From Stenotrophomonas maltophilia (GTDB lineage Bacteria; Pseudomonadota; Gammaproteobacteria; Xanthomonadales; Xanthomonadaceae), in assembly GCF_006970445.1 (NCBI RefSeq), contig NZ_CP033877.1, positions 3,852,750-3,916,749 on the forward strand: a stretch of DNA of 64,000 nt, read 5' to 3'. Shown piece by piece: positions 1 to 64,000 of the stretch. Below the pieces are notes generated by a model. The model had not been told where the DNA came from, did no database searches, and saw only the letters and a list, made by a program, of their open reading frames with translations. Within the stretch, counting starts at the first letter, position 1. Each line of letters begins with the position of its first letter. The position numbers and the translations under genes were made by a program.

Positions 1-1031
1 CCGGCCTGCTGGCCTCTGCCCTCCCGCTTGCCGCCCAGGCGGCCGAACAGTGTGGCCCCGACGCCATGCGCGACCACCCGCCGCAGATCAATTTCCGCGT
101 CGACAACGACCTGTTCGGTGGCCGCCACCAGGACCAGGGCTATACCAACGGCGCGCAGCTGACCCTGGTCTCGCCGAATCTGGTCGACTACACCGACGAC
201 CCCTGCCTGCCCCGCATGGCGCGCTGGGTGAACCAGTACCTGGAAGGCTTGCACCCGGGCAGGTTCGAACAGCAGAACATGATCTTCAGCATCGGCCAGG
301 GCATCTTCACCCCCACCGACCCGACCCGCCGCGACCTGATCGAGGACGACCGGCCCTACGCCGGCGTGCTGCTGGCCAGCTTCGGCTTCAACGCGCGCAG
401 CGGCGACCGCCTGCAGACCACCCAGCTGGCCGTGGGTGTGGTCGGCCCCTGGGCACAGGGCAAGCAGGTGCAGGACGCGGTGCACAACATCCTGGGCGAC
501 AAGAAGTTCGAGGGCTGGGACAACCAGCTGCACAACGAACCGGTGTTCATGCTGACCCACGAGCGCATGCGGCGCTGGCCGGCCGATGCCAGCGTCAATG
601 CCGGCGGTTGGGGCTGGGATGCGATCAGCCACTACGGCGGTGCGATCGGCAACCTGGAAACCAAGGCCAATGCCGGTGGTGAAGTGCGCTTCGGCTGGAA
701 GCTGCCCGACGACTTCGGCAGCACGCCGCTGCGTCCGGCCGGTGAAAACACCGCACCGACCCGCGGTGGCCGCCCCAGTGGCTGGTCGTGGCACCTGTTC
801 GTGACCACCGACGCGGCGTGGATGATTCGCGACATCACCCTGGACGGCAACACGTTCCGCAGCAGCCACAGCGTGGACAAGCGCCACGTGGTGGCCCAGG
901 GCGGCTACGGCATCGCCGTGATGCGCGGGCGCTGGAAATTCGCGATGGCGCGTTACCACAGCACCCGCGAATTCGATGGACAGCGCCAATCGCCCGTGTT
1001 CGGCAGCTTCACCATCAGCCGCTCGCTGTAA
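1..1031 (+). CDS. LpxR-type outer-membrane lipid A deacylase family protein, 5' end outside the window
   Basis: The frame is open to the left edge of the window and begins with the hydrophobic end of a signal peptide followed by an AQAA cleavage-type site, so the true start lies upstream and ATG 66 is internal. Family members (DUF2219/LpxR) are outer-membrane beta-barrels; Salmonella LpxR removes the 3'-acyloxyacyl group of lipid A. The mature N-terminus holds the family block VDNDLFGG followed by DQGYTNG, where the LpxR Asn/Asp and Thr active-site residues lie, and later LHNEPVF with a conserved His. It ends at TAA 1029-1031. The family call is firm; the substrate in this organism is inferred. 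Confidence 0.85.
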   Translation, partial: GLLASALPLAAQAAEQCGPDAMRDHPPQINFRVDNDLFGGRHQDQGYTNGAQLTLVSPNLVDYTDDPCLPRMARWVNQYLEGLHPGRFEQQNMIFSIGQGIFTPTDPTRRDLIEDDRPYAGVLLASFGFNARSGDRLQTTQLAVGVVGPWAQGKQVQDAVHNILGDKKFEGWDNQLHNEPVFMLTHERMRRWPADASVNAGGWGWDAISHYGGAIGNLETKANAGGEVRFGWKLPDDFGSTPLRPAGENTAPTRGGRPSGWSWHLFVTTDAAWMIRDITLDGNTFRSSHSVDKRHVVAQGGYGIAVMRGRWKFAMARYHSTREFDGQRQSPVFGSFTISRSL

Positions 1032-1044
1032 GCGAGGGGCTGAG

Positions 1045-1066
1045 GTAGTGCCGGCCGCTGGCCGGC
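1045..1066 (+). repeat. SMAG-type REP stem-loop
   Basis: A GTAG terminus is followed by the imperfect palindrome GCCGGCCGCTGGCCGGC. This is the commonest repeat in the window and matches the SMAG (GTAG-ended REP) family described in S. maltophilia. It lies just after the LpxR-like stop codon. Confidence 0.85.
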
Positions 1067-1073
1067 TGTTGGC

Positions 1074-1226
1074 ACATCCGGATGGGTTCATGGGGTGCCG
1101 GCCAGCGGCCGGCACTACCCACATCCGTATGGGTTCATGGGGAGCCGGCCAGCGGCCGGCACTACCCACATCCGGATGGGTTCATGGGGTGCCGGCCAGC
1201 GGCCGGCACTACCCACATCCGGACGG
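1074..1226 (+). repeat. 47-bp tandem repeat built on a SMAG stem-loop
   Basis: Three copies with a 47-bp period begin at 1074, 1121 and 1168, and a partial fourth begins at 1215. Each copy contains a spacer (ATCCGGATGGGTTCATGG, with small changes) and an inverted SMAG palindrome ending CACTACCC. The middle copy differs at two positions. The unit looks like a REP and its flank amplified in tandem between convergent genes. Confidence 0.9.
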
Positions 1227-1245
1227 AACCGGCATCCCAGAACAG

Positions 1246-1271
1246 AAAAGGCCGGCATGCGCCGGCCTTTT
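1246..1271. terminator. bidirectional intrinsic terminator between the LpxR-like gene and dacC
   Basis: A seven-bp GC stem, GGCCGGC / GCCGGCC (1250-1256 and 1261-1267), has an ATGC loop and is flanked by AAAA and TTTT. It can terminate both convergent genes. Confidence 0.85.
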
Positions 1272-1294
1272 CGTTCACCCCGCCGAGGCGTGGA

Positions 1295-2515
1295 TCATTC
1301 CGATTCCCACCACATCCAGAAGCTGTCCCACAGGCGCTTGAAGAAGCCGGCCTGCTCGACGGCGGCCACGGCCACCAGCGGTGCCTCGGCGATGACCTTG
1401 CCATCCAGGGTGACCTTCACGGTGCCGATCTGCTGCCCGGCGGTGAACGGTGCTTCCAGGGTCTTGGGCACGTCGATGCTCGGCTTCAGGTCGTTGTAGC
1501 GGCCGCGCGGCACGCTCACCAGCATCGGCTGGGCCACGCCCAGCTGCACCTTGTCGGTGGTGCCCTTCCAGACCTTGTGCTCGGCCACGGCCTTGCCCGG
1601 CTCGTACAGGCGGTGGGTCTCGAAGAAGCGGAAGCCCCAGTTCAGCAGGGCCAGGCTGTCGTCGGCACGCTGCTTCTCCGACGAACCACCCAGCACCACG
1701 GCGATCAGGCGCTGGTCACCACGCTGGGCCGAGCTCATCAGGCAGTAGCCGGCTTCGGAAGTGTGGCCGGTCTTGATGCCGTCCACGCTGCCATCGCGCC
1801 ACAGCAGCAGGTTGCGGTTCGGCTGCTTGATGTTGCCGACCTGGAATTCCTTGATCTTGTTGTACGCGTAGGTTTCCGGGTAATCACGCACCATCGCGCG
1901 GCCCAGCAGCGCCAGGTCGTAGGCGGTGCTGTGGTGGCCTTCGGCGGTCAGGCCGTGGGCGTTGACGAAGTGCGAGTCCTTCATGCCGATCTTGGCGGCG
2001 TAGCTGTTCATCAGCGACGCGAAGGCTTCTTCGCTGCCGGCCACGTGCTCGGCCAGGGCAATCGCGGCGTCATTGCCGGATTGGATCGCCATGCCCTTTT
2101 CCATGTCTTCCAGGCGTGCAGTCTGGTTGACCGGGAAGCCGCTGTAGCTGCCGTCGGTACCCGCACCGCCTTCGCGCCAGGCGCGTTCGCTCATCATCAC
2201 CTGGTCATCCGCACGGACCTTGCCGTTCTTGACCTCGGCGGCGATCACGTAGGACGTCATCACCTTGGTGATGCTGGCCGGGGCCAGCTGCTCGTGGACG
2301 TTCTCGCCAGCCAGTACCTGGCCGGTGGCGTAATCCATCAGGACCCAGGCCTTGGACACGCTCGGTGCCGGGGCCGGCGGAGTGGCGACAGTGGCCGGGG
2401 CGGCAGCGGCGGCGGCAGGCGCCGGCGTGGCCGGAGTCGGCAGCGGGGTCTGGGCGGAAGCCAGGCCCACCACCAGGGTGGCGGCCAGGGCGGTGGCGGC
2501 GGAACGGAAATTCAT
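1295..2515 (-). CDS. dacC: D-alanyl-D-alanine carboxypeptidase (PBP5/6 type)
   Basis: 406 aa. It trims the terminal D-Ala from peptidoglycan stem peptides in the periplasm. A signal peptide ends near ASA (about residues 19-21), followed by a Pro/Ala linker. The serine peptidase S11 motifs are present: SITK with nucleophile Ser81 and Lys84, SGN at 146-148 and KTG at 248-250. The C-terminus carries the beta-sandwich domain and an amphipathic anchor (WDSFWMWWESE). The start at MNFRS is preferred because the longer frame upstream has no signal peptide. It follows rlpA by 100 bp in the mltB-rlpA-dacC order also seen in Pseudomonas. Confidence 0.95.
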   Translation of the reverse strand: MNFRSAATALAATLVVGLASAQTPLPTPATPAPAAAAAAPATVATPPAPAPSVSKAWVLMDYATGQVLAGENVHEQLAPASITKVMTSYVIAAEVKNGKVRADDQVMMSERAWREGGAGTDGSYSGFPVNQTARLEDMEKGMAIQSGNDAAIALAEHVAGSEEAFASLMNSYAAKIGMKDSHFVNAHGLTAEGHHSTAYDLALLGRAMVRDYPETYAYNKIKEFQVGNIKQPNRNLLLWRDGSVDGIKTGHTSEAGYCLMSSAQRGDQRLIAVVLGGSSEKQRADDSLALLNWGFRFFETHRLYEPGKAVAEHKVWKGTTDKVQLGVAQPMLVSVPRGRYNDLKPSIDVPKTLEAPFTAGQQIGTVKVTLDGKVIAEAPLVAVAAVEQAGFFKRLWDSFWMWWESE

Positions 2516-2615
2516 TGGACAGCAGGCTCCAGGGGACGGCCAGGAATGGAGGGTGGAACGTAACGGCCATTGTAAGGCCGGGGCAGCATGGGCCGGCAGC
2601 ACCGGCCCGGGCGGA

Positions 2616-3890
2616 TCAATCCTTGACGATCTGCGGCGAACCCAGGCCCAGACCGGCAATGCGGCCGACAAGTTCCGCGGCACTGGCATGGTCGGTGGCG
2701 GGAACGCGCAGGCGGAACAGCGTGCGGCCACCGGCGGCGATGTCGCTGATGGTCGCGCCGACGATGCCAGCGGCGTTGAGCTGGCCCATTGCGCGATTGG
2801 CGTTGTCGCGGCTGGAGAAGCTGGCGACCTGCACCATCACCGCACCTACCACCTGCTGCGACAGGCTGGGGGCCGCAGGTGCGGCGGCGGTGCGCACCGG
2901 TGCCGGTGCGACGGCACGCGGCGCGGTGCTGGCGGCGGCGACCGTTGCCGGTGCAGTGCTGCGCACCGGCGGTGCACTCGGCGGCAGGCTGCTGACCGCC
3001 ACGTCCGGCACGGTGCTGGCCACGCCCTGGGTGGTGGCCGGTTGGCCACGTGCCGGCATGCCATCGGCCGGCAGCCCCTTGACCAGGCGATCGATGTCGC
3101 TGTCGGCGGTTGCCCGCGCGGTCGGCGCCGGGCGCGCACTGGCCACGGCGGCGGCGGCGGCCGCTTCGGCGGCGCGGCGTTCTCGGCGCGACGGCTTCTG
3201 CGCCAGCAGGTTGCTCTCGCCCGGCTGCAGCGCGCGCACTTCCACGTTGCCGGTGCCGCGCTGGGTGATGCCCAGGCGCACGGCGGCGGCATAACTGAGA
3301 TCAACCACGCGGCCATCGTGGAACGGGCCGCGATCGTTGACGCGCACGATCACCGACTCGCCGTTGTCGAGGTTGGTCACGCGGGCGAAGCTGGGCAGCG
3401 GCAGCGTCTTGTGCGCGGCAGTGAACTGGTACATGTCGTAGACCTCGCGGTTGGAGGTCAGGCGGCCATGGAACTTGGCCCCGTAGTACGACGCGGTGCC
3501 GCGCTCGACGTAGTTGCGGGTGTCGTCGAGCACTTTGTACGACTTGCCCAGCACCACATACGGCGTCTTGTTGCCGATCGCCGAGCGTTCTTCCGCGGTC
3601 ACTTCCGGCTCGGGGATGCAGGCCACGTTGGGAATGTAGTCCGGCGTGCTGTCACGCACGCCCGGCTTGTACAGGCCACCGGCGGTGTAGTTGCCGCGGG
3701 TGCTCAGGTCTTCCTTGGCCGCTGCGTAGGGCGAGCCTTCCGGGCAGTGTGCCGGGCGCGAGCCGCGCCCCTGCACCAGGGTGCCACCCGACTTGCCACC
3801 ATGGCCGGCCGTGGCCGGCTTCTTCGGCGCGCTGCTGCAGGCCGCCAGCGCGAGGACGATCAAGCCTGGGACCAGCCATCTGATGTTCAT
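2616..3890 (-). CDS. rlpA: RlpA septal lytic transglycosylase, lipoprotein with SPOR domain
   Basis: 424 aa. The N-terminus is a lipoprotein signal with an LAAC lipobox, so the protein should be anchored in the outer membrane. A double-psi beta-barrel lies around residues 130-205 (GTASYYGAKFHG; RVNDRGPFHDGR, with the catalytic Asp and His of RlpA). A long Ala/Pro/Arg linker leads to a C-terminal SPOR domain (about 345-424, VQVASFSSRDNANRAM) that binds denuded septal glycan. RlpA in Pseudomonas cleaves naked glycan strands during division. Its start overlaps the mltB stop by 4 bp, indicating translational coupling. Confidence 0.93.
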   Translation of the reverse strand: MNIRWLVPGLIVLALAACSSAPKKPATAGHGGKSGGTLVQGRGSRPAHCPEGSPYAAAKEDLSTRGNYTAGGLYKPGVRDSTPDYIPNVACIPEPEVTAEERSAIGNKTPYVVLGKSYKVLDDTRNYVERGTASYYGAKFHGRLTSNREVYDMYQFTAAHKTLPLPSFARVTNLDNGESVIVRVNDRGPFHDGRVVDLSYAAAVRLGITQRGTGNVEVRALQPGESNLLAQKPSRRERRAAEAAAAAAVASARPAPTARATADSDIDRLVKGLPADGMPARGQPATTQGVASTVPDVAVSSLPPSAPPVRSTAPATVAAASTAPRAVAPAPVRTAAAPAAPSLSQQVVGAVMVQVASFSSRDNANRAMGQLNAAGIVGATISDIAAGGRTLFRLRVPATDHASAAELVGRIAGLGLGSPQIVKD

Positions 3891-5032
3891 GCCGGGGGCA
3901 GCTCCTGTCCGGCGATGGCCTGGGACAGCTGGAACACGGCCATCGCGTACATCTTCGAGAGGTTGTAGCGGGTGATCGCGTAGTAGTTCTGGAAGCCCAG
4001 CCAGTACTGCTTGCCGGTGCTGCCTTCAAGCGTGATCGGGGTGGCGGTGGCGCCCGGCTGCACTGCAGCGCTGGGCTGGTAGCCGCGCTGCGCCAGGTCG
4101 GCCAGCGACCAGGTCGGCATCCATTCGGTCGGATTGAACTCCTCGCGGCCTGGCGCCAGCGTGGCCGGCACGGCCACCTGGCCACCACGGACCCAGCCGC
4201 CCTTCTTCACGAAGTAGTTGGCAATGGACGAGAACACGTCGTCGTAGCTGGTGAACAGGTCGCGACGGCCGTCGCCATTGCCGTCCACTGCGTAATCCAG
4301 ATAGCTGGACGGCATGAACTGGCCCATGCCCATCGCACCGGCATAGCTGCCCTTGAGCGTGGTGATGTCCAGTTTCTCTTCGCGACCCAGCTCGAACAGT
4401 TTGGCCAGCTCATCGCGGAAGAACAGCTCGCGGCGCACTTCGCGTTCCAGCTTGGCCGGGTCGCCGCTGCGCGGGTAATAGAACGCCAGCGTGTACAGCG
4501 CATCAAGCACGCGATGGCTGCCGGCATTCTTTCCGTAGCTGGTTTCCACGCCGATGATCGCCACGATCACTTCGGCCGGCACGCCGGTGCGCTGCTGCAC
4601 GCGATCCAGTTCGGCACGGTGCTGGGCCAGGAACGCGCGTCCGCCATCGATGCGTGCCTTGCTGATGAACATCGGCCGGTATTCGTTCCACGGCTTGACC
4701 CGTTCGGCCGGGCGCGACATCGCGGCGATGATCGGCTGGCGCACCTGCGCCTGGTCGAGCACGCTGCTGATCTGCTCCGGCTTCAGGCCATAGCGCTTGG
4801 CGGTATCGGCAATGAAGCGGGCCCGTGCAACCTCGAACGGTACCGGGGTGAGATCGACCGGCGGCGCGGTGGCAGCGGCGGCTTCGGGCGCGGCCTCGGC
4901 CGGGCCATGGGCCTTGGCGGCGGGTTGGCGCGGCGTACTGCTGGCCTGGGGCGAAGACGGTGGGGACTTCGGCTGGGTCGCGCAGGCGACCAGGCCGAGG
5001 GTGAGCATGCAGGCCAGAGTGCGTCGAATCAT
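3887..5032 (-). CDS. mltB: lytic murein transglycosylase B
   Basis: 381 aa. This periplasmic lipoprotein (lipobox LVAC, Cys17) cleaves glycan strands to 1,6-anhydro-muropeptides. The GH103 catalytic block GVETSYGKNAG places the acid Glu at 163, and AGAMGMGQFMPSSYLDY with an NGDGRRDLF segment (EF-hand-like, as in Slt35) follows. It is the first gene of mltB-rlpA-dacC and has its own sigma-70-like promoter (5060-5088). In Pseudomonas mltB follows rodA closely; here it is cut off from the rodA genes by about 1 kb of non-coding DNA. Confidence 0.95.
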   Translation of the reverse strand: MIRRTLACMLTLGLVACATQPKSPPSSPQASSTPRQPAAKAHGPAEAAPEAAAATAPPVDLTPVPFEVARARFIADTAKRYGLKPEQISSVLDQAQVRQPIIAAMSRPAERVKPWNEYRPMFISKARIDGGRAFLAQHRAELDRVQQRTGVPAEVIVAIIGVETSYGKNAGSHRVLDALYTLAFYYPRSGDPAKLEREVRRELFFRDELAKLFELGREEKLDITTLKGSYAGAMGMGQFMPSSYLDYAVDGNGDGRRDLFTSYDDVFSSIANYFVKKGGWVRGGQVAVPATLAPGREEFNPTEWMPTWSLADLAQRGYQPSAAVQPGATATPITLEGSTGKQYWLGFQNYYAITRYNLSKMYAMAVFQLSQAIAGQELPPA

Positions 5033-5059
5033 CGTCGCAGGTTAGCAGGTCATGGATGA

Positions 5060-5088
5060 ATTAAAACCCCTAACACCATGAATCACAA
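5060..5088 (-). promoter_or_regulatory. sigma-70-like promoter for mltB-rlpA-dacC
   Basis: Read on the minus strand: -35 TTGTGA (5088-5083), 17-bp spacer, -10 TTTAAT (5065-5060). Predicted transcription start is near 5053, about 20 nt before the mltB ATG. -35 matches 4/6 and -10 5/6. Confidence 0.6.
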
Positions 5089-5156
5089 CGATTTGCCCGC
5101 GTTCAGCGGGAAATGTGAAGACGTCGTGACCAGGCTTGCCCATTCAGATAGAGGTT

Positions 5157-5259
5157 GCCGGTTGCGTCCCCATCCCCGCAGACGCAACCGGCGACCGGAT
5201 CCGGTCGGTACCTGCGCGGCTGCCGCTCCCCAGTGGCAGTTCCCCGCGCTCCTTGTACC
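5157..5259 (+). ncRNA. strongly structured, C-rich-looped intergenic segment; possible small RNA or leader
   Basis: No credible ORF is present. The plus strand forms a perfect 12-bp stem (5157-5168 with 5181-5192) with the loop CCCATCCCCGCA, then the 14-bp palindrome GACCGGATCCGGTC (5193-5206), then a long interrupted stem closing 5207-5211 with 5255-5259 and exposing GCTCCCCAGT. C-rich loops of this kind occur in sRNAs that pair with Shine-Dalgarno sequences, such as sX13 of Xanthomonas. On the opposite strand it would instead be a structured mltB leader. No clear promoter or terminator was found, so function and strand are inference. Confidence 0.35.
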
Positions 5260-5365
5260 CGTTGGATCAGTACTGCTCCCGCCCGACGCCCCCTGGCGCT
5301 GCATCGATTGACGGCGCGCCGTGCCGAACGGGCCGCCATTGTGCAGGCCGATTACGACAAGTCCA

Positions 5366-5379
5366 TTGATCAAGATCAA
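5366..5379. promoter_or_regulatory. exact FNR/ANR-type box
   Basis: TTGATCAAGATCAA matches the FNR/ANR consensus TTGAT-N4-ATCAA perfectly. On the plus strand a TAACAT -10-like hexamer (5404-5409) lies at the class II activation distance. On the minus strand CACAAT (5343-5338) is about equally placed, so the controlled direction is open. No protein gene lies within 280 bp on either side. Confidence 0.6.
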
Positions 5380-5493
5380 CGCGCTGTAAAAGTGTGAACC
5401 AGCTAACATTTTTTCTGGGAATTGGTCAGAGCGCGTGCTGCTGCGCGATGTTGTGAGAACGATTCCACAACAGGCATTGCGCAGAGTCAGGAA

Positions 5494-6020
5494 GTTTCCA
5501 GCCAACGGCGCAGCCCCTCGCGGGTGGTGTCTGGGTGGTCGCGGAAAGCCGGATTGCTGAGGGCTGGCCGGGTGGGTGGGCAGTGCGGGGACGCCGTGAA
5601 CCCATCCATGGGGGCTTGGCCGCGGCATCCATGCCGCGGACACCCCGCACTGCCCCCCCACCCGGCCGCTGACAGTTTTCGGCGCGTTCACCCACGGAGA
5701 AGAAAAGAGAAGATCAAAAGCAAAAGCAGCTTGGCGGGTCGCTTCATTGCCTTGTGTGGAGCCGAGCCATGCTCGGCTCACGAGCAAGCCCAGCGCCGCG
5801 ACCCGCTTTTGATTTTCTCTTTCTTCTCCGTGGGTAGACGCGCACGGAACCTGTCCGTGGCCGGGTAGATGGGCTGCGCAGGGGCGTGAGCCGCATGGAT
5901 GCGGCGACCGAGCTTACATGGACGTACTTGCAGCGTCCCCTGCGCAGCCCATCTACCCGGCCCCACCCATGAACTGCTTTGCGCGACCACCCACGAGGGG
6001 CTGCGCCGTTGGCTGGAAAC
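5494..6020. repeat. nested composite palindrome of about 527 bp
   Basis: Outer arms 5494-5528 and 5986-6020 are complementary at 34 of 35 positions. Inner arms 5681-5721 and 5805-5844 are complementary with a few mismatches. Two side stems sit between them: 5566-5590 with 5643-5667 (24/25) and 5859-5884 with 5937-5962 (26/26), each carrying a smaller internal hairpin (5620-5639, 5890-5906). At the centre is GAGCCGAGC-CAT-GCTCGGCTC (5759-5779) inside GCGGGTCGC / GCGACCCGC. The whole folds symmetrically as a branched cruciform. It starts 2 bp after the second rodA stop codon. Frames crossing it are low-complexity and look non-coding. Confidence 0.9.
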
Positions 6021-6021
6021 G

Positions 6022-7125
6022 CTATCCCCCGTGCACGGGCCGGTGCCCGCGTACCGCCATCACCAACCCGATGCCAGCCAACAGCGACACCGCCGAGGTC
6101 CCGCCGTAACTGATCAGCGGCATCGGAATGCCCACCACCGGCAGCAGGCCGGAAATCATTCCACCGTTCACCAGCACGTAGACGAAGAACGCCAGCCCCA
6201 GGCTGCCGGCCAGCAACCGCGCATGCGTATCGCGCGCGTGCACGGCTATCCACAGGCAGCGCCCCACCACGAACAGGTACAGCGCAAACAGCGTCGCCAC
6301 GCCGATCCAGCCGAACTCTTCGGCCAACACAGAAAACGCGAAGTCGGTGGTGTACTCGGGCAGGAAATCCAGCGTGGCCTGTGTGCCCTGCCCCCAGCCG
6401 CGTCCCTGCCAGCCCCCGGAGCCGATCGCGATGCGCGATTGCAGGATGTTCCAACCGGTGCCAAGCGGGTCCGCCGCCGGGTCGAGGAAGGTCAGTACGC
6501 GATCCTTCTGGTACTGACGCAACAGACCGAACCACGCCAGCGGTGCGGCCACCGCCAGCCCCGTCGCACCCGTTGCCACCCAGCCCCAGTGCAGGCCGGC
6601 CAGCAGCAACGCGAACACGCCGCTGGCGGTGACCAGGGTGGCCGTGCCGAGGTTGGGCTGCATCAGGATCAATACCGCCGGCACCCCGATCAGCACTGCG
6701 GCGGTCAGTACCGTGCGCGGCGACGGCGGCAACGGCTGCCGGTGCAGGTACCAGGCCATCATCATCGGCAGGCTGAGCTTGAGCAGCTCGGACGGCTGCA
6801 GGTAGAACACGCCGAGGTTGAGCCAGCGCTGCCCGTACTTGCCGGTGCCGATGACGTACACCGCCATCAGCGGCAGCATCGACAACGCATACAACGCCGG
6901 TGTCCACGCGCGCAGGCGCAGCAGCGAAACGCGCGACAGCAGCCACATGGCCAGCAGCCCACCGGCAAAGCGCGCCGCCTGCCCGGTCACTGGCCCGGAC
7001 ACGCTGTGCAGCACCGCAAGGCCCGCGCCCATCAGGATCAACAATGCGACCAGCAACGGCAGGTCGATCGTGCGCACTACCTCACGGCAGCCGCCAAGCA
7101 GTCGTTTCCATTCCACGCGCAGCAC
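6022..7125 (-). CDS. second RodA/FtsW-family glycosyltransferase (SEDS)
   Basis: 367 aa, multi-pass inner-membrane SEDS protein, close in sequence and length to the rodA next to it (7239-8351). SEDS proteins polymerise glycan from lipid II with a partner class B PBP. Conserved blocks include GTGKYGQRWLNLGVF, QPNLGTA, GSGGWQGRGWGQGTQ, EEFGWIGV and PMPLISYGGTSAVS near the C-terminus. The start is GTG 7125, chosen because it aligns residue for residue with the N-terminus of the neighbouring RodA; GTG 7116 is possible. No good Shine-Dalgarno is visible. It is a tandem duplicate on the same strand, separated by a 17-bp hairpin repeat. It probably has RodA activity, but its partner is unknown. Confidence 0.85.
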   Translation of the reverse strand: MLRVEWKRLLGGCREVVRTIDLPLLVALLILMGAGLAVLHSVSGPVTGQAARFAGGLLAMWLLSRVSLLRLRAWTPALYALSMLPLMAVYVIGTGKYGQRWLNLGVFYLQPSELLKLSLPMMMAWYLHRQPLPPSPRTVLTAAVLIGVPAVLILMQPNLGTATLVTASGVFALLLAGLHWGWVATGATGLAVAAPLAWFGLLRQYQKDRVLTFLDPAADPLGTGWNILQSRIAIGSGGWQGRGWGQGTQATLDFLPEYTTDFAFSVLAEEFGWIGVATLFALYLFVVGRCLWIAVHARDTHARLLAGSLGLAFFVYVLVNGGMISGLLPVVGIPMPLISYGGTSAVSLLAGIGLVMAVRGHRPVHGG

Positions 7126-7186
7126 GGTAACAACGGGCGCTTGCGTGAAGCTGTCAGGGTGCTTCTGCTCTCCGTAGCCGAGCTCT

Positions 7187-7228
7187 GGGGTCAGATCCCT
7201 TTTTCCTGTGGAAAAGGGATCTGACCCC
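7187..7228. repeat. GGGGTCAGATCCC inverted repeat between the two rodA genes
   Basis: The 17-nt arms GGGGTCAGATCCCTTTT (7187-7203) and their exact complement (7212-7228) enclose an 8-nt loop. This belongs to the same general hairpin class as those at 44424, 47476 and 51997. It could end or attenuate transcripts leaving the upstream rodA. Confidence 0.8.
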
Positions 7229-7238
7229 GACGCCGGAC

Positions 7239-8351
7239 TCAACCGTAGCCGCCGTGCACCGGATTGTGGCTGCGCACTGCCATCACCAGGCCGAAACCGG
7301 CCAGCAGCGACACCGCCGAGGTACCGCCGTAGCTGATCAGCGGCATCGGCACGCCCACCACCGGCAGCAGGCCGGAAATCATCCCGCCATTCACCAGCAC
7401 ATAGACGAAGAACGCCAGGCCGGTGGCACCGGCCAGCAGGCGCGAATAGGAATCGCGCGACTGGCTGGCGATCCACAGGCAACGCCCGATCACCACCAGG
7501 TACAGCGCCAGCACGGTGGCCACGCCGATCCAGCCGAACTCCTCGCTCAGCACCGAGAACGCGAAGTCGGTGGTCTGCTCGGGAATGAAGTTCAGGTGCG
7601 ACTGCGAGCCCTCGCCCCAGCCCTTGCCGTCGAAGCCACCGGAACCGATCGCGATCTTCGACTGGATGATGTTCCAGCCGGCACCCAGCGCATCCATCTC
7701 CGGGTCGAGGAACATCATGATGCGGTCCTTCTGGTAGGGCCGCAGCAACCAGAACCAGGCCACCGGCGCGACCGCGGCCACGCCGCCTACGCCCAGGCCC
7801 ACCCACCACCACGGCAGGCCCGCCAGCAGCAGTACGAACACACCGCTGGCGGCAATCAGCACGCCGGTACCGAAGTCCGGCTGCAGCATCACCAGGCCGG
7901 TGGGCACGCCGATGATGACCAGCGCGGTCAGCACGGTGCTGAAGCGCGGCGGCAGCGGCATCTTGTGCAGGTACCACGCCACCATCATCGGCAGGCTGAC
8001 CTTCAGCAGTTCGGCCGGCTGCAGGTAGAAGAACTTCAGGTCCAGCCACTGCCGGCCATATTTACCGGTGCCCAGCACGAACACCGCCAGCAACGGGATC
8101 ATCGAGATCGCGTAGATCATCGGCGTGGCCGAGCGGATGCGCAGGATCGGCACCCGCGAGATGCCCCACAGTGCGGCCATGCCCACCGCGAAACGCGCGC
8201 CCTGCGCCATCACCAGGCTGTCGCCACCGGCACTCTTCAAGGTCGCCAGGCCGATCAGCATCAGCGCGCCCAGGGCCAGGCACAGCACCCAGTCCAGCGT
8301 ACTGAAGAAGCGGCGCAGCATGTCGCCGGCCCAGCGCAGGAACACTCTCAT
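7239..8351 (-). CDS. rodA: RodA, peptidoglycan glycosyltransferase of the elongasome
   Basis: 370 aa, SEDS-family inner-membrane protein that polymerises lipid II with PBP2 during lateral wall growth. Conserved blocks include GTGKYGRQWLDLKFF, LQPDFGTG, GSGGFDGKGWGEGSQ, EEFGWIGVA and PMPLISYGGTSAVS. Its ATG overlaps the mrdA stop by 4 bp, so this copy is the one translationally coupled to its cognate PBP2 and is the likely housekeeping RodA. Confidence 0.96.
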   Translation of the reverse strand: MRVFLRWAGDMLRRFFSTLDWVLCLALGALMLIGLATLKSAGGDSLVMAQGARFAVGMAALWGISRVPILRIRSATPMIYAISMIPLLAVFVLGTGKYGRQWLDLKFFYLQPAELLKVSLPMMVAWYLHKMPLPPRFSTVLTALVIIGVPTGLVMLQPDFGTGVLIAASGVFVLLLAGLPWWWVGLGVGGVAAVAPVAWFWLLRPYQKDRIMMFLDPEMDALGAGWNIIQSKIAIGSGGFDGKGWGEGSQSHLNFIPEQTTDFAFSVLSEEFGWIGVATVLALYLVVIGRCLWIASQSRDSYSRLLAGATGLAFFVYVLVNGGMISGLLPVVGVPMPLISYGGTSAVSLLAGFGLVMAVRSHNPVHGGYG

Positions 8352-10423
8352 CGTGCGGGCTCCGCGGGGGTCGGGCGCGGCGTGGCAGGCAGCGCGGCAG
8401 CGACCGGCGTACCCGGCTGCGGTGCGGGTACAGGTTCCGGCGCAGGCACCCCGACCAGCACCGGATGTTCACCCAGCTGCGCCGCGGCGAGGTCGCCAGC
8501 CTGGCGCGCGCCGGCGTCTTCGTTGTCGAACGCGGTGGCGCCGATGGCAGTGGTGCCGCGCTCGCTGTCCAGTGGCTGCATGCCTTCGGGCATCTTGCCC
8601 AGCAGGTAGGCGTCGAACACCTTGCGGGCGATCGGCGCGGCGGCCGAACCACCGTAGCCGCCGCCTTCCACGGCCACCGCGATCGCGATCACCGGGTTGT
8701 CCGCCGGCGCAAAGCCGACGAACAGCGCGCGGTGGCGCAGATGCATCGGCAGGCTCTTCGGATTCACGGCGGCGGTGCCCTTGCGGCTGATGACCTGCGC
8801 GGTACCGGTCTTGCCGGCCATCACGTACGGCGCACCGACGGCCACGCGCCAGCCACTGCCACCGGGCCGCATGGTCGCCATCATGCCCTCGCGCACGGCC
8901 TGCAGGTTGTTGGGGTTGGGGCTGACCGGCTTGGTCTCGCCGGGCGACATCGCCGCCCAGTCACTGTCGAAACCCTCGCGCTGCTGGATCACCAGATGCG
9001 GGGTACGCAGCTGGCCGTCAGCCAGTGCGCTGACGCCGCGCGCCAGCTGCAGCGGGGTGACCTTCCAGTCGCCCTGGCCGATGCTGATGTTGACCGTATC
9101 GCCGGGGTACCAGGCTTCCTTGCGGCTCTTCCGCTTGTAGGCGGGCGACGGCAGGATGCCGCCGATCTCGCCGGTGAGGTCGATGCCGGTCGGCTGGCCG
9201 AAGCCGTAGTACTCCATGTAATGGTCGAAGCGCTCGATGCCCAGGTCCAGCGCCAGCTTGTAGTAATAAGTGTTGACCGATTCGGCGATGGACTTGCGCA
9301 GGTCGGTCCAGCCGTGGCCGCCACGGTGGGCGTCACCCCAGCCGCGCGAGGTGCCCGGCAGATAGAACATGCCGGTGGACAGCACCTTGTCTTCCGGGCG
9401 ACGCACGCCGGAGTCCAGGCCGGCCAGGCCGATCAGCGGCTTCAGCGTGGAACCGGGGGCGACGCCGCCGAGCACCAGGCGGTTGAACTGCGGCCGCGAC
9501 GGGTTTTCGTTCAGCGCCTTGAAGTCGGCATGGGAAATGCCGTTGACGAACAGGTTGGGGTCGTAGGACGGCAGGCTGACCATCGCCAACACTTCGCCGG
9601 AACGCGGGTCCATCGCCACCGCCGAGCCTTCCTGGTCACCGAAGGCGGCCACCATGGCACGCTGCAGGTCGGCGTCGATCGACAGCCGCAGATCGGCACC
9701 GGACTGCGCGGCAACGCGGCCGATGGTACGGATCGCGCGGCCCTGCACGTTGGTCTCGACCTGCTCGTAGCCAACCTTTCCGCGCAGCTGCTGCTCGTAA
9801 TAGCGCTCCAGGCCGGACTTGCCGATGTGGGTCAACGCGGCATTGCCTTCGCCGAGGATCTCCAGGTCCCGGTCATCGACGCGGCCGACATAGCCGATGA
9901 TGTGCGCGAACAGGTCGCCGTAGGGGTAGCGCCGGGTCAGGTAGGGCTCGAGCTCGACACCGGGGAAGCGCCAGCGGTCGACGGCAAAGCGCGCCATCTC
10001 CTCGTCGTTCATGCGCAGCTTGAGGGTGACCGGCAGGAACTTGCGGCGTGCCTTGCGCGACTTGTTGAACGCTTCCAGCTCTTCCGGGCTGATGTTGATG
10101 ATCTTCGCCAGCCCTTCCAGGGTGGCGTCCATGTCCTTGACCTTGTCCGGGGTCACGTCCAGGCGGAAGGCCGGCACGTTCTCGGCCAACAGGCGGCCAT
10201 TGCGGTCGTAGATCATGCCGCGCCCGGGCACCACCGGCCGCGGCTTGATGCGGTTGGCTTCCGAGCGCGTGGCGTAGACGTCGTGGTCCAGCACCTGCAG
10301 CTTGAAGTACCAGCCGCCCAGGCCCAGCAGGCAGACCAGCACGCCCAGGAAGCCCAGCGCCGCACGGCGGCGGAACTGTTCGGCTTCGGCGTGCGGGTTC
10401 TTGACCTGGCGGCGCGGGATCAT
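8348..10423 (-). CDS. mrdA: penicillin-binding protein 2, elongasome transpeptidase
   Basis: 691 aa, a class B PBP with one N-terminal transmembrane helix (about 21-40) and a PBP dimerisation domain, then the transpeptidase. Active-site motifs are STLK with Ser325 and Lys328, SVN at 382-384 and KTGTAQ at 538-543. It cross-links new glycan made by RodA. The C-terminal 45 or so residues form a Pro/Ala-rich tail. It lies 3 bp after mreD and overlaps rodA, within mreBCD-mrdA-rodA. Confidence 0.96.
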   Translation of the reverse strand: MIPRRQVKNPHAEAEQFRRRAALGFLGVLVCLLGLGGWYFKLQVLDHDVYATRSEANRIKPRPVVPGRGMIYDRNGRLLAENVPAFRLDVTPDKVKDMDATLEGLAKIINISPEELEAFNKSRKARRKFLPVTLKLRMNDEEMARFAVDRWRFPGVELEPYLTRRYPYGDLFAHIIGYVGRVDDRDLEILGEGNAALTHIGKSGLERYYEQQLRGKVGYEQVETNVQGRAIRTIGRVAAQSGADLRLSIDADLQRAMVAAFGDQEGSAVAMDPRSGEVLAMVSLPSYDPNLFVNGISHADFKALNENPSRPQFNRLVLGGVAPGSTLKPLIGLAGLDSGVRRPEDKVLSTGMFYLPGTSRGWGDAHRGGHGWTDLRKSIAESVNTYYYKLALDLGIERFDHYMEYYGFGQPTGIDLTGEIGGILPSPAYKRKSRKEAWYPGDTVNISIGQGDWKVTPLQLARGVSALADGQLRTPHLVIQQREGFDSDWAAMSPGETKPVSPNPNNLQAVREGMMATMRPGGSGWRVAVGAPYVMAGKTGTAQVISRKGTAAVNPKSLPMHLRHRALFVGFAPADNPVIAIAVAVEGGGYGGSAAAPIARKVFDAYLLGKMPEGMQPLDSERGTTAIGATAFDNEDAGARQAGDLAAAQLGEHPVLVGVPAPEPVPAPQPGTPVAAALPATPRPTPAEPAR

Positions 10424-10426
10424 GGC

Positions 10427-10912
10427 TCAGCGCCCGCGCTTGCCGAAGCGCACCGCGTCCAGCAGCACGAACACCAGCGGCCACAAACCCATGCCCAGCA
10501 ATGGCGCCCACCAGTACGACCAGGGCAGCGTCGGCTCATCCACCACGATGTGGACCAGCGCGCTGACGATGCGGTCGTTGAACAGCAGGCCGCCAATGGC
10601 CAGCATCTGCTGCGACATCGGGAAGAAGCGGATGCGGGCGCGGAAGCGCTGCAGGATGAAGGCCAGCATCACCAGCCGCAGCGCCTGTTCGCCCAGCACG
10701 CCGCCGTACAGCAGGTCGGCGACCACGCCGCTGGCGAAGGCAATGCCCAGACCGACGCGCTCGGGGGCTTCGATGACCCAGTATGCCAGCACCAGCGCCA
10801 GCCAATACGGGCGCAGCGGCTGCAGCAGCGCCGGCAACGGCAGCAGGCCCAACAGCAGCGCCACCACCAGGCTGGCCGGCAGCACCCACGGGTTGTCGCG
10901 CAGGCGGCTCAT
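10427..10912 (-). CDS. mreD: rod-shape determining protein MreD
   Basis: 161 aa, a small inner-membrane protein with several hydrophobic segments, part of the MreBCD-PBP2-RodA complex. The size and the PxLLQPLRPYWLALVLAYW block fit the family. The start overlaps the mreC stop by 4 bp. Confidence 0.94.
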   Translation of the reverse strand: MSRLRDNPWVLPASLVVALLLGLLPLPALLQPLRPYWLALVLAYWVIEAPERVGLGIAFASGVVADLLYGGVLGEQALRLVMLAFILQRFRARIRFFPMSQQMLAIGGLLFNDRIVSALVHIVVDEPTLPWSYWWAPLLGMGLWPLVFVLLDAVRFGKRGR

Positions 10913-12063
10913 CGCTGGGCCTCGGGCGTGGCCGGCTGCCGGCCAGCGGCCGGCACTACCGTGGACCCGGCTGGGGGAGAGCCCCCCTCTTGTTGAGGGG
11001 GACGCGCCGAAGGCGCGGGGGTAAGGGAGGATGCGGGGGCAACCGGCTTCGTCGAAGACGGAGCCGGTTGCCGGCCAGCGGCCGGCACTACCGTAGCGCC
11101 GGCTGGGGTGGAGCCCCCTTGTTGTTCAAGGGGGCGCGCCAACGGCGCGGGGTTAAGGGAGGGTGCGCGGGCCGGTTGCACCGAAGGTGCAGTCGGCAGC
11201 AATTCGCTGGCCGCAGGCAAGCGAATTGCTGCGCCCGGGCGCAGCAGCAGCACGTCACGGCCGCGGTCGAGCTGGGCCGCCGGCTTCAGTTCGCCAACCA
11301 GGAACGCATGGGTGTCGTCCGGGCGCAGGCCAGTGATGGTGCCGACCGGGAAGCCGGCCGGGAAACGCCCGCCGAGGCCGGAGGTGACGATCTCATCGCC
11401 CACTTCCACGCCGGCACTGAGCGGAATGTCGCGCAGCTCCAGCTTGTCGCCGCGGCCGTAGACGATCAGGCGCACGCCGTTGCGGGCCACGGTAACGGGC
11501 ACCGCGTGGTCGGGGTCGGTCAGCAGCAGCACGGTGGAAGTGCCGCCGGTGACACTGATCACCTGCCCCATCAAGCCGCCGGCATCGATCACGGCCTGGC
11601 CGACGTGCACGCCTTCGCGGGCGCCGGCGTCGAGCACCAGGCGTTGCTTCACCGGGTCCAGGTCGATGTCCAGGATCGGCGCCAGCTGAACGTCCAGGCC
11701 ACTGCGTTCGGCCACGTTCAGCAGTTCGCGCAGCTGGGCATTGTCCAGCGCGGCGGTCTGCAGGCGGGTCAGGCGCGCGTTGGCCAGCAGCAGCTGGTTG
11801 CGCAGTTCGCGGTTCTCGGTCACCAGCTGGGTATGGCTGGCGGCGGAATCCTTGACCTGGTTGCCGAGCTTGCCGGGCAGGCCGGCCAGCGCCCACACGG
11901 GCTGCACCAGGCTGTTGGCCTGCTCGCGCAGGCGCGCCAGCCAGCCGGCCTGGTCGTCGAGCACGATCAGGGTGATGGCCAATGCGAGATAGGCCAGCAA
12001 CCTGAGGGGGCTGGCGGCATCACCGGATCGGGAGGCAACGGGAGGACCGGCGTAGGGCGGCAC
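10909..12063 (-). CDS. mreC: rod-shape determining protein MreC with a repeat-derived C-terminal tail
   Basis: 384 aa. It has an N-terminal transmembrane helix (about 21-37), a coiled coil (about 70-118) and the periplasmic beta-barrel core (to about residue 285) that activates PBP2. The remaining roughly 100 residues are Pro/Ala/Ser-rich and contain two 35-residue repeats (about 302-336 and 346-380) offset by exactly 44 codons. Each repeat encodes VVPAAGRQP across a SMAG palindrome (10937-10960, 11069-11092). E. coli MreC has no such tail, so it looks like intergenic repeat DNA read through in frame. It sits between mreB and mreD. Confidence 0.95.
   Translation of the reverse strand: MPPYAGPPVASRSGDAASPLRLLAYLALAITLIVLDDQAGWLARLREQANSLVQPVWALAGLPGKLGNQVKDSAASHTQLVTENRELRNQLLLANARLTRLQTAALDNAQLRELLNVAERSGLDVQLAPILDIDLDPVKQRLVLDAGAREGVHVGQAVIDAGGLMGQVISVTGGTSTVLLLTDPDHAVPVTVARNGVRLIVYGRGDKLELRDIPLSAGVEVGDEIVTSGLGGRFPAGFPVGTITGLRPDDTHAFLVGELKPAAQLDRGRDVLLLRPGAAIRLPAASELLPTAPSVQPARAPSLNPAPLARPLEQQGGSTPAGATVVPAAGRQPAPSSTKPVAPASSLTPAPSARPPQQEGGSPPAGSTVVPAAGRQPATPEAQR
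10924..11160. repeat. two 132-bp-spaced SMAG-containing repeats inside mreC
   Basis: Two diverged copies of about 105 bp (10924-11028 and 11056-11160) each carry a SMAG stem-loop plus a second hairpin-forming stretch (CCCCC...GGGGG, then GCGCCGAAGGCGC or a variant). The 132-bp period keeps the mreC reading frame. Confidence 0.85.
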
Positions 12064-12184
12064 GGCAACGATTCAACTGGCAGAAGGCGGAAGGGAAACA
12101 CGCGGACGCCCCGCCGGTGCCGGCCCGCCATCACGGCGGGCCGCACCCCGGAAGGGCGCGGCGGGCAGGAACGGCCGGGACGGC

Positions 12185-13342
<1,158 letters not shown>

Positions 13343-13514
13343 CTAGCTGAACCCGCGTCTTCACAGGCTTTCGGCCTGATCGGGTCTCACCCGGTTCTGG
13401 CCCTGAGCGGCACCAGCGGGTAACCTTTGCGCCGTCGGGCGCCCAAGGGCGCCGTTTGCTTGCCCGCTGAACCGGGCCGGCCCACCCCAAAATTCACCGC
13501 ATAGGCTTACATCG

Positions 13515-14453
13515 ATGTCCGCTCTGATCTGTGGTTCTCTTGCCTTCGACACCATCATGGTGTTCCCGGACCAGTTCAAGAATCACATCCTGCCGGACAA
13601 GGTGCACATCCTGAACGTGTCCTTCCTGGTGCCGCGCATGCGCCGCGAGTTCGGCGGCTGCGCCGGCAACATCGCCTATAACCTGCACCTGCTGGGCGGC
13701 CAGCCGATCCCGATGGGCACCGTGGGTTCGGACTTCGGCCCCTACCGCGAATACTTCGACGGCCTGGGCATCGACCTGTCGCGCGTGCGCGTGATCGATG
13801 AGCTGTTCACCCCGCAGGCGTTCATCACCACCGATCACGACAACAACCAGATCACCGCCTTCCACCCGGGCGCGATGATGCGTTCCTACGAGAACCACGT
13901 GCGTGGCGTGCCGGGCGTGACCCTGGGCCTGGTCGGCCCGGACGGCCGCGAAGGCATGATCCAGAACGCACAGGAATTCCACGAAGACGGCATCCCGTTC
14001 ATCTTCGACCCGGGCCAGGCCATGCCGCTGTTCAACGGCCCGGAGCTACGCGCCTTCATCGAGCAGGCCGACTACGTGGTGGTCAACGACTACGAGTCGA
14101 ACCTGCTGCAGGAACGCACCGGCTGGGACGAGAAGGAGATCGTCAGCCGGGTCAAGGCCTACATCACCACCCGCGGCCCGAAGGGCGCGGTCATCCACAC
14201 CCCGGAAAAGAGCTACGACATCCCGCCGGCGCACGAGCGCCGCGTGGTCGACCCGACCGGCTGTGGCGACGCCTTCCGCGCCGGCCTGATCTACGGCATC
14301 CAGAAGGGCTACGACTGGCTGACCATCGGCCGCATGGGCAACCTGATGGGCGCACTGAAGGTTGAGCACCCGGGCACCCAGAACCAGCGCTTCACCTTCG
14401 ATGAGTTCAACGAGCAGTTCAAGCAGCAGTTCGGTTACGCGCTGGGCGCGTAA
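13515..14453 (+). CDS. PfkB-family carbohydrate or nucleoside kinase (adenosine-kinase-like)
   Basis: 312 aa, cytosolic ribokinase fold. The N-terminal GGCAGN motif (47-52) and the C-terminal PfkB signature DPTGCGDAF (246-254) with the anion hole and catalytic Asp252 are intact. Members of this subgroup are often named adenosine kinase, but substrate cannot be read from sequence. It is divergent from mreB across a 283-bp gap that contains a GGCGCC-type hairpin (13438-13455), and it has no operon partner. Confidence 0.88.
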   Translation: MSALICGSLAFDTIMVFPDQFKNHILPDKVHILNVSFLVPRMRREFGGCAGNIAYNLHLLGGQPIPMGTVGSDFGPYREYFDGLGIDLSRVRVIDELFTPQAFITTDHDNNQITAFHPGAMMRSYENHVRGVPGVTLGLVGPDGREGMIQNAQEFHEDGIPFIFDPGQAMPLFNGPELRAFIEQADYVVVNDYESNLLQERTGWDEKEIVSRVKAYITTRGPKGAVIHTPEKSYDIPPAHERRVVDPTGCGDAFRAGLIYGIQKGYDWLTIGRMGNLMGALKVEHPGTQNQRFTFDEFNEQFKQQFGYALGA

Positions 14454-14482
14454 GCCGAACTGCCCGCGCATCTGCTCGGTGG

Positions 14483-14560
14483 GTGTCGACCTTGGTCGAC
14501 ACGCTTTTCTCTGGTAGGTGTCGACCCTGGTCGACACTGCCGGCCAACGGCCGGCACTAC
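14483..14560. repeat. cluster of three SMAG-type stem-loops
   Basis: GTGTCGACCTTGGTCGACAC (14483-14502), a second GTAG-ended copy (14514-14537) and a GCCGGCCAACGGCCGGC copy (14541-14560) lie between convergent genes. The last element supplies the TAG stop of the HAD gene (14559-14557). Confidence 0.85.
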
Positions 14561-15180
14561 CCCTTCTGCTGCCAGGCCGCCAACAGCGCGCGGCAATCGG
14601 CGAAATGCCAGTCGGCACGGCCCGGCCACGGATTTTCCGGCAGGTTGACCAGCACGGTATGGGCGCCCGCGGCGCGACCGCACTCCAGGTCGTAGGCGTG
14701 GTCACCGACCATCACCGCCTGCGCAGGCGCGATACCCCAACGCCGCAGGTGCTGCTGCAGGCCATCCGGCGAGGGTTTGGGCACCGCTTCATCACGACCG
14801 ACGATATCGGCGTCGTCGAACAACGCCCCGATCCCGATCGCCTCCAGCGTCAGCTTCGCCAGCGCATGATCATTGCGGGTCAGGATGCCCAGCCGGCAGC
14901 CCGCCGCCGACAGCGCACGCAGCAGCTTCACCGCACCCGGTGCCGGCAGCGCGTCCTCGGCCAGCGCGCGCTCATGATCCAGCAGCCACTCGCGCTTGGC
15001 CTGCGCCGGCGCGTCCGGCAGCGCCGCGATATGGTCGAGGATGTCTTCCTCGGCGGCGATCTCCAGTGCGCGGCGGATCGCGGCGAAATCATGCACGGCG
15101 ACGGTCAGCGTGCCATCCATGTCGAACACCCAGTGCCGGATCGCGGACAACGCGTGCACTGCGCTGCCCGCCGCAACCAT
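14557..15180 (-). CDS. HAD-superfamily hydrolase, phosphoglycolate-phosphatase-like
   Basis: 207 aa. Motif I is FDMDGTL, motif II is LTRND, motif III is a Lys in VPKPSP and motif IV is GDHAYDLECGRAAG, with a small helical cap. Likely a cytosolic phosphatase of a small phosphorylated metabolite. The start ATG 15180 overlaps the upstream lipoprotein stop as TGATG, suggesting coupling; an ATG four codons upstream exists. The stop codon TAG is part of a SMAG repeat terminus, so the last residues abut repeat DNA. Confidence 0.85.
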   Translation of the reverse strand: MVAAGSAVHALSAIRHWVFDMDGTLTVAVHDFAAIRRALEIAAEEDILDHIAALPDAPAQAKREWLLDHERALAEDALPAPGAVKLLRALSAAGCRLGILTRNDHALAKLTLEAIGIGALFDDADIVGRDEAVPKPSPDGLQQHLRRWGIAPAQAVMVGDHAYDLECGRAAGAHTVLVNLPENPWPGRADWHFADCRALLAAWQQKG

Positions 15181-15911
15181 CACTGCCACCACTGCGGCAT
15201 GCGGCTGGCGTCGACGCCACCGGTTTCAAACACAGCGGTGCGGGTACCACCGGCCTTGACCGGGAACTCGATGCTGATCGACTTGCCCTTGCGCGCCAGC
15301 TTCCACAGCGCTTTCTGATCGGTGATGAACAGGGCGATGGCTTCATCGGTCTTCGGGCGCCACGCGGCCATCGACACCGGCTTGCCGTCGTCCACGGTTA
15401 CTTTCACCGTGCACTGCGGGCAACGGAAATCGCCGGCCTGCAGCACCAGGTAGGCATGCCGCTTCCACTCCGGATGATCGCGGAACACCAGCTGCACCGG
15501 CTTGGCGCCGCTGCCATCCACGTCCACCCGTTCCTTGCTGTAGATCTGCGCCGAAACCTGGTTGCCCTTGTTGCCCACCGGGATCTGGTTGTACTGCCAC
15601 AGCGCCTGCATGCGGCGCAGGTCGCGCGCGGCATCGCCCTTGGCCTTGACCTCGTCGAAGCCTGCGGCGATGCGCTCGGCGGCAGCGGTGTCCTTGTACT
15701 GGTCCAGCAGCGAGGCGCCATGCAGGCGCGCGCGTTCCCAGTCCTGCGCGGCCACGGCCATGTCGTACTGCTTGGCCACGTCTTCGGCCTTGGCCTCCTT
15801 CTGCGCCTGCACGGCGGCCGCGGCGGCTTCCTGCGCCTTGCGCTCTTCCTCGGGGTTGCTGCAGGCAGCCAGGGCCAGCGTGCAGGCGGTGAGCAGGATC
15901 AGTCGTTTCAT
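15180..15911 (-). CDS. predicted lipoprotein of unknown function
   Basis: 243 aa. The lipoprotein signal MKRLILLTACTLALAACS is followed by a charged Ala/Glu/Lys-rich helix (about 20-55) and a globular region with a CPQC pair. I do not recognise a named family. The start is MKRLILL because the longer frame lacks a signal. It is upstream of, and overlapping, the HAD hydrolase gene. Confidence 0.8.
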   Translation of the reverse strand: MKRLILLTACTLALAACSNPEEERKAQEAAAAAVQAQKEAKAEDVAKQYDMAVAAQDWERARLHGASLLDQYKDTAAAERIAAGFDEVKAKGDAARDLRRMQALWQYNQIPVGNKGNQVSAQIYSKERVDVDGSGAKPVQLVFRDHPEWKRHAYLVLQAGDFRCPQCTVKVTVDDGKPVSMAAWRPKTDEAIALFITDQKALWKLARKGKSISIEFPVKAGGTRTAVFETGGVDASRMPQWWQ

Positions 15912-16010
15912 GGCGGAGGTCCTATGCGAGTGCATCCCGATTCTATCGGCAGCGAAAAGCGGATACACCAACGGCGGGTTTCCCCGCCGTTGGTGGTGAA
16001 GCAATGACCG

Positions 16011-16036
16011 GTTGCCGGCCAGCGGCCGGCACTACC
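16011..16036 (-). repeat. SMAG-type REP stem-loop
   Basis: An inverted copy, GCCGGCCAGCGGCCGGC then CACTACC, immediately downstream of the M1 peptidase gene. Confidence 0.85.
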
Positions 16037-16038
16037 GC

Positions 16039-17967
16039 TTACTTGGCTTCAGCCTTGGCCAGCATGTCCTGGACCGAGGCGGTGGTGATCGGGTGGTAGC
16101 CCGGCTTGGCCTTTTCGAAGGCCTGCTTGGCCAGCTCCAGCCCCTTCGGGGTCTTCACCAGTTCGGCGTAGATCGGCATGATCAGCTTGCGACGGCCGAC
16201 GCGTTCGATGAACGCGGCTGCGCCTTCATTGGCCTGCTCGTAGCCGCTGCGAATCGCCAGCGGGTACCAGCGCATGGCGATCTCGCCATTCGGGGTGCCG
16301 GTGAAGTGGAAGGCCTTGTCCAGCGTGGCCAGCTTGTCCAGCGGCTGGGTCGCGCCCAGGCCGTCGATGAAGCGCACCCATTCCTGCGTGCTCCAGTCGG
16401 CGATGACCTGGCTGCTCGGCACGGTGCCGGCGCTGGCAAAGGCAATGCGCGCGGTATCGACGCTGCTGAAATTGCGCGACTGCGCCTTGGCCGCGAATGC
16501 CGGAATACCCGGCTCGTCCAGCCACGCCTTCAGTTCGGCCTCGGTCACTGCCGACGGATTCTTCGGCAGCAGGTTCTTCTTCATGTACTCGACGAACTGG
16601 TCGGTGTTCGCGCTCTGGAAGGCGTGATCATCGAACCAGCCACGCAGGAACGGATCGAAGGTCTCGCGGCCGAAGCGCTGCTCCAGGAATTCCAGGAACC
16701 ACGAACCCTTGACGTAGGCGACCTGGCTGAGGGCTTCGTCGGGGTCACGCTCGTTCAGCGGCGGCAGCGCCAGCGCCTGGTCGGCCGGGCTCATGTCCTT
16801 CACTTCGGCCAGCAGGTCGGTCTGGTCGATCTGCTTCTCCATCTCGGCCATTTCCTTGCCGTACAGAGCTTCGGTGATGCGGCCCTGGACGTAGGTGGTG
16901 AAGCCTTCATTGAGCCAGATGTCCTTCCAGCTGGCGTTGGTCACCAGGTTGCCCGACCAGCTGTGCGCCAGTTCGTGGGCGACCAGCGAGACCAGCGACT
17001 TGTCGCCGACGATCACGGTCGGAGTGGCGAACGTCAGGCGCGGGTTCTCCATGCCGCCGAACGGGAACGACGGCGGCAGCACCAGCATGTCGTAACGGCC
17101 CCAGCGGTATTCGCCGTACAGCTTCTCGGCGGCACCGATCATCTTCTCGGTGTCTTCGAATTCCTTGGCCGCCTTGTTGACCATGGTCGGCTCGGCCCAG
17201 ACGCCGGAGCGGCCGGAGATCGGCTCGAACACCAGGTCACCGGCGGCGATGGCCAGCAGGTAGGACGGAATCGGCTGCGGCATCTTGAAGGTGTAGTCAC
17301 CGTCACGCGCGGCCTTCGGATCGTTGTCGGCGCTCATCAGCACCATCACGTCCGGGCGCGAGACCACGTGCGCGCTGTAGGTGAAGCGCACGCTCGGGGT
17401 GTCCTGCAGCGGCACCCAGGAACGGGCGTGGATGGCCTGCGACTGGCTGAACATGAAGGGCAGCTTCTTGCCTTCGGTCATCGACGGCGCCAGCCACTGC
17501 AGGCCCGAGGCAGTCGGTGCGGTGTGGTAGGTCACTTCCACCTTGGCCGGCTGGGCCGGGGCCTCGATGGTCAGCTTGCTGCCGAACACCTTGTCGACCG
17601 GGGCCAGCGCGAACTGCAGCGGGCTGCGCGCGCCATCGGCGGCAACGGCCTCGACCTTGGACACGGTCAGCTCGCGGGTGTCGAGCACCAGCTGCTTGGC
17701 GTCCTTCTGCTTCCATTCCAGGGTGTAGGTGGCGGTACCGCCGATCTGCTTCTGGTCGAAGTCCAGCTTCAGGTCCAGCGCGATATCCTTGATGACGACC
17801 TTGTCCGGCTCGGCGTACGAGCTTTCGTCGTGGCTGCGGTTCTCGGCGTTCACGGGGGCGGCGGGGGCCTTTTCGGCAGTCGGGGCAGCGGCGGGCGCGG
17901 CCGCCTGCTGGGAGCAGCCGGCGGCCAGGGCCACGGCCAGCGGAAGGAGCATCAGCGGATTACGCAT
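16039..17967 (-). CDS. M1-family aminopeptidase, lipoprotein
   Basis: 642 aa. The N-terminus has the lipobox LAAGC (Cys18), so the protein is exported and lipid-anchored. The exopeptidase motif GGMEN (304-308) and zinc site HELAH (331-335) with the third ligand Glu354 in WLNEGF are intact. The C-terminal helical region (about 490-640) resembles the leukotriene A4 hydrolase C-terminal domain. It should release N-terminal residues from peptides in the periplasm. It is single-gene, between SMAG clusters. Confidence 0.93.
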   Translation of the reverse strand: MRNPLMLLPLAVALAAGCSQQAAAPAAAPTAEKAPAAPVNAENRSHDESSYAEPDKVVIKDIALDLKLDFDQKQIGGTATYTLEWKQKDAKQLVLDTRELTVSKVEAVAADGARSPLQFALAPVDKVFGSKLTIEAPAQPAKVEVTYHTAPTASGLQWLAPSMTEGKKLPFMFSQSQAIHARSWVPLQDTPSVRFTYSAHVVSRPDVMVLMSADNDPKAARDGDYTFKMPQPIPSYLLAIAAGDLVFEPISGRSGVWAEPTMVNKAAKEFEDTEKMIGAAEKLYGEYRWGRYDMLVLPPSFPFGGMENPRLTFATPTVIVGDKSLVSLVAHELAHSWSGNLVTNASWKDIWLNEGFTTYVQGRITEALYGKEMAEMEKQIDQTDLLAEVKDMSPADQALALPPLNERDPDEALSQVAYVKGSWFLEFLEQRFGRETFDPFLRGWFDDHAFQSANTDQFVEYMKKNLLPKNPSAVTEAELKAWLDEPGIPAFAAKAQSRNFSSVDTARIAFASAGTVPSSQVIADWSTQEWVRFIDGLGATQPLDKLATLDKAFHFTGTPNGEIAMRWYPLAIRSGYEQANEGAAAFIERVGRRKLIMPIYAELVKTPKGLELAKQAFEKAKPGYHPITTASVQDMLAKAEAK

Positions 17968-18077
17968 GAATCGGGACCGTTACGGGGATCAAACCCCAAT
18001 GGTACCTCCGTCCGGCCCGGCAGGCGTTGCGCGGTGCGGGGTAATGGCGCGCACAGCCGATCCTGCGCCTCCGGCGC

Positions 18078-18227
18078 ATGCCAACCATGGTTGGCATCCA
18101 CAGGTAGGTGCCAACCTTGGTTGGCACGGATCTTTCATCGCTCGCAGCAGGCCCGTGCCGACCAAGGTCGGCACCTACCAGAGCGGATGACCGCGGCCGG
18201 GGCGTGCCAACCAAGGTTGGCACCCAC
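18078..18227. repeat. cluster of four SMAG-type stem-loops
   Basis: Copies at 18078-18097, 18104-18127, 18155-18178 and 18204-18227 use the cores GCCAACCATGGTTGGC, GCCAACCTTGGTTGGC, GCCGACCAAGGTCGGC and GCCAACCAAGGTTGGC, in mixed orientation. They fill the gap between ubiE and the M1 gene. Confidence 0.85.
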
Positions 18228-18238
18228 CAAAGCGGGGC

Positions 18239-19000
18239 TTACAGCTTGTAGCCGGAGTGGATCGAAACGATGCCGCCGGTCAGGTTCTTGTAGTGGCAGC
18301 GCTCGAAGCCGGCCTGCCCCATCATCGCCTTCAGTTCGTCCTGCGGCGGGTGCTTGCGGATGCTCTCGGCCAGGTACTGGTAGCTGTCCGAATCGTTGGC
18401 GAACAGCTTGCCCAGCTTGGGCAGGATCTTGAACGAGTGGAAGTCGTAGATCGGCTTGAACCAGTCCGCGGTGACTTCGGAGAACTCCAGCACGCGGGCC
18501 TGGCCGCCCACCTTCAGCACGCGGTACATCTCGCGCAGGCCAGCGTCCTTGTCAGTCACGTTGCGCAGGCCGAAGGCGATGGTGACCAGGTCGAAGCTGT
18601 TGTCCGGGAACGGCAGGGCTTCGGCATTGCACTGCACGTAGTCCAGGCCGAGCACCAGGCCGCGGTTGGTCAGGCGGTCACGGCCGACCGACAGCATGCC
18701 GGCGTTGATATCGCCCAGCACCACCGAGCCCTCGGCGCCAACGCGCTCCTTCAGCAGGGCGGCGATGTCGCCGGTGCCGCCCGCCAGGTCGAGCACGCGG
18801 TCGCCCGGCTTCACCTGCGCGGTCGCCACGTAGTAGCGCTTCCACGCCCGGTGCACGCCCAGGCTCATCAGGTCGTTCATCAGGTCGTAGTTGCGCGCGA
18901 CCGAGGTGAACACCTGGCCGACCAGCTTCTGCTTGTCCTTGGCGGCGACGTCGCGGAACCCGAAATGGGTGGTACCGGCTTTGTAGGGGGATTCGCTCAT
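18239..19000 (-). CDS. ubiE: UbiE, 2-polyprenyl benzoquinol C-methyltransferase
   Basis: 253 aa. A SAM-dependent C-methyltransferase of ubiquinone (and, where present, menaquinone) synthesis. It has the UbiE start THFGFRDVAAKDKQKLVG, the SAM loop VLDLAGGTGDIAAL, the signature YDLMNDLMSLGVHRAWK and the C-terminus GGIVSIHSGYKL. ATG 19000 (MSESPYKAG) is preferred over an upstream in-frame ATG because homologues begin there. It is divergent from the deaminase gene. Confidence 0.96.
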   Translation of the reverse strand: MSESPYKAGTTHFGFRDVAAKDKQKLVGQVFTSVARNYDLMNDLMSLGVHRAWKRYYVATAQVKPGDRVLDLAGGTGDIAALLKERVGAEGSVVLGDINAGMLSVGRDRLTNRGLVLGLDYVQCNAEALPFPDNSFDLVTIAFGLRNVTDKDAGLREMYRVLKVGGQARVLEFSEVTADWFKPIYDFHSFKILPKLGKLFANDSDSYQYLAESIRKHPPQDELKAMMGQAGFERCHYKNLTGGIVSIHSGYKL

Positions 19001-19081
19001 GGCCCCGATTATCGCACCGCCGGGGGCCAGCGGCACCCCCTGCCCGTATCATGGCGGGCCACGACTTACCGGAGCCCCCGC

Positions 19082-19534
19082 ATGATCACCACGCCCGACT
19101 ACCAGGCCCTGCTGCAGACCGCCATCGCCGAAGCCCGCCAGGGCCTGGCCGAGGGCGGCGTGCCGATCGGCGCGGCGCTGTACCACAACGACGGCCGCCT
19201 GCTCGGCTGCGGCCACAACCGCCGCGTGCAGGAAGGCGACCCCTCCGTGCACGGCGAAACCGACGCCTTCCGCAAGGCCGGCCGCCAGCGCCGCTACCAG
19301 GACACCATCATGGTCACCACCCTGGCGCCGTGCTGGTACTGCTCGGGCCTGGTGCGCCAGTTCAACATCGGCACCGTGGTGGTGGGCGAATCGCGCACGT
19401 TCCAGGGTGGCATCGACTGGCTGCGCGAGAACGGCGTCAACGTGATCGACCTCGACAACCAGGAATGCGTCGATCTGCTCGGCGATTTCATCGGTCGCCA
19501 TCCGGACATCTGGAACGAAGACATCGGTGAATGA
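19082..19534 (+). CDS. Fcy1-type cytosine/nucleoside deaminase
   Basis: 150 aa. Zinc-dependent cytidine-deaminase fold with the HGE proton-transfer motif (HGETDAF) and the PCWYC zinc-cysteine pair. Features shared with yeast cytosine deaminase Fcy1 are GGVPIGA, the HGE rather than HAE form, a VVGE segment and the C-terminal WxEDIGE. It probably deaminates cytosine or a related pyrimidine in the cytosol. It is divergent from ubiE with an 81-bp gap. Confidence 0.88.
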   Translation: MITTPDYQALLQTAIAEARQGLAEGGVPIGAALYHNDGRLLGCGHNRRVQEGDPSVHGETDAFRKAGRQRRYQDTIMVTTLAPCWYCSGLVRQFNIGTVVVGESRTFQGGIDWLRENGVNVIDLDNQECVDLLGDFIGRHPDIWNEDIGE

Positions 19535-19662
19535 GCATCGCGCAGCCTGCTGTTGAACCCGCTTAATGAACGCTTCAGTGCCGGCACGCCCTAGTGCCGG
19601 CAGCGTTTGCGGCCATTGCCGTGAACCCGTGCACAGTCAGCTGCGCTGCGTGCATACACTGC

Positions 19663-19704
19663 GGTAACACCCCACCCCGCCGCCGCGCCTAGGGTGGGGT
19701 TACC
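19663..19704 (+). promoter_or_regulatory. leader hairpin before a small unknown gene
   Basis: GGTAACaCCCCACCC and AGGGTGGGGTTACC pair with one bulge around a 13-nt GC loop. It ends 28 nt before the next start codon. A TACACT -10-like hexamer (19655-19660) sits just upstream, so the hairpin may be the 5' end of the transcript. Confidence 0.4.
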
Positions 19705-19732
19705 GGGGCCCCTTTCCCCGGCGGAGCCAGCC

Positions 19733-19993
19733 ATGTGCGCGCACGCCGTACGCCCCACGCCCGACCCGATTCTCGATGCCATCCGCGAGCGCCTGCAGCA
19801 GCAGTACGCGCTGCACCAGCGTGGCGCACTGTTCTGGACCGCCTACCAGGGCCTGCAGCTGGAACTGGTGCGTGGCCATCCGCTAGACCATGAGCGCCTG
19901 TGCAATGCGATGGCCGACATGGCCGAAGACCTCGGCGCGGTCGAGCATGCGCAACTGATAGGCAATCGCAACGCCGGCTCCACGCCGCGCTGA
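19733..19993 (+). CDS. small hypothetical protein
   Basis: 86 aa, predicted cytosolic and mostly helical, with no recognised motif (body: DPILDAIRERLQQQYALHQ ...). The start ATG 19733 follows a purine-rich GGCGGAG. Support is the open frame, fitting codon use and its place in a plus-strand run of small genes. Function unknown. Confidence 0.55.
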   Translation: MCAHAVRPTPDPILDAIRERLQQQYALHQRGALFWTAYQGLQLELVRGHPLDHERLCNAMADMAEDLGAVEHAQLIGNRNAGSTPR

Positions 19994-20066
19994 CACGGCA
20001 TGCACCGGCGCATACGCCACACTGCGATGAACCCCCACTCCCTCCACCTCAACCGATTGGATCGAC

Positions 20067-20393
20067 ATGCACGCTGAAGTCCCCACCATTCCCCCGGTCA
20101 TCAACGTCGACGCCGAGCTTGACCATTGGCGCCGCCAGCATGCCGACGGTGCACTGCCGCACAACTCCTTCGGCTCCTACGTGCCGTGGATCAAGTTCGC
20201 CTGCGATTCGCTGATCACCCAGCCGCGCGCCAGCAATGCGCAGCGCGACGAGATGTTCCAGACCCAGTACGCCCTGCAGATCATGCCGCGCCTGAGCGAA
20301 GCCCAGGCCCGCGAATTCGTCGACCGTTGCTGGCAGCACGTCTACCAGACCAGCCCGGTGCGCCTGCAGGACGCGCCGCGCCTGCGCGCCTGA
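20067..20393 (+). CDS. small hypothetical protein
   Basis: 108 aa, soluble and acidic, with aromatic-rich segments (ELDHWRRQH, SYVPWIKFACDS, EFVDRCWQHVY). No signal peptide or known domain is recognised. It follows the 86-aa gene by 73 bp on the same strand. Confidence 0.68.
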   Translation: MHAEVPTIPPVINVDAELDHWRRQHADGALPHNSFGSYVPWIKFACDSLITQPRASNAQRDEMFQTQYALQIMPRLSEAQAREFVDRCWQHVYQTSPVRLQDAPRLRA

Positions 20394-20486
20394 TCCGCCG
20401 CGCGGCGGCGGCTCAAGCGCGGCGGCTGCACGGCCCCTGCACGAGCCACTGCCGATCATCCTCGTCACCTGAGTGGGACGACGACG

Positions 20487-20909
20487 ATGAAAGCACGCAA
20501 CCTGTTCAATACGATCGCCAAGAAGGCTGCGGCCGCCACCGGCTCGCCGTGGACCTTCCTGGCTGCGGTCGCGATCGTGGTGATCTGGGGCATCAGTGGT
20601 CCGGTGTTCGGCTTCAACGACACCTGGCAGCTGGTGATCAACACCGGCACCACCATCATCACCTTCCTGATGGTGTTCCTGATCCAGCACACGCAGAACG
20701 CGGACACCGCCGCGATGCAGATCAAGCTGGACGAGCTGATCCGGGCGACGGCCGAAGCCAACAACGAACTGTTGGATCTGGAAGAACTGGACGAGGAACG
20801 GCTGGAAGAGATCCGACGCGAGTACGAGCAGATGGCGCGCGAAGCCGGCGACGCACTGGCGCGGGTGCGCGCCTGCCATGTGGCGCGGCGCGACGACGAA
20901 GCGGTATAG
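20487..20909 (+). CDS. low-affinity iron permease family protein
   Basis: 140 aa with two transmembrane segments (about 21-45 and 52-72) followed by a long acidic helical tail. The block WGISGPVFGFNDTWQLVIN then TGTTIITFLMVFLIQHTQN is the signature of the bacterial Fet4-like low-affinity iron permease family. Transport itself is not shown for most short bacterial members. The gene is convergent with smeF. Confidence 0.88.
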   Translation: MKARNLFNTIAKKAAAATGSPWTFLAAVAIVVIWGISGPVFGFNDTWQLVINTGTTIITFLMVFLIQHTQNADTAAMQIKLDELIRATAEANNELLDLEELDEERLEEIRREYEQMAREAGDALARVRACHVARRDDEAV

Positions 20910-20928
20910 CGGCCCTCCTGAAATGACA

Positions 20929-21041
20929 ATGCCGGCCCGCGGCCGGCATTACCATCGATCTCCAGGTAGGTGCCAACCTTGGTTGGCACAGGGCCAGCCG
21001 CCTGCGCTGACGCATCCGTGCCAACCAAGGTTGGCACCTAC
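20929..21041. repeat. cluster of three SMAG-type stem-loops
   Basis: Copies at 20929-20953, 20965-20989 and 21018-21041; the last two are inverted relative to each other. They lie between the convergent iron permease and smeF genes and may act as a bidirectional stop. Confidence 0.85.
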
Positions 21042-21053
21042 CAGAAGCACTGC

Positions 21054-22439
21054 TTACCCGCGCTCGTGCCAGCCGCCACCCAGCACCTTGTACAGGGTGA
21101 TGCGGTTGGCCTGCTGCGCCAGCTGGGCCTGCAGCTGGGTCTGCTGCGCGTTGTAGGCGGTACGCCGCGCATCGAGCAGGGTGACGAAGCTGTCCAGGCC
21201 GGCGTCGTAGCGTGCCTGCGACAGGCGGTTGGCCTGTTCGGCCGCTTCCACCAGGCGCTGCTGTGAACTCACCTGCTCATCCAGGCTGACGTTCAATGCC
21301 AGCGCATCGGCGGTTTCGCGGAAGCCCACCTGGATCGACTTCTCGTACTGCGCCAGCGCGATATCACGATCGGCGTTGGCGATGGCCAGGTTGGCGCGCA
21401 GCTTGCCGCCCTGGAAGATCGGCAGGGTGATCTTCGGCAGGAAGCTCCACACGCGCGTTCCGCTGTCGAACAGGTTGGACAGTTCGCTCGAGCCACTGCC
21501 GATGCTGCCGGTCAGCGAGATGCTCGGGAAGAACGCCGCACGTGCTGCACCGATGTTGGCGTTGGCCGCCAGCAGCTGGTGTTCGGCGGCCATGATGTCC
21601 GGGCGCTGCAGCAGCACATCGCTGGGCAGGCCGGCCGGCGGCGGCGCCAGTGCCAGCAGCTGCGGTTCGATGCTGTCCGGCAGCAGCGCCGGATCCAACT
21701 GGCCACCCGCCAGCAGCGCCAGCGCGTTGCGGTCCTGGGCCAACTGGCCACGCAGGCGTGCGGCATCGGTGCGCGCGGTCTCGACCAGGGTCCGGGTCTG
21801 GGTCAGCTCCAGCGCCGAACTGCCGCCACGCTCGTGACGGGCCTCGGCCAGGCGCAGCGAATCCTCATAGGTCTTCAGCGTGGCATCGGCGATCTTCAGC
21901 CGCTGCGCATCAGCACCGTAGGTCAGCCACGCCGTCGCGGTCTCGGCCACCAGGCTCAGCTGCGCGTTGCGGCGATTGGCGGCCACCGCGAAGTACTGCT
22001 GCAGTGCCGCTTCACTGAGGTTGCGCACGCGGCCGAACAGGTCCAGCTCGAACTCGGCCACGCCGACACCGGCGGTGAACTGCTCGGTGACGCCGTCATC
22101 GGTGCCTCGGCGATCCATCTGGCCGGTGACGGCCACGCCCGGCACGCGATCGGCACGCTGCACGCGGTACTGGCCGCGCGCGCGTTCGACGTTGAGCACG
22201 GCCACGCGCAGGTCGCGGTTGTTCTGCAGCGACTGGTCGATCACCTGCTGCAGGCGCGCATCGGTGAAGAAGTCGCGCCAACCGACGGCGGCGACATCGG
22301 CCACCTGGCCCTGCGCGGCCTCGGCCGGCCACTGCGCCGGAATCGCCGGAGCGACGGCGGTGTTCTTCGGCACCAGGGTGGAGCAGCCGGCCAGCGCGAG
22401 CGTGGCGGCAATGGAAAGGAACAGGGATGCACTTTTCAT
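21054..22439 (-). CDS. smeF: SmeF, outer-membrane factor of the SmeDEF efflux pump
   Basis: 461 aa lipoprotein (lipobox LAGC) of the TolC/OprM NodT family, forming the outer-membrane channel. The repeated alpha-helical hairpin pattern (YGADAQRLKIADATLKTYEDS; RLSQARYDAGLDSFVTLLDA) is visible. ATG 22439 is used since it begins the signal peptide directly; an in-frame start five codons upstream exists. It is the last gene of smeDEF; a SMAG element separates it from smeE. Confidence 0.94.
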   Translation of the reverse strand: MKSASLFLSIAATLALAGCSTLVPKNTAVAPAIPAQWPAEAAQGQVADVAAVGWRDFFTDARLQQVIDQSLQNNRDLRVAVLNVERARGQYRVQRADRVPGVAVTGQMDRRGTDDGVTEQFTAGVGVAEFELDLFGRVRNLSEAALQQYFAVAANRRNAQLSLVAETATAWLTYGADAQRLKIADATLKTYEDSLRLAEARHERGGSSALELTQTRTLVETARTDAARLRGQLAQDRNALALLAGGQLDPALLPDSIEPQLLALAPPPAGLPSDVLLQRPDIMAAEHQLLAANANIGAARAAFFPSISLTGSIGSGSSELSNLFDSGTRVWSFLPKITLPIFQGGKLRANLAIANADRDIALAQYEKSIQVGFRETADALALNVSLDEQVSSQQRLVEAAEQANRLSQARYDAGLDSFVTLLDARRTAYNAQQTQLQAQLAQQANRITLYKVLGGGWHERG

Positions 22440-22479
22440 GGGGATGACTTCCATCGGTACTGCCGGATGGCAGGAGGCA

Positions 22480-22503
22480 GTGCCGGCCAGCGGCCGGCAC
22501 TGC
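22480..22503 (-). repeat. SMAG-type REP stem-loop between smeE and smeF
   Basis: The core GCCGGCCAGCGGCCGGC lies in the 72-bp smeE-smeF gap. REPs inside operons can affect the relative levels of the genes on either side. Confidence 0.8.
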
Positions 22504-22511
22504 CGATTCGC

Positions 22512-25500
22512 TTACGTCGTGGACTTGCGCTTGAACAGGCGCTGCACCACCACGAAGAACAGCGGTACGAAGAACACGCCGAGCACGGTGCCGACGATCA
22601 TGCCGCCGAGCACGCCGGTGCCGATCGCCTGCTTGGCGCCGGAGCCGGCACCGGTGGAGATCGCCAGCGGTACCACGCCCATGCCGAAGGCCAGCGAGGT
22701 CATCACGATCGGGCGCAGGCGGTCGCGCACGGCATGCATGATCGACTCGATCAGGCTGGCGCCCTTCTCCAGGTTTTCCTTGGCGAACTCGACGATCAGG
22801 ATCGCGTTCTTGCTGGTCAGGCCCACCGTGGTCAGCATCGCCACCTGGAAGTAGATGTCGCGCTCCAGGCCCTTGAAGGTGTTGGCCAGCACGGCGCCGA
22901 GGATACCCAGCGGGGCCGCCAGCAGCACCGCGGTCGGCACGCTCCAGCTTTCGTACATCGCGGCCAGGCACAGGAACACGATCATCAGCGACAGCGTGTA
23001 CAGCAGCGGCGTCTGCGAACCGGCCTGGCGCTCCTGGTAGGACATCGCCGTCCATTCGATGCCGAAGCCCTGCGGCAGCTGCTTGGCCAGCTGTTCGATC
23101 TCGGCCATGGCATCGCCGGAGGCAACACCCGGGGCCGGTTCACCCTGGATTTCCATCGCCGACACGCCGTTGTAGCGTTCCAGGCGCGGCGAGCCGTAGT
23201 CCCAGTGCTTGGTGGCAAACGCACTGAACGGCACCATTTCGCCCTTGTCGTTCTTCACGGACCAGAGATCAAAGTCCTCCGGCACCATGCGGAACGCCTG
23301 GTCGGCCTGCACGAACACACGCTTGACGCGGCCGCGATCGACGAAGTCATCGATGTACGAGCTGCCCCACGCGGCGGCCAGCGTGCCGTTGATCTGGTCG
23401 ATCGACAGTCCCAGCGAGGTCGCCTTGGCCGCGTCGATGTCGATGCGGAACTGCGGCGTGTCTTCCTGGCCGTTCGGGCGCACGTTGGCCAGCTTCTTGC
23501 TGCCGGCGGCGAGGCCGAGCAGCTGGTTGCGCGCGGCCACCAGTGCGTCGTGACCCTGGCCGCTGTTGTCCTTCAGGAAGAAGGTGTAGCCCGAGGCGGT
23601 ACCCAACTCCGGAATGGCCGGCGGCGGGAAGGCGAAGATGAAGGCATCCTTGATCTGGCCCAGGGCCGCCATCGCACGGCCGGTGATCGGCATCACGCCA
23701 TTGTTGGCGTCACGCTCGCTCCAATCCTTCAGCTTGACGAACGCCATACCCGCGTTCTGGCCCATGCCGGCGAAGCTGAAGCCCTGCACCGAGAACACCG
23801 AGTCCACCGCATCCTTCTCGTTCTGCAGGAAGTGGTTTTCCAGTGCCGCGATCGATTCCAGCGTACGTTCCTGGGTGGCACCGACCGGCGCCTGCACCAG
23901 CGCCATCAGCACGCCCTGGTCTTCGTTGGGCAGGAACGAGCTGGGCAGGCGCACGAACAACACGCCCATCAGCACGAACAGCGCCGCCACGATGCCCATG
24001 AAGCGCCACGGACGGTGGATGATGCCGCGCACGCCACGCTGGTAGCTTTCGCTGGTGCGGTCGAAGCCGCGATTGAAGCCATTGAAGAAGCGACCGGCCA
24101 GGCCACGGTGGGCGACGTGGTGCTCACCCTTCTTCAGCGGCTTGAGCATGGTCGCGCACAGCGCCGGGGTCAGCACGATCGCCACCAGCACCGACAACGC
24201 CATCGCAGAGACAATCGTGGCCGAGAACTGGCGATAGATCACGCCGGTGGAGCCGCTCATGAAGGCCATCGGCACGAACACCGCCGACAGCACCAGGCCG
24301 ATACCCACCAGCGCACCGGTGATCTGGCCCATCGACTTGCGGGTCGCTTCGAGCGGCGACAGTCCTTCCTCGGACATGATGCGCTCGACGTTCTCCACCA
24401 CCACGATGGCATCGTCCACCAGCAGGCCGATCGCCAGCACCATCGCGAACATGGTCAGCATGTTCACCGAGAAACCCAGCATCGCCAGTACGCCGAAGGT
24501 ACCCAGCAGCACCACCGGCACGGCGATGGTCGGGATCAGGGTGGCGCGGAAGTTCTGCAGGAACAGGTACATCACCACGAACACCAGCACGATCGCTTCG
24601 ATCAGGGTCTGCACCACGCCCTTGATCGACACGCGCACGAACGGAGTGGTGTCGTACGGGATCTCGGCCTTCAGGCCGGCCGGGAAGAAGCCCTTCATGT
24701 CTTCCAGCGCGGCGTTCACACCAGCAGCGGTATCCAGCGCGTTGGCGCCGGTGGCCAGGGTGACCGCCAGGCCGCTGGCCGGCTGGCCGTTGTAGCGGGT
24801 GACGAAGTCGTAGGATTCGGCACCCAGTTCGACGCGGGCGACGTCACCCAGGCGCAGCTCGGCACCGTCCTGCGCACCGCGCACGATGATGTTGCGGAAC
24901 TGTTCCGGGGTCTGCAGGCGCGACTGCGCGTTGATGGTGGCGTTGAGCTGCTGGCCCTTCACCGACGGCGCACCGCCAAGCTGGCCGATCGCCACCTGGG
25001 CGTTCTGGGCCTTGATCGCCGCGGTCACTTCCGGCACCGACAGGCCATAGGTGTGCAGCTTGTTCGGGTCCAGCCAGATGCGCATGGCGTACTTGCCACC
25101 GAACACCTGGATGTTGCCCACGCCCGGCACGCGGCTGAGACGGTCGACGACATTGGAACCGACGTAGTCGGCGATGTCGTTGGCGTCCATGCTGCCGTTC
25201 TCGGACACGAACGCGATGACGTTCAGGAAGCCCGAGCTGGACTTGGCCACGTTGATGCCCTGCCGCTGCACTTCCTGCGGCAGCAGCGGCATGGCCAGCT
25301 GCAGCTTGTTCTGCACCTGCACCTGGGCAATGTCCGGGTTGGTGCCGCTCTCGAAGGTCAGGGTGATGGTGGCCTGGCCGTTGGACGAGCTGTTGGAGGA
25401 GAAGTAGATCAGGCCATCAAGGCCCTTCATGTTCTGCTCGATGATCTGCGTCACCGAGTCCTCGACCACCTTGGCCGATGCACCCGGGTAGGTAGCGCTG

Positions 25501-25634
25501 ATTTCCACCGCCGGCGGTGCGACGTTGGGGTACATCGAGACCGGCAGCTTGAACAGGGCCAGGCCGCCGGCGAGCATGATGATGATGGCGATCACCCATG
25601 CAAAGATGGGTCGATCGATGAAAAAGCGTGCCAT
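22512..25634 (-). CDS. smeE: SmeE, RND multidrug transporter
   Basis: 1040 aa, HAE-1 RND inner-membrane pump with 12 transmembrane helices and two large periplasmic loops. The proton-relay Asp pair in TM4 is present ([17 protein letters not shown]). In S. maltophilia SmeDEF exports quinolones, tetracyclines, chloramphenicol, macrolides, trimethoprim and triclosan. It begins 12 bp after smeD. Confidence 0.96.
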
Positions 25635-25646
25635 GGGGTTCTCCGC

Positions 25647-26831
25647 TTACTTCGCGTCGCCGGCCGGAGCGGCAGGCTGGGCGGCCGCTGCCGGCTTGGC
25701 CGGAGCAGCGCCCTTCTCGGTGGCCTTGACCGGCATGCCGGGGCCGATCTTCTGCAGGCCTTCGACGATGACCTTGTCGCCGGCCTTCAGACCGTCCTCG
25801 ACCAGCCACTTGTCGCCGACCGTGCGGCTGACCTTGACCGGGCGCACTTCGACCTTGTTGTCCTTGTCGACCACCATTGCCGTGGTGTCGCCCTTCGGAT
25901 CGCGGGCGATGCCCTGCATCGGCACCAGCACCGCGTCGCTGCGCACGCCGCCGCCGATCACTGCACGCACGTACATGCCCGGCATCAGCAGGCCGTCCGG
26001 GTTGTCCACCTTCACGCGCAGGCCGAAGCTGCCGGTGGTCGGATCGACGCTGACTTCGGAGAACTCCAGCGTGCCCTTGTGCTCGAAGGTGCTGCCGTCT
26101 TCCATCAGGATGCTGACCGGCAGGGTCTGGTTGTCCTGCAGGCGGCCGGCGGCCAGTTCGCGGCGCAGCTGCAGCAGCTCGGCCGAGGACTGGGTCAGGT
26201 CGACATAGATCGGGTCCAGCTGCTGCACGGTGGCCAGTGCATTGGCCTGCCCGGCGTTGACCAGCGCACCCTGGGTGACGCTGGACTTGCCGATGCGGCC
26301 GCTGATCGGCGCGGTGATGCGGGCGTAGCCGAGGGTGACGTTGGCCGCATCCAGCGAGGCCTTGGCGGCACCGACATCCGCCTCGGCCTGCTTCTGCGCG
26401 GCCACGGCGTTTTCCAGGTCCTGCTGGCTGACCGCATCGACCTTGGCCAGCTCGGTGATGCGCTTGGCGCTCAGGCGGGCGGCATTGGCGGTGGCTTCGG
26501 CACGGGCCAGCTGGGCGCGGGCGTTGTTGGCCTGGGCGCGGTAGCTGGCGTCGTCGAGCTGGTACAGCGGCTCGCCGGCCTTGACCATGCCACCCTCGGT
26601 GAACAGGCGCTTGGCGACAATGCCGTTCACCTGCGGGCGCACTTCGGCGACCAGGAAGGCATTGGTACGGCCCGGTAGTTCGCGGGTCAGGCCCACGGTC
26701 TCGGACTTCAGCGTGACCACAGTGACGTCACCCGGGCCCTGCTCGGGGGCCTGGGGTTGGCCGCCGCAGGCAGCCACGGTCGCGGCGATTGCCAGCGACA
26801 GTGCAAAGGGTCGGATTCGGCTCAGCAACAT
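25647..26831 (-). CDS. smeD: SmeD, membrane fusion protein of SmeDEF
   Basis: 394 aa. A lipoprotein-type N-terminus (VAAC) is followed by lipoyl-like half-motifs, a coiled-coil hairpin (about 95-175), a beta-barrel and an Ala/Pro-rich tail. It links SmeE to SmeF. The start MLLSRIRPF gives a proper signal; the longer frame crosses the promoter region. Expression is repressed by SmeT at the shared intergenic operator (26984-27023). Confidence 0.95.
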   Translation of the reverse strand: MLLSRIRPFALSLAIAATVAACGGQPQAPEQGPGDVTVVTLKSETVGLTRELPGRTNAFLVAEVRPQVNGIVAKRLFTEGGMVKAGEPLYQLDDASYRAQANNARAQLARAEATANAARLSAKRITELAKVDAVSQQDLENAVAAQKQAEADVGAAKASLDAANVTLGYARITAPISGRIGKSSVTQGALVNAGQANALATVQQLDPIYVDLTQSSAELLQLRRELAAGRLQDNQTLPVSILMEDGSTFEHKGTLEFSEVSVDPTTGSFGLRVKVDNPDGLLMPGMYVRAVIGGGVRSDAVLVPMQGIARDPKGDTTAMVVDKDNKVEVRPVKVSRTVGDKWLVEDGLKAGDKVIVEGLQKIGPGMPVKATEKGAAPAKPAAAAQPAAPAGDAK

Positions 26832-26983
26832 GACGGAAAGGCTCTTGGAGGAAGGAATCTCAGAGGAGGCTGATACCGCTGGACTTCCCCTTGTTCCGGT
26901 GAAAGCCCCGCAGATCGCGCCCACCCGGGTGGAGTGGGAGCCGGACCGGCCTGCCACGCACACGACGGGAATGATGGGTGCGA

Positions 26984-27023
26984 AATATACATACATGCTT
27001 GTTTGTTTGTAAACCGGTACAAT
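26984..27023. promoter_or_regulatory. smeT-smeD divergent promoters and SmeT operator
   Basis: The smeD promoter on the minus strand is -35 TTTACA (27013-27008), 18-bp spacer, -10 TATATT (26989-26984). On the plus strand smeT has TACAAT (27018-27023) with a weak -35. An AT-rich pseudo-palindrome, ACATACATG then CTTGTTTGT (26989-27006), overlaps both. SmeT is known to bind a pseudo-palindrome here that covers both promoters. Confidence 0.8.
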
Positions 27024-27058
27024 TCAGCCACGTTTCACCCGCACTCGTACCCACACCC

Positions 27059-27718
27059 ATGGCCCGCAAGACCAAAGAGGACACCCAGGCAACCCGGGAA
27101 GGCATCCTTGACGCCGCCGAAGCCTGCTTCCATGAACACGGCGTGGCCCGTACCACGCTGGAGATGATCGGTGCCCGCGCCGGCTACACCCGTGGCGCGG
27201 TCTACTGGCACTTCAAGAACAAGAGCGAGGTGCTGGCCGCGATCGTCGAGCGCGTGCACCTGCCCTTCATGCAGGAACTGGAGCGCACCTCCACCGACCA
27301 GCGCGACACCCCGGTGCACGACCTGCGCGCGGTAATGATCCACTCGTTCATCGAGCTGTCCGAGGACGAGCGCCTGCGCAAGACCATGGAAATCATGCTG
27401 CGCAGCGATGCGTCGGCTGACACCAAGGTGCTGACCGAGATGCAGCAGGCCGGTTTCCGCGATGCGCTGGACCGGATGGAGCGCGCCCTGCGCCGCGCCC
27501 GCGATCTGGGCCAGCTGCGCGAAGGCGCCGACCCCAAGATCGCCGCACGCATGCTGCACGCCACCGTGCTGGGCGTGCTGCACGGGGCAATGGTCGAACC
27601 GGAACTGATGGACCTCAAGCGCGACGGCATGCTCGCGCTGGACATGACCCTGGCCGCCTACGTGAAGGACGGTGTGTTCGTTCCCGGAACGGTGCCCGAG
27701 CCGTTGCCGGAAGCATGA
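27059..27718 (+). CDS. smeT: SmeT, TetR-family repressor of smeDEF
   Basis: 219 aa, the known SmeT length. The N-terminal TetR helix-turn-helix is at about 10-56 (LEMIGARAGYTRGAVYWHF), with a C-terminal ligand pocket. Loss of SmeT gives high smeDEF expression and multidrug resistance; triclosan is a known inducer. No stop, frameshift or obvious lesion is present, so this copy looks functional. The stop overlaps the following mepB-family gene by 4 bp. Confidence 0.96.
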   Translation: MARKTKEDTQATREGILDAAEACFHEHGVARTTLEMIGARAGYTRGAVYWHFKNKSEVLAAIVERVHLPFMQELERTSTDQRDTPVHDLRAVMIHSFIELSEDERLRKTMEIMLRSDASADTKVLTEMQQAGFRDALDRMERALRRARDLGQLREGADPKIAARMLHATVLGVLHGAMVEPELMDLKRDGMLALDMTLAAYVKDGVFVPGTVPEPLPEA

Positions 27719-28224
27719 GCGGCGTTGCTGCCGCCATCGCGGCACTGCACGATCTCTACCTGCCCGCAGGGCTGCAGTTGACCGGACCGATCGTGGCGGA
27801 AGCGGAAAGCGCAGAGTACGGTGCCTGCCGCTTTGCCCTTGAGGGTCACAGCATCGTGTTCCGCGTCGCGAAGATCACCCCCACCAAGACCGGCCAGTTC
27901 GTAACCCTGTGGAAGCGCCCCGCCCCCGGTTCTGATATCGCTCCATTGGATGCAGCCGATGCTGTGCACTTCGTGGTGATCGCGGTCTTCGACGGAACAC
28001 AGCGCGGGCAGTTCATCTTCAGTCGTGACCTGCTGATCGAGCGCGGTGTGATGTCGCGCGATGGCGAGGGCGGAAAGCGCGCCCTCCGTGTCTATCCGCC
28101 GTGGAGCACGCCGACCGCAAAGGACGCGATCCGGACCCGGCAGTGGCAGCTTCGTTGCTTCCTGCCCACCGGTGCTGATGTCTCCGCCTCCGCCGGTGAT
28201 CGATTACGCTCACTGTTGGGTTGA
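27715..28224 (+). CDS. MepB-family protein
   Basis: 169 aa, soluble. It resembles the MepB family (YGACRFALEGHSIVFRVAK; PTKTGQFVTLWKR; GVMSRDGEGGKRALRVYPPW). MepB takes its name from the S. aureus mepRAB multidrug locus and has no proven biochemical role. ATGA overlap with smeT implies coupled translation with the smeDEF repressor. Confidence 0.85.
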   Translation: MSGVAAAIAALHDLYLPAGLQLTGPIVAEAESAEYGACRFALEGHSIVFRVAKITPTKTGQFVTLWKRPAPGSDIAPLDAADAVHFVVIAVFDGTQRGQFIFSRDLLIERGVMSRDGEGGKRALRVYPPWSTPTAKDAIRTRQWQLRCFLPTGADVSASAGDRLRSLLG

Positions 28225-28259
28225 ACCCGGCGGACCTTCCCTTTTCTGGACGCATCCTG

Positions 28260-29252
28260 ATGATCCTGGACAACGTGGTGTGGGGCTTCATCGGCTGTGG
28301 CAGCGTCACCGAGAAGAAGAGCGGGCCGGCCCTGGCCAACACGCCGGGCTCACGGGTGGCCGCGGTCATGCGCCGCAATGCGGCGTTGGCCGAGGATTAT
28401 GCGCGGCGCCATGCGATTCCCCGCTGGTACGCGGACGCCGATGCACTCATCGCCGACCCGGAAGTGAACGCGATCTACGTTGCGACGCCGCCCTCCACGC
28501 ACATGCACTACGCATTGCAGGCGATAGCTGCGGGCAAGCCGGTCTACATCGAAAAGCCGATGGCCATGGACCACGACGAGTGCCAGCGCATCATTGAAGC
28601 CAGCGCCCGCAGCGGCGTGCCGGTGTTCGTCGCCTACTACCGCCGCGCCCTGCCCCGCTTCGCACAGGTGAAGCAGTTGCTGGACAGCGACGCGATCGGT
28701 ACGCCGCGCAGCGTGCGCGCGACCCTTCATCGGCCGCATTCAGTAAATGCCGCATCACCGGACTTCTGGCGGACCAACCCCGCGATCGCTGGCGGCGGGC
28801 TGTTTGTCGATCTGGGCTCGCATACCCTGGACCTGCTCGACCATCTATTGGGGCCGCTGAGCGATGTGCATGGCCTGGCCAGTTCGTTGACCGGCGCCTA
28901 CGCCGCCGAGGACAGCGTCTCGATGTGCTTCCGCACCGGGACGGGTGCGCACGGCATCGCGCAATGGAGCTTCTGCGCGTTCCGCCGCCAGGATGAGATC
29001 GAGATCACCGGCGACCGTGGGCAGCTGCGCTTTGCCACCTTCGAGGACGTTCCGGTGGAGCTGGAAACCGAAGCCGGCGTGCAGAGGTTCGACATCCCCA
29101 ACCCGCCGTCGATCCAGCAACCGTTGATCGCCTCCCTCGTGGACGAACTGTGCGGCAACGGGCGCTCGCCCTCGAACGGCATCAGTGCCGCCCGCACCAG
29201 TGCGGTGATCGACCAGGTGCTGCAGGCCTATCGCACGCGGCAATCGCGCTGA
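28260..29252 (+). CDS. Gfo/Idh/MocA-family NAD(P)-dependent oxidoreductase
   Basis: 330 aa. An N-terminal Rossmann fold (WGFIGCGSVTEKK) and the EKP motif (98-100) with its catalytic-region Lys are followed by the alpha/beta C-terminal domain (GGGLFVDLGSHTLDLLDHLLG). The likely substrate is a sugar or polyol; identity unknown. ATG 28260 is chosen; a TTG at 28221 overlapping the mepB-family stop would add 13 residues. Possibly the third gene of a smeT-mepB transcript. Confidence 0.88.
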   Translation: MILDNVVWGFIGCGSVTEKKSGPALANTPGSRVAAVMRRNAALAEDYARRHAIPRWYADADALIADPEVNAIYVATPPSTHMHYALQAIAAGKPVYIEKPMAMDHDECQRIIEASARSGVPVFVAYYRRALPRFAQVKQLLDSDAIGTPRSVRATLHRPHSVNAASPDFWRTNPAIAGGGLFVDLGSHTLDLLDHLLGPLSDVHGLASSLTGAYAAEDSVSMCFRTGTGAHGIAQWSFCAFRRQDEIEITGDRGQLRFATFEDVPVELETEAGVQRFDIPNPPSIQQPLIASLVDELCGNGRSPSNGISAARTSAVIDQVLQAYRTRQSR

Positions 29253-29261
29253 CCGCACAGG

Positions 29262-29288
29262 AAAAAGGCCGCCTTGCGGCGGCCTTTT
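29262..29288. terminator. bidirectional intrinsic terminator
   Basis: Stem GGCCGCC / GGCGGCC (29267-29273, 29278-29284) with a TTGC loop, preceded by A5 and followed by T4, between the convergent oxidoreductase and hslU. Confidence 0.9.
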
Positions 29289-29300
29289 CCGTATCGGGCG

Positions 29301-30674
29301 TTACAGGATGTAGCGGCTCAGGTCCGGGTCCTGCACCAGCTCGCCCAGATGTGCATCGACGTAGGCGCTGTCGATGGCCAGGGTTTCGCCATCGCGGTCC
29401 GGTGCCTCGTAGCTGAGCGAATCCAGCAGGCGTTCCAGCACGGTGTGCAGGCGGCGGGCACCGATGTTCTCCTGGCGCTCGTTCACCTGGAAGGCGATCT
29501 CGGCCAGGCGGTCGATGGCATCGGCGGTGAAGCTGACCTTGACGCCTTCGGTGGCCAGCAGCGCTTCGTACTGCTTGGTCAGCGCGGCCTTCGGCTCGGT
29601 CAGGATGCGCACGAAGTCATTCTTGCTCAGCGCACCCAGTTCCACGCGGATCGGGAAACGACCCTGCAGCTCCGGAATCAGATCGCTGGGCTTGGCAAGG
29701 TGGAACGCGCCCGACGCGATGAACAGGATGTGGTCGGTCTTGATCGTGCCGTACTTGGTGGACACGTTGGAGCCTTCCACCAGTGGCAGCAGGTCGCGCT
29801 GCACGCCTTCGCGGGAGACATCGCCACCGCCCACGTTGTCACCACGCTTGGCGACCTTGTCGATCTCGTCGATGAAGACGATGCCGTGCTGCTCGCAGGC
29901 CTCGATCGCCGCCGTGCGGATATCGTCCTCGTTGACCAGCTTGCCGGCCTCTTCTTCCACCAGCAGCGGACGCGCGGCCTTGATGGTCAGCGTGCGCTTG
30001 TGCGCCTTGGCGCCGCCGCCGAGGTTGGCGAACATCGACTTCAGCTGCTGGCCCATTTCCTCCATGCCCGGCGGGGTCATGATGTCCATGCTGACGTTGG
30101 CAGCCAGGTCGAGCTCGATCTCACGCTCGTCCAGCTCACCATTGCGCAGCATCTTGCGGAACTTGATGCGGGTCTCGTTGTCCTGCGCCGACGGTTCGTT
30201 GCGCGCCACTTCCGGATCGAAACCGATGCCGCCGCTACGGCGCGGCAGCAGTGCATCGAGAATGCGGTCTTCTGCGCGTTCTTCGGCCTGGGTACGCACA
30301 CGCACCTTGGCCTGTTCGCGATAGAGCTTCACTGCGGTATCGGCCAGGTCGCGGATGATCTGCTCGACGTCCTTGCCGACGTAGCCGACTTCGGTGAAGC
30401 GGGTGGCTTCGACCTTCACGAACGGTGCGTTGGCCAGCGTGGCCAGTCGACGCGCGATCTCGGTCTTGCCGACGCCGGTCGGGCCGATCATCAGGATGTT
30501 CTTCGGCATCACTTCATTGCGCAGCTCAGGCACCAGCTGCATGCGGCGCCAGCGGTTGCGCAGGGCGATGGCCACGGCGCGCTTGGCGTCATGCTGGCCC
30601 ACGATGTGCCGGTCCAGTTCCTGCACGATCTCGCGCGGGGTCATGGTGGCGGAGGAAACTTCGATCTTCGACAT
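29301..30674 (-). CDS. hslU: HslU, ATPase subunit of the HslVU protease
   Basis: 457 aa AAA+ unfoldase (ClpY). Walker A is GPTGVGKTE, Walker B is IVFIDEIDK and the C-terminal tail LSRYIL docks into HslV. The inserted I-domain lies in the middle. It unfolds substrates in the cytosol under heat and envelope stress. ATG 30674 gives the family-like length (E. coli 443 aa). It lies after hslV with SMAG repeats between. Confidence 0.95.
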
Positions 30675-30699
30675 GGTTGTGCTCACGAATTCATTGTCG

Positions 30700-30772
30700 G
30701 TAGTGCCGGCCGCTGGCCGGCAACCAGGCACGCGTGCGGGGGCTCATGAGGTTGCCGGCCAGCAGCCAGCAC
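30700..30772. repeat. pair of SMAG-type elements between hslV and hslU
   Basis: A GTAG-ended copy at 30700-30721 and an imperfect inverted copy (core GCCGGCCAGCAGCCAGC) at 30751-30772 fill the hslV-hslU gap, which is unusual for this normally tight pair. Confidence 0.8.
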
Positions 30773-30777
30773 ACCCC

Positions 30778-31329
30778 TCACAGCTCCTCGACCACCACGT
30801 TCCGGTTGGTATAGATGCAGATGTCGCCGGCGATGCCGATCGCTTCACTGGCGATGGTGCGTGCATCCAGTTCGGTGTGCGCCATCAACGCGCGCGCGGC
30901 CGACAGTGCATACGAACCGCCCGAACCGATGGCGATGATGCCGTCCTCCGGCTCGATCACATCACCGGTGCCGCTGATGATCAGCGAGGTTTCCTTGTCG
31001 GCCACTGCCAGCAGGGCTTCAAGCTTGCCGAGGCGGCGCTCGGTGCGCCAATCCTTGGCCAGCTCGACCGCGGCGCGCTGCAGCTGGCCGTGTTTCTCCA
31101 GCTTGGCCTCGAACAGCTCGAACAGGGTGAAGGCATCGGCGGCGGCACCGGCGAAGCCGGCCAGCACCTGGCCATCACGGCCAAGGCGGCGCACCTTGCG
31201 CGCATTGCCCTTCATCACGGTGTGGCCCAGCGTGACCTGGCCGTCGCCGGCAATGGCCACGTGCTCGCCGCGACGGACGCAGACGATGGTAGTGGCGTGG
31301 AAAACGTTGGGGTTCTGACTGGGGTCCAT
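30778..31329 (-). CDS. hslV: HslV, peptidase subunit of the HslVU protease
   Basis: 183 aa, proteasome-beta-like threonine peptidase. The catalytic Thr is in [11 protein letters not shown], preceded by about 12 residues that must be removed; E. coli HslV begins directly MTTIV. Conserved GDGQVTLG and [13 protein letters not shown] blocks are present. It is upstream of hslU. Confidence 0.95.
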
Positions 31330-31403
31330 GCGGCCTCCGATAGCTGTTCACGGGACATGGGGACAGCGCCGGGTGCGATCAAGCCTGCGCGGATGGCTGC
31401 CGT

Positions 31404-31604
31404 TCAGCGCTTGGCGTGCGACGGCCGGTCCGGATTCGGCTCGATACCCCAGGCGATGTACCAGTCTTCACCCTGCGTCTCGATCGGGTGCTGGGTGCGG
31501 CCGGAACCATTGCCGCAGGCCAGCGCGTCAGCCGCGCAGTAGCGGTCGCAGCCCCAGCAGATGCGTTCGGGGTGCTTGGGATGCAGCGGAATGGGCTTCG
31601 CCAT
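31404..31604 (-). CDS. small DUF3079 protein
   Basis: 66 aa. The conserved core HPKHPERICWGCDRYC, then ACGNGSGRTQHPIE and DDW/EDW, identifies DUF3079, a small Cys-rich family of unknown role; four Cys could bind metal. The start MAKPIPLHP follows GAGGA, a good ribosome-binding site 10 nt upstream. It lies between xerC and hslV on the same strand. Confidence 0.88.
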   Translation of the reverse strand: MAKPIPLHPKHPERICWGCDRYCAADALACGNGSGRTQHPIETQGEDWYIAWGIEPNPDRPSHAKR

Positions 31605-31681
31605 GGTGGTGGTTTCCTCGTGGCCTGCGGCCACGATGCGCCGCTGGCGCCCACCCTGCCCTGATCCAGATCAAGCGCAGG

Positions 31682-32572
31682 CTATTCAGCCTTGTCGTCC
31701 CTGCTGCGGCGCTTGGCGCGCGGATGCGCGGCGTCGTAGACCTTGGCCAGGTGCTGGAAATCGAGGTGAGTGTAGATCTGCGTCGTGGCGATGTCGGCAT
31801 GGCCGAGCAGCTCCTGCACACCGCGCAGGTCGCCGGACGATTCCAGGATATGGCTGGCGAAACTGTGCCGAAGCATGTGCGGATGCACGTGCTTGAACAG
31901 TCCCTGGCGCTGTGCAAGCTGGCGGATGCGGATCTGCACCGCACGCTGGCTGATCGGCCCGTTGCGGCCGGGGAACACCGGCGAGGCCGGGCCGCCGCCA
32001 CTTTCCGCGCGCCATGCCTGCAGCGCTTCGCGCGCCGGCCGGCCGAACGGCACCCGGCGCTGGCGGTTGCCCTTGCCCAGCACGTTGACCAGCCCGCTGT
32101 CGAAATCCAGATCGCGCCAGGTCAGCGCACAGACTTCGCTCAGGCGCAGGCCGGAGGAATAGAACAGTTCCAGCAGCGCGCGGTCACGGCGGCCGAGTTC
32201 ACCTTCCGGCTCCAGCTCGACCAGCTGCACGGCTTCATCGGCGTCGAGGACCTGTGGCAACCGGCGTGGCGCGCGCGGTGCCTTCTGCGTTGCCGCCGGA
32301 CTGACCTCGATGCGCCCGTGCTTGAGCAGCCAGGCATAGAAGCTCCGGCAGGCCGACAAGCGACGCTGCAGGCTCTTGGCCGACAGACCGCGGCGGTGCT
32401 CATCGGCAATGAACTGGCGCAACGCGTCGGCATCAAGCGCCTCCACCACCACGCCACGCGGCTCGGCCCAGGCCGACAGCGCGTCCAGGTCGCGGCGATA
32501 GGCGTCGAGCGTATGTGCCGACATCCGCCGCTCCACCTGCAGGTGCTGCAGGAAGGCCTGTACCGCGCTCAT
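31682..32572 (-). CDS. xerC: XerC tyrosine recombinase
   Basis: 296 aa. An N-terminal SAM-like core-binding domain precedes the catalytic domain with all active residues: Arg143, Lys167, His232, Arg235, His258 and nucleophile Tyr267. With XerD it resolves chromosome dimers at dif. It sits in the typical lptM-dapF-DUF484-xerC operon, 16 bp after the DUF484 gene. Confidence 0.95.
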
Positions 32573-32588
32573 CGTCGCCGTGCCCTGC

Positions 32589-33263
32589 TCAGCCGGGGAA
32601 ACGCTTCAGGCCAGTGACCAGCGCGTCGCCCATCATGCGCAGGAACAACGTCCCCATGCCCGGATAGAAGCGGTTCGGGTCGTGGCTGCCGACCGCGATC
32701 AGGCCGACGCCCGGCAGCGGCAGCAGCGCGGTGGTCTGCACTTCTTCGCTGCGCACGCCGTACAGCACGGCATTCTTTTCCGGCTGCAGGCGGCCGCAGA
32801 TCGGCTCGCCATCGTTCAGGCAATCGCGGAACGGGCCCAATTGCGGATCATCGGCGGCAATCACCTGCAGCCAGTCGGCCTGTTCCAGCCCGGCCACCGG
32901 CGTGTGCACCACCAGCCGCACCAGGTCGCCGGCGAAGTCTTCCTGCAGCGATGCGGCCATCGCACGCAGGGTGTCAGCCGCGTTGTCCTGCTTCATCAGT
33001 GCCAGGGTCAGCTGGTGCGTGCGCACCGCAAGGCGCTCATTGATCTGCGCGGTCGCGCCCAGGTCGGCCAACCGCCGCGCCAGCTCGCGGTTCTTCTCGC
33101 GCAGCACTTCCAGCTGGTAGCTGGCCAGCGATGCGGTCGGGCCGTCATCGCGCGGCACCACCAGGGTCAGGGCCAGGTCCGGGAACTGCTTGAGGAAGCC
33201 CGGATGACGCCGCAACCAGGCAGCGACTTCATGGGCCCCGAGCTTGTCGACGGTTTCGCTCAT
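32589..33263 (-). CDS. DUF484 (GAF-like) protein
   Basis: 224 aa. An N-terminal [16 protein letters not shown] block, a coiled coil ([16 protein letters not shown]) and a GAF-like domain ending [14 protein letters not shown] identify DUF484. Its role is unknown, though it is conserved between dapF and xerC in gammaproteobacteria. The start overlaps the dapF stop by 4 bp. Confidence 0.92.
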
Positions 33264-34111
33264 GCCATCCACTCCCCTTCGAAGACGAATGCGGTCGGGC
33301 CCGCCATCACCACCGGCTGGCCATCGCCCGGCCACTGGATGCGCAGGTCGCCACCGGGCAGGCTGATGCGCGCATCGCGCTGCAGGCGGCCGCGCTGCAT
33401 CAGGGTCACCGCGGCGGCGCAGGCGCCACTGCCGCAGGCCAGGGTTTCACCGACGCCGCGCTCGAACACGCGCAGGCGGGCGTGCGCCGGGCCCATCACC
33501 TGGGCGAAGCCCACGTTCACCGAGCGCGGGAACGACGCGTGCTGCTGCAGCAGCGAACCCACGCGTTCGACCGGCGCAGCATCGATCAGGCCCACTTCGA
33601 TCACGGCATGCGGGTTGCCCATCGACACCGCAGCAAAGCGGACGCTCTCGCCCTGCAGCGGCAGCAGGTATTCCTCGCGCGCGTGGGCGAAGCCCATCAG
33701 CGGCACGTTGGCCGGTTCGAACGCAGGCACGCCCATGGTCACCGCGAACTGGCCCTCGCCCAGCACCTTCACTTCGTGGCTGGCCAGCGGGCTGTCGATG
33801 ACGAATGCATCGCCCTGCGCGCTGCCCTCGCGCACCAGCCAGGCCGCGATGCAGCGCGCGCCATTGCCGCACTGCTCGGAATTGGAACCGTCGGCATTCC
33901 AGATGCGGTACGAGGCCACCGAGCCTTCCGCACGCGGCGCCTCGATGGTCAGGATCTGGTCGCAGCCGACGCCGGTGTGGCGGTCGGCCAGGCGCGCGGC
34001 CAGTTCAGGCGTGGGCGGCGCAGTGCCGTCACGCAGGTCGATCACTACGAAATCATTGCCCGCGCCGTGCATCTTGCTGAAGCGCAGGGCCTTGGAACCG
34101 GCCTCACTCAT
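33260..34111 (-). CDS. dapF: diaminopimelate epimerase
   Basis: 283 aa. It converts LL- to meso-diaminopimelate for lysine and peptidoglycan. The two catalytic cysteines are present: Cys81 in [10 protein letters not shown] and Cys226 in LACGSGAC. It overlaps lptM by 8 bp upstream and the DUF484 gene by 4 bp downstream. Confidence 0.96.
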
Positions 34112-34370
34112 TCCCGCTGCCCGCCTTCTTCGCAGGCACCGGCTGGGTGGTCGGTGCAGCCGGCTCCACGGTCGTGGCCGGGGTGCCGCTGCCCTGGGTC
34201 TCCGCCGGGGTCGCCTCAGCGGCGGGCTCGGCTGCGGGTTCGACGGTTTCTTCCACCGGCACCGGCTTCTGCGGCAGAACCAGCGGGCCCTTGTTGCCGC
34301 AGGCGGCGAGGAGCAGCAGCGAGGCCGCTGCCAGCGGAATCAGGATGGCGTTTCGATGGGGGATCTTCAT
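34104..34370 (-). CDS. lptM: LptM (YifL) small lipoprotein
   Basis: 88 aa. The signal with lipobox LAAC is followed by GNKGPLVLP, the conserved LptM N-terminus, then a Pro/Ala/Glu-rich tail. LptM assists oxidative maturation of the LptD-LptE LPS translocon. It is the first gene of lptM-dapF-DUF484-xerC. Confidence 0.9.
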
Positions 34371-34418
34371 GCCCCGAGTATAGCCATTGGCGGCTGAGCG
34401 GTTCGTGCAGGGGATCGG

Positions 34419-34443
34419 GTTGCTGGCCAGCGGCCGGCACTCC
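34419..34443 (-). repeat. SMAG-type REP stem-loop
   Basis: A diverged copy, GCTGGCCAGCGGCCGGC then CACTCC, between the DUF454 gene and lptM. Confidence 0.7.
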
Positions 34444-34452
34444 CGCAGGCGC

Positions 34453-34878
34453 TCAATCGGCGGGCGGTGGCAGCGGCCGCGTCCACAGCCAGATCGCCAC
34501 CACGGTCATGCTGCCGATCGAGAACCACTTCACCCAGGCGATCGGCACGCACCACAGCATGATGGCGGCGCACACGGCCATGGTGATCGTGGCCATCCAC
34601 TTGCCGTAGCGGCTGACCGCCCCGTGTGCCTGCCAGTTGGCGATGGCCGGGCCGAAGCGCGGGTGCTGCAGCAGCCAGTTGTGCAGGCGTTCGGATCCGC
34701 GCGAGGCGGCCCACGCCGAGATCAGGATGAATACGGTGGTCGGAAGGCCCGGCACGAAGATGCCGACAATGCCGGTGCCGAGGCTGACGTAGGCCAGCAG
34801 CCACCACGCCCAGCGGAAACGCACCACGCGCGGTGGCGTGGCGGTATCGCGGGATGTGGGGGGCTCGGGCAGGCTCAT
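34453..34878 (-). CDS. YbaN-like DUF454 inner-membrane protein
   Basis: 141 aa with three or four membrane segments. The signature LGTGIVGIFVPGLPTTVFIL and WAASRGSERLHNWLLQHPRFG identify DUF454/YbaN. Function unknown. It is 54 bp after the oligopeptidase gene on the same strand direction but need not be co-transcribed. Confidence 0.9.
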   Translation of the reverse strand: MSLPEPPTSRDTATPPRVVRFRWAWWLLAYVSLGTGIVGIFVPGLPTTVFILISAWAASRGSERLHNWLLQHPRFGPAIANWQAHGAVSRYGKWMATITMAVCAAIMLWCVPIAWVKWFSIGSMTVVAIWLWTRPLPPPAD

Positions 34879-34932
34879 GGCCGCAAGGATAACGGTTCGG
34901 GGTGCCCGGCAACGCCCGGCACCCCTTCGCCG

Positions 34933-37044
34933 TTACGGCTGGGCGATGCCCAGCTGCTGCAGCACGAACGCGTACGACTCGGACAGCTCCCGATAGCGCT
35001 GGAAGCGCCCCGACTTGCCGCCGTGGCCGGCTTCCATGTTGGTGCGGAACAGGATCGGGTAGTGGCCGGTGTTGTCGTCACGCAGCTTGGCCACCCACTT
35101 GGCCGGCTCCCAGTACTGCACCTGCGAATCCCACAGGCCGGTGCCCACGAACAGCGCCGGGTAGGCCTGCGGCTTCACGTTGTCGTAGGGCGAGTAGGAC
35201 AGCATGTAGTCGTAGTACTGCTTCTGCTCCGGGTTGCCCCACTCGTCGTATTCGTTGGTGGTCAGCGGAATGGTCGGGTCGAGCATGGTGGTGACCACGT
35301 CGACGAACGGCACCTGCGCCACCATCACCCGGTAATCCTGCGGAGCCTGGTTGGCCACGGCACCCATCAGCAGGCCACCGGCGCTGCCGCCGGACGCGGC
35401 CACGCGATCCTTCGCCGCCCAGCCCTGTGCGACCAGGCCGCGGGTGACGTCGATGAAGTCGTTGAAGGTGTTCTGCTTGTGCAGCAGCTTGCCGTTCTCG
35501 TACCAGTCGCGGCCCATCTCCTGGCCGCCGCGGATGTGGGCGATGGCACAGACCACGCCACGATCGAGCAGGCTTACCGCGGTCTGGTTGAAGTACGGGT
35601 CCATCGACATGCCGTAGCTGCCATAGGCGTACTGGAACAGCGCGCCCTTGCCGTCCTTCTGGTAGCCCTTGCGGTAGACCAGCGACACCGGCACCTTCAC
35701 GCCATCGCGCGCAGTGATCCAGACGCGGTCGGTTTCATACTTCGACGCGTCATAGCCGATCACCGGCTGCACCTTCAGCTGGCGGCGCTCGCCGGTGGCG
35801 GTGTTCAGCTCGAACACCGTGGTCGGGGTGGTCATCGAGGTGTAAACGTAGCGCAGCCACGGCGTATCGGCCTCGGTGTTGTCGCCCAGGCCCATCGAGT
35901 ACGCCGGCTCATCGGCCTTCACGTAGTCGCTGCGGCCATCCTTGAACAGCAGGCGGATGCGCTCCAGGCCCTCGGAACGTTCGGCAATGGCGGTGTAGCT
36001 GTCGAACAGCTCGAAGCCTTCGATGAACACCGCATCGTCGTGCGCGATCCAGTCCTTCCACTGCGCGCGTGAGGTGGCATCGGTCGGTGCGGTGACCAGC
36101 TTGAAGTTCTTCGCACCGTCGTTGGTGCGGATCACCCAGCGGCCGTCGTAGTGGTCGGCGTCGTACTCGACATCACGCTGGCGCGGCGCCAGCACGGTGA
36201 AGGTGGTTGGATCGCTGGCCGGCGCGTAGCGCTCTTCCGAGGACACGGTGCTGTGCACGCCGATGGTGATGAAGCGATCGTCGCGGGTGCGGCCGATGCC
36301 CATGTAGAAGCTGTCGTCCTTCTCTTCGTAGACGACGGTGTCGGCGCTGGCCGGGGTGCCCAGCACGTGCTTCTTGACGCGCACGGTCAGCAGGGTTTCC
36401 GGATCGTTCTCGACATACAGCACGGTGCGGTTGTCGTCGGCCCAGACCAGGTCGCCGGAGCTGCCGGTGATCACATCGGGCAGCACCTTGCCGGTGGCCA
36501 GGTCCTTGAAGCGGATCGTGTACTGGCGGCGGCCAACATCATCATCGGCCCAGGCCAGCAGCTGGTTGTCCTGGCTGACCTCCATCGAGCCGACGCTGAA
36601 GTAGCCCTTGCCGGCCGCCATCGTGTTGACGTCCAGCAGGACTTCCTCGGCGGCATCCATGCTGCCCTTGCGGCGCGCGTGGATGGGGTAGTCCTGGCCG
36701 GTCTCGAAACGGCTGTAGTACCAGTAGCCGCGCTCGCGCGCCGGCACGCTGGAATCGTCCTGCTTGATGCGGCCGACGATCTCCTTGTACAGGGTGTCTT
36801 CCAGCGGCTTCAGCGGTGCCAGCAGCTGGTCGGCGTAGGCATTCTCGGCCTGCAGGTAGGCCAGCATGTCCTTGTTCTCGCGCTTGTCGTCGCGCAGCCA
36901 GTAATAGTCATCGTTGCGGGTCGCGCCGAACGGCGCCTTGACCACATGCGGATGCCTGGCGGCGTCCGGCGGAACGGGCAGGGGGGCGGCGTTGGCAGTC
37001 GTGGTCATCAGGCTGGCGAGCAACAGGCAGAGGGTGGATTTCAT
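34933..37044 (-). CDS. S9 prolyl-oligopeptidase-family peptidase, oligopeptidase B type, exported
   Basis: 703 aa. A signal peptide (MKSTLCLLLASLMTTTANA) precedes the beta-propeller (about 45-420) and alpha/beta hydrolase domain. The nucleophile is Ser554 in GGSAGG, followed by a late Asp and the His in AGHGGKSGR. The family cleaves short peptides after basic residues. ATG 37044 has a good AAGGAG site 9 nt upstream. The presence of a signal differs from cytosolic E. coli PtrB. Confidence 0.92.
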   Translation of the reverse strand: MKSTLCLLLASLMTTTANAAPLPVPPDAARHPHVVKAPFGATRNDDYYWLRDDKRENKDMLAYLQAENAYADQLLAPLKPLEDTLYKEIVGRIKQDDSSVPARERGYWYYSRFETGQDYPIHARRKGSMDAAEEVLLDVNTMAAGKGYFSVGSMEVSQDNQLLAWADDDVGRRQYTIRFKDLATGKVLPDVITGSSGDLVWADDNRTVLYVENDPETLLTVRVKKHVLGTPASADTVVYEEKDDSFYMGIGRTRDDRFITIGVHSTVSSEERYAPASDPTTFTVLAPRQRDVEYDADHYDGRWVIRTNDGAKNFKLVTAPTDATSRAQWKDWIAHDDAVFIEGFELFDSYTAIAERSEGLERIRLLFKDGRSDYVKADEPAYSMGLGDNTEADTPWLRYVYTSMTTPTTVFELNTATGERRQLKVQPVIGYDASKYETDRVWITARDGVKVPVSLVYRKGYQKDGKGALFQYAYGSYGMSMDPYFNQTAVSLLDRGVVCAIAHIRGGQEMGRDWYENGKLLHKQNTFNDFIDVTRGLVAQGWAAKDRVAASGGSAGGLLMGAVANQAPQDYRVMVAQVPFVDVVTTMLDPTIPLTTNEYDEWGNPEQKQYYDYMLSYSPYDNVKPQAYPALFVGTGLWDSQVQYWEPAKWVAKLRDDNTGHYPILFRTNMEAGHGGKSGRFQRYRELSESYAFVLQQLGIAQP

Positions 37045-37127
37045 GAGATAGGGCTCCTTGAGCGGCAATGCAATGGCGTCCTTGTGCCCGAGTCTGGGTC
37101 GCGGAAGGACTGCCGGCAACCCTGCCG

Positions 37128-37202
37128 GTAGTGCCGGCCGCTGGCCGGCAACCTCATGAACTCCGGAATGGGTCGGAATGCCGGCCAGCGGCCGGCACTA
37201 CC
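37128..37202. repeat. inverted pair of SMAG-type elements
   Basis: A direct copy at 37128-37149 and an inverted copy at 37178-37202 lie between divergent genes (peptidase and aminotransferase), close to both starts. Confidence 0.85.
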
Positions 37203-37240
37203 CAAACGCATGCTCCCCGCGCGCGGCGTACCATGGGCAT

Positions 37241-38434
37241 ATGAGTACCCTGCCCCACACGCCGGGCTACAGCCGGCGCAGCCACGAAATCGCCCCGTTC
37301 CACGTGATGTCCCTGCTGGCCCGCGCACAGGCGCTGGAGCAGGCCGGCCACGATGTGATCCACCTGGAAATCGGCGAACCGGACTTCACCACCGCCGAAC
37401 CCGTCGTGCGTGCCGGCCAGGCTGCATTGGCTGCCGGCCACACCCGCTACACCGCCGCACGTGGCCTGCCGGCCCTGCGTCAGGCGATCAGTGGTTTCTA
37501 TCGCAGCCACTACGGGCTGGACATCGATCCCGAACGCATCCTGGTCACTCCGGGCGGGTCCGGTGCGCTGCTGTTGGCCAGCAGCCTGCTGGTCGATCCC
37601 GGCCGCCACTGGCTGCTGGCCGACCCCGGCTATCCGTGCAACCGCCACTTCCTGCGCCTGGTGGAAGGCGGTGCGCAGCTGGTACCGGTCGGGCCGGAGA
37701 CCGCCTACCAGCTGACCCCATCACTGGTCGAACAGCACTGGAACGCCGACAGCGTCGGCGCGCTGGTCGCCTCGCCGGCCAACCCGACCGGCACCGTGCT
37801 CTCTGCCGGCGAACTGGCCGCACTGTCGCAGACCCTGCACGCGCGGGGCGGCCACCTGGTGGTTGACGAGATCTATCACGGCCTGACCTACGGCCTGGAT
37901 GCACCCAGCGTGCTGCAGGTGGACGACAGCGCGTTCGTACTGAACAGCTTCTCCAAGTACTTCGGCATGACCGGCTGGCGGCTGGGCTGGCTGGTGGCAC
38001 CGCCGGCAGCGGTACCGGACCTGGAGAAGCTGGCGCAGAACCTGTACATCAGCGCGTCAAGCATCGCCCAGCACGCCGCGCTCGCCTGCTTCAGCGAGGA
38101 ATCGATGACGATCTTCGAACAGCGCCGCGACGCGTTCCGCCAGCGCCGTGATTTCCTGCTGCCCGCGCTGCGCGAGCTGGGCTTCCGCATCGAAGTCGAG
38201 CCACAGGGCGCGTTCTACCTGTACGCCGATGTCAGCGCGTTCACCGACGACGCGCAGGCGTTCTGCGCCCACTTCCTGGAAACCGAGCACGTGGCGTTCA
38301 CCCCGGGCCTGGATTTCGGCTTCCATCGCGCCAACCAGCATGTGCGGCTGGCATACACCCAGGAAGTGCCGCGGTTGCAGGAGGCGGTGGCGCGGATCGC
38401 GCGTGGGTTGAAGCGCTGGCAGGGATCACGTTGA
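37241..38434 (+). CDS. class I/II PLP-dependent aminotransferase
   Basis: 397 aa, fold-type I aminotransferase. GEPDF near residue 45, NPTG (181-184), DEIY (209-212) and the PLP lysine Lys239 in NSFSKYFGMTGWR are present, with a late Arg in the carboxylate site. The amino-acid substrate is not evident. ATG 37241 is chosen because the upstream frame is translated repeat. No strong ribosome-binding site is visible. Confidence 0.92.
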   Translation: MSTLPHTPGYSRRSHEIAPFHVMSLLARAQALEQAGHDVIHLEIGEPDFTTAEPVVRAGQAALAAGHTRYTAARGLPALRQAISGFYRSHYGLDIDPERILVTPGGSGALLLASSLLVDPGRHWLLADPGYPCNRHFLRLVEGGAQLVPVGPETAYQLTPSLVEQHWNADSVGALVASPANPTGTVLSAGELAALSQTLHARGGHLVVDEIYHGLTYGLDAPSVLQVDDSAFVLNSFSKYFGMTGWRLGWLVAPPAAVPDLEKLAQNLYISASSIAQHAALACFSEESMTIFEQRRDAFRQRRDFLLPALRELGFRIEVEPQGAFYLYADVSAFTDDAQAFCAHFLETEHVAFTPGLDFGFHRANQHVRLAYTQEVPRLQEAVARIARGLKRWQGSR

Positions 38435-38435
38435 C

Positions 38436-38509
38436 GGTGGTGCCGGCCGCTGGCCGGCAACCCGGGAATGCATGAATGATGCGGTTGCCGGCCAGCGGCC
38501 GGCACTACC
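38436..38509. repeat. large inverted SMAG pair
   Basis: Two 27-nt arms (38436-38462, 38483-38509) are near-perfect reverse complements around a 20-nt spacer; each arm is itself a SMAG stem-loop. It lies between convergent genes, just before an intrinsic terminator. Confidence 0.85.
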
Positions 38510-38515
38510 GGATAA

Positions 38516-38544
38516 AGAAAAACGCCGCCCGAAGGCGGCGTTTT
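38516..38544. terminator. bidirectional intrinsic terminator
   Basis: Stem CGCCGCC / GGCGGCG (38523-38529, 38534-38540) with a CGAA loop, preceded by A-rich sequence and followed by T4. It ends the aminotransferase gene and the facing prolyl oligopeptidase gene. Confidence 0.9.
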
Positions 38545-38553
38545 CCGTTCTGC

Positions 38554-40650
38554 TTACTTACCGCCCAACCGCTCCCACAGGAAGCTGTAGGCCAGCGCCG
38601 ACATGTGTGCGGCCTGCGCGTTGTTGGCTGCGCCGCCGTGGCCACCTTCGATGTTCTCGTAGTAGGTCACGTCCTTGCCGGCGTCGATCATCTTCGCCGC
38701 CATCTTGCGGGCGTGGCCCGGGTGCACGCGGTCGTCGCGGGTCGAGGTGGTGAACAGCACCGGCGGGTAGTTCTTCTTCGCGTTGAACAGGTGGTACGGC
38801 GAGAAGGTCTTGATGAACTCCCAGTCGCTGGTATCCGGGTTGCCGTACTCGGCCATCCACGAGGCGCCAGCCAACAGATGGCTGTAGCGCTTCATGTCCA
38901 GCAGCGGCACCTGCACCACCACCGCACCGAACAGTTCCGGGTACTGGGTCAGCATGTTGCCGGTCAGCAGGCCACCGTTGCTGCCACCCTGCACGCCCAG
39001 GTGCTTGGCGGTGGTGATCTTGCGCTTGACCAGATCGCGCGCCACCGCGGCCATGTCTTCATAGGCCTTGTGGCGGTTCTGCTTCAGCGCCGCCTGGTGC
39101 CAGCGCGGGCCGTACTCGCCGCCGCCACGGATGTTGGCGACCACGTACACGCCGCCCTTCTCCAGCCAGGCGCGGCCCATGCCACCGGAGTAGCTCGGGG
39201 TCAGCGAGATCTCGAAGCCACCGTAGCCGTACAGCAGGGTCGGATTGGAGCCATCGAGCTTCATCGCCCTGTCGTGCACCACGAAGTACGGCACGCGGGT
39301 GCCGTCCTTGCTGGTGGCGAAGTGCTGCTCGATCACCTTGCCCTTGGCGTCGAAGAAGGCCGGCATGGTCTTCAGCGTTTCCGGCGCCTGGCCGATCTCG
39401 GCCAGGGCCAGCGTGGTCGGGGTCAGGTAGTCGGTGGCGGTCAGCCACACCGCGTCGCTGTCATTGCTGTCCACCGCGCCCACGGCCAGCGTGCCGAAGG
39501 CCGGCGCGCCGACGAAGCGGCTGGTCTTCCAGCCATCTGCGCCCGGGGTCAGCACCGACAGGCGGTTCTTGACGTCGTCCAGCACGTTCAGCACCAGGTG
39601 GCTCTTGGTCCAGGTGGCGCTGGCCAGCGAGGTGGTCGCGGTCGGGGTGAACAGCACCTCGAAGTCGCGCTTGCCGGCCAGGAAGTCGTCCAGCTGGGTC
39701 GCCAGCAGCGAACCGGAGGCATAGGTCTTGCCGCCCACGGTCCACGGATCGCGCAGTTCCAGGGTCAGCCACTGCTTGTGCAGGCCCTTCTCGGCCGAAT
39801 TCGGCGCGTCGATCTTGGTCAGCGTGCCGTCGTCGCCACGCAGGTAGAGCTCGTTGTTGTAGAACGCCAGCGTGCGGCTGACCAGGTTGCGCTCGAAGCC
39901 CGGGGTGTCATCGTGCATCGCCGCGATGTACATGTCTTCCGGCTTGCCTTCGTACACCACGGTGGCCGAGGCCATCGGCGTGCCGCGCTTCCACAGCTTG
40001 GCCACGCGCGGATAGCCGGACGTGGTCATCGTGCCGGCACCGAAGTCGGTGTAGACGAACACGGTGTCGCGGTCGACCCAGTTGAGGCCACCCTTCGACT
40101 CCGGACGGAAGAAGCCGTCCTTGATCCAGGTCTTGTTGGCCAGGTCGAACTCGCGGGTGACGTCAGCATCGGCGCCGCCGCGCGACAGCGCGATCAGGCA
40201 ACGGCTGTAATCCGGGCGCAGGCAATCGGCGCCGTGCCAGACCCAGTTCTCACCCTCGGCCTTGTTCAGCGCATCCAGGTCGAGCACGGTCTCCCACTGC
40301 GGCGAGGCCTTGCGGTACTCGGCCAGGGTGGTACGCCGCCACAGGCCGCGCTCGTGCTGCTGGTCCTTCCAGAAGTTGTAGTAGTAGTCGCCGATCTTCT
40401 GCACGCCGGGGATCTTGGCGTCGGAGTCGAGCACCTCGCGGATGCTGGTCTCCATCTGCTTGAAGGCCGGGGTCTGCGCCAGGCGCGCCTCGGACTTGGC
40501 ATTCTGTTCCTTGACCCAGGACAGCGGCTTGTCGCCGGTGACGTCCTCCAGCCAGGCGTAGCGATCGGTGTCTTCAGCGGCCACGGCGGTCCCCACCGAG
40601 GCAGCGGTCATCATGCCGGCCAACAGGCAGGCGGAAGCGAGTCGTGACAT
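38554..40650 (-). CDS. exported prolyl oligopeptidase-family serine peptidase
   Basis: 698 aa. Signal peptide (cleavage near AVAA), then a beta-propeller and hydrolase domain typical of S9A. The nucleophile is Ser557 in GVQGGSNGG; the His is in GGHGGAANN. It should cleave short proline-containing peptides outside the cytosol. It is a second S9 enzyme within 6 kb of the oligopeptidase-B-type gene, separated by the aminotransferase. Confidence 0.93.
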   Translation of the reverse strand: MSRLASACLLAGMMTAASVGTAVAAEDTDRYAWLEDVTGDKPLSWVKEQNAKSEARLAQTPAFKQMETSIREVLDSDAKIPGVQKIGDYYYNFWKDQQHERGLWRRTTLAEYRKASPQWETVLDLDALNKAEGENWVWHGADCLRPDYSRCLIALSRGGADADVTREFDLANKTWIKDGFFRPESKGGLNWVDRDTVFVYTDFGAGTMTTSGYPRVAKLWKRGTPMASATVVYEGKPEDMYIAAMHDDTPGFERNLVSRTLAFYNNELYLRGDDGTLTKIDAPNSAEKGLHKQWLTLELRDPWTVGGKTYASGSLLATQLDDFLAGKRDFEVLFTPTATTSLASATWTKSHLVLNVLDDVKNRLSVLTPGADGWKTSRFVGAPAFGTLAVGAVDSNDSDAVWLTATDYLTPTTLALAEIGQAPETLKTMPAFFDAKGKVIEQHFATSKDGTRVPYFVVHDRAMKLDGSNPTLLYGYGGFEISLTPSYSGGMGRAWLEKGGVYVVANIRGGGEYGPRWHQAALKQNRHKAYEDMAAVARDLVKRKITTAKHLGVQGGSNGGLLTGNMLTQYPELFGAVVVQVPLLDMKRYSHLLAGASWMAEYGNPDTSDWEFIKTFSPYHLFNAKKNYPPVLFTTSTRDDRVHPGHARKMAAKMIDAGKDVTYYENIEGGHGGAANNAQAAHMSALAYSFLWERLGGK

Positions 40651-40719
40651 TGCAGCTCCAGGCAGTCATAAGCCGTGGAACGCTAGCACGGAATGTCGCG
40701 GCCTCCCCCGTGTCGAAGG

Positions 40720-41043
40720 TCAGGCCGTGGCCACCGGACTGCGCCGGCGACGCGTGGCCGGAACCGGCCGACGGCGCGCCTGTCCACCGGTACGCCGCGC
40801 CAGCCGCAGCCAGGACAGCCGCGGCAGCGGAAAGCGCAACAGCGCCCACCACGCCGCGAGCGGCATGCCCACCAGCCACATCGGCAGCCAGCCCAGCCAC
40901 GCGCTGCTGCCACGTGCCGCCGGCCAGACCAGGACCAGCGCCAGCCCGGCCAACGCCAGTTGCCGCACGCCGCGCAGCAGGCGCGGGTCGGCGCGTTCGA
41001 TGACGCGTTCAGTTGCAGGGCGACGGACGGAACGTGCGTTCAT
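40720..41043 (-). CDS. small basic membrane protein of unknown function
   Basis: 107 aa with two hydrophobic segments (LALAGLALVLVWPAA; WLGWLPMWLVGMPLAAWWALL) and an Arg-rich C-terminus. The start ATG 41043 follows GGAG at good spacing. No family is recognised. It is divergent from the lipocalin gene across about 130 bp. Confidence 0.65.
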   Translation of the reverse strand: MNARSVRRPATERVIERADPRLLRGVRQLALAGLALVLVWPAARGSSAWLGWLPMWLVGMPLAAWWALLRFPLPRLSWLRLARRTGGQARRRPVPATRRRRSPVATA

Positions 41044-41170
41044 GGGGCTTCTCCGGTAGACAATGCAACACAGCTTGGGCAAGCCCCTTCTCACAGGATG
41101 CGACACCATTGACGGATCGCGTGCACACAGTCGACCATGCGCGTGCAAGCCCACTGGAGCCCGCTCCCGC

Positions 41171-41773
41171 ATGACATCGATCCGCCCGTTCTGCGCCGTG
41201 CTGCTGGCTCTGTCCCTGGCAGGCCCTGCCATGGCCGCCAGTGAGCCGCCGTCGCCCCGCGCCAGCGCCAACGACGCGGCCGACCCGGGGGCGCCGATCG
41301 ACCTGAAGCGCTTCATGGGCACCTGGTACGTGATCGGCCGCGTGCCGAACTTCATCGAACGCGGGCATGTCGCCAGCGTCAACGAGTACGAGCTGCGCGA
41401 CGAGCACAAGGTCGGCATCACCTACCGCTACCGTGATGGCTTCGGCGAACCGCTGCAGGAAGTACGCGCACGTGCCAGCGTCGATCCGGACAGCGGCAAC
41501 CACGGCTGGCGAACCTGGTTCTATCGCGTGGTGCCGACCCATTCGCGGGTGCTGGAAGTCGCCCCCGACTACTCATGGGCACTGATCGGTTATCCGGGCC
41601 GCGAGATGGCCTGGATCTTCGCGCGTACGCCGGACATGGACAAGGCTCTGTACAAGGAGCTGGCCGAACGCCTGCGCGACGAGTACGGCGTGAACACCGA
41701 CAAGCTCAAGCGCGTACCGCAGCATCCGGAACAGGTCGGCAAGCTGGGCTACGAAGTACCGAACGCACGTTGA
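41171..41773 (+). CDS. bacterial lipocalin (Blc-like), secreted
   Basis: 200 aa. A signal peptide ends near AMAA; there is no lipobox Cys, so unlike E. coli Blc it is probably soluble in the periplasm. The lipocalin motif GTWYVIGRVPNF, then YRDG and the late YPGREMAWIFAR segment, are intact. The family binds fatty acids or lysophospholipids in envelope maintenance. ATG 41171 is chosen because it starts the signal. Confidence 0.9.
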   Translation: MTSIRPFCAVLLALSLAGPAMAASEPPSPRASANDAADPGAPIDLKRFMGTWYVIGRVPNFIERGHVASVNEYELRDEHKVGITYRYRDGFGEPLQEVRARASVDPDSGNHGWRTWFYRVVPTHSRVLEVAPDYSWALIGYPGREMAWIFARTPDMDKALYKELAERLRDEYGVNTDKLKRVPQHPEQVGKLGYEVPNAR

Positions 41774-41812
41774 CCGCACGCGGGCGCGGACCTGGGGCCG
41801 CGCGCCCGGGAT

Positions 41813-42112
41813 TCATGCCGCCCGTGGCTGCACCCGGCGTTCGATCTCGCTGCGCGTTGGCAATGTCTTGAGATCGTAGGCCGCCTGCATCGCAAGCCAG
41901 GACGCGGCATCCCCACCGAAATGCCGCGCCAGCCGCGCCGCGGTGTCCGCAGAGATGCTGCGTTGGCCGTGCACGATGGCATGCAGCCGCGTTGCGGGAA
42001 CATCCAAGGCCTTCGCCAGCGCATTCACGCTCAGCGCCAGGGGCAGCAGGAATTCTTCGCGCAGGATCTCGCCAGGATGGATGGCGCGCATGCCGTTGTG
42101 GGGACGCTTCAT
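41813..42112 (-). CDS. higA: HigA-family antitoxin
   Basis: 99 aa. An XRE helix-turn-helix of the VapI/HigA type (HPGEILREEFLLPL; VNALAKALDVPATRLHAIVHG) should bind DNA and neutralise HigB. It follows higB by 10 bp, the reversed toxin-first order typical of HigBA. Autoregulation is likely through the palindrome at 42401-42429. Confidence 0.92.
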   Translation of the reverse strand: MKRPHNGMRAIHPGEILREEFLLPLALSVNALAKALDVPATRLHAIVHGQRSISADTAARLARHFGGDAASWLAMQAAYDLKTLPTRSEIERRVQPRAA

Positions 42113-42122
42113 GGCGGGCACC

Positions 42123-42401
42123 TCAGTGATAGTCAACAATTTCCACGGCATCGGCGCCGCTGTCGGTGCAGGTGAAGCAGAGCCGCCACTGTTCGTTGAT
42201 ACGAAGGCTATATTGCCCTCTCCGATCACCTGACAGCGCCTCAAGACGATTCCCGGGCGGGCTGCGCAGGAAGGCCAACGTCTGTGCCGAATCGAGCAGC
42301 TGGAGTTTACGTTCAGCAGCGCGTCGTATCGGGTCCCAGGCGCGAGGGCAGGTTCCTTCAAACAGGGCGCGGGTCTGCTTGCAGCGGAATGCACGGATCA
42401 T
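42123..42401 (-). CDS. higB: HigB-family toxin (RelE/ParE superfamily)
   Basis: 92 aa, a ribosome-dependent mRNA interferase in characterised relatives. The conserved region RKLQLLDSAQTLAFLRSPPGNRLEAL, then QYSLRINEQWRLCF and the C-terminal VEIVDYH, fits HigB/GraT. ATG 42401 is the family start, yet it overlaps the operator palindrome, leaving only a few nt of leader. An in-frame start 12 codons upstream would lie beyond the operator and is less likely. Confidence 0.9.
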   Translation of the reverse strand: MIRAFRCKQTRALFEGTCPRAWDPIRRAAERKLQLLDSAQTLAFLRSPPGNRLEALSGDRRGQYSLRINEQWRLCFTCTDSGADAVEIVDYH

Positions 42402-42429
42402 TCCGTCAAACGTATTACGTTTGACGGAA
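42401..42429. promoter_or_regulatory. HigBA operator palindrome
   Basis: The perfect 13-bp inverted repeat TTCCGTCAAACGT / ACGTTTGACGGAA has a 3-nt spacer. The minus-strand sequence across the centre contains a TAATAC -10-like hexamer, and the palindrome touches the higB start codon. Confidence 0.8.
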
Positions 42430-42544
42430 CATACCAAGGAATGCGATGTGCTGCCAGTCCCAGTCCGGCGGTATCGATTCCTGATGGGCGTGGCGGCTTC
42501 CAGAGCCTGGCGCTATGACAGGCACAATGTCGACACGCTGCAGG

Positions 42545-42596
42545 CTGCCGGACAGCGGCCGGCACTACCCGAACGATGCCGGGCGCCGCCCGGCAT
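42545..42596. repeat. SMAG-type element and a GCCGGGC hairpin after metI
   Basis: A diverged SMAG (42545-42569) is followed by ATGCCGGGC-GCC-GCCCGGCAT (42576-42596), which ends 4 bp past the metI stop codon and may mark the transcript end, though no T-run follows. Confidence 0.7.
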
Positions 42597-42600
42597 TCTG

Positions 42601-43290
42601 TTACTTGCGGCTGTAATGCGCGACCAGGCGGTCGCCGAGCATCTGCAGCAGTTGCACCAGGACCAGCAGCAGGACCACGGTAACCAGCGCCACGTCGGTG
42701 TGCGAACGCTGGTAGCCGTCGCGGAACGCCAGGTCGCCGAGGCCGCCGGAACCGATCGCACCGCCCATCGCGGTGAAGCCGATCAGGGCCACGGTGGTGA
42801 CCGTCGCACCCGCAATCAGCCCCGGTCGTGCCTCTGGCAGCAACACGCGGGTGACCAGCTGCCAGGTCGTCGCCCCCATCGCCTGGGTCGCCTCGATGAC
42901 GCCGCGATCCACTTCGCGCAGCGCCGTCTCGACAAGACGCGCGTAGAACGGTGCCGCGCCGATCACCAGCGGCACGATCGCACCACGTACACCCAGCGAG
43001 GTCCCCATCAGGAACAGCGTGACCGGGATCAGCACGATCATCAGGATGATGAAAGGCACCGAGCGCAGCAGGTTCACCACCAGCGCCAGCACGCCATAGG
43101 CGAACGGCCGGCGCTTCATCTGCGGTGCGCCGAACAGGTACAGCAGCACACCCAGTGGCAGGCCGATGGCCAGGGTCAGCGGCAGCGAACCGAGCAGCAT
43201 CAGCAGGGTATCGATGGTGGCCTGGCCGATGTCGGCCCACTTGCCCGCATCCAGATGGCGGAAGAATCCACCGGCAGTGGCGATGATCAT
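42601..43290 (-). CDS. metI: MetI, methionine ABC transporter permease
   Basis: 229 aa, about five to six transmembrane helices, with the EAA-like coupling loop [22 protein letters not shown]. It pairs with MetN to import D/L-methionine. The start overlaps the metN stop by 4 bp. No metQ-type binding-protein gene follows; the HigBA pair does. Confidence 0.94.
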
Positions 43291-44294
43291 CGACGCAGCT
43301 CCTCGACATGCACACCGGCAGCCACGAAGGCGGCCTGCGCGGCGGACTGGTCACCGCCCACCAGGGCGACCACCAGCTGGCCATAGGGGGTGTCCTTGAT
43401 CCGGTCGATACGGCCGGACAGGATGTTGTAGTCGACCCCGGTCTGGCGCGCGACGCTGCCGAGCAGAGGTTCGTAGGTGTCGCCACCGAGGAAGGTCAGG
43501 CGCACGATGCGCCCGCCCACCACGTCGAAATCGCGGTGCAACGCCCCTTCGTCCACGTGCTCCGATTCGCTGACGAAACGACGCGTGGTCGGGTGCTGCG
43601 GGTGCAGGAAGACCCGGGTGACCGGTCCGGTCTCGACCATCTGGCCGGCATCGAGCACGGCAACGCGGTCGCAGACACGGCGGATCACGTCCATCTCGTG
43701 GGTGATCAGCACGATGGTCAGGCCCAGCTCGCGGTTGATTTTCGACAGCAGCGACAGCACCGCAGCCGTGGTCTGCGGATCGAGCGCACTGGTGGCCTCA
43801 TCGCACAGCAGGATCTGCGGGCGGGTCGCCAGCGCACGGGCGATGCCGACACGCTGCTTCTGTCCACCGGACAGCTGCGCCGGATACTTCTGCGCGTGCG
43901 CTTCCAGGCCCACGGTCTGCAACAGCTCGGCTACGCGCGCGTCGATCTCCGCCTTCGGCGTGCCGGCCAGCTCCAGCGGGAAGGCGACATTGCCAGCCAC
44001 CGTGCGCGACGACAGCAGGTTGAAGTGCTGGAAAATCATGCCGATGCGCCGGCGCAGCGTGCGCAGGCCGTCCGCGTCCAGTGCGGTGACATCCTCGCCA
44101 CCGATCAGCAGCCGGCCACCACTGGGTTCTTCCAGGCGGTTGATCATGCGGATGAGGGTCGACTTGCCCGCGCCGGAATGGCCGATGATGCCGAATACCT
44201 CACCGGCCTCGATGGTCAGGTCCAGCGGTTGCAGCGCGCTGACTTCGCGGCCGGCAACGGCATAGGATTTGTGCAGGCGCTGGAACTCGATCAC
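43287..44294 (-). CDS. metN: MetN, methionine ABC transporter ATPase
   Basis: 335 aa. Walker [10 protein letters not shown] (38-46), signature LSGGQKQR, Walker [13 protein letters not shown] and a C-terminal NIL regulatory domain (about 260-335) that senses methionine in E. coli MetN. Start is GTG 44294. The 179-bp gap upstream holds a hairpin repeat; I see no SAM riboswitch or MetJ-type box. Confidence 0.94.
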
Positions 44295-44423
44295 GGGCGT
44301 GGCTCACCGGCTGGGTGACGGAAGGGGGCGTGCAGCCTACCAGCGCGGGCGGTCGCGCGCCCGCGCCATGGGCCAGAATGTTATTCCTTTTGGTTCTAAG
44401 GCGCCCGCACCGGCGCATTGGCT

Positions 44424-44454
44424 GGGGTCAGAGCCCCTGCGGGGATCCGTCCCC
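44424..44454. repeat. GGGGTCAGAGCCCC / GGGGATCCGTCCCC hairpin repeat
   Basis: Two short near-palindromes separated by TGC lie between metN and the EamA gene. Parts match the 7187 and 47476 hairpins (GGGGTCAGA, GGGACGGA), so this looks like a shortened member of that class. Confidence 0.6.
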
Positions 44455-44473
44455 ATTTCCTGGCCCAACCGGC

Positions 44474-45370
44474 TCAGGGATGATCCAGCGGCTTCGGCGG
44501 CTGCACCCGGTTCAGGCGCTCGCGATGCAGCAGATACAGGCCTGAGGCGACGATGATCGCCGCGCCCACCCAGGTATAGCCATCGGGCAGCTGGCCCCAG
44601 AAGGCCAGGTCCCAGCCAATCACCCAGACCAGCCCGCTGTACTCCAGCGGCGCAATCATCGAGGCCTCGCCCAGCTGGAAGGCCTTGGTCAGGGCGATCT
44701 GGCCCAGTGCCCCAGCCAGGCCCATGCCGGCGATCAGTGGCGCATGCGCCAGCTGCAGCGGCACCCAGCCGGGAATGGACAGCAGGCCGGCACCGATGGC
44801 CATGATCACTAGGAACCAGACCACCATCGACTGCGAGGTATCGGTCCGGGTCAGCAGGCTGACGGTGATCGCCGCCACGGCATAGGCAGTGGCGGCCGCC
44901 AGCACCATCAGGCCAGGCACCGAAATGAAACCGTCCACGCCCGGCCGCAGCACCACCAGCACACCGACCAGGCCGATGCCGATGGCGACCCAGCGCCGCG
45001 GCCCGACCCGCTCACCCAGCAGCGGCACCGACAATGCGGCGATCAGCAGAGGGGCGACGAAATAGATGGTGTAGGCGGTGGACAGCGGCAGGTCGCGCAG
45101 GGCAAACACGAAGCAGCCGATCATCGCCATGCCCAGCGCGCCACGCAGCAGGTGCAGGCCCCAGCGACGCGGCACCAGCGAGCGCGGCCCGGCACTGGCC
45201 AGCACCCAGACCAGCACGAACGGCAACGAGGCCGCGCCGCGCAGGAAGGTCACTTCCAGGGTGGGGTAGCTGGCCGACAGCTGCTTCATGCCAGCGTCCA
45301 TCAGCGAGAAGCAGGCGACCGCGGCGACCATCCAGGCCACCGCGCGCGAGGGGGAGCGTTGCACGTTCAT
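44474..45370 (-). CDS. EamA-family (DMT) transporter
   Basis: 298 aa with about ten transmembrane helices in two EamA repeats (MVAAVACFSLMDAGMKQLS; and VWFLVIMAIGAGLLS onward). The family exports amino acids or other metabolites; substrate unknown. It stands alone, upstream of metN on the same strand. Confidence 0.9.
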   Translation of the reverse strand: MNVQRSPSRAVAWMVAAVACFSLMDAGMKQLSASYPTLEVTFLRGAASLPFVLVWVLASAGPRSLVPRRWGLHLLRGALGMAMIGCFVFALRDLPLSTAYTIYFVAPLLIAALSVPLLGERVGPRRWVAIGIGLVGVLVVLRPGVDGFISVPGLMVLAAATAYAVAAITVSLLTRTDTSQSMVVWFLVIMAIGAGLLSIPGWVPLQLAHAPLIAGMGLAGALGQIALTKAFQLGEASMIAPLEYSGLVWVIGWDLAFWGQLPDGYTWVGAAIIVASGLYLLHRERLNRVQPPKPLDHP

Positions 45371-45397
45371 GGCCCATTATCGCCCGGCCGTCGCCTT

Positions 45398-45463
45398 CTG
45401 TAGAGCCGAGCCCACGCTCGGCGGCTCTTTACAAAGCAGCCGAGCGTTGGCCCGGCTCTACAG
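45398..45463. repeat. AGAGCCGAGC inverted repeat
   Basis: CTGTAGAGCCGAG and its partner CCGGCTCTACAG close a 66-nt structure with internal GCTCGGC/GCCGAGC pairs. The GAGCCGAGC core also forms the centre of the 5.5-6.0 kb palindrome. It lies between the divergent EamA and yajQ genes. Confidence 0.8.
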
Positions 45464-45525
45464 AGGACGGGCATGTGGGCCCTCGCGATAGAATGGGCGC
45501 CACTGAATCCTGCGGAGCATCGCCC

Positions 45526-46008
45526 ATGCCTTCCTTCGACGTCGTGTCCGAAGTCGACACCCACGAGCTGACCAACGCCATCGACCAGGCCAATCGCGAG
45601 CTGAGCACCCGCTTCGACTTCAAGGGCGTGGACGCCAAGTTCGAGCGCGATGGCGATGTCATCAACCAGACCGCCCCGACCGAGTTCCAGCTCAAGCAGA
45701 TGAACGACATCCTGCGCGCGCGCCTGGCCGCACGCGGCATCGACGTGCTCAGCCTGGAGTTCGGCGACATCGAGACCAACCTGGCCCAAGCCCGGCAGAA
45801 GATCACCGTCAAGCAGGGGATCGAGCAGAAGATCGCCAAGAAGATCGCCGCAGCGCTGAAGGATGCCAAGCTGAAAGTGGAAAGCCAGATCAACGGCGAC
45901 AAGCTGCGCGTGCAGGGCAAGAAGCGCGACGACCTGCAGGACGCCATCGCCGTGCTCAAGGCCGGCAAGTTCGAGCTGCCGCTGCAGTTCAACAACTTCC
46001 GCGACTGA
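45526..46008 (+). CDS. yajQ: YajQ-family cyclic-di-GMP-binding protein
   Basis: 160 aa, two RRM-like ferredoxin folds. The start MPSFDVVSEVD, FDFKGVDAKFERDG and the end ELPLQFNNFRD are diagnostic. The Xanthomonas homologue XC_3703 binds cyclic di-GMP and controls virulence and biofilm genes, so a similar effector role is likely here. ATG 45526 is the family start. Confidence 0.95.
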   Translation: MPSFDVVSEVDTHELTNAIDQANRELSTRFDFKGVDAKFERDGDVINQTAPTEFQLKQMNDILRARLAARGIDVLSLEFGDIETNLAQARQKITVKQGIEQKIAKKIAAALKDAKLKVESQINGDKLRVQGKKRDDLQDAIAVLKAGKFELPLQFNNFRD

Positions 46009-46109
46009 GGCATCCGCCGGGCATGGCCCGGCGCTGCCAGCGGCAGGTACGACGGCGCGTTGCCAGCGACGCGCCTACAATGGCGGCCCCGCCAGCCGAC
46101 GTGCCCGCC

Positions 46110-46676
46110 ATGACCGATTCCCACCTGCCCACCGATGACCCGATCGCCGCCACCCGCCTGTGGCTGGAGCGCATCGTCATCGGCCTGAACCTGTGCCCGT
46201 TCGCCAAGGCGGTCTATGTGAAGGACCAGGTCCGCATCGTGCTCAGCGATGCGACCACGCCGGAAGCGCTGGTTGAACAGCTGGCCGAGGAGCTGGTGCT
46301 GCTGCGCGACACGCCGGCCGAGCAGATCGACACCACGCTGATCGTGCATCCGCAGGTGCTGACCGATTTCCTCGATTACAACGACTTCCTCGACAACGCC
46401 GACGCGGCGATCGAGGCATTGGACCTGCAGGGCATCCTGCAGGTGGCCAGCTTCCACCCGGACTACCAGTTCGATGGCGTGGCCGCCGACGACGCCAGCA
46501 ACTACACCAATCGCGCGCCCTTCCCCACCCTGCACCTGCTGCGCGAAGACAGCGTGGCGCGCGCCGTGGATGTCTATCCGGACCCGGACGTGATCGTCGA
46601 GCGCAACATCCAGACCCTGGACCGCATCGGCGTGGACGGCTGGCATCGCCGCCTGCGCGGCGAAGACCTGACGTGA
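46110..46676 (+). CDS. DUF1415 protein
   Basis: 188 aa, cytosolic. WLERIVIGLNLCPFAK, the FHPDYQF segment and NRAPFPTLHLLREDSV identify DUF1415; function unknown. ATG 46110 is chosen; an ATG ten codons upstream is possible. The stop overlaps the SDR start (GTGA). Confidence 0.9.
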   Translation: MTDSHLPTDDPIAATRLWLERIVIGLNLCPFAKAVYVKDQVRIVLSDATTPEALVEQLAEELVLLRDTPAEQIDTTLIVHPQVLTDFLDYNDFLDNADAAIEALDLQGILQVASFHPDYQFDGVAADDASNYTNRAPFPTLHLLREDSVARAVDVYPDPDVIVERNIQTLDRIGVDGWHRRLRGEDLT

Positions 46677-47476
46677 GCGCGGTGCCGCCGATTGCCGCAT
46701 GGCCGGCCGCGCCGCTGTCGGGCAAGGTGGTGCTGGTCACCGGCGGCGCCAACGGCATCGGTCGCGGTATTGCCCAGGCCGTGCTCGGTGCCGGTGGGCG
46801 CGTACTGATCGGCGACCTGGACGTGGAGGCCGGCGAGGCGTGCCTGGCGGAATGGCAGCGCGGTGATGACGCCGCGTTCCAGCGCCTGGACATCACCGAC
46901 GAAGCCAGCGTGCGCGACTTCATCGCCGTGGCCCTGCAGCGTTTCGGCCGCATCGACGGGCTGGTCAACAACGCGGGGATCGCCGGCCCGCACGGAACGC
47001 TGCTGCAGGACATGGACTGGGACGAGTGGCAGCGCCGGCTGTCTTCGCTGCACGGCGCGTTCCTGTGCAGCAAGCATGCATTGCCCGCGCTGACCGCCAG
47101 CGCTGCCGGTGCGATCATCAACATCGCCTCCACCCGCGCCTGGCAATCCGAAGCACACAGCGAAGCCTATGCCGCGGCCAAGGGCGGACTGGTGGCCTTT
47201 ACCCATGCGCTGGCGATCAGCAGCGGCCCGGCGGTGCGGGTGAACAGCATCAGTCCCGGCTGGATCGGCACCACCGCCTGGCAGGCCCCTTCGCGGCGCC
47301 ACGCGCCGGAGTACTCGGCCATCGACCAGGCACAGCACCCGGTCGGCCGTGTCGGCCGGCCGGAGGATATAGGTGCACTGGCGGTGTACCTGCTGTCGTC
47401 GCTGTCCGGTTTCAGCACCGGCCAGGATTTCATCGTCGACGGCGGCATGACCCGGAAAATGATCTACGCCGAATGA
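46673..47476 (+). CDS. short-chain dehydrogenase/reductase
   Basis: 267 aa, classical SDR. NAD(P) motif TGGANGIG (23-30), NNAG (99-102) and catalytic Ser153, Tyr166, Lys170. The acidic residue at the end of beta-2 (GDLD) suggests NAD preference. Substrate unknown. Start is GTG overlapping the DUF1415 stop. The TGA stop shares its last base with a 68-nt palindrome. Confidence 0.9.
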   Translation: MSAVPPIAAWPAAPLSGKVVLVTGGANGIGRGIAQAVLGAGGRVLIGDLDVEAGEACLAEWQRGDDAAFQRLDITDEASVRDFIAVALQRFGRIDGLVNNAGIAGPHGTLLQDMDWDEWQRRLSSLHGAFLCSKHALPALTASAAGAIINIASTRAWQSEAHSEAYAAAKGGLVAFTHALAISSGPAVRVNSISPGWIGTTAWQAPSRRHAPEYSAIDQAQHPVGRVGRPEDIGALAVYLLSSLSGFSTGQDFIVDGGMTRKMIYAE

Positions 47477-47543
47477 AAAAAGGGGACGGAGGGGATTAAG
47501 TCGTTTGTGCACAAACGACTTAATCCCCTCCGTCCCCTTTTTT
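47476..47543. repeat. perfect 68-nt palindrome (GGGGACGGA hairpin)
   Basis: Arms of 34 nt (47476-47509, 47510-47543) are exact reverse complements with no loop; the core is GGGGACGGAGGGGATTAAG, flanked by A6 and T6. It begins on the last base of the SDR stop codon. The T6 end makes it a plausible terminator. A SMAG element (47549-47573) follows before the M3 stop. Confidence 0.9.
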
Positions 47544-47582
47544 GCGAAGGTGCCAACCAAGGTTGGCACCCACCACAACGGT

Positions 47583-49613
47583 TTACGCCATGCCCGAGTG
47601 GCGCAGCAGCGCGTCGATCTGCGGTGCGCGGCCGCGGAAGGCCTTGAAGTTCTCCGCCGCCGGGCGGCTGCCACCGCGCGACAGGATCTCGTCGCGGAAG
47701 CGTGCGCCGGTTTCAGCCAGTGCCTGCGGTGCTTCCTCGAACGCAGCATAGGCGTCGGCGCTGAGTACCTCGGCCCACTTGTAGCTGTAGTAACCAGCGG
47801 CGTAACCACCGGCGAAGATGTGGCTGAACTGATGCGGGAAGCGGTTCCAGGCCGGCGGGTGGTTCACCGCCACTTCCGCGCGCACGCGATCCAGCAGTGC
47901 CAGCACGCTGTCCTGCGCCGGTTCGAACTGGCTGTGCAGCAGCATGTCGAACAGGCCGAATTCCAGCTGGCGCACGGTGGCCATGCCGCTGTGGAAGTTG
48001 CGCGCGGCCAGCATGCGTTCGTACAGCGCGCGCGGCAGCGGCTCGCCACTGTCCACGTGCGCGGTCATTGCCTGCAGGTGCTCCCATTCCCAGCAGAAGT
48101 TCTCCATGAACTGGCTGGGCAGCTCCACCGCATCCCATTCCACGCCGTTGATGCCGGCCACACCCAGTTCGCCGATGCGGGTCAGCAGCTGGTGCAGACC
48201 GTGGCCCATTTCATGGAACAGCGTGGTCACTTCATTGTGGCTGAAGGTGGCCGGCTTGCCGTTGGCACCGCGGCCGAAGTTGCACACCAGGTAGACCAGC
48301 GGGGTCTGCACGCTGCCGTCGGCGCGCACGCGACGGTTGCGGCAATCGTCCATCCACGCGCCGCCACGCTTGCCTTCGCGTGCGTACAGGTCCAGGTAGA
48401 ACTGGCCGACCAGCGCACCCTGCGCATCGACCAGGCGGAAGAAGCGCACGTCCTCGTGCCAGACCGGCGCACTGTCTTCCTGCACGCGCAGGCCGTACAG
48501 CTGCTCGATCACCGAGAACAGGCCGCCCAGCACCTTGGGCTCGGTGAAGTACTGCTTCACTTCCTGCTCGGAATAGCTGTAGCGCGCCTGCTTCAGGCGG
48601 TCGGCGGCGAATGCCAGGTCCCAGGCCTGCAGGGCATCGATGCCCAGCTGCTCGCGTGCGAACTGCTCCAGCTCGGCGCGGTCCTTGGCCGCGAACGGCT
48701 TGGCACGCGTGGCCAGGTCACGCAGGAAACCCAGCACTTCGGCCGGGTCCTGCGCCATCTTGGTCGCCACCGAATAATCACCATACGAACCAAAGCCGAG
48801 CAGCGCGGCCAGTTCCGCACGGAGAGCAAGGATCCGATCGATGTTGCCGCTGTTGTCCAGCGCGTCATCGCCGAACTCGGAGGCACGCTGCGCGCTGGCG
48901 CGGTACAGGATCTCGCGCAGATCGCGATCTTCAGCCCAGGTCTGCACCGGCAGGTAGCACGGCATCTGCAGGGTCAGTTTCCAGCCGGTCTTGCCGTCCT
49001 TCTCTGCCGCAGCATGCGCGGCGGCCTTCACGTCCTCCGGCAGGCCCTTCAGTCGCGCTTCGTCCTCGATGAGCAGCGACCACGCGTCGGTAGCGTCGAG
49101 CACGTTCTGCGAGAACTTCGCCGACAGCGCTGACAGTTCTTCCTTGATCGCAGCAAAGCGCTGCTGCGCCTCGGGCGCCAGCTCGGCACCGCCCAGGCGG
49201 AAATCACGCAGGGTGTTGTCCAGCACCTTGCGTTGGGCCTGATCGAAGGTCGCGGCCTCCGGGCTCGCGGCCAGCGCCTGGTACTGGCGGTACAGCGCCA
49301 GGTTCTGCCCCAGCGCACTGGCGAAGCGGGTCACCCGCGGCAGGTTGCTGTTGTAGGCCTCACGCAGTTCCGGGGTGTTCACCACGCCCTGCAGGTGGCC
49401 GACCAGGCCCCAGGCGCGCCACAGGCGCTCGGTGGCATCGTCCAGCGGGGCCACGAAGGTCTCCCAGCGCACCGGCTGCACCTGCTCGGCTGCGCTGACG
49501 GCGGCTTCGGCTTCGGCCAGCAGCACGTCCAGCGCCGGCGCCACGTGCTCGGGGCGGATCGCCTCGAAGCGCGGCAGGCCGGAAACATCGAGCAGGGGGT
49601 TGGCAGCGGTCAC
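47583..49613 (-). CDS. prlC: M3-family oligopeptidase (oligopeptidase A)
   Basis: 676 aa, thimet-like zinc metallopeptidase of the cytosol that degrades short peptides, including signal-peptide fragments. The zinc motif HEMGH is at 467-471 with its downstream Glu in the MENFCWEWE region. GTG 49613 is chosen because GGAGA lies 7 nt upstream and VTAANPLLD matches the usual (M)..NPLL N-terminus. Confidence 0.94.
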   Translation of the reverse strand: MTAANPLLDVSGLPRFEAIRPEHVAPALDVLLAEAEAAVSAAEQVQPVRWETFVAPLDDATERLWRAWGLVGHLQGVVNTPELREAYNSNLPRVTRFASALGQNLALYRQYQALAASPEAATFDQAQRKVLDNTLRDFRLGGAELAPEAQQRFAAIKEELSALSAKFSQNVLDATDAWSLLIEDEARLKGLPEDVKAAAHAAAEKDGKTGWKLTLQMPCYLPVQTWAEDRDLREILYRASAQRASEFGDDALDNSGNIDRILALRAELAALLGFGSYGDYSVATKMAQDPAEVLGFLRDLATRAKPFAAKDRAELEQFAREQLGIDALQAWDLAFAADRLKQARYSYSEQEVKQYFTEPKVLGGLFSVIEQLYGLRVQEDSAPVWHEDVRFFRLVDAQGALVGQFYLDLYAREGKRGGAWMDDCRNRRVRADGSVQTPLVYLVCNFGRGANGKPATFSHNEVTTLFHEMGHGLHQLLTRIGELGVAGINGVEWDAVELPSQFMENFCWEWEHLQAMTAHVDSGEPLPRALYERMLAARNFHSGMATVRQLEFGLFDMLLHSQFEPAQDSVLALLDRVRAEVAVNHPPAWNRFPHQFSHIFAGGYAAGYYSYKWAEVLSADAYAAFEEAPQALAETGARFRDEILSRGGSRPAAENFKAFRGRAPQIDALLRHSGMA

Positions 49614-49779
49614 GGCAGATCTCCAGGATACGGGCCCGGCGGGCGGGCAGCCCTGTAGATATGGCGCTGGCAGGTGGGGCTGACAAGGGGGGCACGGCAT
49701 TCACATCGGCCTTACGCTCGCGCCCCGAAGCTCTGGCTGCGGGGGAGTCCGCAGCGGTAGGTACCGAACGAGGCCCCAC

Positions 49780-50184
49780 ATGGAAGGTCTGGCTGCAGTT
49801 GCATCCGCCATTCCGGCGCGGTCGCTGGCATTGTCCGCCAGCCCGGCCGAACTGACCTGGATCGCCGCGCTGTGCGATGCCGGCGACGACGCCCCGCGCC
49901 ACCTGCAACAGCTGCAGGCGGTGCTGCAGCAGGGCGGCACGTTCAATGACGCCCAGGAGTGGTACCCGTTCGAAGTGGTCGAGCGCGGCGCCAGCCAGCT
50001 ACAGCTGGGCCACGAGCGCGAGTTCGTGATCTGCGTGCTGCTGTGGCTGCAGGCCCTGGCCCAGGGCCGCGCCAGCATCCTGGATCCCAGCCTGCACCTG
50101 GATGACCGCGCGATGGACATCGAGGCGTTGCCTGATGCACTGCGCGATGCGGTGCTGGATGCGTTCACCGCGGCGGGGTATTGA
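49780..50184 (+). CDS. hypothetical protein
   Basis: 134 aa, soluble and acidic, mostly helical (LQQLQAVLQQGGTF; EREFVICVLLWLQALAQG). No known domain is recognised. It is divergent from the M3 gene and convergent with the cysteine-synthase-like gene. Coding character is good. Confidence 0.72.
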   Translation: MEGLAAVASAIPARSLALSASPAELTWIAALCDAGDDAPRHLQQLQAVLQQGGTFNDAQEWYPFEVVERGASQLQLGHEREFVICVLLWLQALAQGRASILDPSLHLDDRAMDIEALPDALRDAVLDAFTAAGY

Positions 50185-50243
50185 TCGAGGCGCGACACAC
50201 CGCTGCGCCCGCCAGGCCATGCCCGGCGGCACTATCGGCCGGC

Positions 50244-51356
50244 CTACAGCGCTTCCAGGCTGCACCACGGAAGCTCGGGCAGCCCCTGCCCGGCCACCGC
50301 TGCGGCCAACTGTGCATCGGCGCCGTCGACATCGATACCCTGCCGCCCGTACCACGACGGATCGTAGTAGCTCTGCGCATAACGCTCGCCGCTGTCGCAC
50401 AGGATGCTGACGATGCTGCCCTGGTGGCCCGCCTCGCGCATCCACTGCGCGGCCTGCAGCACGCCGATGAAGTTGGTTCCGGTCGAGCCGCCGACACGGC
50501 GGCCGAGCTGACGGCTGACATGGCGCATCGCGGCCAGGCTCAGCGCGTCGGGTACCTTCACCATCGCATCGACGCTGGTCGGGATGAAACTCGGCTCCAC
50601 TCGTGGCCGGCCGATGCCTTCCACGCGCGAACCGCCGCTGCAGGTCAGGCCACGCCAGTCCTGCTCACCGGCCACGGCGGCCTGGTAGCCGTCGAAGAAC
50701 ACCGACACTTCCGGGTCCGCGCACAGGATGCGGGTGTCGTGCCGGCGGTAGCTGACATAGCGGCCCAGCGTCGCCGCAGTGCCGCCGGTGCCCGGGCTGC
50801 ACACGATCCATTCCGGAACCGGGCTGGGCTCCTCGGCCATCTGCTTGAAGATGGATTCGGCGATGTTGTTGTTGGCACGCCAGTCGGTCGCCCGCTCGGC
50901 ATAGGTGAACTGGTCCATGAAGTGGCCACCGGTTTCGCGGGCCAGCTTCTCCGATTCACCGTTGAGGTCACAGGCGCGTTCGACCAGGTGGCAGCGGCCC
51001 CCATGGAACTCGATCGCGGCGATCTTTTCAGGCGAGGTGCTGGCCGGGATCACCGCAATGAACGGCAGCCCGAGCAGGCGCGCGAAGTAGGCTTCGGATA
51101 CCGCGGTCGAGCCGCTGGACGCCTCGATCACCGGCCGTCCTTCGCGCAACCAGCCGTTGGTCAACGCGTACAGGAACAGCGAGCGTGCCAGCCGGTGCTT
51201 GAGGCTGCCGGTCGGATGGCTCGACTCGTCCTTCAGGTACACATCGATGCCCTCGAACCCGGGCAGCGCCAGCGGGATCAGATGGGTATCGGCGGAACGG
51301 TTGAAATCGGCTTCGATCTTGCGGATGGCGGCGGCCACCCATTCACGCTGCGACAT
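50244..51356 (-). CDS. PLP-dependent cysteine-synthase-family enzyme
   Basis: 370 aa, fold-type II PLP enzyme. The Schiff-base lysine is Lys53 in [11 protein letters not shown], the substrate loop is [12 protein letters not shown] and the phosphate loop is SPGTGGTAA. The HPTGS and late CDSGERY blocks set it apart from ordinary CysK (usually NP..S.KDR). It may act in sulfur amino-acid or related beta-substitution chemistry. ATG 51356 is used; a TTG three codons upstream is possible. Confidence 0.88.
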
Positions 51357-51479
51357 GGCGGGCAATGCTCAGAACGGAACGGTGCGATCCGGCCATTGTA
51401 CGTCGCGGTGCCGTCAGCTGCGGGCCGGTAGAATGAAGCCATCCGGCCGGCAACGGCCCTGTCTGAAGGATCTCCCCCC

Positions 51480-51995
51480 ATGACCATTCCCGCCCTGCGC
51501 GATGTCCCCGGCGTCGCCGCCCAGGCCCCGGCCGACACCACCGGCTTCGTGTTCAACCACACCATGCTGCGGGTGAAGGACATCACTGCCTCGCTGGATT
51601 TCTACACCCGCGTGCTCGGCTACCAGCTGATCGACAAGCGCGACTTCCCGGACGCCCAGTTCAGCCTGTACTTCCTGGCCTACGTCCCGGCCGGCACGGT
51701 GGTGCCGGAAGACGACTCCCAGCGTCGCGTGTGGATGGCTGGCCTGCCGGGCGTGCTGGAACTGACCCACAACCACGGCACCGAAACCCAGGACGGCGCG
51801 GTCTACCACGACGGCAACAGCGACCCGCGCGGCTTCGGCCACATCTGCGTGTCGGTGCCTGACATCGAGGCGGCCTGCCAGCGCTTCGAAGACCTCGGCG
51901 TGACCTTCCAGAAGCGCCTGACCGACGGCCGCATGAAGAACCTGGCCTTCATCAAGGACCCGGACGGCTACTGGGTCGAGATCATCGCCAACTGA
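51480..51995 (+). CDS. gloA: lactoylglutathione lyase (glyoxalase I)
   Basis: 171 aa. Metal ligands His27, Glu94, His121 and Glu167 are all in place (NHTMLRVKD, VLELTHNHG, GFGHICVSVPD, GYWVEII). It converts the methylglyoxal-glutathione adduct to lactoylglutathione. An AAGGAT site precedes the ATG. A GGGGACGGA inverted repeat begins 1 bp after its stop. Confidence 0.95.
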   Translation: MTIPALRDVPGVAAQAPADTTGFVFNHTMLRVKDITASLDFYTRVLGYQLIDKRDFPDAQFSLYFLAYVPAGTVVPEDDSQRRVWMAGLPGVLELTHNHGTETQDGAVYHDGNSDPRGFGHICVSVPDIEAACQRFEDLGVTFQKRLTDGRMKNLAFIKDPDGYWVEIIAN

Positions 51996-51996
51996 C

Positions 51997-52074
51997 AAAA
52001 AGGGGACGGAGGGGATTAAGCCGTTTCTGGCACTATTGGGCTGGAAGCGACTTAATCCCCTCCGTCCCCTTTTT
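51997..52074. repeat. second GGGGACGGA inverted repeat
   Basis: Arms 51997-52020 and 52051-52074 (24 nt, exact) share A5-GGGGACGGAGGGGATTAAG with the 47476 palindrome but enclose a 30-nt loop. It fills nearly all of the gloA to VOC-gene gap. Confidence 0.9.
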
Positions 52075-52086
52075 TGCGAGGTTCGT

Positions 52087-52515
52087 ATGGAAACGATGGA
52101 ACTGCACCGCGGCCGTCTGATCGACCATATCCAGCTGGTGGTGCGTGACCTCGCCGCCAGTCGCCGTTTCTACCAGGCGGTGTTCGACACCATCGGCATC
52201 CCGATTGCCGGTGAAGGCGATGACTACTTCTGGGCCGACGAACTGTTCATTTCCAGCGCCAGCAGCGAGGCCGCCGCCGGCCAGCTGACCGGCCGCCACC
52301 ACCTGGCGTTCCAGGCGCGCGACAGCGCCACCGTCGATGCCTTCCATACCGCCGCAATCGCTGCCGGCGGCACCGACAATGGCGCGCCAGGCGAACGCCC
52401 CTACCATCCGGGCTACTACGGCGCCTTCGTGCTCGATCCGGATGGCAACAACATCGAAGTGGTCTACCACGGCCCGGCGAACTACAGCGCCGACTCGGTG
52501 AAGGTCACTTTCTGA
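52087..52515 (+). CDS. VOC-superfamily (glyoxalase/bleomycin resistance-like) protein
   Basis: 142 aa, paired beta-alpha-beta-beta-beta units. IDHIQLVVRDLAASRRFYQ and the C-terminal LDPDGNNIEVVYH are typical, with His, His and Glu as likely metal ligands. Substrate unknown; adjacency to gloA does not prove a shared role. ATG 52087 has GAGG upstream; ATG 52096 is the alternative. Confidence 0.9.
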   Translation: METMELHRGRLIDHIQLVVRDLAASRRFYQAVFDTIGIPIAGEGDDYFWADELFISSASSEAAAGQLTGRHHLAFQARDSATVDAFHTAAIAAGGTDNGAPGERPYHPGYYGAFVLDPDGNNIEVVYHGPANYSADSVKVTF

Positions 52516-52536
52516 TTTCACCGATGCCGTGAACGA

Positions 52537-52561
52537 AGAAGCCGGGCAATGCCCGGCTTCT
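52537..52561. terminator. intrinsic terminator, VOC gene / CBS gene
   Basis: An 11-bp stem AGAAGCCGGGC / GCCCGGCTTCT with an AAT loop lies between the convergent genes. Confidence 0.8.
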
Positions 52562-52582
52562 CTGCTTCCAGCGCTGCAGCCC

Positions 52583-53014
52583 TCAGTGAGCGGCCATATA
52601 GATGTCCTGAAGCACGGCCTTCTCAAGTTCCAGCTCGCCCAGCAGGTTCTTCACGATATCGCCCAGGCTGAGGATGCCGACCAAGCGGGCGCCTTCAGTG
52701 ACCATCAGATGACGACGCCGCGAGTACGTCATCAACGACATGGCCTGTTTCAGCGTGGCTTCCGGCGCAATGCCCTCCAGACCGGTGGACGGCAGGCTGG
52801 AAATCACCCGGCGACCGGCCTGCGGGCCGTCGTCGGCCAGGGTACGCACGATGTCCTTTTCGGAAATGATGCCCACCGGGGCATCGTCCTTCATCACCAC
52901 CAGCGCAGCGATCTTGTTCGCGCTCATCTTGTGGGCGGCGGCACCGATGGTGTCTTCGGCATCGATGGTGATGACAGCTTCTTTCTTGGATTGCAGGAGT
53001 TCGCGGACGTTCAT
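52583..53014 (-). CDS. CBS-domain pair protein
   Basis: 143 aa consisting of two CBS motifs (about 8-60 and 78-130: VITIDAEDTIGAAAHKM, VGIISEKDIVRTL; HLMVTEGARLVGILSLGDIV). Stand-alone CBS pairs bind adenine nucleotides and regulate partner proteins; the partner is unknown. ATG 53014 is preferred, with AGGAAA upstream; the longer upstream frame is not coding-like. Confidence 0.9.
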   Translation of the reverse strand: MNVRELLQSKKEAVITIDAEDTIGAAAHKMSANKIAALVVMKDDAPVGIISEKDIVRTLADDGPQAGRRVISSLPSTGLEGIAPEATLKQAMSLMTYSRRRHLMVTEGARLVGILSLGDIVKNLLGELELEKAVLQDIYMAAH

Positions 53015-53405
53015 TCTTGTTTCCTGGTGCAGGTCACTGAAGTCAAAAAAGTGTGCTCTTCCGATACGCCCCCTCCCCGGGAACAGACCTTTCAGCGCAC
53101 GTCTGGCGCACCCGTCTGCCGCTTGGAATGGCTCGGCAGACGACGTGCTGCAACGCGAACGAGGTGGGCTCAACCGCTCAACCCGAACCTCGGTCAAATC
53201 GATTCTACGACTGCGACCATCGGTCACTACCGGCATCGATAGGACAGTTCGTCGTGGGAACCTACTGACGATCCAGAGAATGGCACCGCGGCTGAAACCG
53301 CCGCTGAATACAAGAGGCATCGCGCATTAAAGATTGATTGCCTGCTGCCGACGGCGGACAGAACACCCGGCGGCTGTCCCACTTCGCACGGACTCCGGCA
53401 CAAAC
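53015..53405. other. gene-free interval
   Basis: About 390 bp between the CBS gene start and the glmS terminator. It is less GC-rich than its surroundings. I see no convincing ORF, tRNA, SMAG repeat or strong promoter; it presumably carries the CBS gene promoter. Confidence 0.5.
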
Positions 53406-53430
53406 GAAAGGGGCCACGCAGGCCCCTTTC
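53406..53430. terminator. glmS terminator
   Basis: Ten-bp stem GAAAGGGGCC / GGCCCCTTTC with an ACGCA loop, 30 bp past the glmS stop. Confidence 0.8.
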
Positions 53431-53460
53431 GCATGCAGCATCCACAGCTCCGGGGATGTC

Positions 53461-55299
<1,839 letters not shown>

Positions 55300-55341
55300 G
55301 TCACGCGTTTCCTTGAAGACGATCGGCGCATTCTAGCCCGC

Positions 55342-55410
55342 GTGTCCGGCTTCCCCCTCCTGTCCGCTTAATGAAAGTGTCCGGAAAGGTGTCCGCGGAC
55401 ACCCGGACAC
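55342..55410. promoter_or_regulatory. cluster of GTGTCCG half-sites, candidate enhancer for the NtrC-type regulator
   Basis: GTGTCCG occurs at 55342, 55377 and 55389, with CGGACAC at 55396 and 55404 and a shorter TGTCCG at 55361. The central pair is the perfect 14-bp palindrome GTGTCCGCGGACAC (55389-55402), framed by a second inverted pair. Its centre is about 85 bp upstream of the predicted sigma-54 start. The leftmost half-site lies next to the glmS -10. Confidence 0.7.
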
Positions 55411-55453
55411 TGCAGCAGCCATCCCAACCCATTGACCTGAAAGGAAATAAAGT

Positions 55454-55469
55454 TGGCACGCTACATGCT
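55454..55469 (+). promoter_or_regulatory. sigma-54 (-24/-12) promoter
   Basis: TTGGCACG-CTAC-ATGCTT matches the sigma-54 consensus YTGGCACG-N4-TTGCW except for one base. GG (55455-55456) and GC (55467-55468) are spaced by exactly 10 bp. Predicted start near 55480, about 23 nt before the exporter operon ATG. Confidence 0.75.
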
Positions 55470-55502
55470 TGGTACTCACTACCACCGTCAGGCACGCACC
55501 CG

Positions 55503-56780
55503 ATGATCCGCGACACTTCCGCACAGGACCAGATCGTTTCCTCCGCCCCGGCCGGCCGGCCCCGTGCAAACTGGCAGCGCTACCGCTGGCCTGCGCTGGG
55601 TGCCATCGCGCTGCTCGCCGGCATCGGCTGGGCGGTGCATGCCTGGTCCAATGCCAGCCGCTCCTTCGACAGCAGCCGCGTGCGCATCGCAGAAGTGAAG
55701 CAGGGCGACCTGGTCCGCGACATCGCCGCCGACGGCCGGGTGATCGCCGCCAACAGCCCGATCCTGTACGCCATCTCGGCCGGTACCGTGGACCTGAAGG
55801 TGGTCGCCGGTGATGTGGTCAAGAAGGGCCAGGAACTGGCGATCATCGACAGCCCGGAATTGCGCAGCAAGCTGGCCCAGGAACAGGCCACCCTGGCCGG
55901 CCTGGAAGCCGAGGCCAGCCGTGCCGCGCTGGACGCCACCCTGGCCCGCGCCAAGTCGCGCAAGGAAACCGACCAGGCCACCATCGAACGTCAGGCCGCC
56001 GACCGCGACCTGCAGCGCTACCAGCGCGGCTACGACGGCGGTGCGGTGCCGCAGATCGACCTGGCCAAGGCCAAGGACTCCCTGAAGAAGGCCGACATCA
56101 CCCTGGCCAACGCCACCACCGATGCCCGCCTGCAGAGCCAGGGCGCCGACCTGGATGCCCGCAACAAGCGCCTGCTGGCCGATCGCCAGAAGGCCGTGGT
56201 GGCCGAAGTGCAGCGCCAGGTCGATGCACTGACCCTGCGTGCACCGTTTGACGGCCAGGTGGGCCAGGTGCAGGCGATCCAGTCCACCAATCTGGCCGCC
56301 AACGCGCCGGTACTGGGCGTGGTCGACCTGTCCAAGTTCGAGGTCGAGATCAAGGTGCCGGAAAGCTTCGCCCGCGACCTGGCGATCGGCATGCCGGCGC
56401 AGCTGACCGGCGGCAACGGCCAGCCGTTCCCGGGCGAGATCAGCGCAGTGTCGCCCGAAGTGGTCAACGGCGAGGTCAACGCCCGCGTGCGCTTCGCCAG
56501 CGCGCAGCCGGAAGGCCTGCGCCAGAGCCAGCGGATGTCGGTGCGCGTGCTGCTCGATACCCGCAAGAACGTGCTGAAGGTCGAGCGCGGCCCGTTCGTC
56601 GAACAGGGCAATGGCGTGGCCTACGTGATGGATGGCCGCACCGCAGTGCGGCGTCCGGTGGAACTGGGCGTCAGCAGCCTGGGCGAAGTGGAAATCAAGT
56701 CGGGTGTGCAGCCGGGCGACCGCATCGTGGTCTCCGGCAGCGACCTGTTCAAGGACGCCGAACGCGTCTCCGTCAACTGA
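55503..56780 (+). CDS. HlyD/MacA-type periplasmic adaptor of an ABC exporter
   Basis: 425 aa. One N-terminal transmembrane helix (about 33-48), lipoyl half-motifs, a coiled-coil hairpin (about 115-240), a beta-barrel and a membrane-proximal domain. It should link the inner-membrane permeases to a TolC-type channel, which is not encoded here. ATG 55503 is chosen because the longer frame runs through the promoter region. First gene of the operon. Confidence 0.9.
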   Translation: MIRDTSAQDQIVSSAPAGRPRANWQRYRWPALGAIALLAGIGWAVHAWSNASRSFDSSRVRIAEVKQGDLVRDIAADGRVIAANSPILYAISAGTVDLKVVAGDVVKKGQELAIIDSPELRSKLAQEQATLAGLEAEASRAALDATLARAKSRKETDQATIERQAADRDLQRYQRGYDGGAVPQIDLAKAKDSLKKADITLANATTDARLQSQGADLDARNKRLLADRQKAVVAEVQRQVDALTLRAPFDGQVGQVQAIQSTNLAANAPVLGVVDLSKFEVEIKVPESFARDLAIGMPAQLTGGNGQPFPGEISAVSPEVVNGEVNARVRFASAQPEGLRQSQRMSVRVLLDTRKNVLKVERGPFVEQGNGVAYVMDGRTAVRRPVELGVSSLGEVEIKSGVQPGDRIVVSGSDLFKDAERVSVN

Positions 56781-56815
56781 TACCTGATACCTGAATCCTG
56801 GAGAGAGGACACCCC

Positions 56816-57541
56816 ATGTACATGCTCGAAATGCGTTCGGTCGCCAAGGTCTTCCGCACCGAACAGGTGGAAACCCACGCGTTGCGCTCACTGGAACTGC
56901 AGGTCAAGGAAGGCGAGTTCGTCGCCGTTACCGGCCCGTCCGGCTCGGGCAAGACCACTTTCCTCAACATCGCCGGCCTGCTGGAAACCTTCACCAGTGG
57001 CACCTACATGCTCGACGGCCAGGACGTGAGCACGCTGGGCGACGATGCCCGCAGCCGCCTGCGCAACCAGAAGATCGGCTTCATCTTCCAGGGCTTCAAC
57101 CTGATCCCCGACCTGAACCTGTTCGACAACGTCGACGTGCCGCTGCGCTACCGGAAGATGAGCGCCAACGAGCGCCGCGAACGCATCGAGAAGGCGCTGA
57201 CCCAGGTCGGCCTGGGTTCGCGCATGAAGCACTACCCGAATGAACTGTCCGGCGGCCAGCAGCAGCGTGCGGCGATTGCGCGTGCGCTGGCCGGCAGCCC
57301 GCGCCTGTTGCTGGCCGACGAACCGACCGGCAACCTGGATACGCAGATGGCGCGCGGCGTGATGGAACTGCTGGAAGAGATCAATGCCGCTGGCACCACC
57401 ATCGTGATGGTCACCCACGACCCGGAACTGGCCGCGCGCGCGCAGCGCAACGTACACATCGTCGACGGCCAGGTCACCGACCTCGTGCGCGAGCCGGTGC
57501 TGGCTACCCCACCGCGCCACATCGTCGCCGTCAACGAGTGA
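56816..57541 (+). CDS. MacB/LolD-type ABC transporter ATPase
   Basis: 241 aa. Walker A GPSGSGKT (40-47), Q-loop FQGFNLI, signature LSGGQ (144-148), Walker B with ADEPTGNLDT (167-176) and switch His in MVTHD. The NLDT form is typical of MacB/LolD ATPases, which drive mechanotransmission rather than membrane transport of substrate. A GAGAGAGG site precedes the ATG. It lies 35 bp after the adaptor. Confidence 0.94.
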   Translation: MYMLEMRSVAKVFRTEQVETHALRSLELQVKEGEFVAVTGPSGSGKTTFLNIAGLLETFTSGTYMLDGQDVSTLGDDARSRLRNQKIGFIFQGFNLIPDLNLFDNVDVPLRYRKMSANERRERIEKALTQVGLGSRMKHYPNELSGGQQQRAAIARALAGSPRLLLADEPTGNLDTQMARGVMELLEEINAAGTTIVMVTHDPELAARAQRNVHIVDGQVTDLVREPVLATPPRHIVAVNE

Positions 57542-57551
57542 GGGCCCGACC

Positions 57552-58850
57552 ATGTTCGCCTACTACGCCCGATTGGCGGCGCGCAGCTTCCGCCGCAACA
57601 AGATCCTGACCGCGCTGATGGTCGTGGCCATCGCGCTGGGCATCGGCGCCTCGATGACCACGCTGACCGTGTTCCATGTGCTTTCCGGCGACCCGATTCC
57701 CGGCAAGAGTGACCGCCTGTTCTATGTGCAGCTTGATGCCGCGACCGGCGCCTATGTCGCTGGCGAGGAACCGGAAACCCAGCTGACCCGCTTCGACGGT
57801 GAAGCGCTGCTGCGCGAAGCCAAGGGTGAACGCCAGGCACTGATGAGCGGTGGCGGCGGCACCATCGAACCGGACAACAGCACCCTCAAGCCCTTCAGCA
57901 TCGACACCCGCTGGACCTCGGCCGACTTCTTCCCGATGTTCGAGGTGCCCATGCAGTACGGCCGTCCCTGGACGCGCGAGGACGATGAAGGCCGCGCACG
58001 CGTGGTGGTCATCTCCAAGGCGCTCAACGACAAGCTGTACCAGGGGGCCAACAGCGTGGGCCGCGACCTGCGCATGGAAGGCCAGAGTTACCGCATCGTC
58101 GGCGTGATGAAGGAATGGAGCCCGGAGCCGCACTTCTACGACCTGACCACCGGCAGCTACGGCAAGAACGAAGACCTGCTGCTGCCGATCTCCACCTCGT
58201 TCGACCTGAAGCTCGGCAACAACGGCAACATGAACTGCTTCGGCGAAAACCCCGACGGCAACAGCTACTCGCTCAATGCACCGTGCGCGTGGCTGCAGTA
58301 CTGGGTGGAAATGGACCCGGCCAAGGCCGGCGACTACCGCCGCTACCTGGAGAACTATTCGACCCAGCAGCGCGAGGCCGGCCGCTTCAAGCATCCGCCG
58401 AACGTGCGCCTGCGCACCGTGATGGAATGGCTGGACTTCAATGGCGCGGTGCCCAGCGACGTGCGCCTGCAGCTGTGGCTGGCGCTGGGCTTCCTCGGTG
58501 TCTGCCTGGTCAACACGGTAGGCCTGCTGCTGGCCAAGTTCCTGCGCCGCAGCGGTGAGATCGGCGTGCGCCGTGCACTCGGTGCCAGCCGCGGCCAGAT
58601 CTTCCTGCAGTGCCTGGTGGAAGCCGGTGCGGTCGGCGTGGTCGGTGGCGTGCTGGGTATCGGCCTGGCCCTGCTTGGCCTGTTCGCGGTGCGCCAGCAA
58701 CCGGTGGAGTACGCAAAGCTGGCCCATCTGGACGGCAACATGCTGCTGCTCGCGCTGGGCCTGACCCTGCTCGCCAGCCTTGCCGCCGGCTTCCTGCCCG
58801 CCTGGCGCGCCATGCAGGTCACCCCGGCCATCCAGCTCAAGTCGCAGTAA
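57552..58850 (+). CDS. MacB/FtsX-type ABC permease, first subunit
   Basis: 432 aa. One N-terminal helix (about 18-40), a large periplasmic MacB core domain and three C-terminal helices (FtsX domain: LWLALGFLGVCLVNTVGLL onward, with EIGVRRALGASRGQIF). It starts 10 bp after the ATPase. With the next gene it forms a heterodimer. Confidence 0.92.
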   Translation: MFAYYARLAARSFRRNKILTALMVVAIALGIGASMTTLTVFHVLSGDPIPGKSDRLFYVQLDAATGAYVAGEEPETQLTRFDGEALLREAKGERQALMSGGGGTIEPDNSTLKPFSIDTRWTSADFFPMFEVPMQYGRPWTREDDEGRARVVVISKALNDKLYQGANSVGRDLRMEGQSYRIVGVMKEWSPEPHFYDLTTGSYGKNEDLLLPISTSFDLKLGNNGNMNCFGENPDGNSYSLNAPCAWLQYWVEMDPAKAGDYRRYLENYSTQQREAGRFKHPPNVRLRTVMEWLDFNGAVPSDVRLQLWLALGFLGVCLVNTVGLLLAKFLRRSGEIGVRRALGASRGQIFLQCLVEAGAVGVVGGVLGIGLALLGLFAVRQQPVEYAKLAHLDGNMLLLALGLTLLASLAAGFLPAWRAMQVTPAIQLKSQ

Positions 58851-58870
58851 GCACCCGAACGAGGACTCCC

Positions 58871-60088
58871 ATGGACATCCGCCCCATCCTCAGCACGCTG
58901 CGCCGGCACAAGACTGCCGCTGCCCTGATCGTGCTGGAAGTCGCACTGACCTGCGCCATCGTCTGCAACGCGCTGTTCCTGGTCAGCCAGCGCGTGGAGA
59001 AGATCAGCATGCCCAGCGGTATCGCCGAGAGCGAACTGGTGATGCTGCGCGTCAGTGGCATCGGCAAGCAGACCGACGCCCTGGCCCGCACCCGCGAGGA
59101 CCTGGCATCGCTGCGCGCGATTCCCGGCGTCAGCAACGTCACCATCATCAACCAGGTCCCCTTCCGCAACGGCTCCTCCAGCAGCAGCATCTCGCGCGTG
59201 ATCGACCAGGAACGGCCGACCACCAACGCCTCGATGTACACCCTGTCCGAGAACGGGCTGGCGACGATGGGCATCAACCTGATCGCAGGCCGCGATTTCC
59301 TGCCCGACGAGTACCAGAACTTCGAAGACGTCAGCAAGGGCGGCGCCAAGGAGAAGGCCATCCCGGTCATCTTCACCCAGGCCACTGCCGCCAAGATGGA
59401 GCCCAACGGCAGCGCACTGGGCAAGACCTACTACATGGGCAAGCAGTCGCTGCATGTGGTCGGCATCGTCGACACCCTCAGCACGCCCAATGGCTGGAGT
59501 GACAACTGGACCAACTCGATGCTGCTGCCGATCCGCACCACCTTCGACAAGGGTGGCACGTATGTGCTGCGGACCTCGCTGGAACGTCGCCAGGACGTGC
59601 TCGACGCCGGTGCCGCCGCGCTGGAGCGCAACGATCCCAACCGCCTGATGCGCGACAAGCTCACCTATGAGGACCAGCGCAAGGACTTCTTCAAGAACGA
59701 CCGCGCGATGGTCGGCCTGCTGATCACCGTCAGCATCTCGCTGCTGGTGGTCACCGCGCTGGGCATCATCGGCCTGGCCAGCTTCTGGGTGCAGCAGCGC
59801 AGCAAGCAGATCGGCATCCGCCGTGCCCTGGGCGCGACCCGTGGGCAGATCCTGCGCTACTTCCAGACCGAGAACTTCCTGCTGGCCACGCTGGGCATCG
59901 TGCTGGGCATGCTGGCGGCCTACGCGATCAACCTGGCGCTGATGAATCTTTACGAGCTGCCGCGCATGCCGCTGTACTACCTGCCGCTGGGTGCGCTGCT
60001 GCTGTGGGTGCTGGGCCAGATCGCGGTGTTCGGTCCTGCACGGCGTGCGGCGGCGGTACCGCCTGCGGTCGCCACGCGGGGCGCGTGA
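58871..60088 (+). CDS. MacB/FtsX-type ABC permease, second subunit
   Basis: 405 aa with the same topology as its neighbour (N-terminal helix at about 17-38, periplasmic core, FtsX helices; QIGIRRALGATRGQILRYF). The two permeases are diverged paralogues, so the exporter is heterodimeric, unlike single-chain MacB. ATG 58871 follows GAGGA. Confidence 0.92.
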   Translation: MDIRPILSTLRRHKTAAALIVLEVALTCAIVCNALFLVSQRVEKISMPSGIAESELVMLRVSGIGKQTDALARTREDLASLRAIPGVSNVTIINQVPFRNGSSSSSISRVIDQERPTTNASMYTLSENGLATMGINLIAGRDFLPDEYQNFEDVSKGGAKEKAIPVIFTQATAAKMEPNGSALGKTYYMGKQSLHVVGIVDTLSTPNGWSDNWTNSMLLPIRTTFDKGGTYVLRTSLERRQDVLDAGAAALERNDPNRLMRDKLTYEDQRKDFFKNDRAMVGLLITVSISLLVVTALGIIGLASFWVQQRSKQIGIRRALGATRGQILRYFQTENFLLATLGIVLGMLAAYAINLALMNLYELPRMPLYYLPLGALLLWVLGQIAVFGPARRAAAVPPAVATRGA

Positions 60089-60089
60089 G

Positions 60090-60488
60090 ATGCGTGCCTG
60101 CGCGATGTGCCTGATCCTGCTCCTGCCACTGCCACTGCCGGCGCTGGCCGGCGGTGGCAGCGCGCAGACACTGGAATGGCGCCAGGATGCCGCGCGGTTG
60201 TCGTTGCGCTCGACGGAGGGCCAGGTGCGCGTGGAGGCCGCCAGTCCGGAAGTGCGCTTCGGCGTGCGCAGTGGCGATCGCATCCTCCGCGTGGACGACA
60301 CGGCGGTGCGCCGGGTTGAACATCTGGCCGAGGCACTCCGCCATTCCCACGCGGCCACCGCCTATCTGTTGCTGCGCCGCGACAAGCGCGAGCTGACGGT
60401 GGCGGTCAACGCTGCAGCCTGGCGCCAGGCGCTGGAAGTGCCGCCGCCACCTGCGCCGCCACCGCCCCCGGCGCCTCCCCGCCACTGA
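60090..60488 (+). CDS. small exported PDZ-like protein
   Basis: 132 aa. A signal peptide (LILLLPLPLPALAGG) precedes a short beta-rich region with PDZ-like features (FGVRSGDRILRVDDTAVRRV) and a Pro-rich C-terminus. It starts 1 bp after the second permease stop, so it belongs to the operon. No named family is recognised; a periplasmic sensor or adaptor role is inference. Confidence 0.75.
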   Translation: MRACAMCLILLLPLPLPALAGGGSAQTLEWRQDAARLSLRSTEGQVRVEAASPEVRFGVRSGDRILRVDDTAVRRVEHLAEALRHSHAATAYLLLRRDKRELTVAVNAAAWRQALEVPPPPAPPPPPAPPRH

Positions 60489-60538
60489 GAAGCGGCAACT
60501 CCTGCACGGCCACGGGTTTGGCTATGCTTGGTGGGTGG

Positions 60539-60556
60539 CGCCGGGCTCTCCCGGCG
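60539..60556 (+). promoter_or_regulatory. hairpin between exporter and regulator genes
   Basis: CGCCGGG-CTCT-CCCGGCG in the 125-bp gap, without a T-run. It could lower regulator expression relative to the exporter or stabilise the upstream mRNA. Confidence 0.4.
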
Positions 60557-60613
60557 TATGGACACGAACACGGCTCCATCGGCGCCGCCCATCCCTTTCC
60601 GCAGAACCGCTTG

Positions 60614-61960
60614 ATGCCTTCGATCCTGATCATCGACGACAACGCCAGTGTGGGCACCGCACTGGACGTGCTGTTCTCCCTGCATGACATCGACACGCTG
60701 CAGGCGCAGAGCCCGGCCGAGGGGCTGGCCCTGCTCGAGTCGCAGCCGGTCGACCTGGTGATCCAGGACATGAACTTCAGCGAGGACACCACCTCCGGCG
60801 AGGAAGGCGAAGACCTGTTCGCACAGATCCGTGCGCGCCACCCGGACCTGCCGGTGATCCTGCTGACCGCCTGGACGCACCTGAGCAGCGCGGTGGACCT
60901 GGTCAAGGCCGGTGCCGCCGACTACCTGGCCAAGCCCTGGGACGACCGCAAGCTGCTGACCACGGTCAACAACCTGCTGGAGTTGTCCGAGGCACGGCGC
61001 GAACTGGACCGCCGACGCAGCCGCGAGCTGCGCCAGCGCAATGCGCTGGAAGAGAAGTACGAGCTGTGCGGGGCGGTGTTCGCCGATCCGGCCAGCGAGC
61101 GCGTCATCGCACTCGCCTGCCAGGTCGCGCGCTCCGAACTGCCGGTGCTGATCACCGGCCCCAACGGTGCTGGCAAGGAGAAGATCGCGCAGATCATCCA
61201 GGCCAACTCGCTGGTGGCCAAGGGTTCGTTCATCACAGTCAATTGTGGCGCCCTGCCCTCGGAACTGATCGAGGCCGAACTGTTCGGTGCCGAAGCCGGC
61301 GCGTATACCGGCGCCAGCAAGGCGCGCGAGGGCAAATTCGAAGCTGCCGACGGAGGCACGCTGTTCCTGGATGAGATCGGCAACCTGTCGCTGGGCGGTC
61401 AGATGAAGCTGTTGCGCGTGCTGGAAACCGGTCGTTTCGAGCGCCTGGGCTCCAATCGCGAACGCCAGGTCAAAGTCCGCGTGGTCAGCGCGACCAATGC
61501 CGACCTGCCGGCGATGATCCGCGACGGCACCTTCCGCGAAGACCTGTATTACCGCCTCAATACGGTGGAACTGGTACTGCCACCGTTGGCCGAGCGCCCG
61601 GGCGACATCGTGCCGCTGGCCGAGCGCTTCCTGACGGCCGGCAAGCCACTTTCCAATGCTGCAACCGCGGCCCTGCAACGGCACCCGTGGCCGGGCAACG
61701 TGCGCGAACTGCGCAACGTGATCCAGCGTGCCGAGCTGCTGGCGACCGGCAACCACATCGAAGTGGCCGATCTGAACCTGCCGCGTGCTTCACCTGCACC
61801 GCGCCCGGCACCGAGCGCCGGCAATGATCCAGACCGTGCGCGCATCGAGGATGTGCTGGCGCGCAACCACGGCGTCATCGCCCAGGCCGCCGCCGAACTC
61901 GGCCTGAGCCGCCAGGCGCTGTACCGGCGCATGGACCGGCACGGCATCCCACGCGAATGA
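60614..61960 (+). CDS. NtrC-family sigma-54-dependent response regulator
   Basis: 448 aa. Receiver domain (phospho-acceptor Asp52, Thr85, Lys107), AAA+ domain with Walker A GPNGAGKE (182-189) and sigma-54 contact loop GAYTGA (229-234), and a C-terminal Fis-type HTH (AAAELGLSRQALYRRM). The variant GAYTGA keeps the Thr and Gly needed for sigma-54 contact. ATG 60614 is chosen by alignment of the receiver start. Likely binds the GTGTCCG cluster. Confidence 0.94.
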   Translation: MPSILIIDDNASVGTALDVLFSLHDIDTLQAQSPAEGLALLESQPVDLVIQDMNFSEDTTSGEEGEDLFAQIRARHPDLPVILLTAWTHLSSAVDLVKAGAADYLAKPWDDRKLLTTVNNLLELSEARRELDRRRSRELRQRNALEEKYELCGAVFADPASERVIALACQVARSELPVLITGPNGAGKEKIAQIIQANSLVAKGSFITVNCGALPSELIEAELFGAEAGAYTGASKAREGKFEAADGGTLFLDEIGNLSLGGQMKLLRVLETGRFERLGSNRERQVKVRVVSATNADLPAMIRDGTFREDLYYRLNTVELVLPPLAERPGDIVPLAERFLTAGKPLSNAATAALQRHPWPGNVRELRNVIQRAELLATGNHIEVADLNLPRASPAPRPAPSAGNDPDRARIEDVLARNHGVIAQAAAELGLSRQALYRRMDRHGIPRE

Positions 61961-63309
61961 AGCGGCGCTCGTTCACCTTCCGCCTGTTCCTGCGCCTGCT
62001 GCCGGTGCTGGCGCTGGCCGCCGCGTTGCCGTGGCTGCTGGCGTACTGGATGGACCATGGCTGGGTGGTGACCACGGTGTCGGCGGTGATCCTGCTGTCA
62101 CTGATGTGGTGGACCCTGCTCCGCGCCACCGCACCGGTGCGCTCGCTGATGCGTGCACTGTCCGGCACCACCAGCAGCTACCGCGACGGCGAGTACAACT
62201 TCGGCGTGTACTGGCCGGGCAACGACGAACTGGGCGACCTGGTGCAGGCGCACCGCGAACTGGGCGATGTACTGCGCGAGCAGCGGCAGGGCCTGGTGCA
62301 GCGCGAACTGCTGCTGGACACCATGGTGCAGAACACACCGGTTGCGATGCTACTGATTGCCTCCGGCGGCGACGGCATCGCCCGCGTGGTGTTCTCCAAC
62401 CTGGCCGCGCGCAAGCTGCTGCATGGTGGCTGGAAGCTGGAGGGCCAGCGCCTGGAAGAGGTGCTGGAACAGGTGCCGGTGGAGCTGCGCGATGCCATCG
62501 CCCGTGGCGGCGACAGCCTGTTCGCCGTGCATGCGGAAGGCGAAGACGGTGATGAGGAAGACGAGCAGGTCTACCACCTGTCGCGCCGCGCCTTCCAGCT
62601 CAACGGCCGTCCGCACGACCTGCTGCTGGTACGACTGCTCACCGCCGAACTGCGCCGCCAGGAAGTGCAGACGTGGAAGAAGGTGATCCGGGTGATCAGC
62701 CACGAGCTCAACAACTCACTGGCGCCGATCGCCTCGCTGGCCCACTCCGGTGGCGTGCTGGTGCAGCGCGAGCGCTTCGATCGGCTGCCGGAGATCTTCA
62801 CCACCATCGAAGACCGCGCACGCCACCTGGAAGGCTTCATCCGTGGCTATGCGCGCTTTGCCAAGCTGCCGCAGCCGCAACTGCAGACCGTGCACTGGGC
62901 CCCCTTCCTGTCCAGCCTGCGCCAGCAGATCCCGTTCACCATGGATCGCGAACCGGACGAGGAACTGAGCAGCCGCATCGACATCGCGCAGTTCGGGCAG
63001 GCGCTGTTGAACCTGCTGAAGAACGCGCATGAAGCCTGTGCCGAGGCCGATCCACCCAACGATGACGTGCAGGTGCAGCTGACGCGGTTGCCGCAGTGGC
63101 TGCGCCTGGATGTGCTGGACCGTGGCAAGGGCATGAACGAGCAGGTGCTGCAGAACGCACTGATGCCGTTCTATTCGACCAAGCGCAATGGCACCGGGCT
63201 GGGACTGGCACTGACCCGCGAGATCGTGGAAGCGCACGGTGGGCGGGTGTCACTGCAGAACCGCGGTGATGGCGGGTTGTGCGTGTCGATCCTGTTGCCG
63301 GTGGGTTGA
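61957..63309 (+). CDS. sensor histidine kinase
   Basis: 450 aa. Two N-terminal membrane helices (about 11-30 and 37-55) with almost no periplasmic loop, a HAMP-like segment, a PAS-like domain with an acidic insert (GEDGDEEDE), H-box VISHELNNSLAPI with His249, and N, G1 and G2 boxes (NLLKNAHEA, GKGMN, GTGLGLAL). The short loop suggests sensing within the membrane or via the transporter. Overlaps the regulator by 4 bp. Confidence 0.94.
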   Translation: MKRRSFTFRLFLRLLPVLALAAALPWLLAYWMDHGWVVTTVSAVILLSLMWWTLLRATAPVRSLMRALSGTTSSYRDGEYNFGVYWPGNDELGDLVQAHRELGDVLREQRQGLVQRELLLDTMVQNTPVAMLLIASGGDGIARVVFSNLAARKLLHGGWKLEGQRLEEVLEQVPVELRDAIARGGDSLFAVHAEGEDGDEEDEQVYHLSRRAFQLNGRPHDLLLVRLLTAELRRQEVQTWKKVIRVISHELNNSLAPIASLAHSGGVLVQRERFDRLPEIFTTIEDRARHLEGFIRGYARFAKLPQPQLQTVHWAPFLSSLRQQIPFTMDREPDEELSSRIDIAQFGQALLNLLKNAHEACAEADPPNDDVQVQLTRLPQWLRLDVLDRGKGMNEQVLQNALMPFYSTKRNGTGLGLALTREIVEAHGGRVSLQNRGDGGLCVSILLPVG

Positions 63310-63326
63310 GTCGGGCCAGCGAATAG

Positions 63327-63369
63327 ATCCACGCCATGCGTGGATGTGCCGACCAAGGTCGGTACCTAC
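63327..63369. repeat. ATCCACGC hairpin plus SMAG element
   Basis: ATCCACGCCATGCGTGGAT (63327-63345) runs directly into a GTAG-ended SMAG copy (63346-63369). The SMAG GTAG supplies the TAG stop of the facing acetyltransferase gene. Confidence 0.8.
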
Positions 63370-63899
63370 CAAACCTGCCGCATCGCCACGCGCAGTTGCA
63401 TCGGAAATCCCAACGCGGCCTCTTCGGCCATCACCGCGCGCAGGCCCTCGCTCCACTCCGCTTCCGGCACTTCAACGAACCCTTCGCTGGCGTAGAAGGC
63501 CGCATTCCACGGTACGTCAGACAACGTGGTCAGCACCGCAGCCGCGTGGCCATCCGCCCTCGCCTGCGCCAATGCGTGGCGCAGCAGCGCACGACCATGG
63601 CCGCGACGCGCATGCGCCGGGTCCACATCCATCTGCAGGACATGGAAGTCACCGCACAGCTCGCCTGCCAGCAGGTAACCGGCAATGCCGCCCTCGGCAG
63701 CATCGACCACCCACAGCTGCCCGCGCTCAAGGCCGTCCTGCAGGGTCGGCAGGTCCAGGCCGTGGCCGGCGAACACCGGATAGGCTTCGTGGCCCTTCAG
63801 CAGCTCACCGGCACGCTGTTCGATCGCCGGTAGCACGCCAAGCTCGTCGGCGTGCGGAAGGCGTGGTTCAGGGCTTCTTGACCGGGCGCTTCCAGCCAT
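63366..63899 (-). CDS. GNAT-family N-acetyltransferase
   Basis: About 177 aa. The acetyl-CoA loop [21 protein letters not shown] and the later [13 protein letters not shown] are typical GNAT motifs; substrate unknown. The start is uncertain: ATG 63899 overlaps the glmU end by about 30 bp, and a GTG at LGVLPAIE is possible. The TAG stop lies inside a SMAG repeat. Confidence 0.8.
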
Positions 63900-64000
63900 C
63901 GATGGTTTCCTGTCGTGCACGTGCCAGTGTCAACTTGCCGTCCGGAGCGGTGCGGGTGATGACCGAGCCGGCGGCGATGGTCGCGCCCTCGCCGATCGTC
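63868..64000 (-). CDS. glmU: GlmU, C-terminal end only
   Basis: The last 43 codons of the bifunctional UDP-GlcNAc synthesis enzyme; the rest lies beyond the window. The left-handed beta-helix end ([15 protein letters not shown]) and the tail [15 protein letters not shown] are diagnostic. GlmU acetylates glucosamine-1-phosphate and then forms UDP-GlcNAc, downstream of GlmS. Confidence 0.9.

Follow-up and report, generated by a model that had tools for sequence, protein, structure and literature searches.

A 64,000-nucleotide stretch of the Stenotrophomonas maltophilia chromosome (the window) contains, between 55342 and 63309, what is probably an autoregulated, sigma-54-driven tripartite export module. 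Reading the open reading frames together with family models confirmed the gene order of the original prediction, i.e. adaptor, ATPase, two permeases, PDZ protein, GAYTGA regulator and kinase, all on the forward strand. The MacA/HlyD-type periplasmic adaptor (55503..56780, 425 aa) reaches 133.5 bits with TIGR01730 (cut-off 94.9), and its ATG has an identical position in near relatives. It is followed by a stand-alone MacB/LolD-type ATPase (56816..57541, 241 aa), the permease P1 with MacB_PCD and FtsX domains (57552..58850, 432 aa) and the FtsX permease P2 (58871..60088, 405 aa, counted from a corrected start). The small PDZ protein (60090..60488, 132 aa) exhibits a hydrophobic N-terminus and was rejected as a core part, as only 5 of the 120 other loci hold a relative, and two of these matches are weak. 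An NtrC-type response regulator (60614..61960, 448 aa) and a sensor kinase (61957..63309, 450 aa) complete the operon. It had been described as self-contained. This holds for its own regulator and kinase, but a second, unlinked target gene exists, and the sigma-54 factors (two genes elsewhere in the host genome) and presumably the outer-membrane channel, too, come from outside; the operon contains no gene for a TolC-type outer-membrane partner.

A GG-N10-GC element had been proposed before the first ATG and was found. Its GG occupies 55455-55456 and its GC 55467-55468, and the A of the ATG follows 35 positions later at 55503, which predicts that transcription starts near 55480. The complete element TGGCACGCTACATGCT (55454..55469, forward strand) deviates at one position from the -24/-12 consensus applied. 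By itself it is not special, as the window holds 13 sites when up to 2 mismatches are allowed, compared to 16 expected. We accept it as real because it is conserved: TGGCAY-N6-TGC lies at most 300 bp upstream of the adaptor gene in 119 of 121 loci of the host family; the opposite strand yields 1 such match, and shuffled sequences yield 0.28 on average and never more than 3. Outside the family, element and half-sites show the same anatomy at each of 20 loci sampled from three further families of the order. An IHF consensus with at most one mismatch accompanies 90 of the 119 family promoters (about 5 in shuffles); the site is poor in the host's own genus, with 2 mismatches in the window and in three near relatives. 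An RNA element was rejected as an explanation, there being no Rfam match at gathering thresholds between 55000 and 64000.

The upstream cluster of half-sites is real as well. GTGTCCG or its complement starts at 55342, 55377, 55389, 55396 and 55404. The predicted operator (55377..55410) comprises an outer GTGTCCG (55377) and CGGACAC (55404) flanking the perfect palindrome GTGTCCGCGGACAC (55389-55402), and in relatives the half-sites lie about equally far from the -24 element. The register of the outlying GTGTCCG (55342..55348, forward strand) is not kept in all of them. Five of the 12 copies in the window fall within 69 bp, and the window as a whole shows no excess (12 observed, 15.3 expected). 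For five copies in 69 bp fixed beforehand the Poisson chance would be about 1e-11, but the stretch was picked after being seen. The perfect 14-mer GTGTCCGCGGACAC occurs once in the window and nowhere else exactly in the genome (4.55 Mb), where one further place matches with 1 mismatch. At least two half-sites were present in the 75 bp before the promoter in 119 of 119 loci, compared to 2.3% of 2400 control stretches. The counts in relatives against shuffles and control stretches led us to reject a chance origin of operator and promoter; absence of the palindrome and the -24/-12 element before orthologous operons, which would have spoken against the original prediction, is not what the family exhibits. 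The idea of one fixed palindrome did not stand. The half-sites GTCCG/CGGAC are conserved, but TGTCC-N0-6-GGACA is held by only 57 of 121 loci and the spacing differs among relatives, so that a single strict palindrome was rejected in favour of several half-sites with varying spacing.

The regulator carries a phospho-acceptor receiver (D52), a GAFTGA-type loop (GAYTGA, residues 229-234) and a Fis-type helix-turn-helix (HTH_8), with Pfam matches over cut-off. In this it resembles NtrC/AtoC-type regulators; it differs in an operator of several GTCCG half-sites and in its linkage to an exporter. Asp 52 is kept in 120 of 121 loci (the remaining one is not covered), the loop reads exactly GAYTGA in 113 of 121, and the recognition helix is of one type in 116 of 122. 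The kinase, with H249 in the motif HELNNS, shows in family models and hydropathy the layout of intramembrane-sensing kinases, which often work with an ABC transporter: its two N-terminal membrane helices are joined by a very short periplasmic loop. Two hydrophobic segments were detected in 108 of 111 kinases (hydropathy covered 111 of 117), and the gap between the 15-residue cores measures 7-16 residues in 94 of 111 (3-24 overall). No regulator ortholog was found in any of the 15 exporter-lacking family genomes that are at least 90% complete. The kept operator and -24/-12 element, the conserved regulator and this joint absence support the claim of an operon encoding its own promoter's activator, and activation by the co-encoded regulator appears to be the best reading of strong comparative evidence. 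Single loci deviate. Genome G110 keeps promoter and a kinase, the regulator being absent at the threshold used; G101 has neither regulator nor kinase in the 26 kb read downstream; locus L418 exhibits promoter and operator with only a distant regulator (35%), and at L407 there is no kinase within the stretch read.

Comparison with known systems was based on family libraries. The MacA-like adaptor, the MacB-type ATPase sequence, the permease with MacB periplasmic core and FtsX domain and the MacB-type model fold are shared with MacAB-TolC. The adaptor passes TIGR01730 and matches PDB MacA chains at about 1e-16, but does not reach the MacA equivalog PRK11578 (64.8 of 342 bits). Unlike in MacAB-TolC, the ATPase is separate from the permease, and the MacB equivalog PRK10535 (966 bits) is not reached (218.9, 43.5 and 34.1 bits); further differences are two different permeases, tandem pairs in some relatives, and an own sigma-54 two-component system. 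Separate ATPase and adaptor genes are also a feature of the darobactin exporter DarBCD, and among equivalog models it is DarD that gives the ATPase its highest score (258.7 bits, cut-off 375). The scores nevertheless remain below the cut-offs of NF038007 (258.7 of 375), NF038008 (32.9 of 700) and NF038010 (49.5 of 450), and DarB matches the second permease only, weakly. P1 and P2 correspond to the first and second half, respectively, of the ADOP model TIGR03434. ADOP duplicated permeases are typically orphans without an ATPase beside them, whereas here the halves are encoded by two genes (178.8 and 189.1 bits compared to 622.3) with an ATPase next to them. A MacB-superfamily permease adjoining a kinase with almost no extracytoplasmic domain is also found in BceAB-BceRS. 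This module differs by its NtrC-type, sigma-54-dependent instead of OmpR-type regulator, by its Gram-negative adaptor, and by permeases of 405-432 aa with MacB/FtsX layout, compared to about 640 for the matched Bce chains. An anti-phage system was rejected: in PADLOC, 4 of the 7 proteins match no model, and the matches of ATPase, P1 and regulator cover just parts of models for other systems.

The two different permeases are present as predicted, but the pair is one member of a variable set. In the layout adaptor-ATPase-(P1-P2)n-regulator-kinase n equals 1 in the window, one relative has 7 pairs and a second one 9 or more; judged by these sequences, the P1-P2 pair is a variable cassette whose copy number differs among relatives. 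The structure model of P1 has MacB and its relatives as best PDB matches and contains the MacB fold with the periplasmic core domain. Permease copies diverge most in the periplasmic domain. Single-copy orthologs show the same divergence, which is why it is not taken as a sign of selection on specificity.

Operator and promoter recur, in 75 of 80 named loci, ahead of an unlinked gene beside trmL that encodes a secreted protein (NCBIfam XAC0231 family). The host protein belongs to this family with 167.1 bits for NF052303 (curated cut-off 140); a relative (L230) reaches only 64.6 bits. The product exhibits a signal-like N-terminus and repeated TLxxVQVRPSAEQ-like units and has no Pfam match over cut-off; its structure model (pLDDT 62, pTM 0.23) was not used. 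An exact IHF consensus occurs in only 2 of 80 promoters of this type. The common operator suggests that the regulon would span exporter and XAC0231-family gene, and perhaps distant exporter modules, too. A loose operator/promoter pattern, for which control and real matches were about equal in number, was used just to find candidate loci; 19 stretches were picked by eye. Several of these (e.g. L219, L222, L224) looked unconvincing. A stricter pattern yielded 94 matches in 50 genomes, a number inflated by overlaps, compared to 32 control matches, and single sites found with it are therefore leads.

This second target bears on what is exported. The module might be dedicated to secretion, with the XAC0231-family protein, or short peptides in other genera, as cargo, and not mainly be a drug or stress pump. 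Operator and promoter are alike at the exporter and trmL-side loci, the product has the signal-like N-terminus and repeats just described, and MacB-type pumps are known to export peptides. We nevertheless consider this unlikely, since by eye the product looks Sec-exported on its own and the trmL-side gene with operator occurs in 14 of 51 trmL loci (one genome per genus), whereas 128 of 149 family genomes contain the adaptor, intact or fragmented. Furthermore, in genome G027 (99% complete) the trmL-side gene is present together with its operator and promoter, although exporter and regulator orthologs are missing. Envelope maintenance, in which the module would move a lipid, lipoprotein or cell-wall intermediate instead of toxic compounds, would fit the divergent neighbour glmS (53461..55299, reverse strand), which has a 203-bp intergenic region in common with the operon and lies beside it in 106 of 121 family loci; LolC/LolE, YbbP and FtsX, too, resemble the permease in fold. 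However, at the 20 loci from other families glmS adjoins the module only once, and the 15 family genomes mentioned above lack both adaptor and regulator orthologs, indicating that the module is dispensable. We regard this role as rather improbable.

It is very improbable that another activator binds the operator and the co-encoded regulator acts elsewhere. Further sigma-54 activators exist in the host genome, distant exporter modules of other genomes have regulators with a similar helix and half-sites, and G027 keeps the operator without the regulator. Against this stand the joint absence of regulator and exporter and the helix type SRQALYRR, which was not seen in the 5 other host activators examined, whose helices differ.

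For the preferred reading, a self-activated export module, we propose that the kinase, with almost no periplasmic domain, would read a change in the inner membrane or the exporter and phosphorylate the regulator. The latter would bind the conserved half-sites, which lie some 70-105 bp ahead of the predicted start, and drive RpoN polymerase at the -24/-12 promoter. Judging from the conserved sites, the DNA would be bent by IHF in the majority of family relatives, though apparently not within this genus. A single transcript would then provide adaptor, ATPase, at least one P1-P2 pair and more regulator and kinase, a positive feedback suggested by gene order. The same signal may turn on the unlinked XAC0231-family gene. 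The pump most likely moves amphiphilic or peptide-like compounds from the inner membrane or periplasm via a TolC-like channel, with the permease pairs presumably setting the substrate range. More tentatively, and in our view possible rather than likely, one adaptor and one ATPase could be a platform common to interchangeable heterodimeric permease pairs, with one self-activated sigma-54 promoter, a membrane-embedded kinase and the XAC0231-family protein as cargo or partner.

A steadily kept sigma-54 switch before an exporter with its own activator makes this a cleanly testable self-activating pump operon. Through the common operator a regulon can be computed that comprises the exporter, a family of secreted proteins to which the libraries used assign no function, and perhaps also distant exporter modules. 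Should many permease pairs share one ATPase, cassette addition could broaden the substrate range of MacB-type exporters; if true, this would be a route to transport specificity that is closed to the fused MacB.

Every element of the sigma-54 exporter operon proposed in the original prediction was located in the window. The gene set comprises an adaptor, a separate ATPase, two permeases, a PDZ protein, an NtrC-type regulator with GAYTGA and a kinase; the predicted layout held for the anatomy, while the start of the second permease had to be moved to the ATG at 58871. The -24/-12 element occupies 55454-55469, with its GC 35 positions ahead of the ATG at 55503. Five GTGTCCG/CGGACAC heptamers within 69 bp form the operator cluster, without an excess of these heptamers in the window overall, and the exact operator palindrome occurs as a single copy in the 4.55 Mb genome. 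The operator sits in the intergenic region (55300-55502) that the operon has in common with the divergent glmS, and the regulator might also affect glmS expression.

The absence of the palindrome and the -24/-12 element before orthologous operons had been named as one observation that would speak against this switch. Searching the adaptor at E < 1e-50 in a family sample of 149 genomes, we detected it whole or in pieces in 128. From 124 full-length orthologs outside the window's own genome 120 were fetched, giving 121 loci including the window, and most of the 120 stretches keep the order adaptor-ATPase-permeases-regulator-kinase. The pattern TGGCAY-N6-TGC was present at most 300 bp upstream in 119 of the 121 family loci (opposite strand 1/121, shuffles mean 0.28), the misses being L132 and L157 (L, fetched locus), the latter with a near variant. 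At least two GTCCG/CGGAC half-sites were found 25-100 bp upstream of the element in 119/119 loci, compared to 2.3% of 2400 control stretches. Their positions relative to the TGG concentrate around -79 to -76 on the GTCC side and around -51 to -48 on the GGAC side. Judged by eye, the window's group has a full palindrome in the middle of the operator, and in other loci there is a pair of palindromes separated by roughly two turns of the helix.

Outside the family, 20 loci from three other families were fetched among 116 matching genomes of the order (our own count). All 20 carry the element and at least two half-sites, and 16 a regulator match within the stretch read, that at L418 being only a distant one. 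A class-wide search of 274 genomes yielded four genomes outside the order at E 1e-50. Furthermore, four genomes contain a second, distant module (L174, L175, L436, L437) with adaptor (27-30% identical), ATPase, and its own regulator and kinase, preceded by similar half-sites and a -24/-12 element. Permease matches were obtained for two of these four modules. The recognition helix was compared for the regulators of two modules and is similar.

Of 121 regulators, 120 retain the receiver's acidic pair, Asp 52, Thr and Lys, the remaining one not being covered, and 113 have an unaltered GAYTGA. The recognition helix LG[LM][ST]RQ[AS][LF]YRR was found in 116 of 122 regulators; the six misses are slight variants (L140, L149), sequences cut by the stretch end (L128, L409), a loss of frame (L048) and a different regulator (L418). 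No regulator was seen in 15 of the 120 stretches. When more DNA was read it appeared further downstream in nine; five of the same 15 stop at a contig end, and genome G101 has no regulator in the 26 kb downstream. The exporter is missing from 21 family genomes, all of which were searched for a regulator ortholog (400 bits or more). Two of them have one, at a genome completeness of 71 and 76%; none occurs in the 15 genomes with a completeness of 90% or higher. The conservation of promoter and operator and the joint absence of regulator and exporter make it very probable that, as predicted, the regulator activates the promoter of its own operon.

His 249 is kept in 115 of 117 kinase matches. Two hydrophobic segments were detected in 108 of 111 kinases, and in 94 of the 111 only 7-16 residues separate the 15-residue hydrophobic cores, leaving hardly any periplasmic domain. 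By likeness to Bce-type systems, this kinase would sense within the membrane or via the exporter. At L215 (genome G110) the exporter is missing, and behind its promoter the N-terminus of the adaptor passes into the kinase; this may be a deletion or an assembly error.

Directly ahead of the promoter, 90 of 119 family loci have a consensus IHF site (WATCAANNNNTTR) with no more than one mismatch (about 5 in shuffles), in 78 of the 90 at 17-18 bp before the TGG. No such site was found at the window's locus and in three near relatives (2 mismatches).

The two permeases, P1 (57552-58850) and P2 (58871-60088), match the first and the second half of the ADOP model, respectively. The ATPase of this operon is a separate gene. 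P1 is predicted to have a MacB-type fold. Permeases were counted automatically in 144 operons, 134 of them read as far as the regulator. Of these 134, 104 have two permeases, one has one, seven have three, ten have four and twelve have 6 to 14. Strict P1-P2 alternation was observed in 19 of the 29 operons with more than two, the other ten containing lone or misordered calls. In four arrays inspected one gene at a time, full-length pairs follow each other closely and in clean succession: five pairs in L059/L426 (G006), four in L055/L422 (G029, of the window's genus), seven in L416/L433 (G318) and at least nine in L410/L431 (G378), where the fetched stretch stops before the regulator. Adaptor and ATPase remain single in these arrays, and gene content suggests that one ATPase may serve all pairs. 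In each of nine 18-kb downstream stretches, neither strand has more than one sigma-54-type site. In the permease trees (for P1, a part of the tree) copies from different genera and families mostly join others of their own pair type and not those of the same genome; exceptions include G347. The pair types would thus appear to be of old origin, and single-pair operons would be explained by loss or exchange. In L073, L078, L084, L106 and L129, lineage-specific cargo genes lie between permease and regulator at the place of the window's PDZ protein, by eye a PIN-type toxin, a long exported protein and others.

Pattern searches of the window's own genome revealed one other convincing place with the same operator and promoter anatomy, and a stricter pattern gave these two places only. 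The second precedes a gene beside trmL near 193 kb (L163:874-1350, minus strand), encoding a secreted-looking repeat protein of 158 residues that is a member of NCBIfam XAC0231 (167 bits against a cut-off of 140), a name carrying no function. A collection of named genomes gave 93 relatives, of which 80 loci were retained, from Xanthomonas, Stenotrophomonas and other Lysobacterales records. One, L350, is labelled Bacillus subtilis SK7B5, perhaps due to contamination. The element with at least two half-sites was present at 75 of the 80, trmL lay downstream at all 80, and an exact IHF consensus occurred at two (near matches left out of this count). Of the 80 proteins 74 were read, and 60 of these have three copies of the repeat motif V-x-V-[RKST]-P. 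With one genome per genus, 51 of 54 searched had trmL, and 14 of these 51 loci showed the same promoter with at least three half-sites, followed in nine by the repeat protein and in five by a short peptide whose beginning is hydrophobic. Short peptides at this place in other genera (L217, L218, L248, L216, L274, L209) have a hydrophobic N-terminus and end in PGDLPLHLR...C or PGDLGLL...C, the PGDLPLHLR...C-like end being seen in several lineages. Genome G027 retains the trmL-side gene and operator without exporter or regulator, which counts against a strict link of this second target to the exporter.

Taken together, the operon can be filed as a variant of MacB-type exporters carrying a sigma-54 two-component switch. 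The breadth of conservation of this switch across the order, the permease cassettes and the second regulon member are among the more surprising parts of the find.
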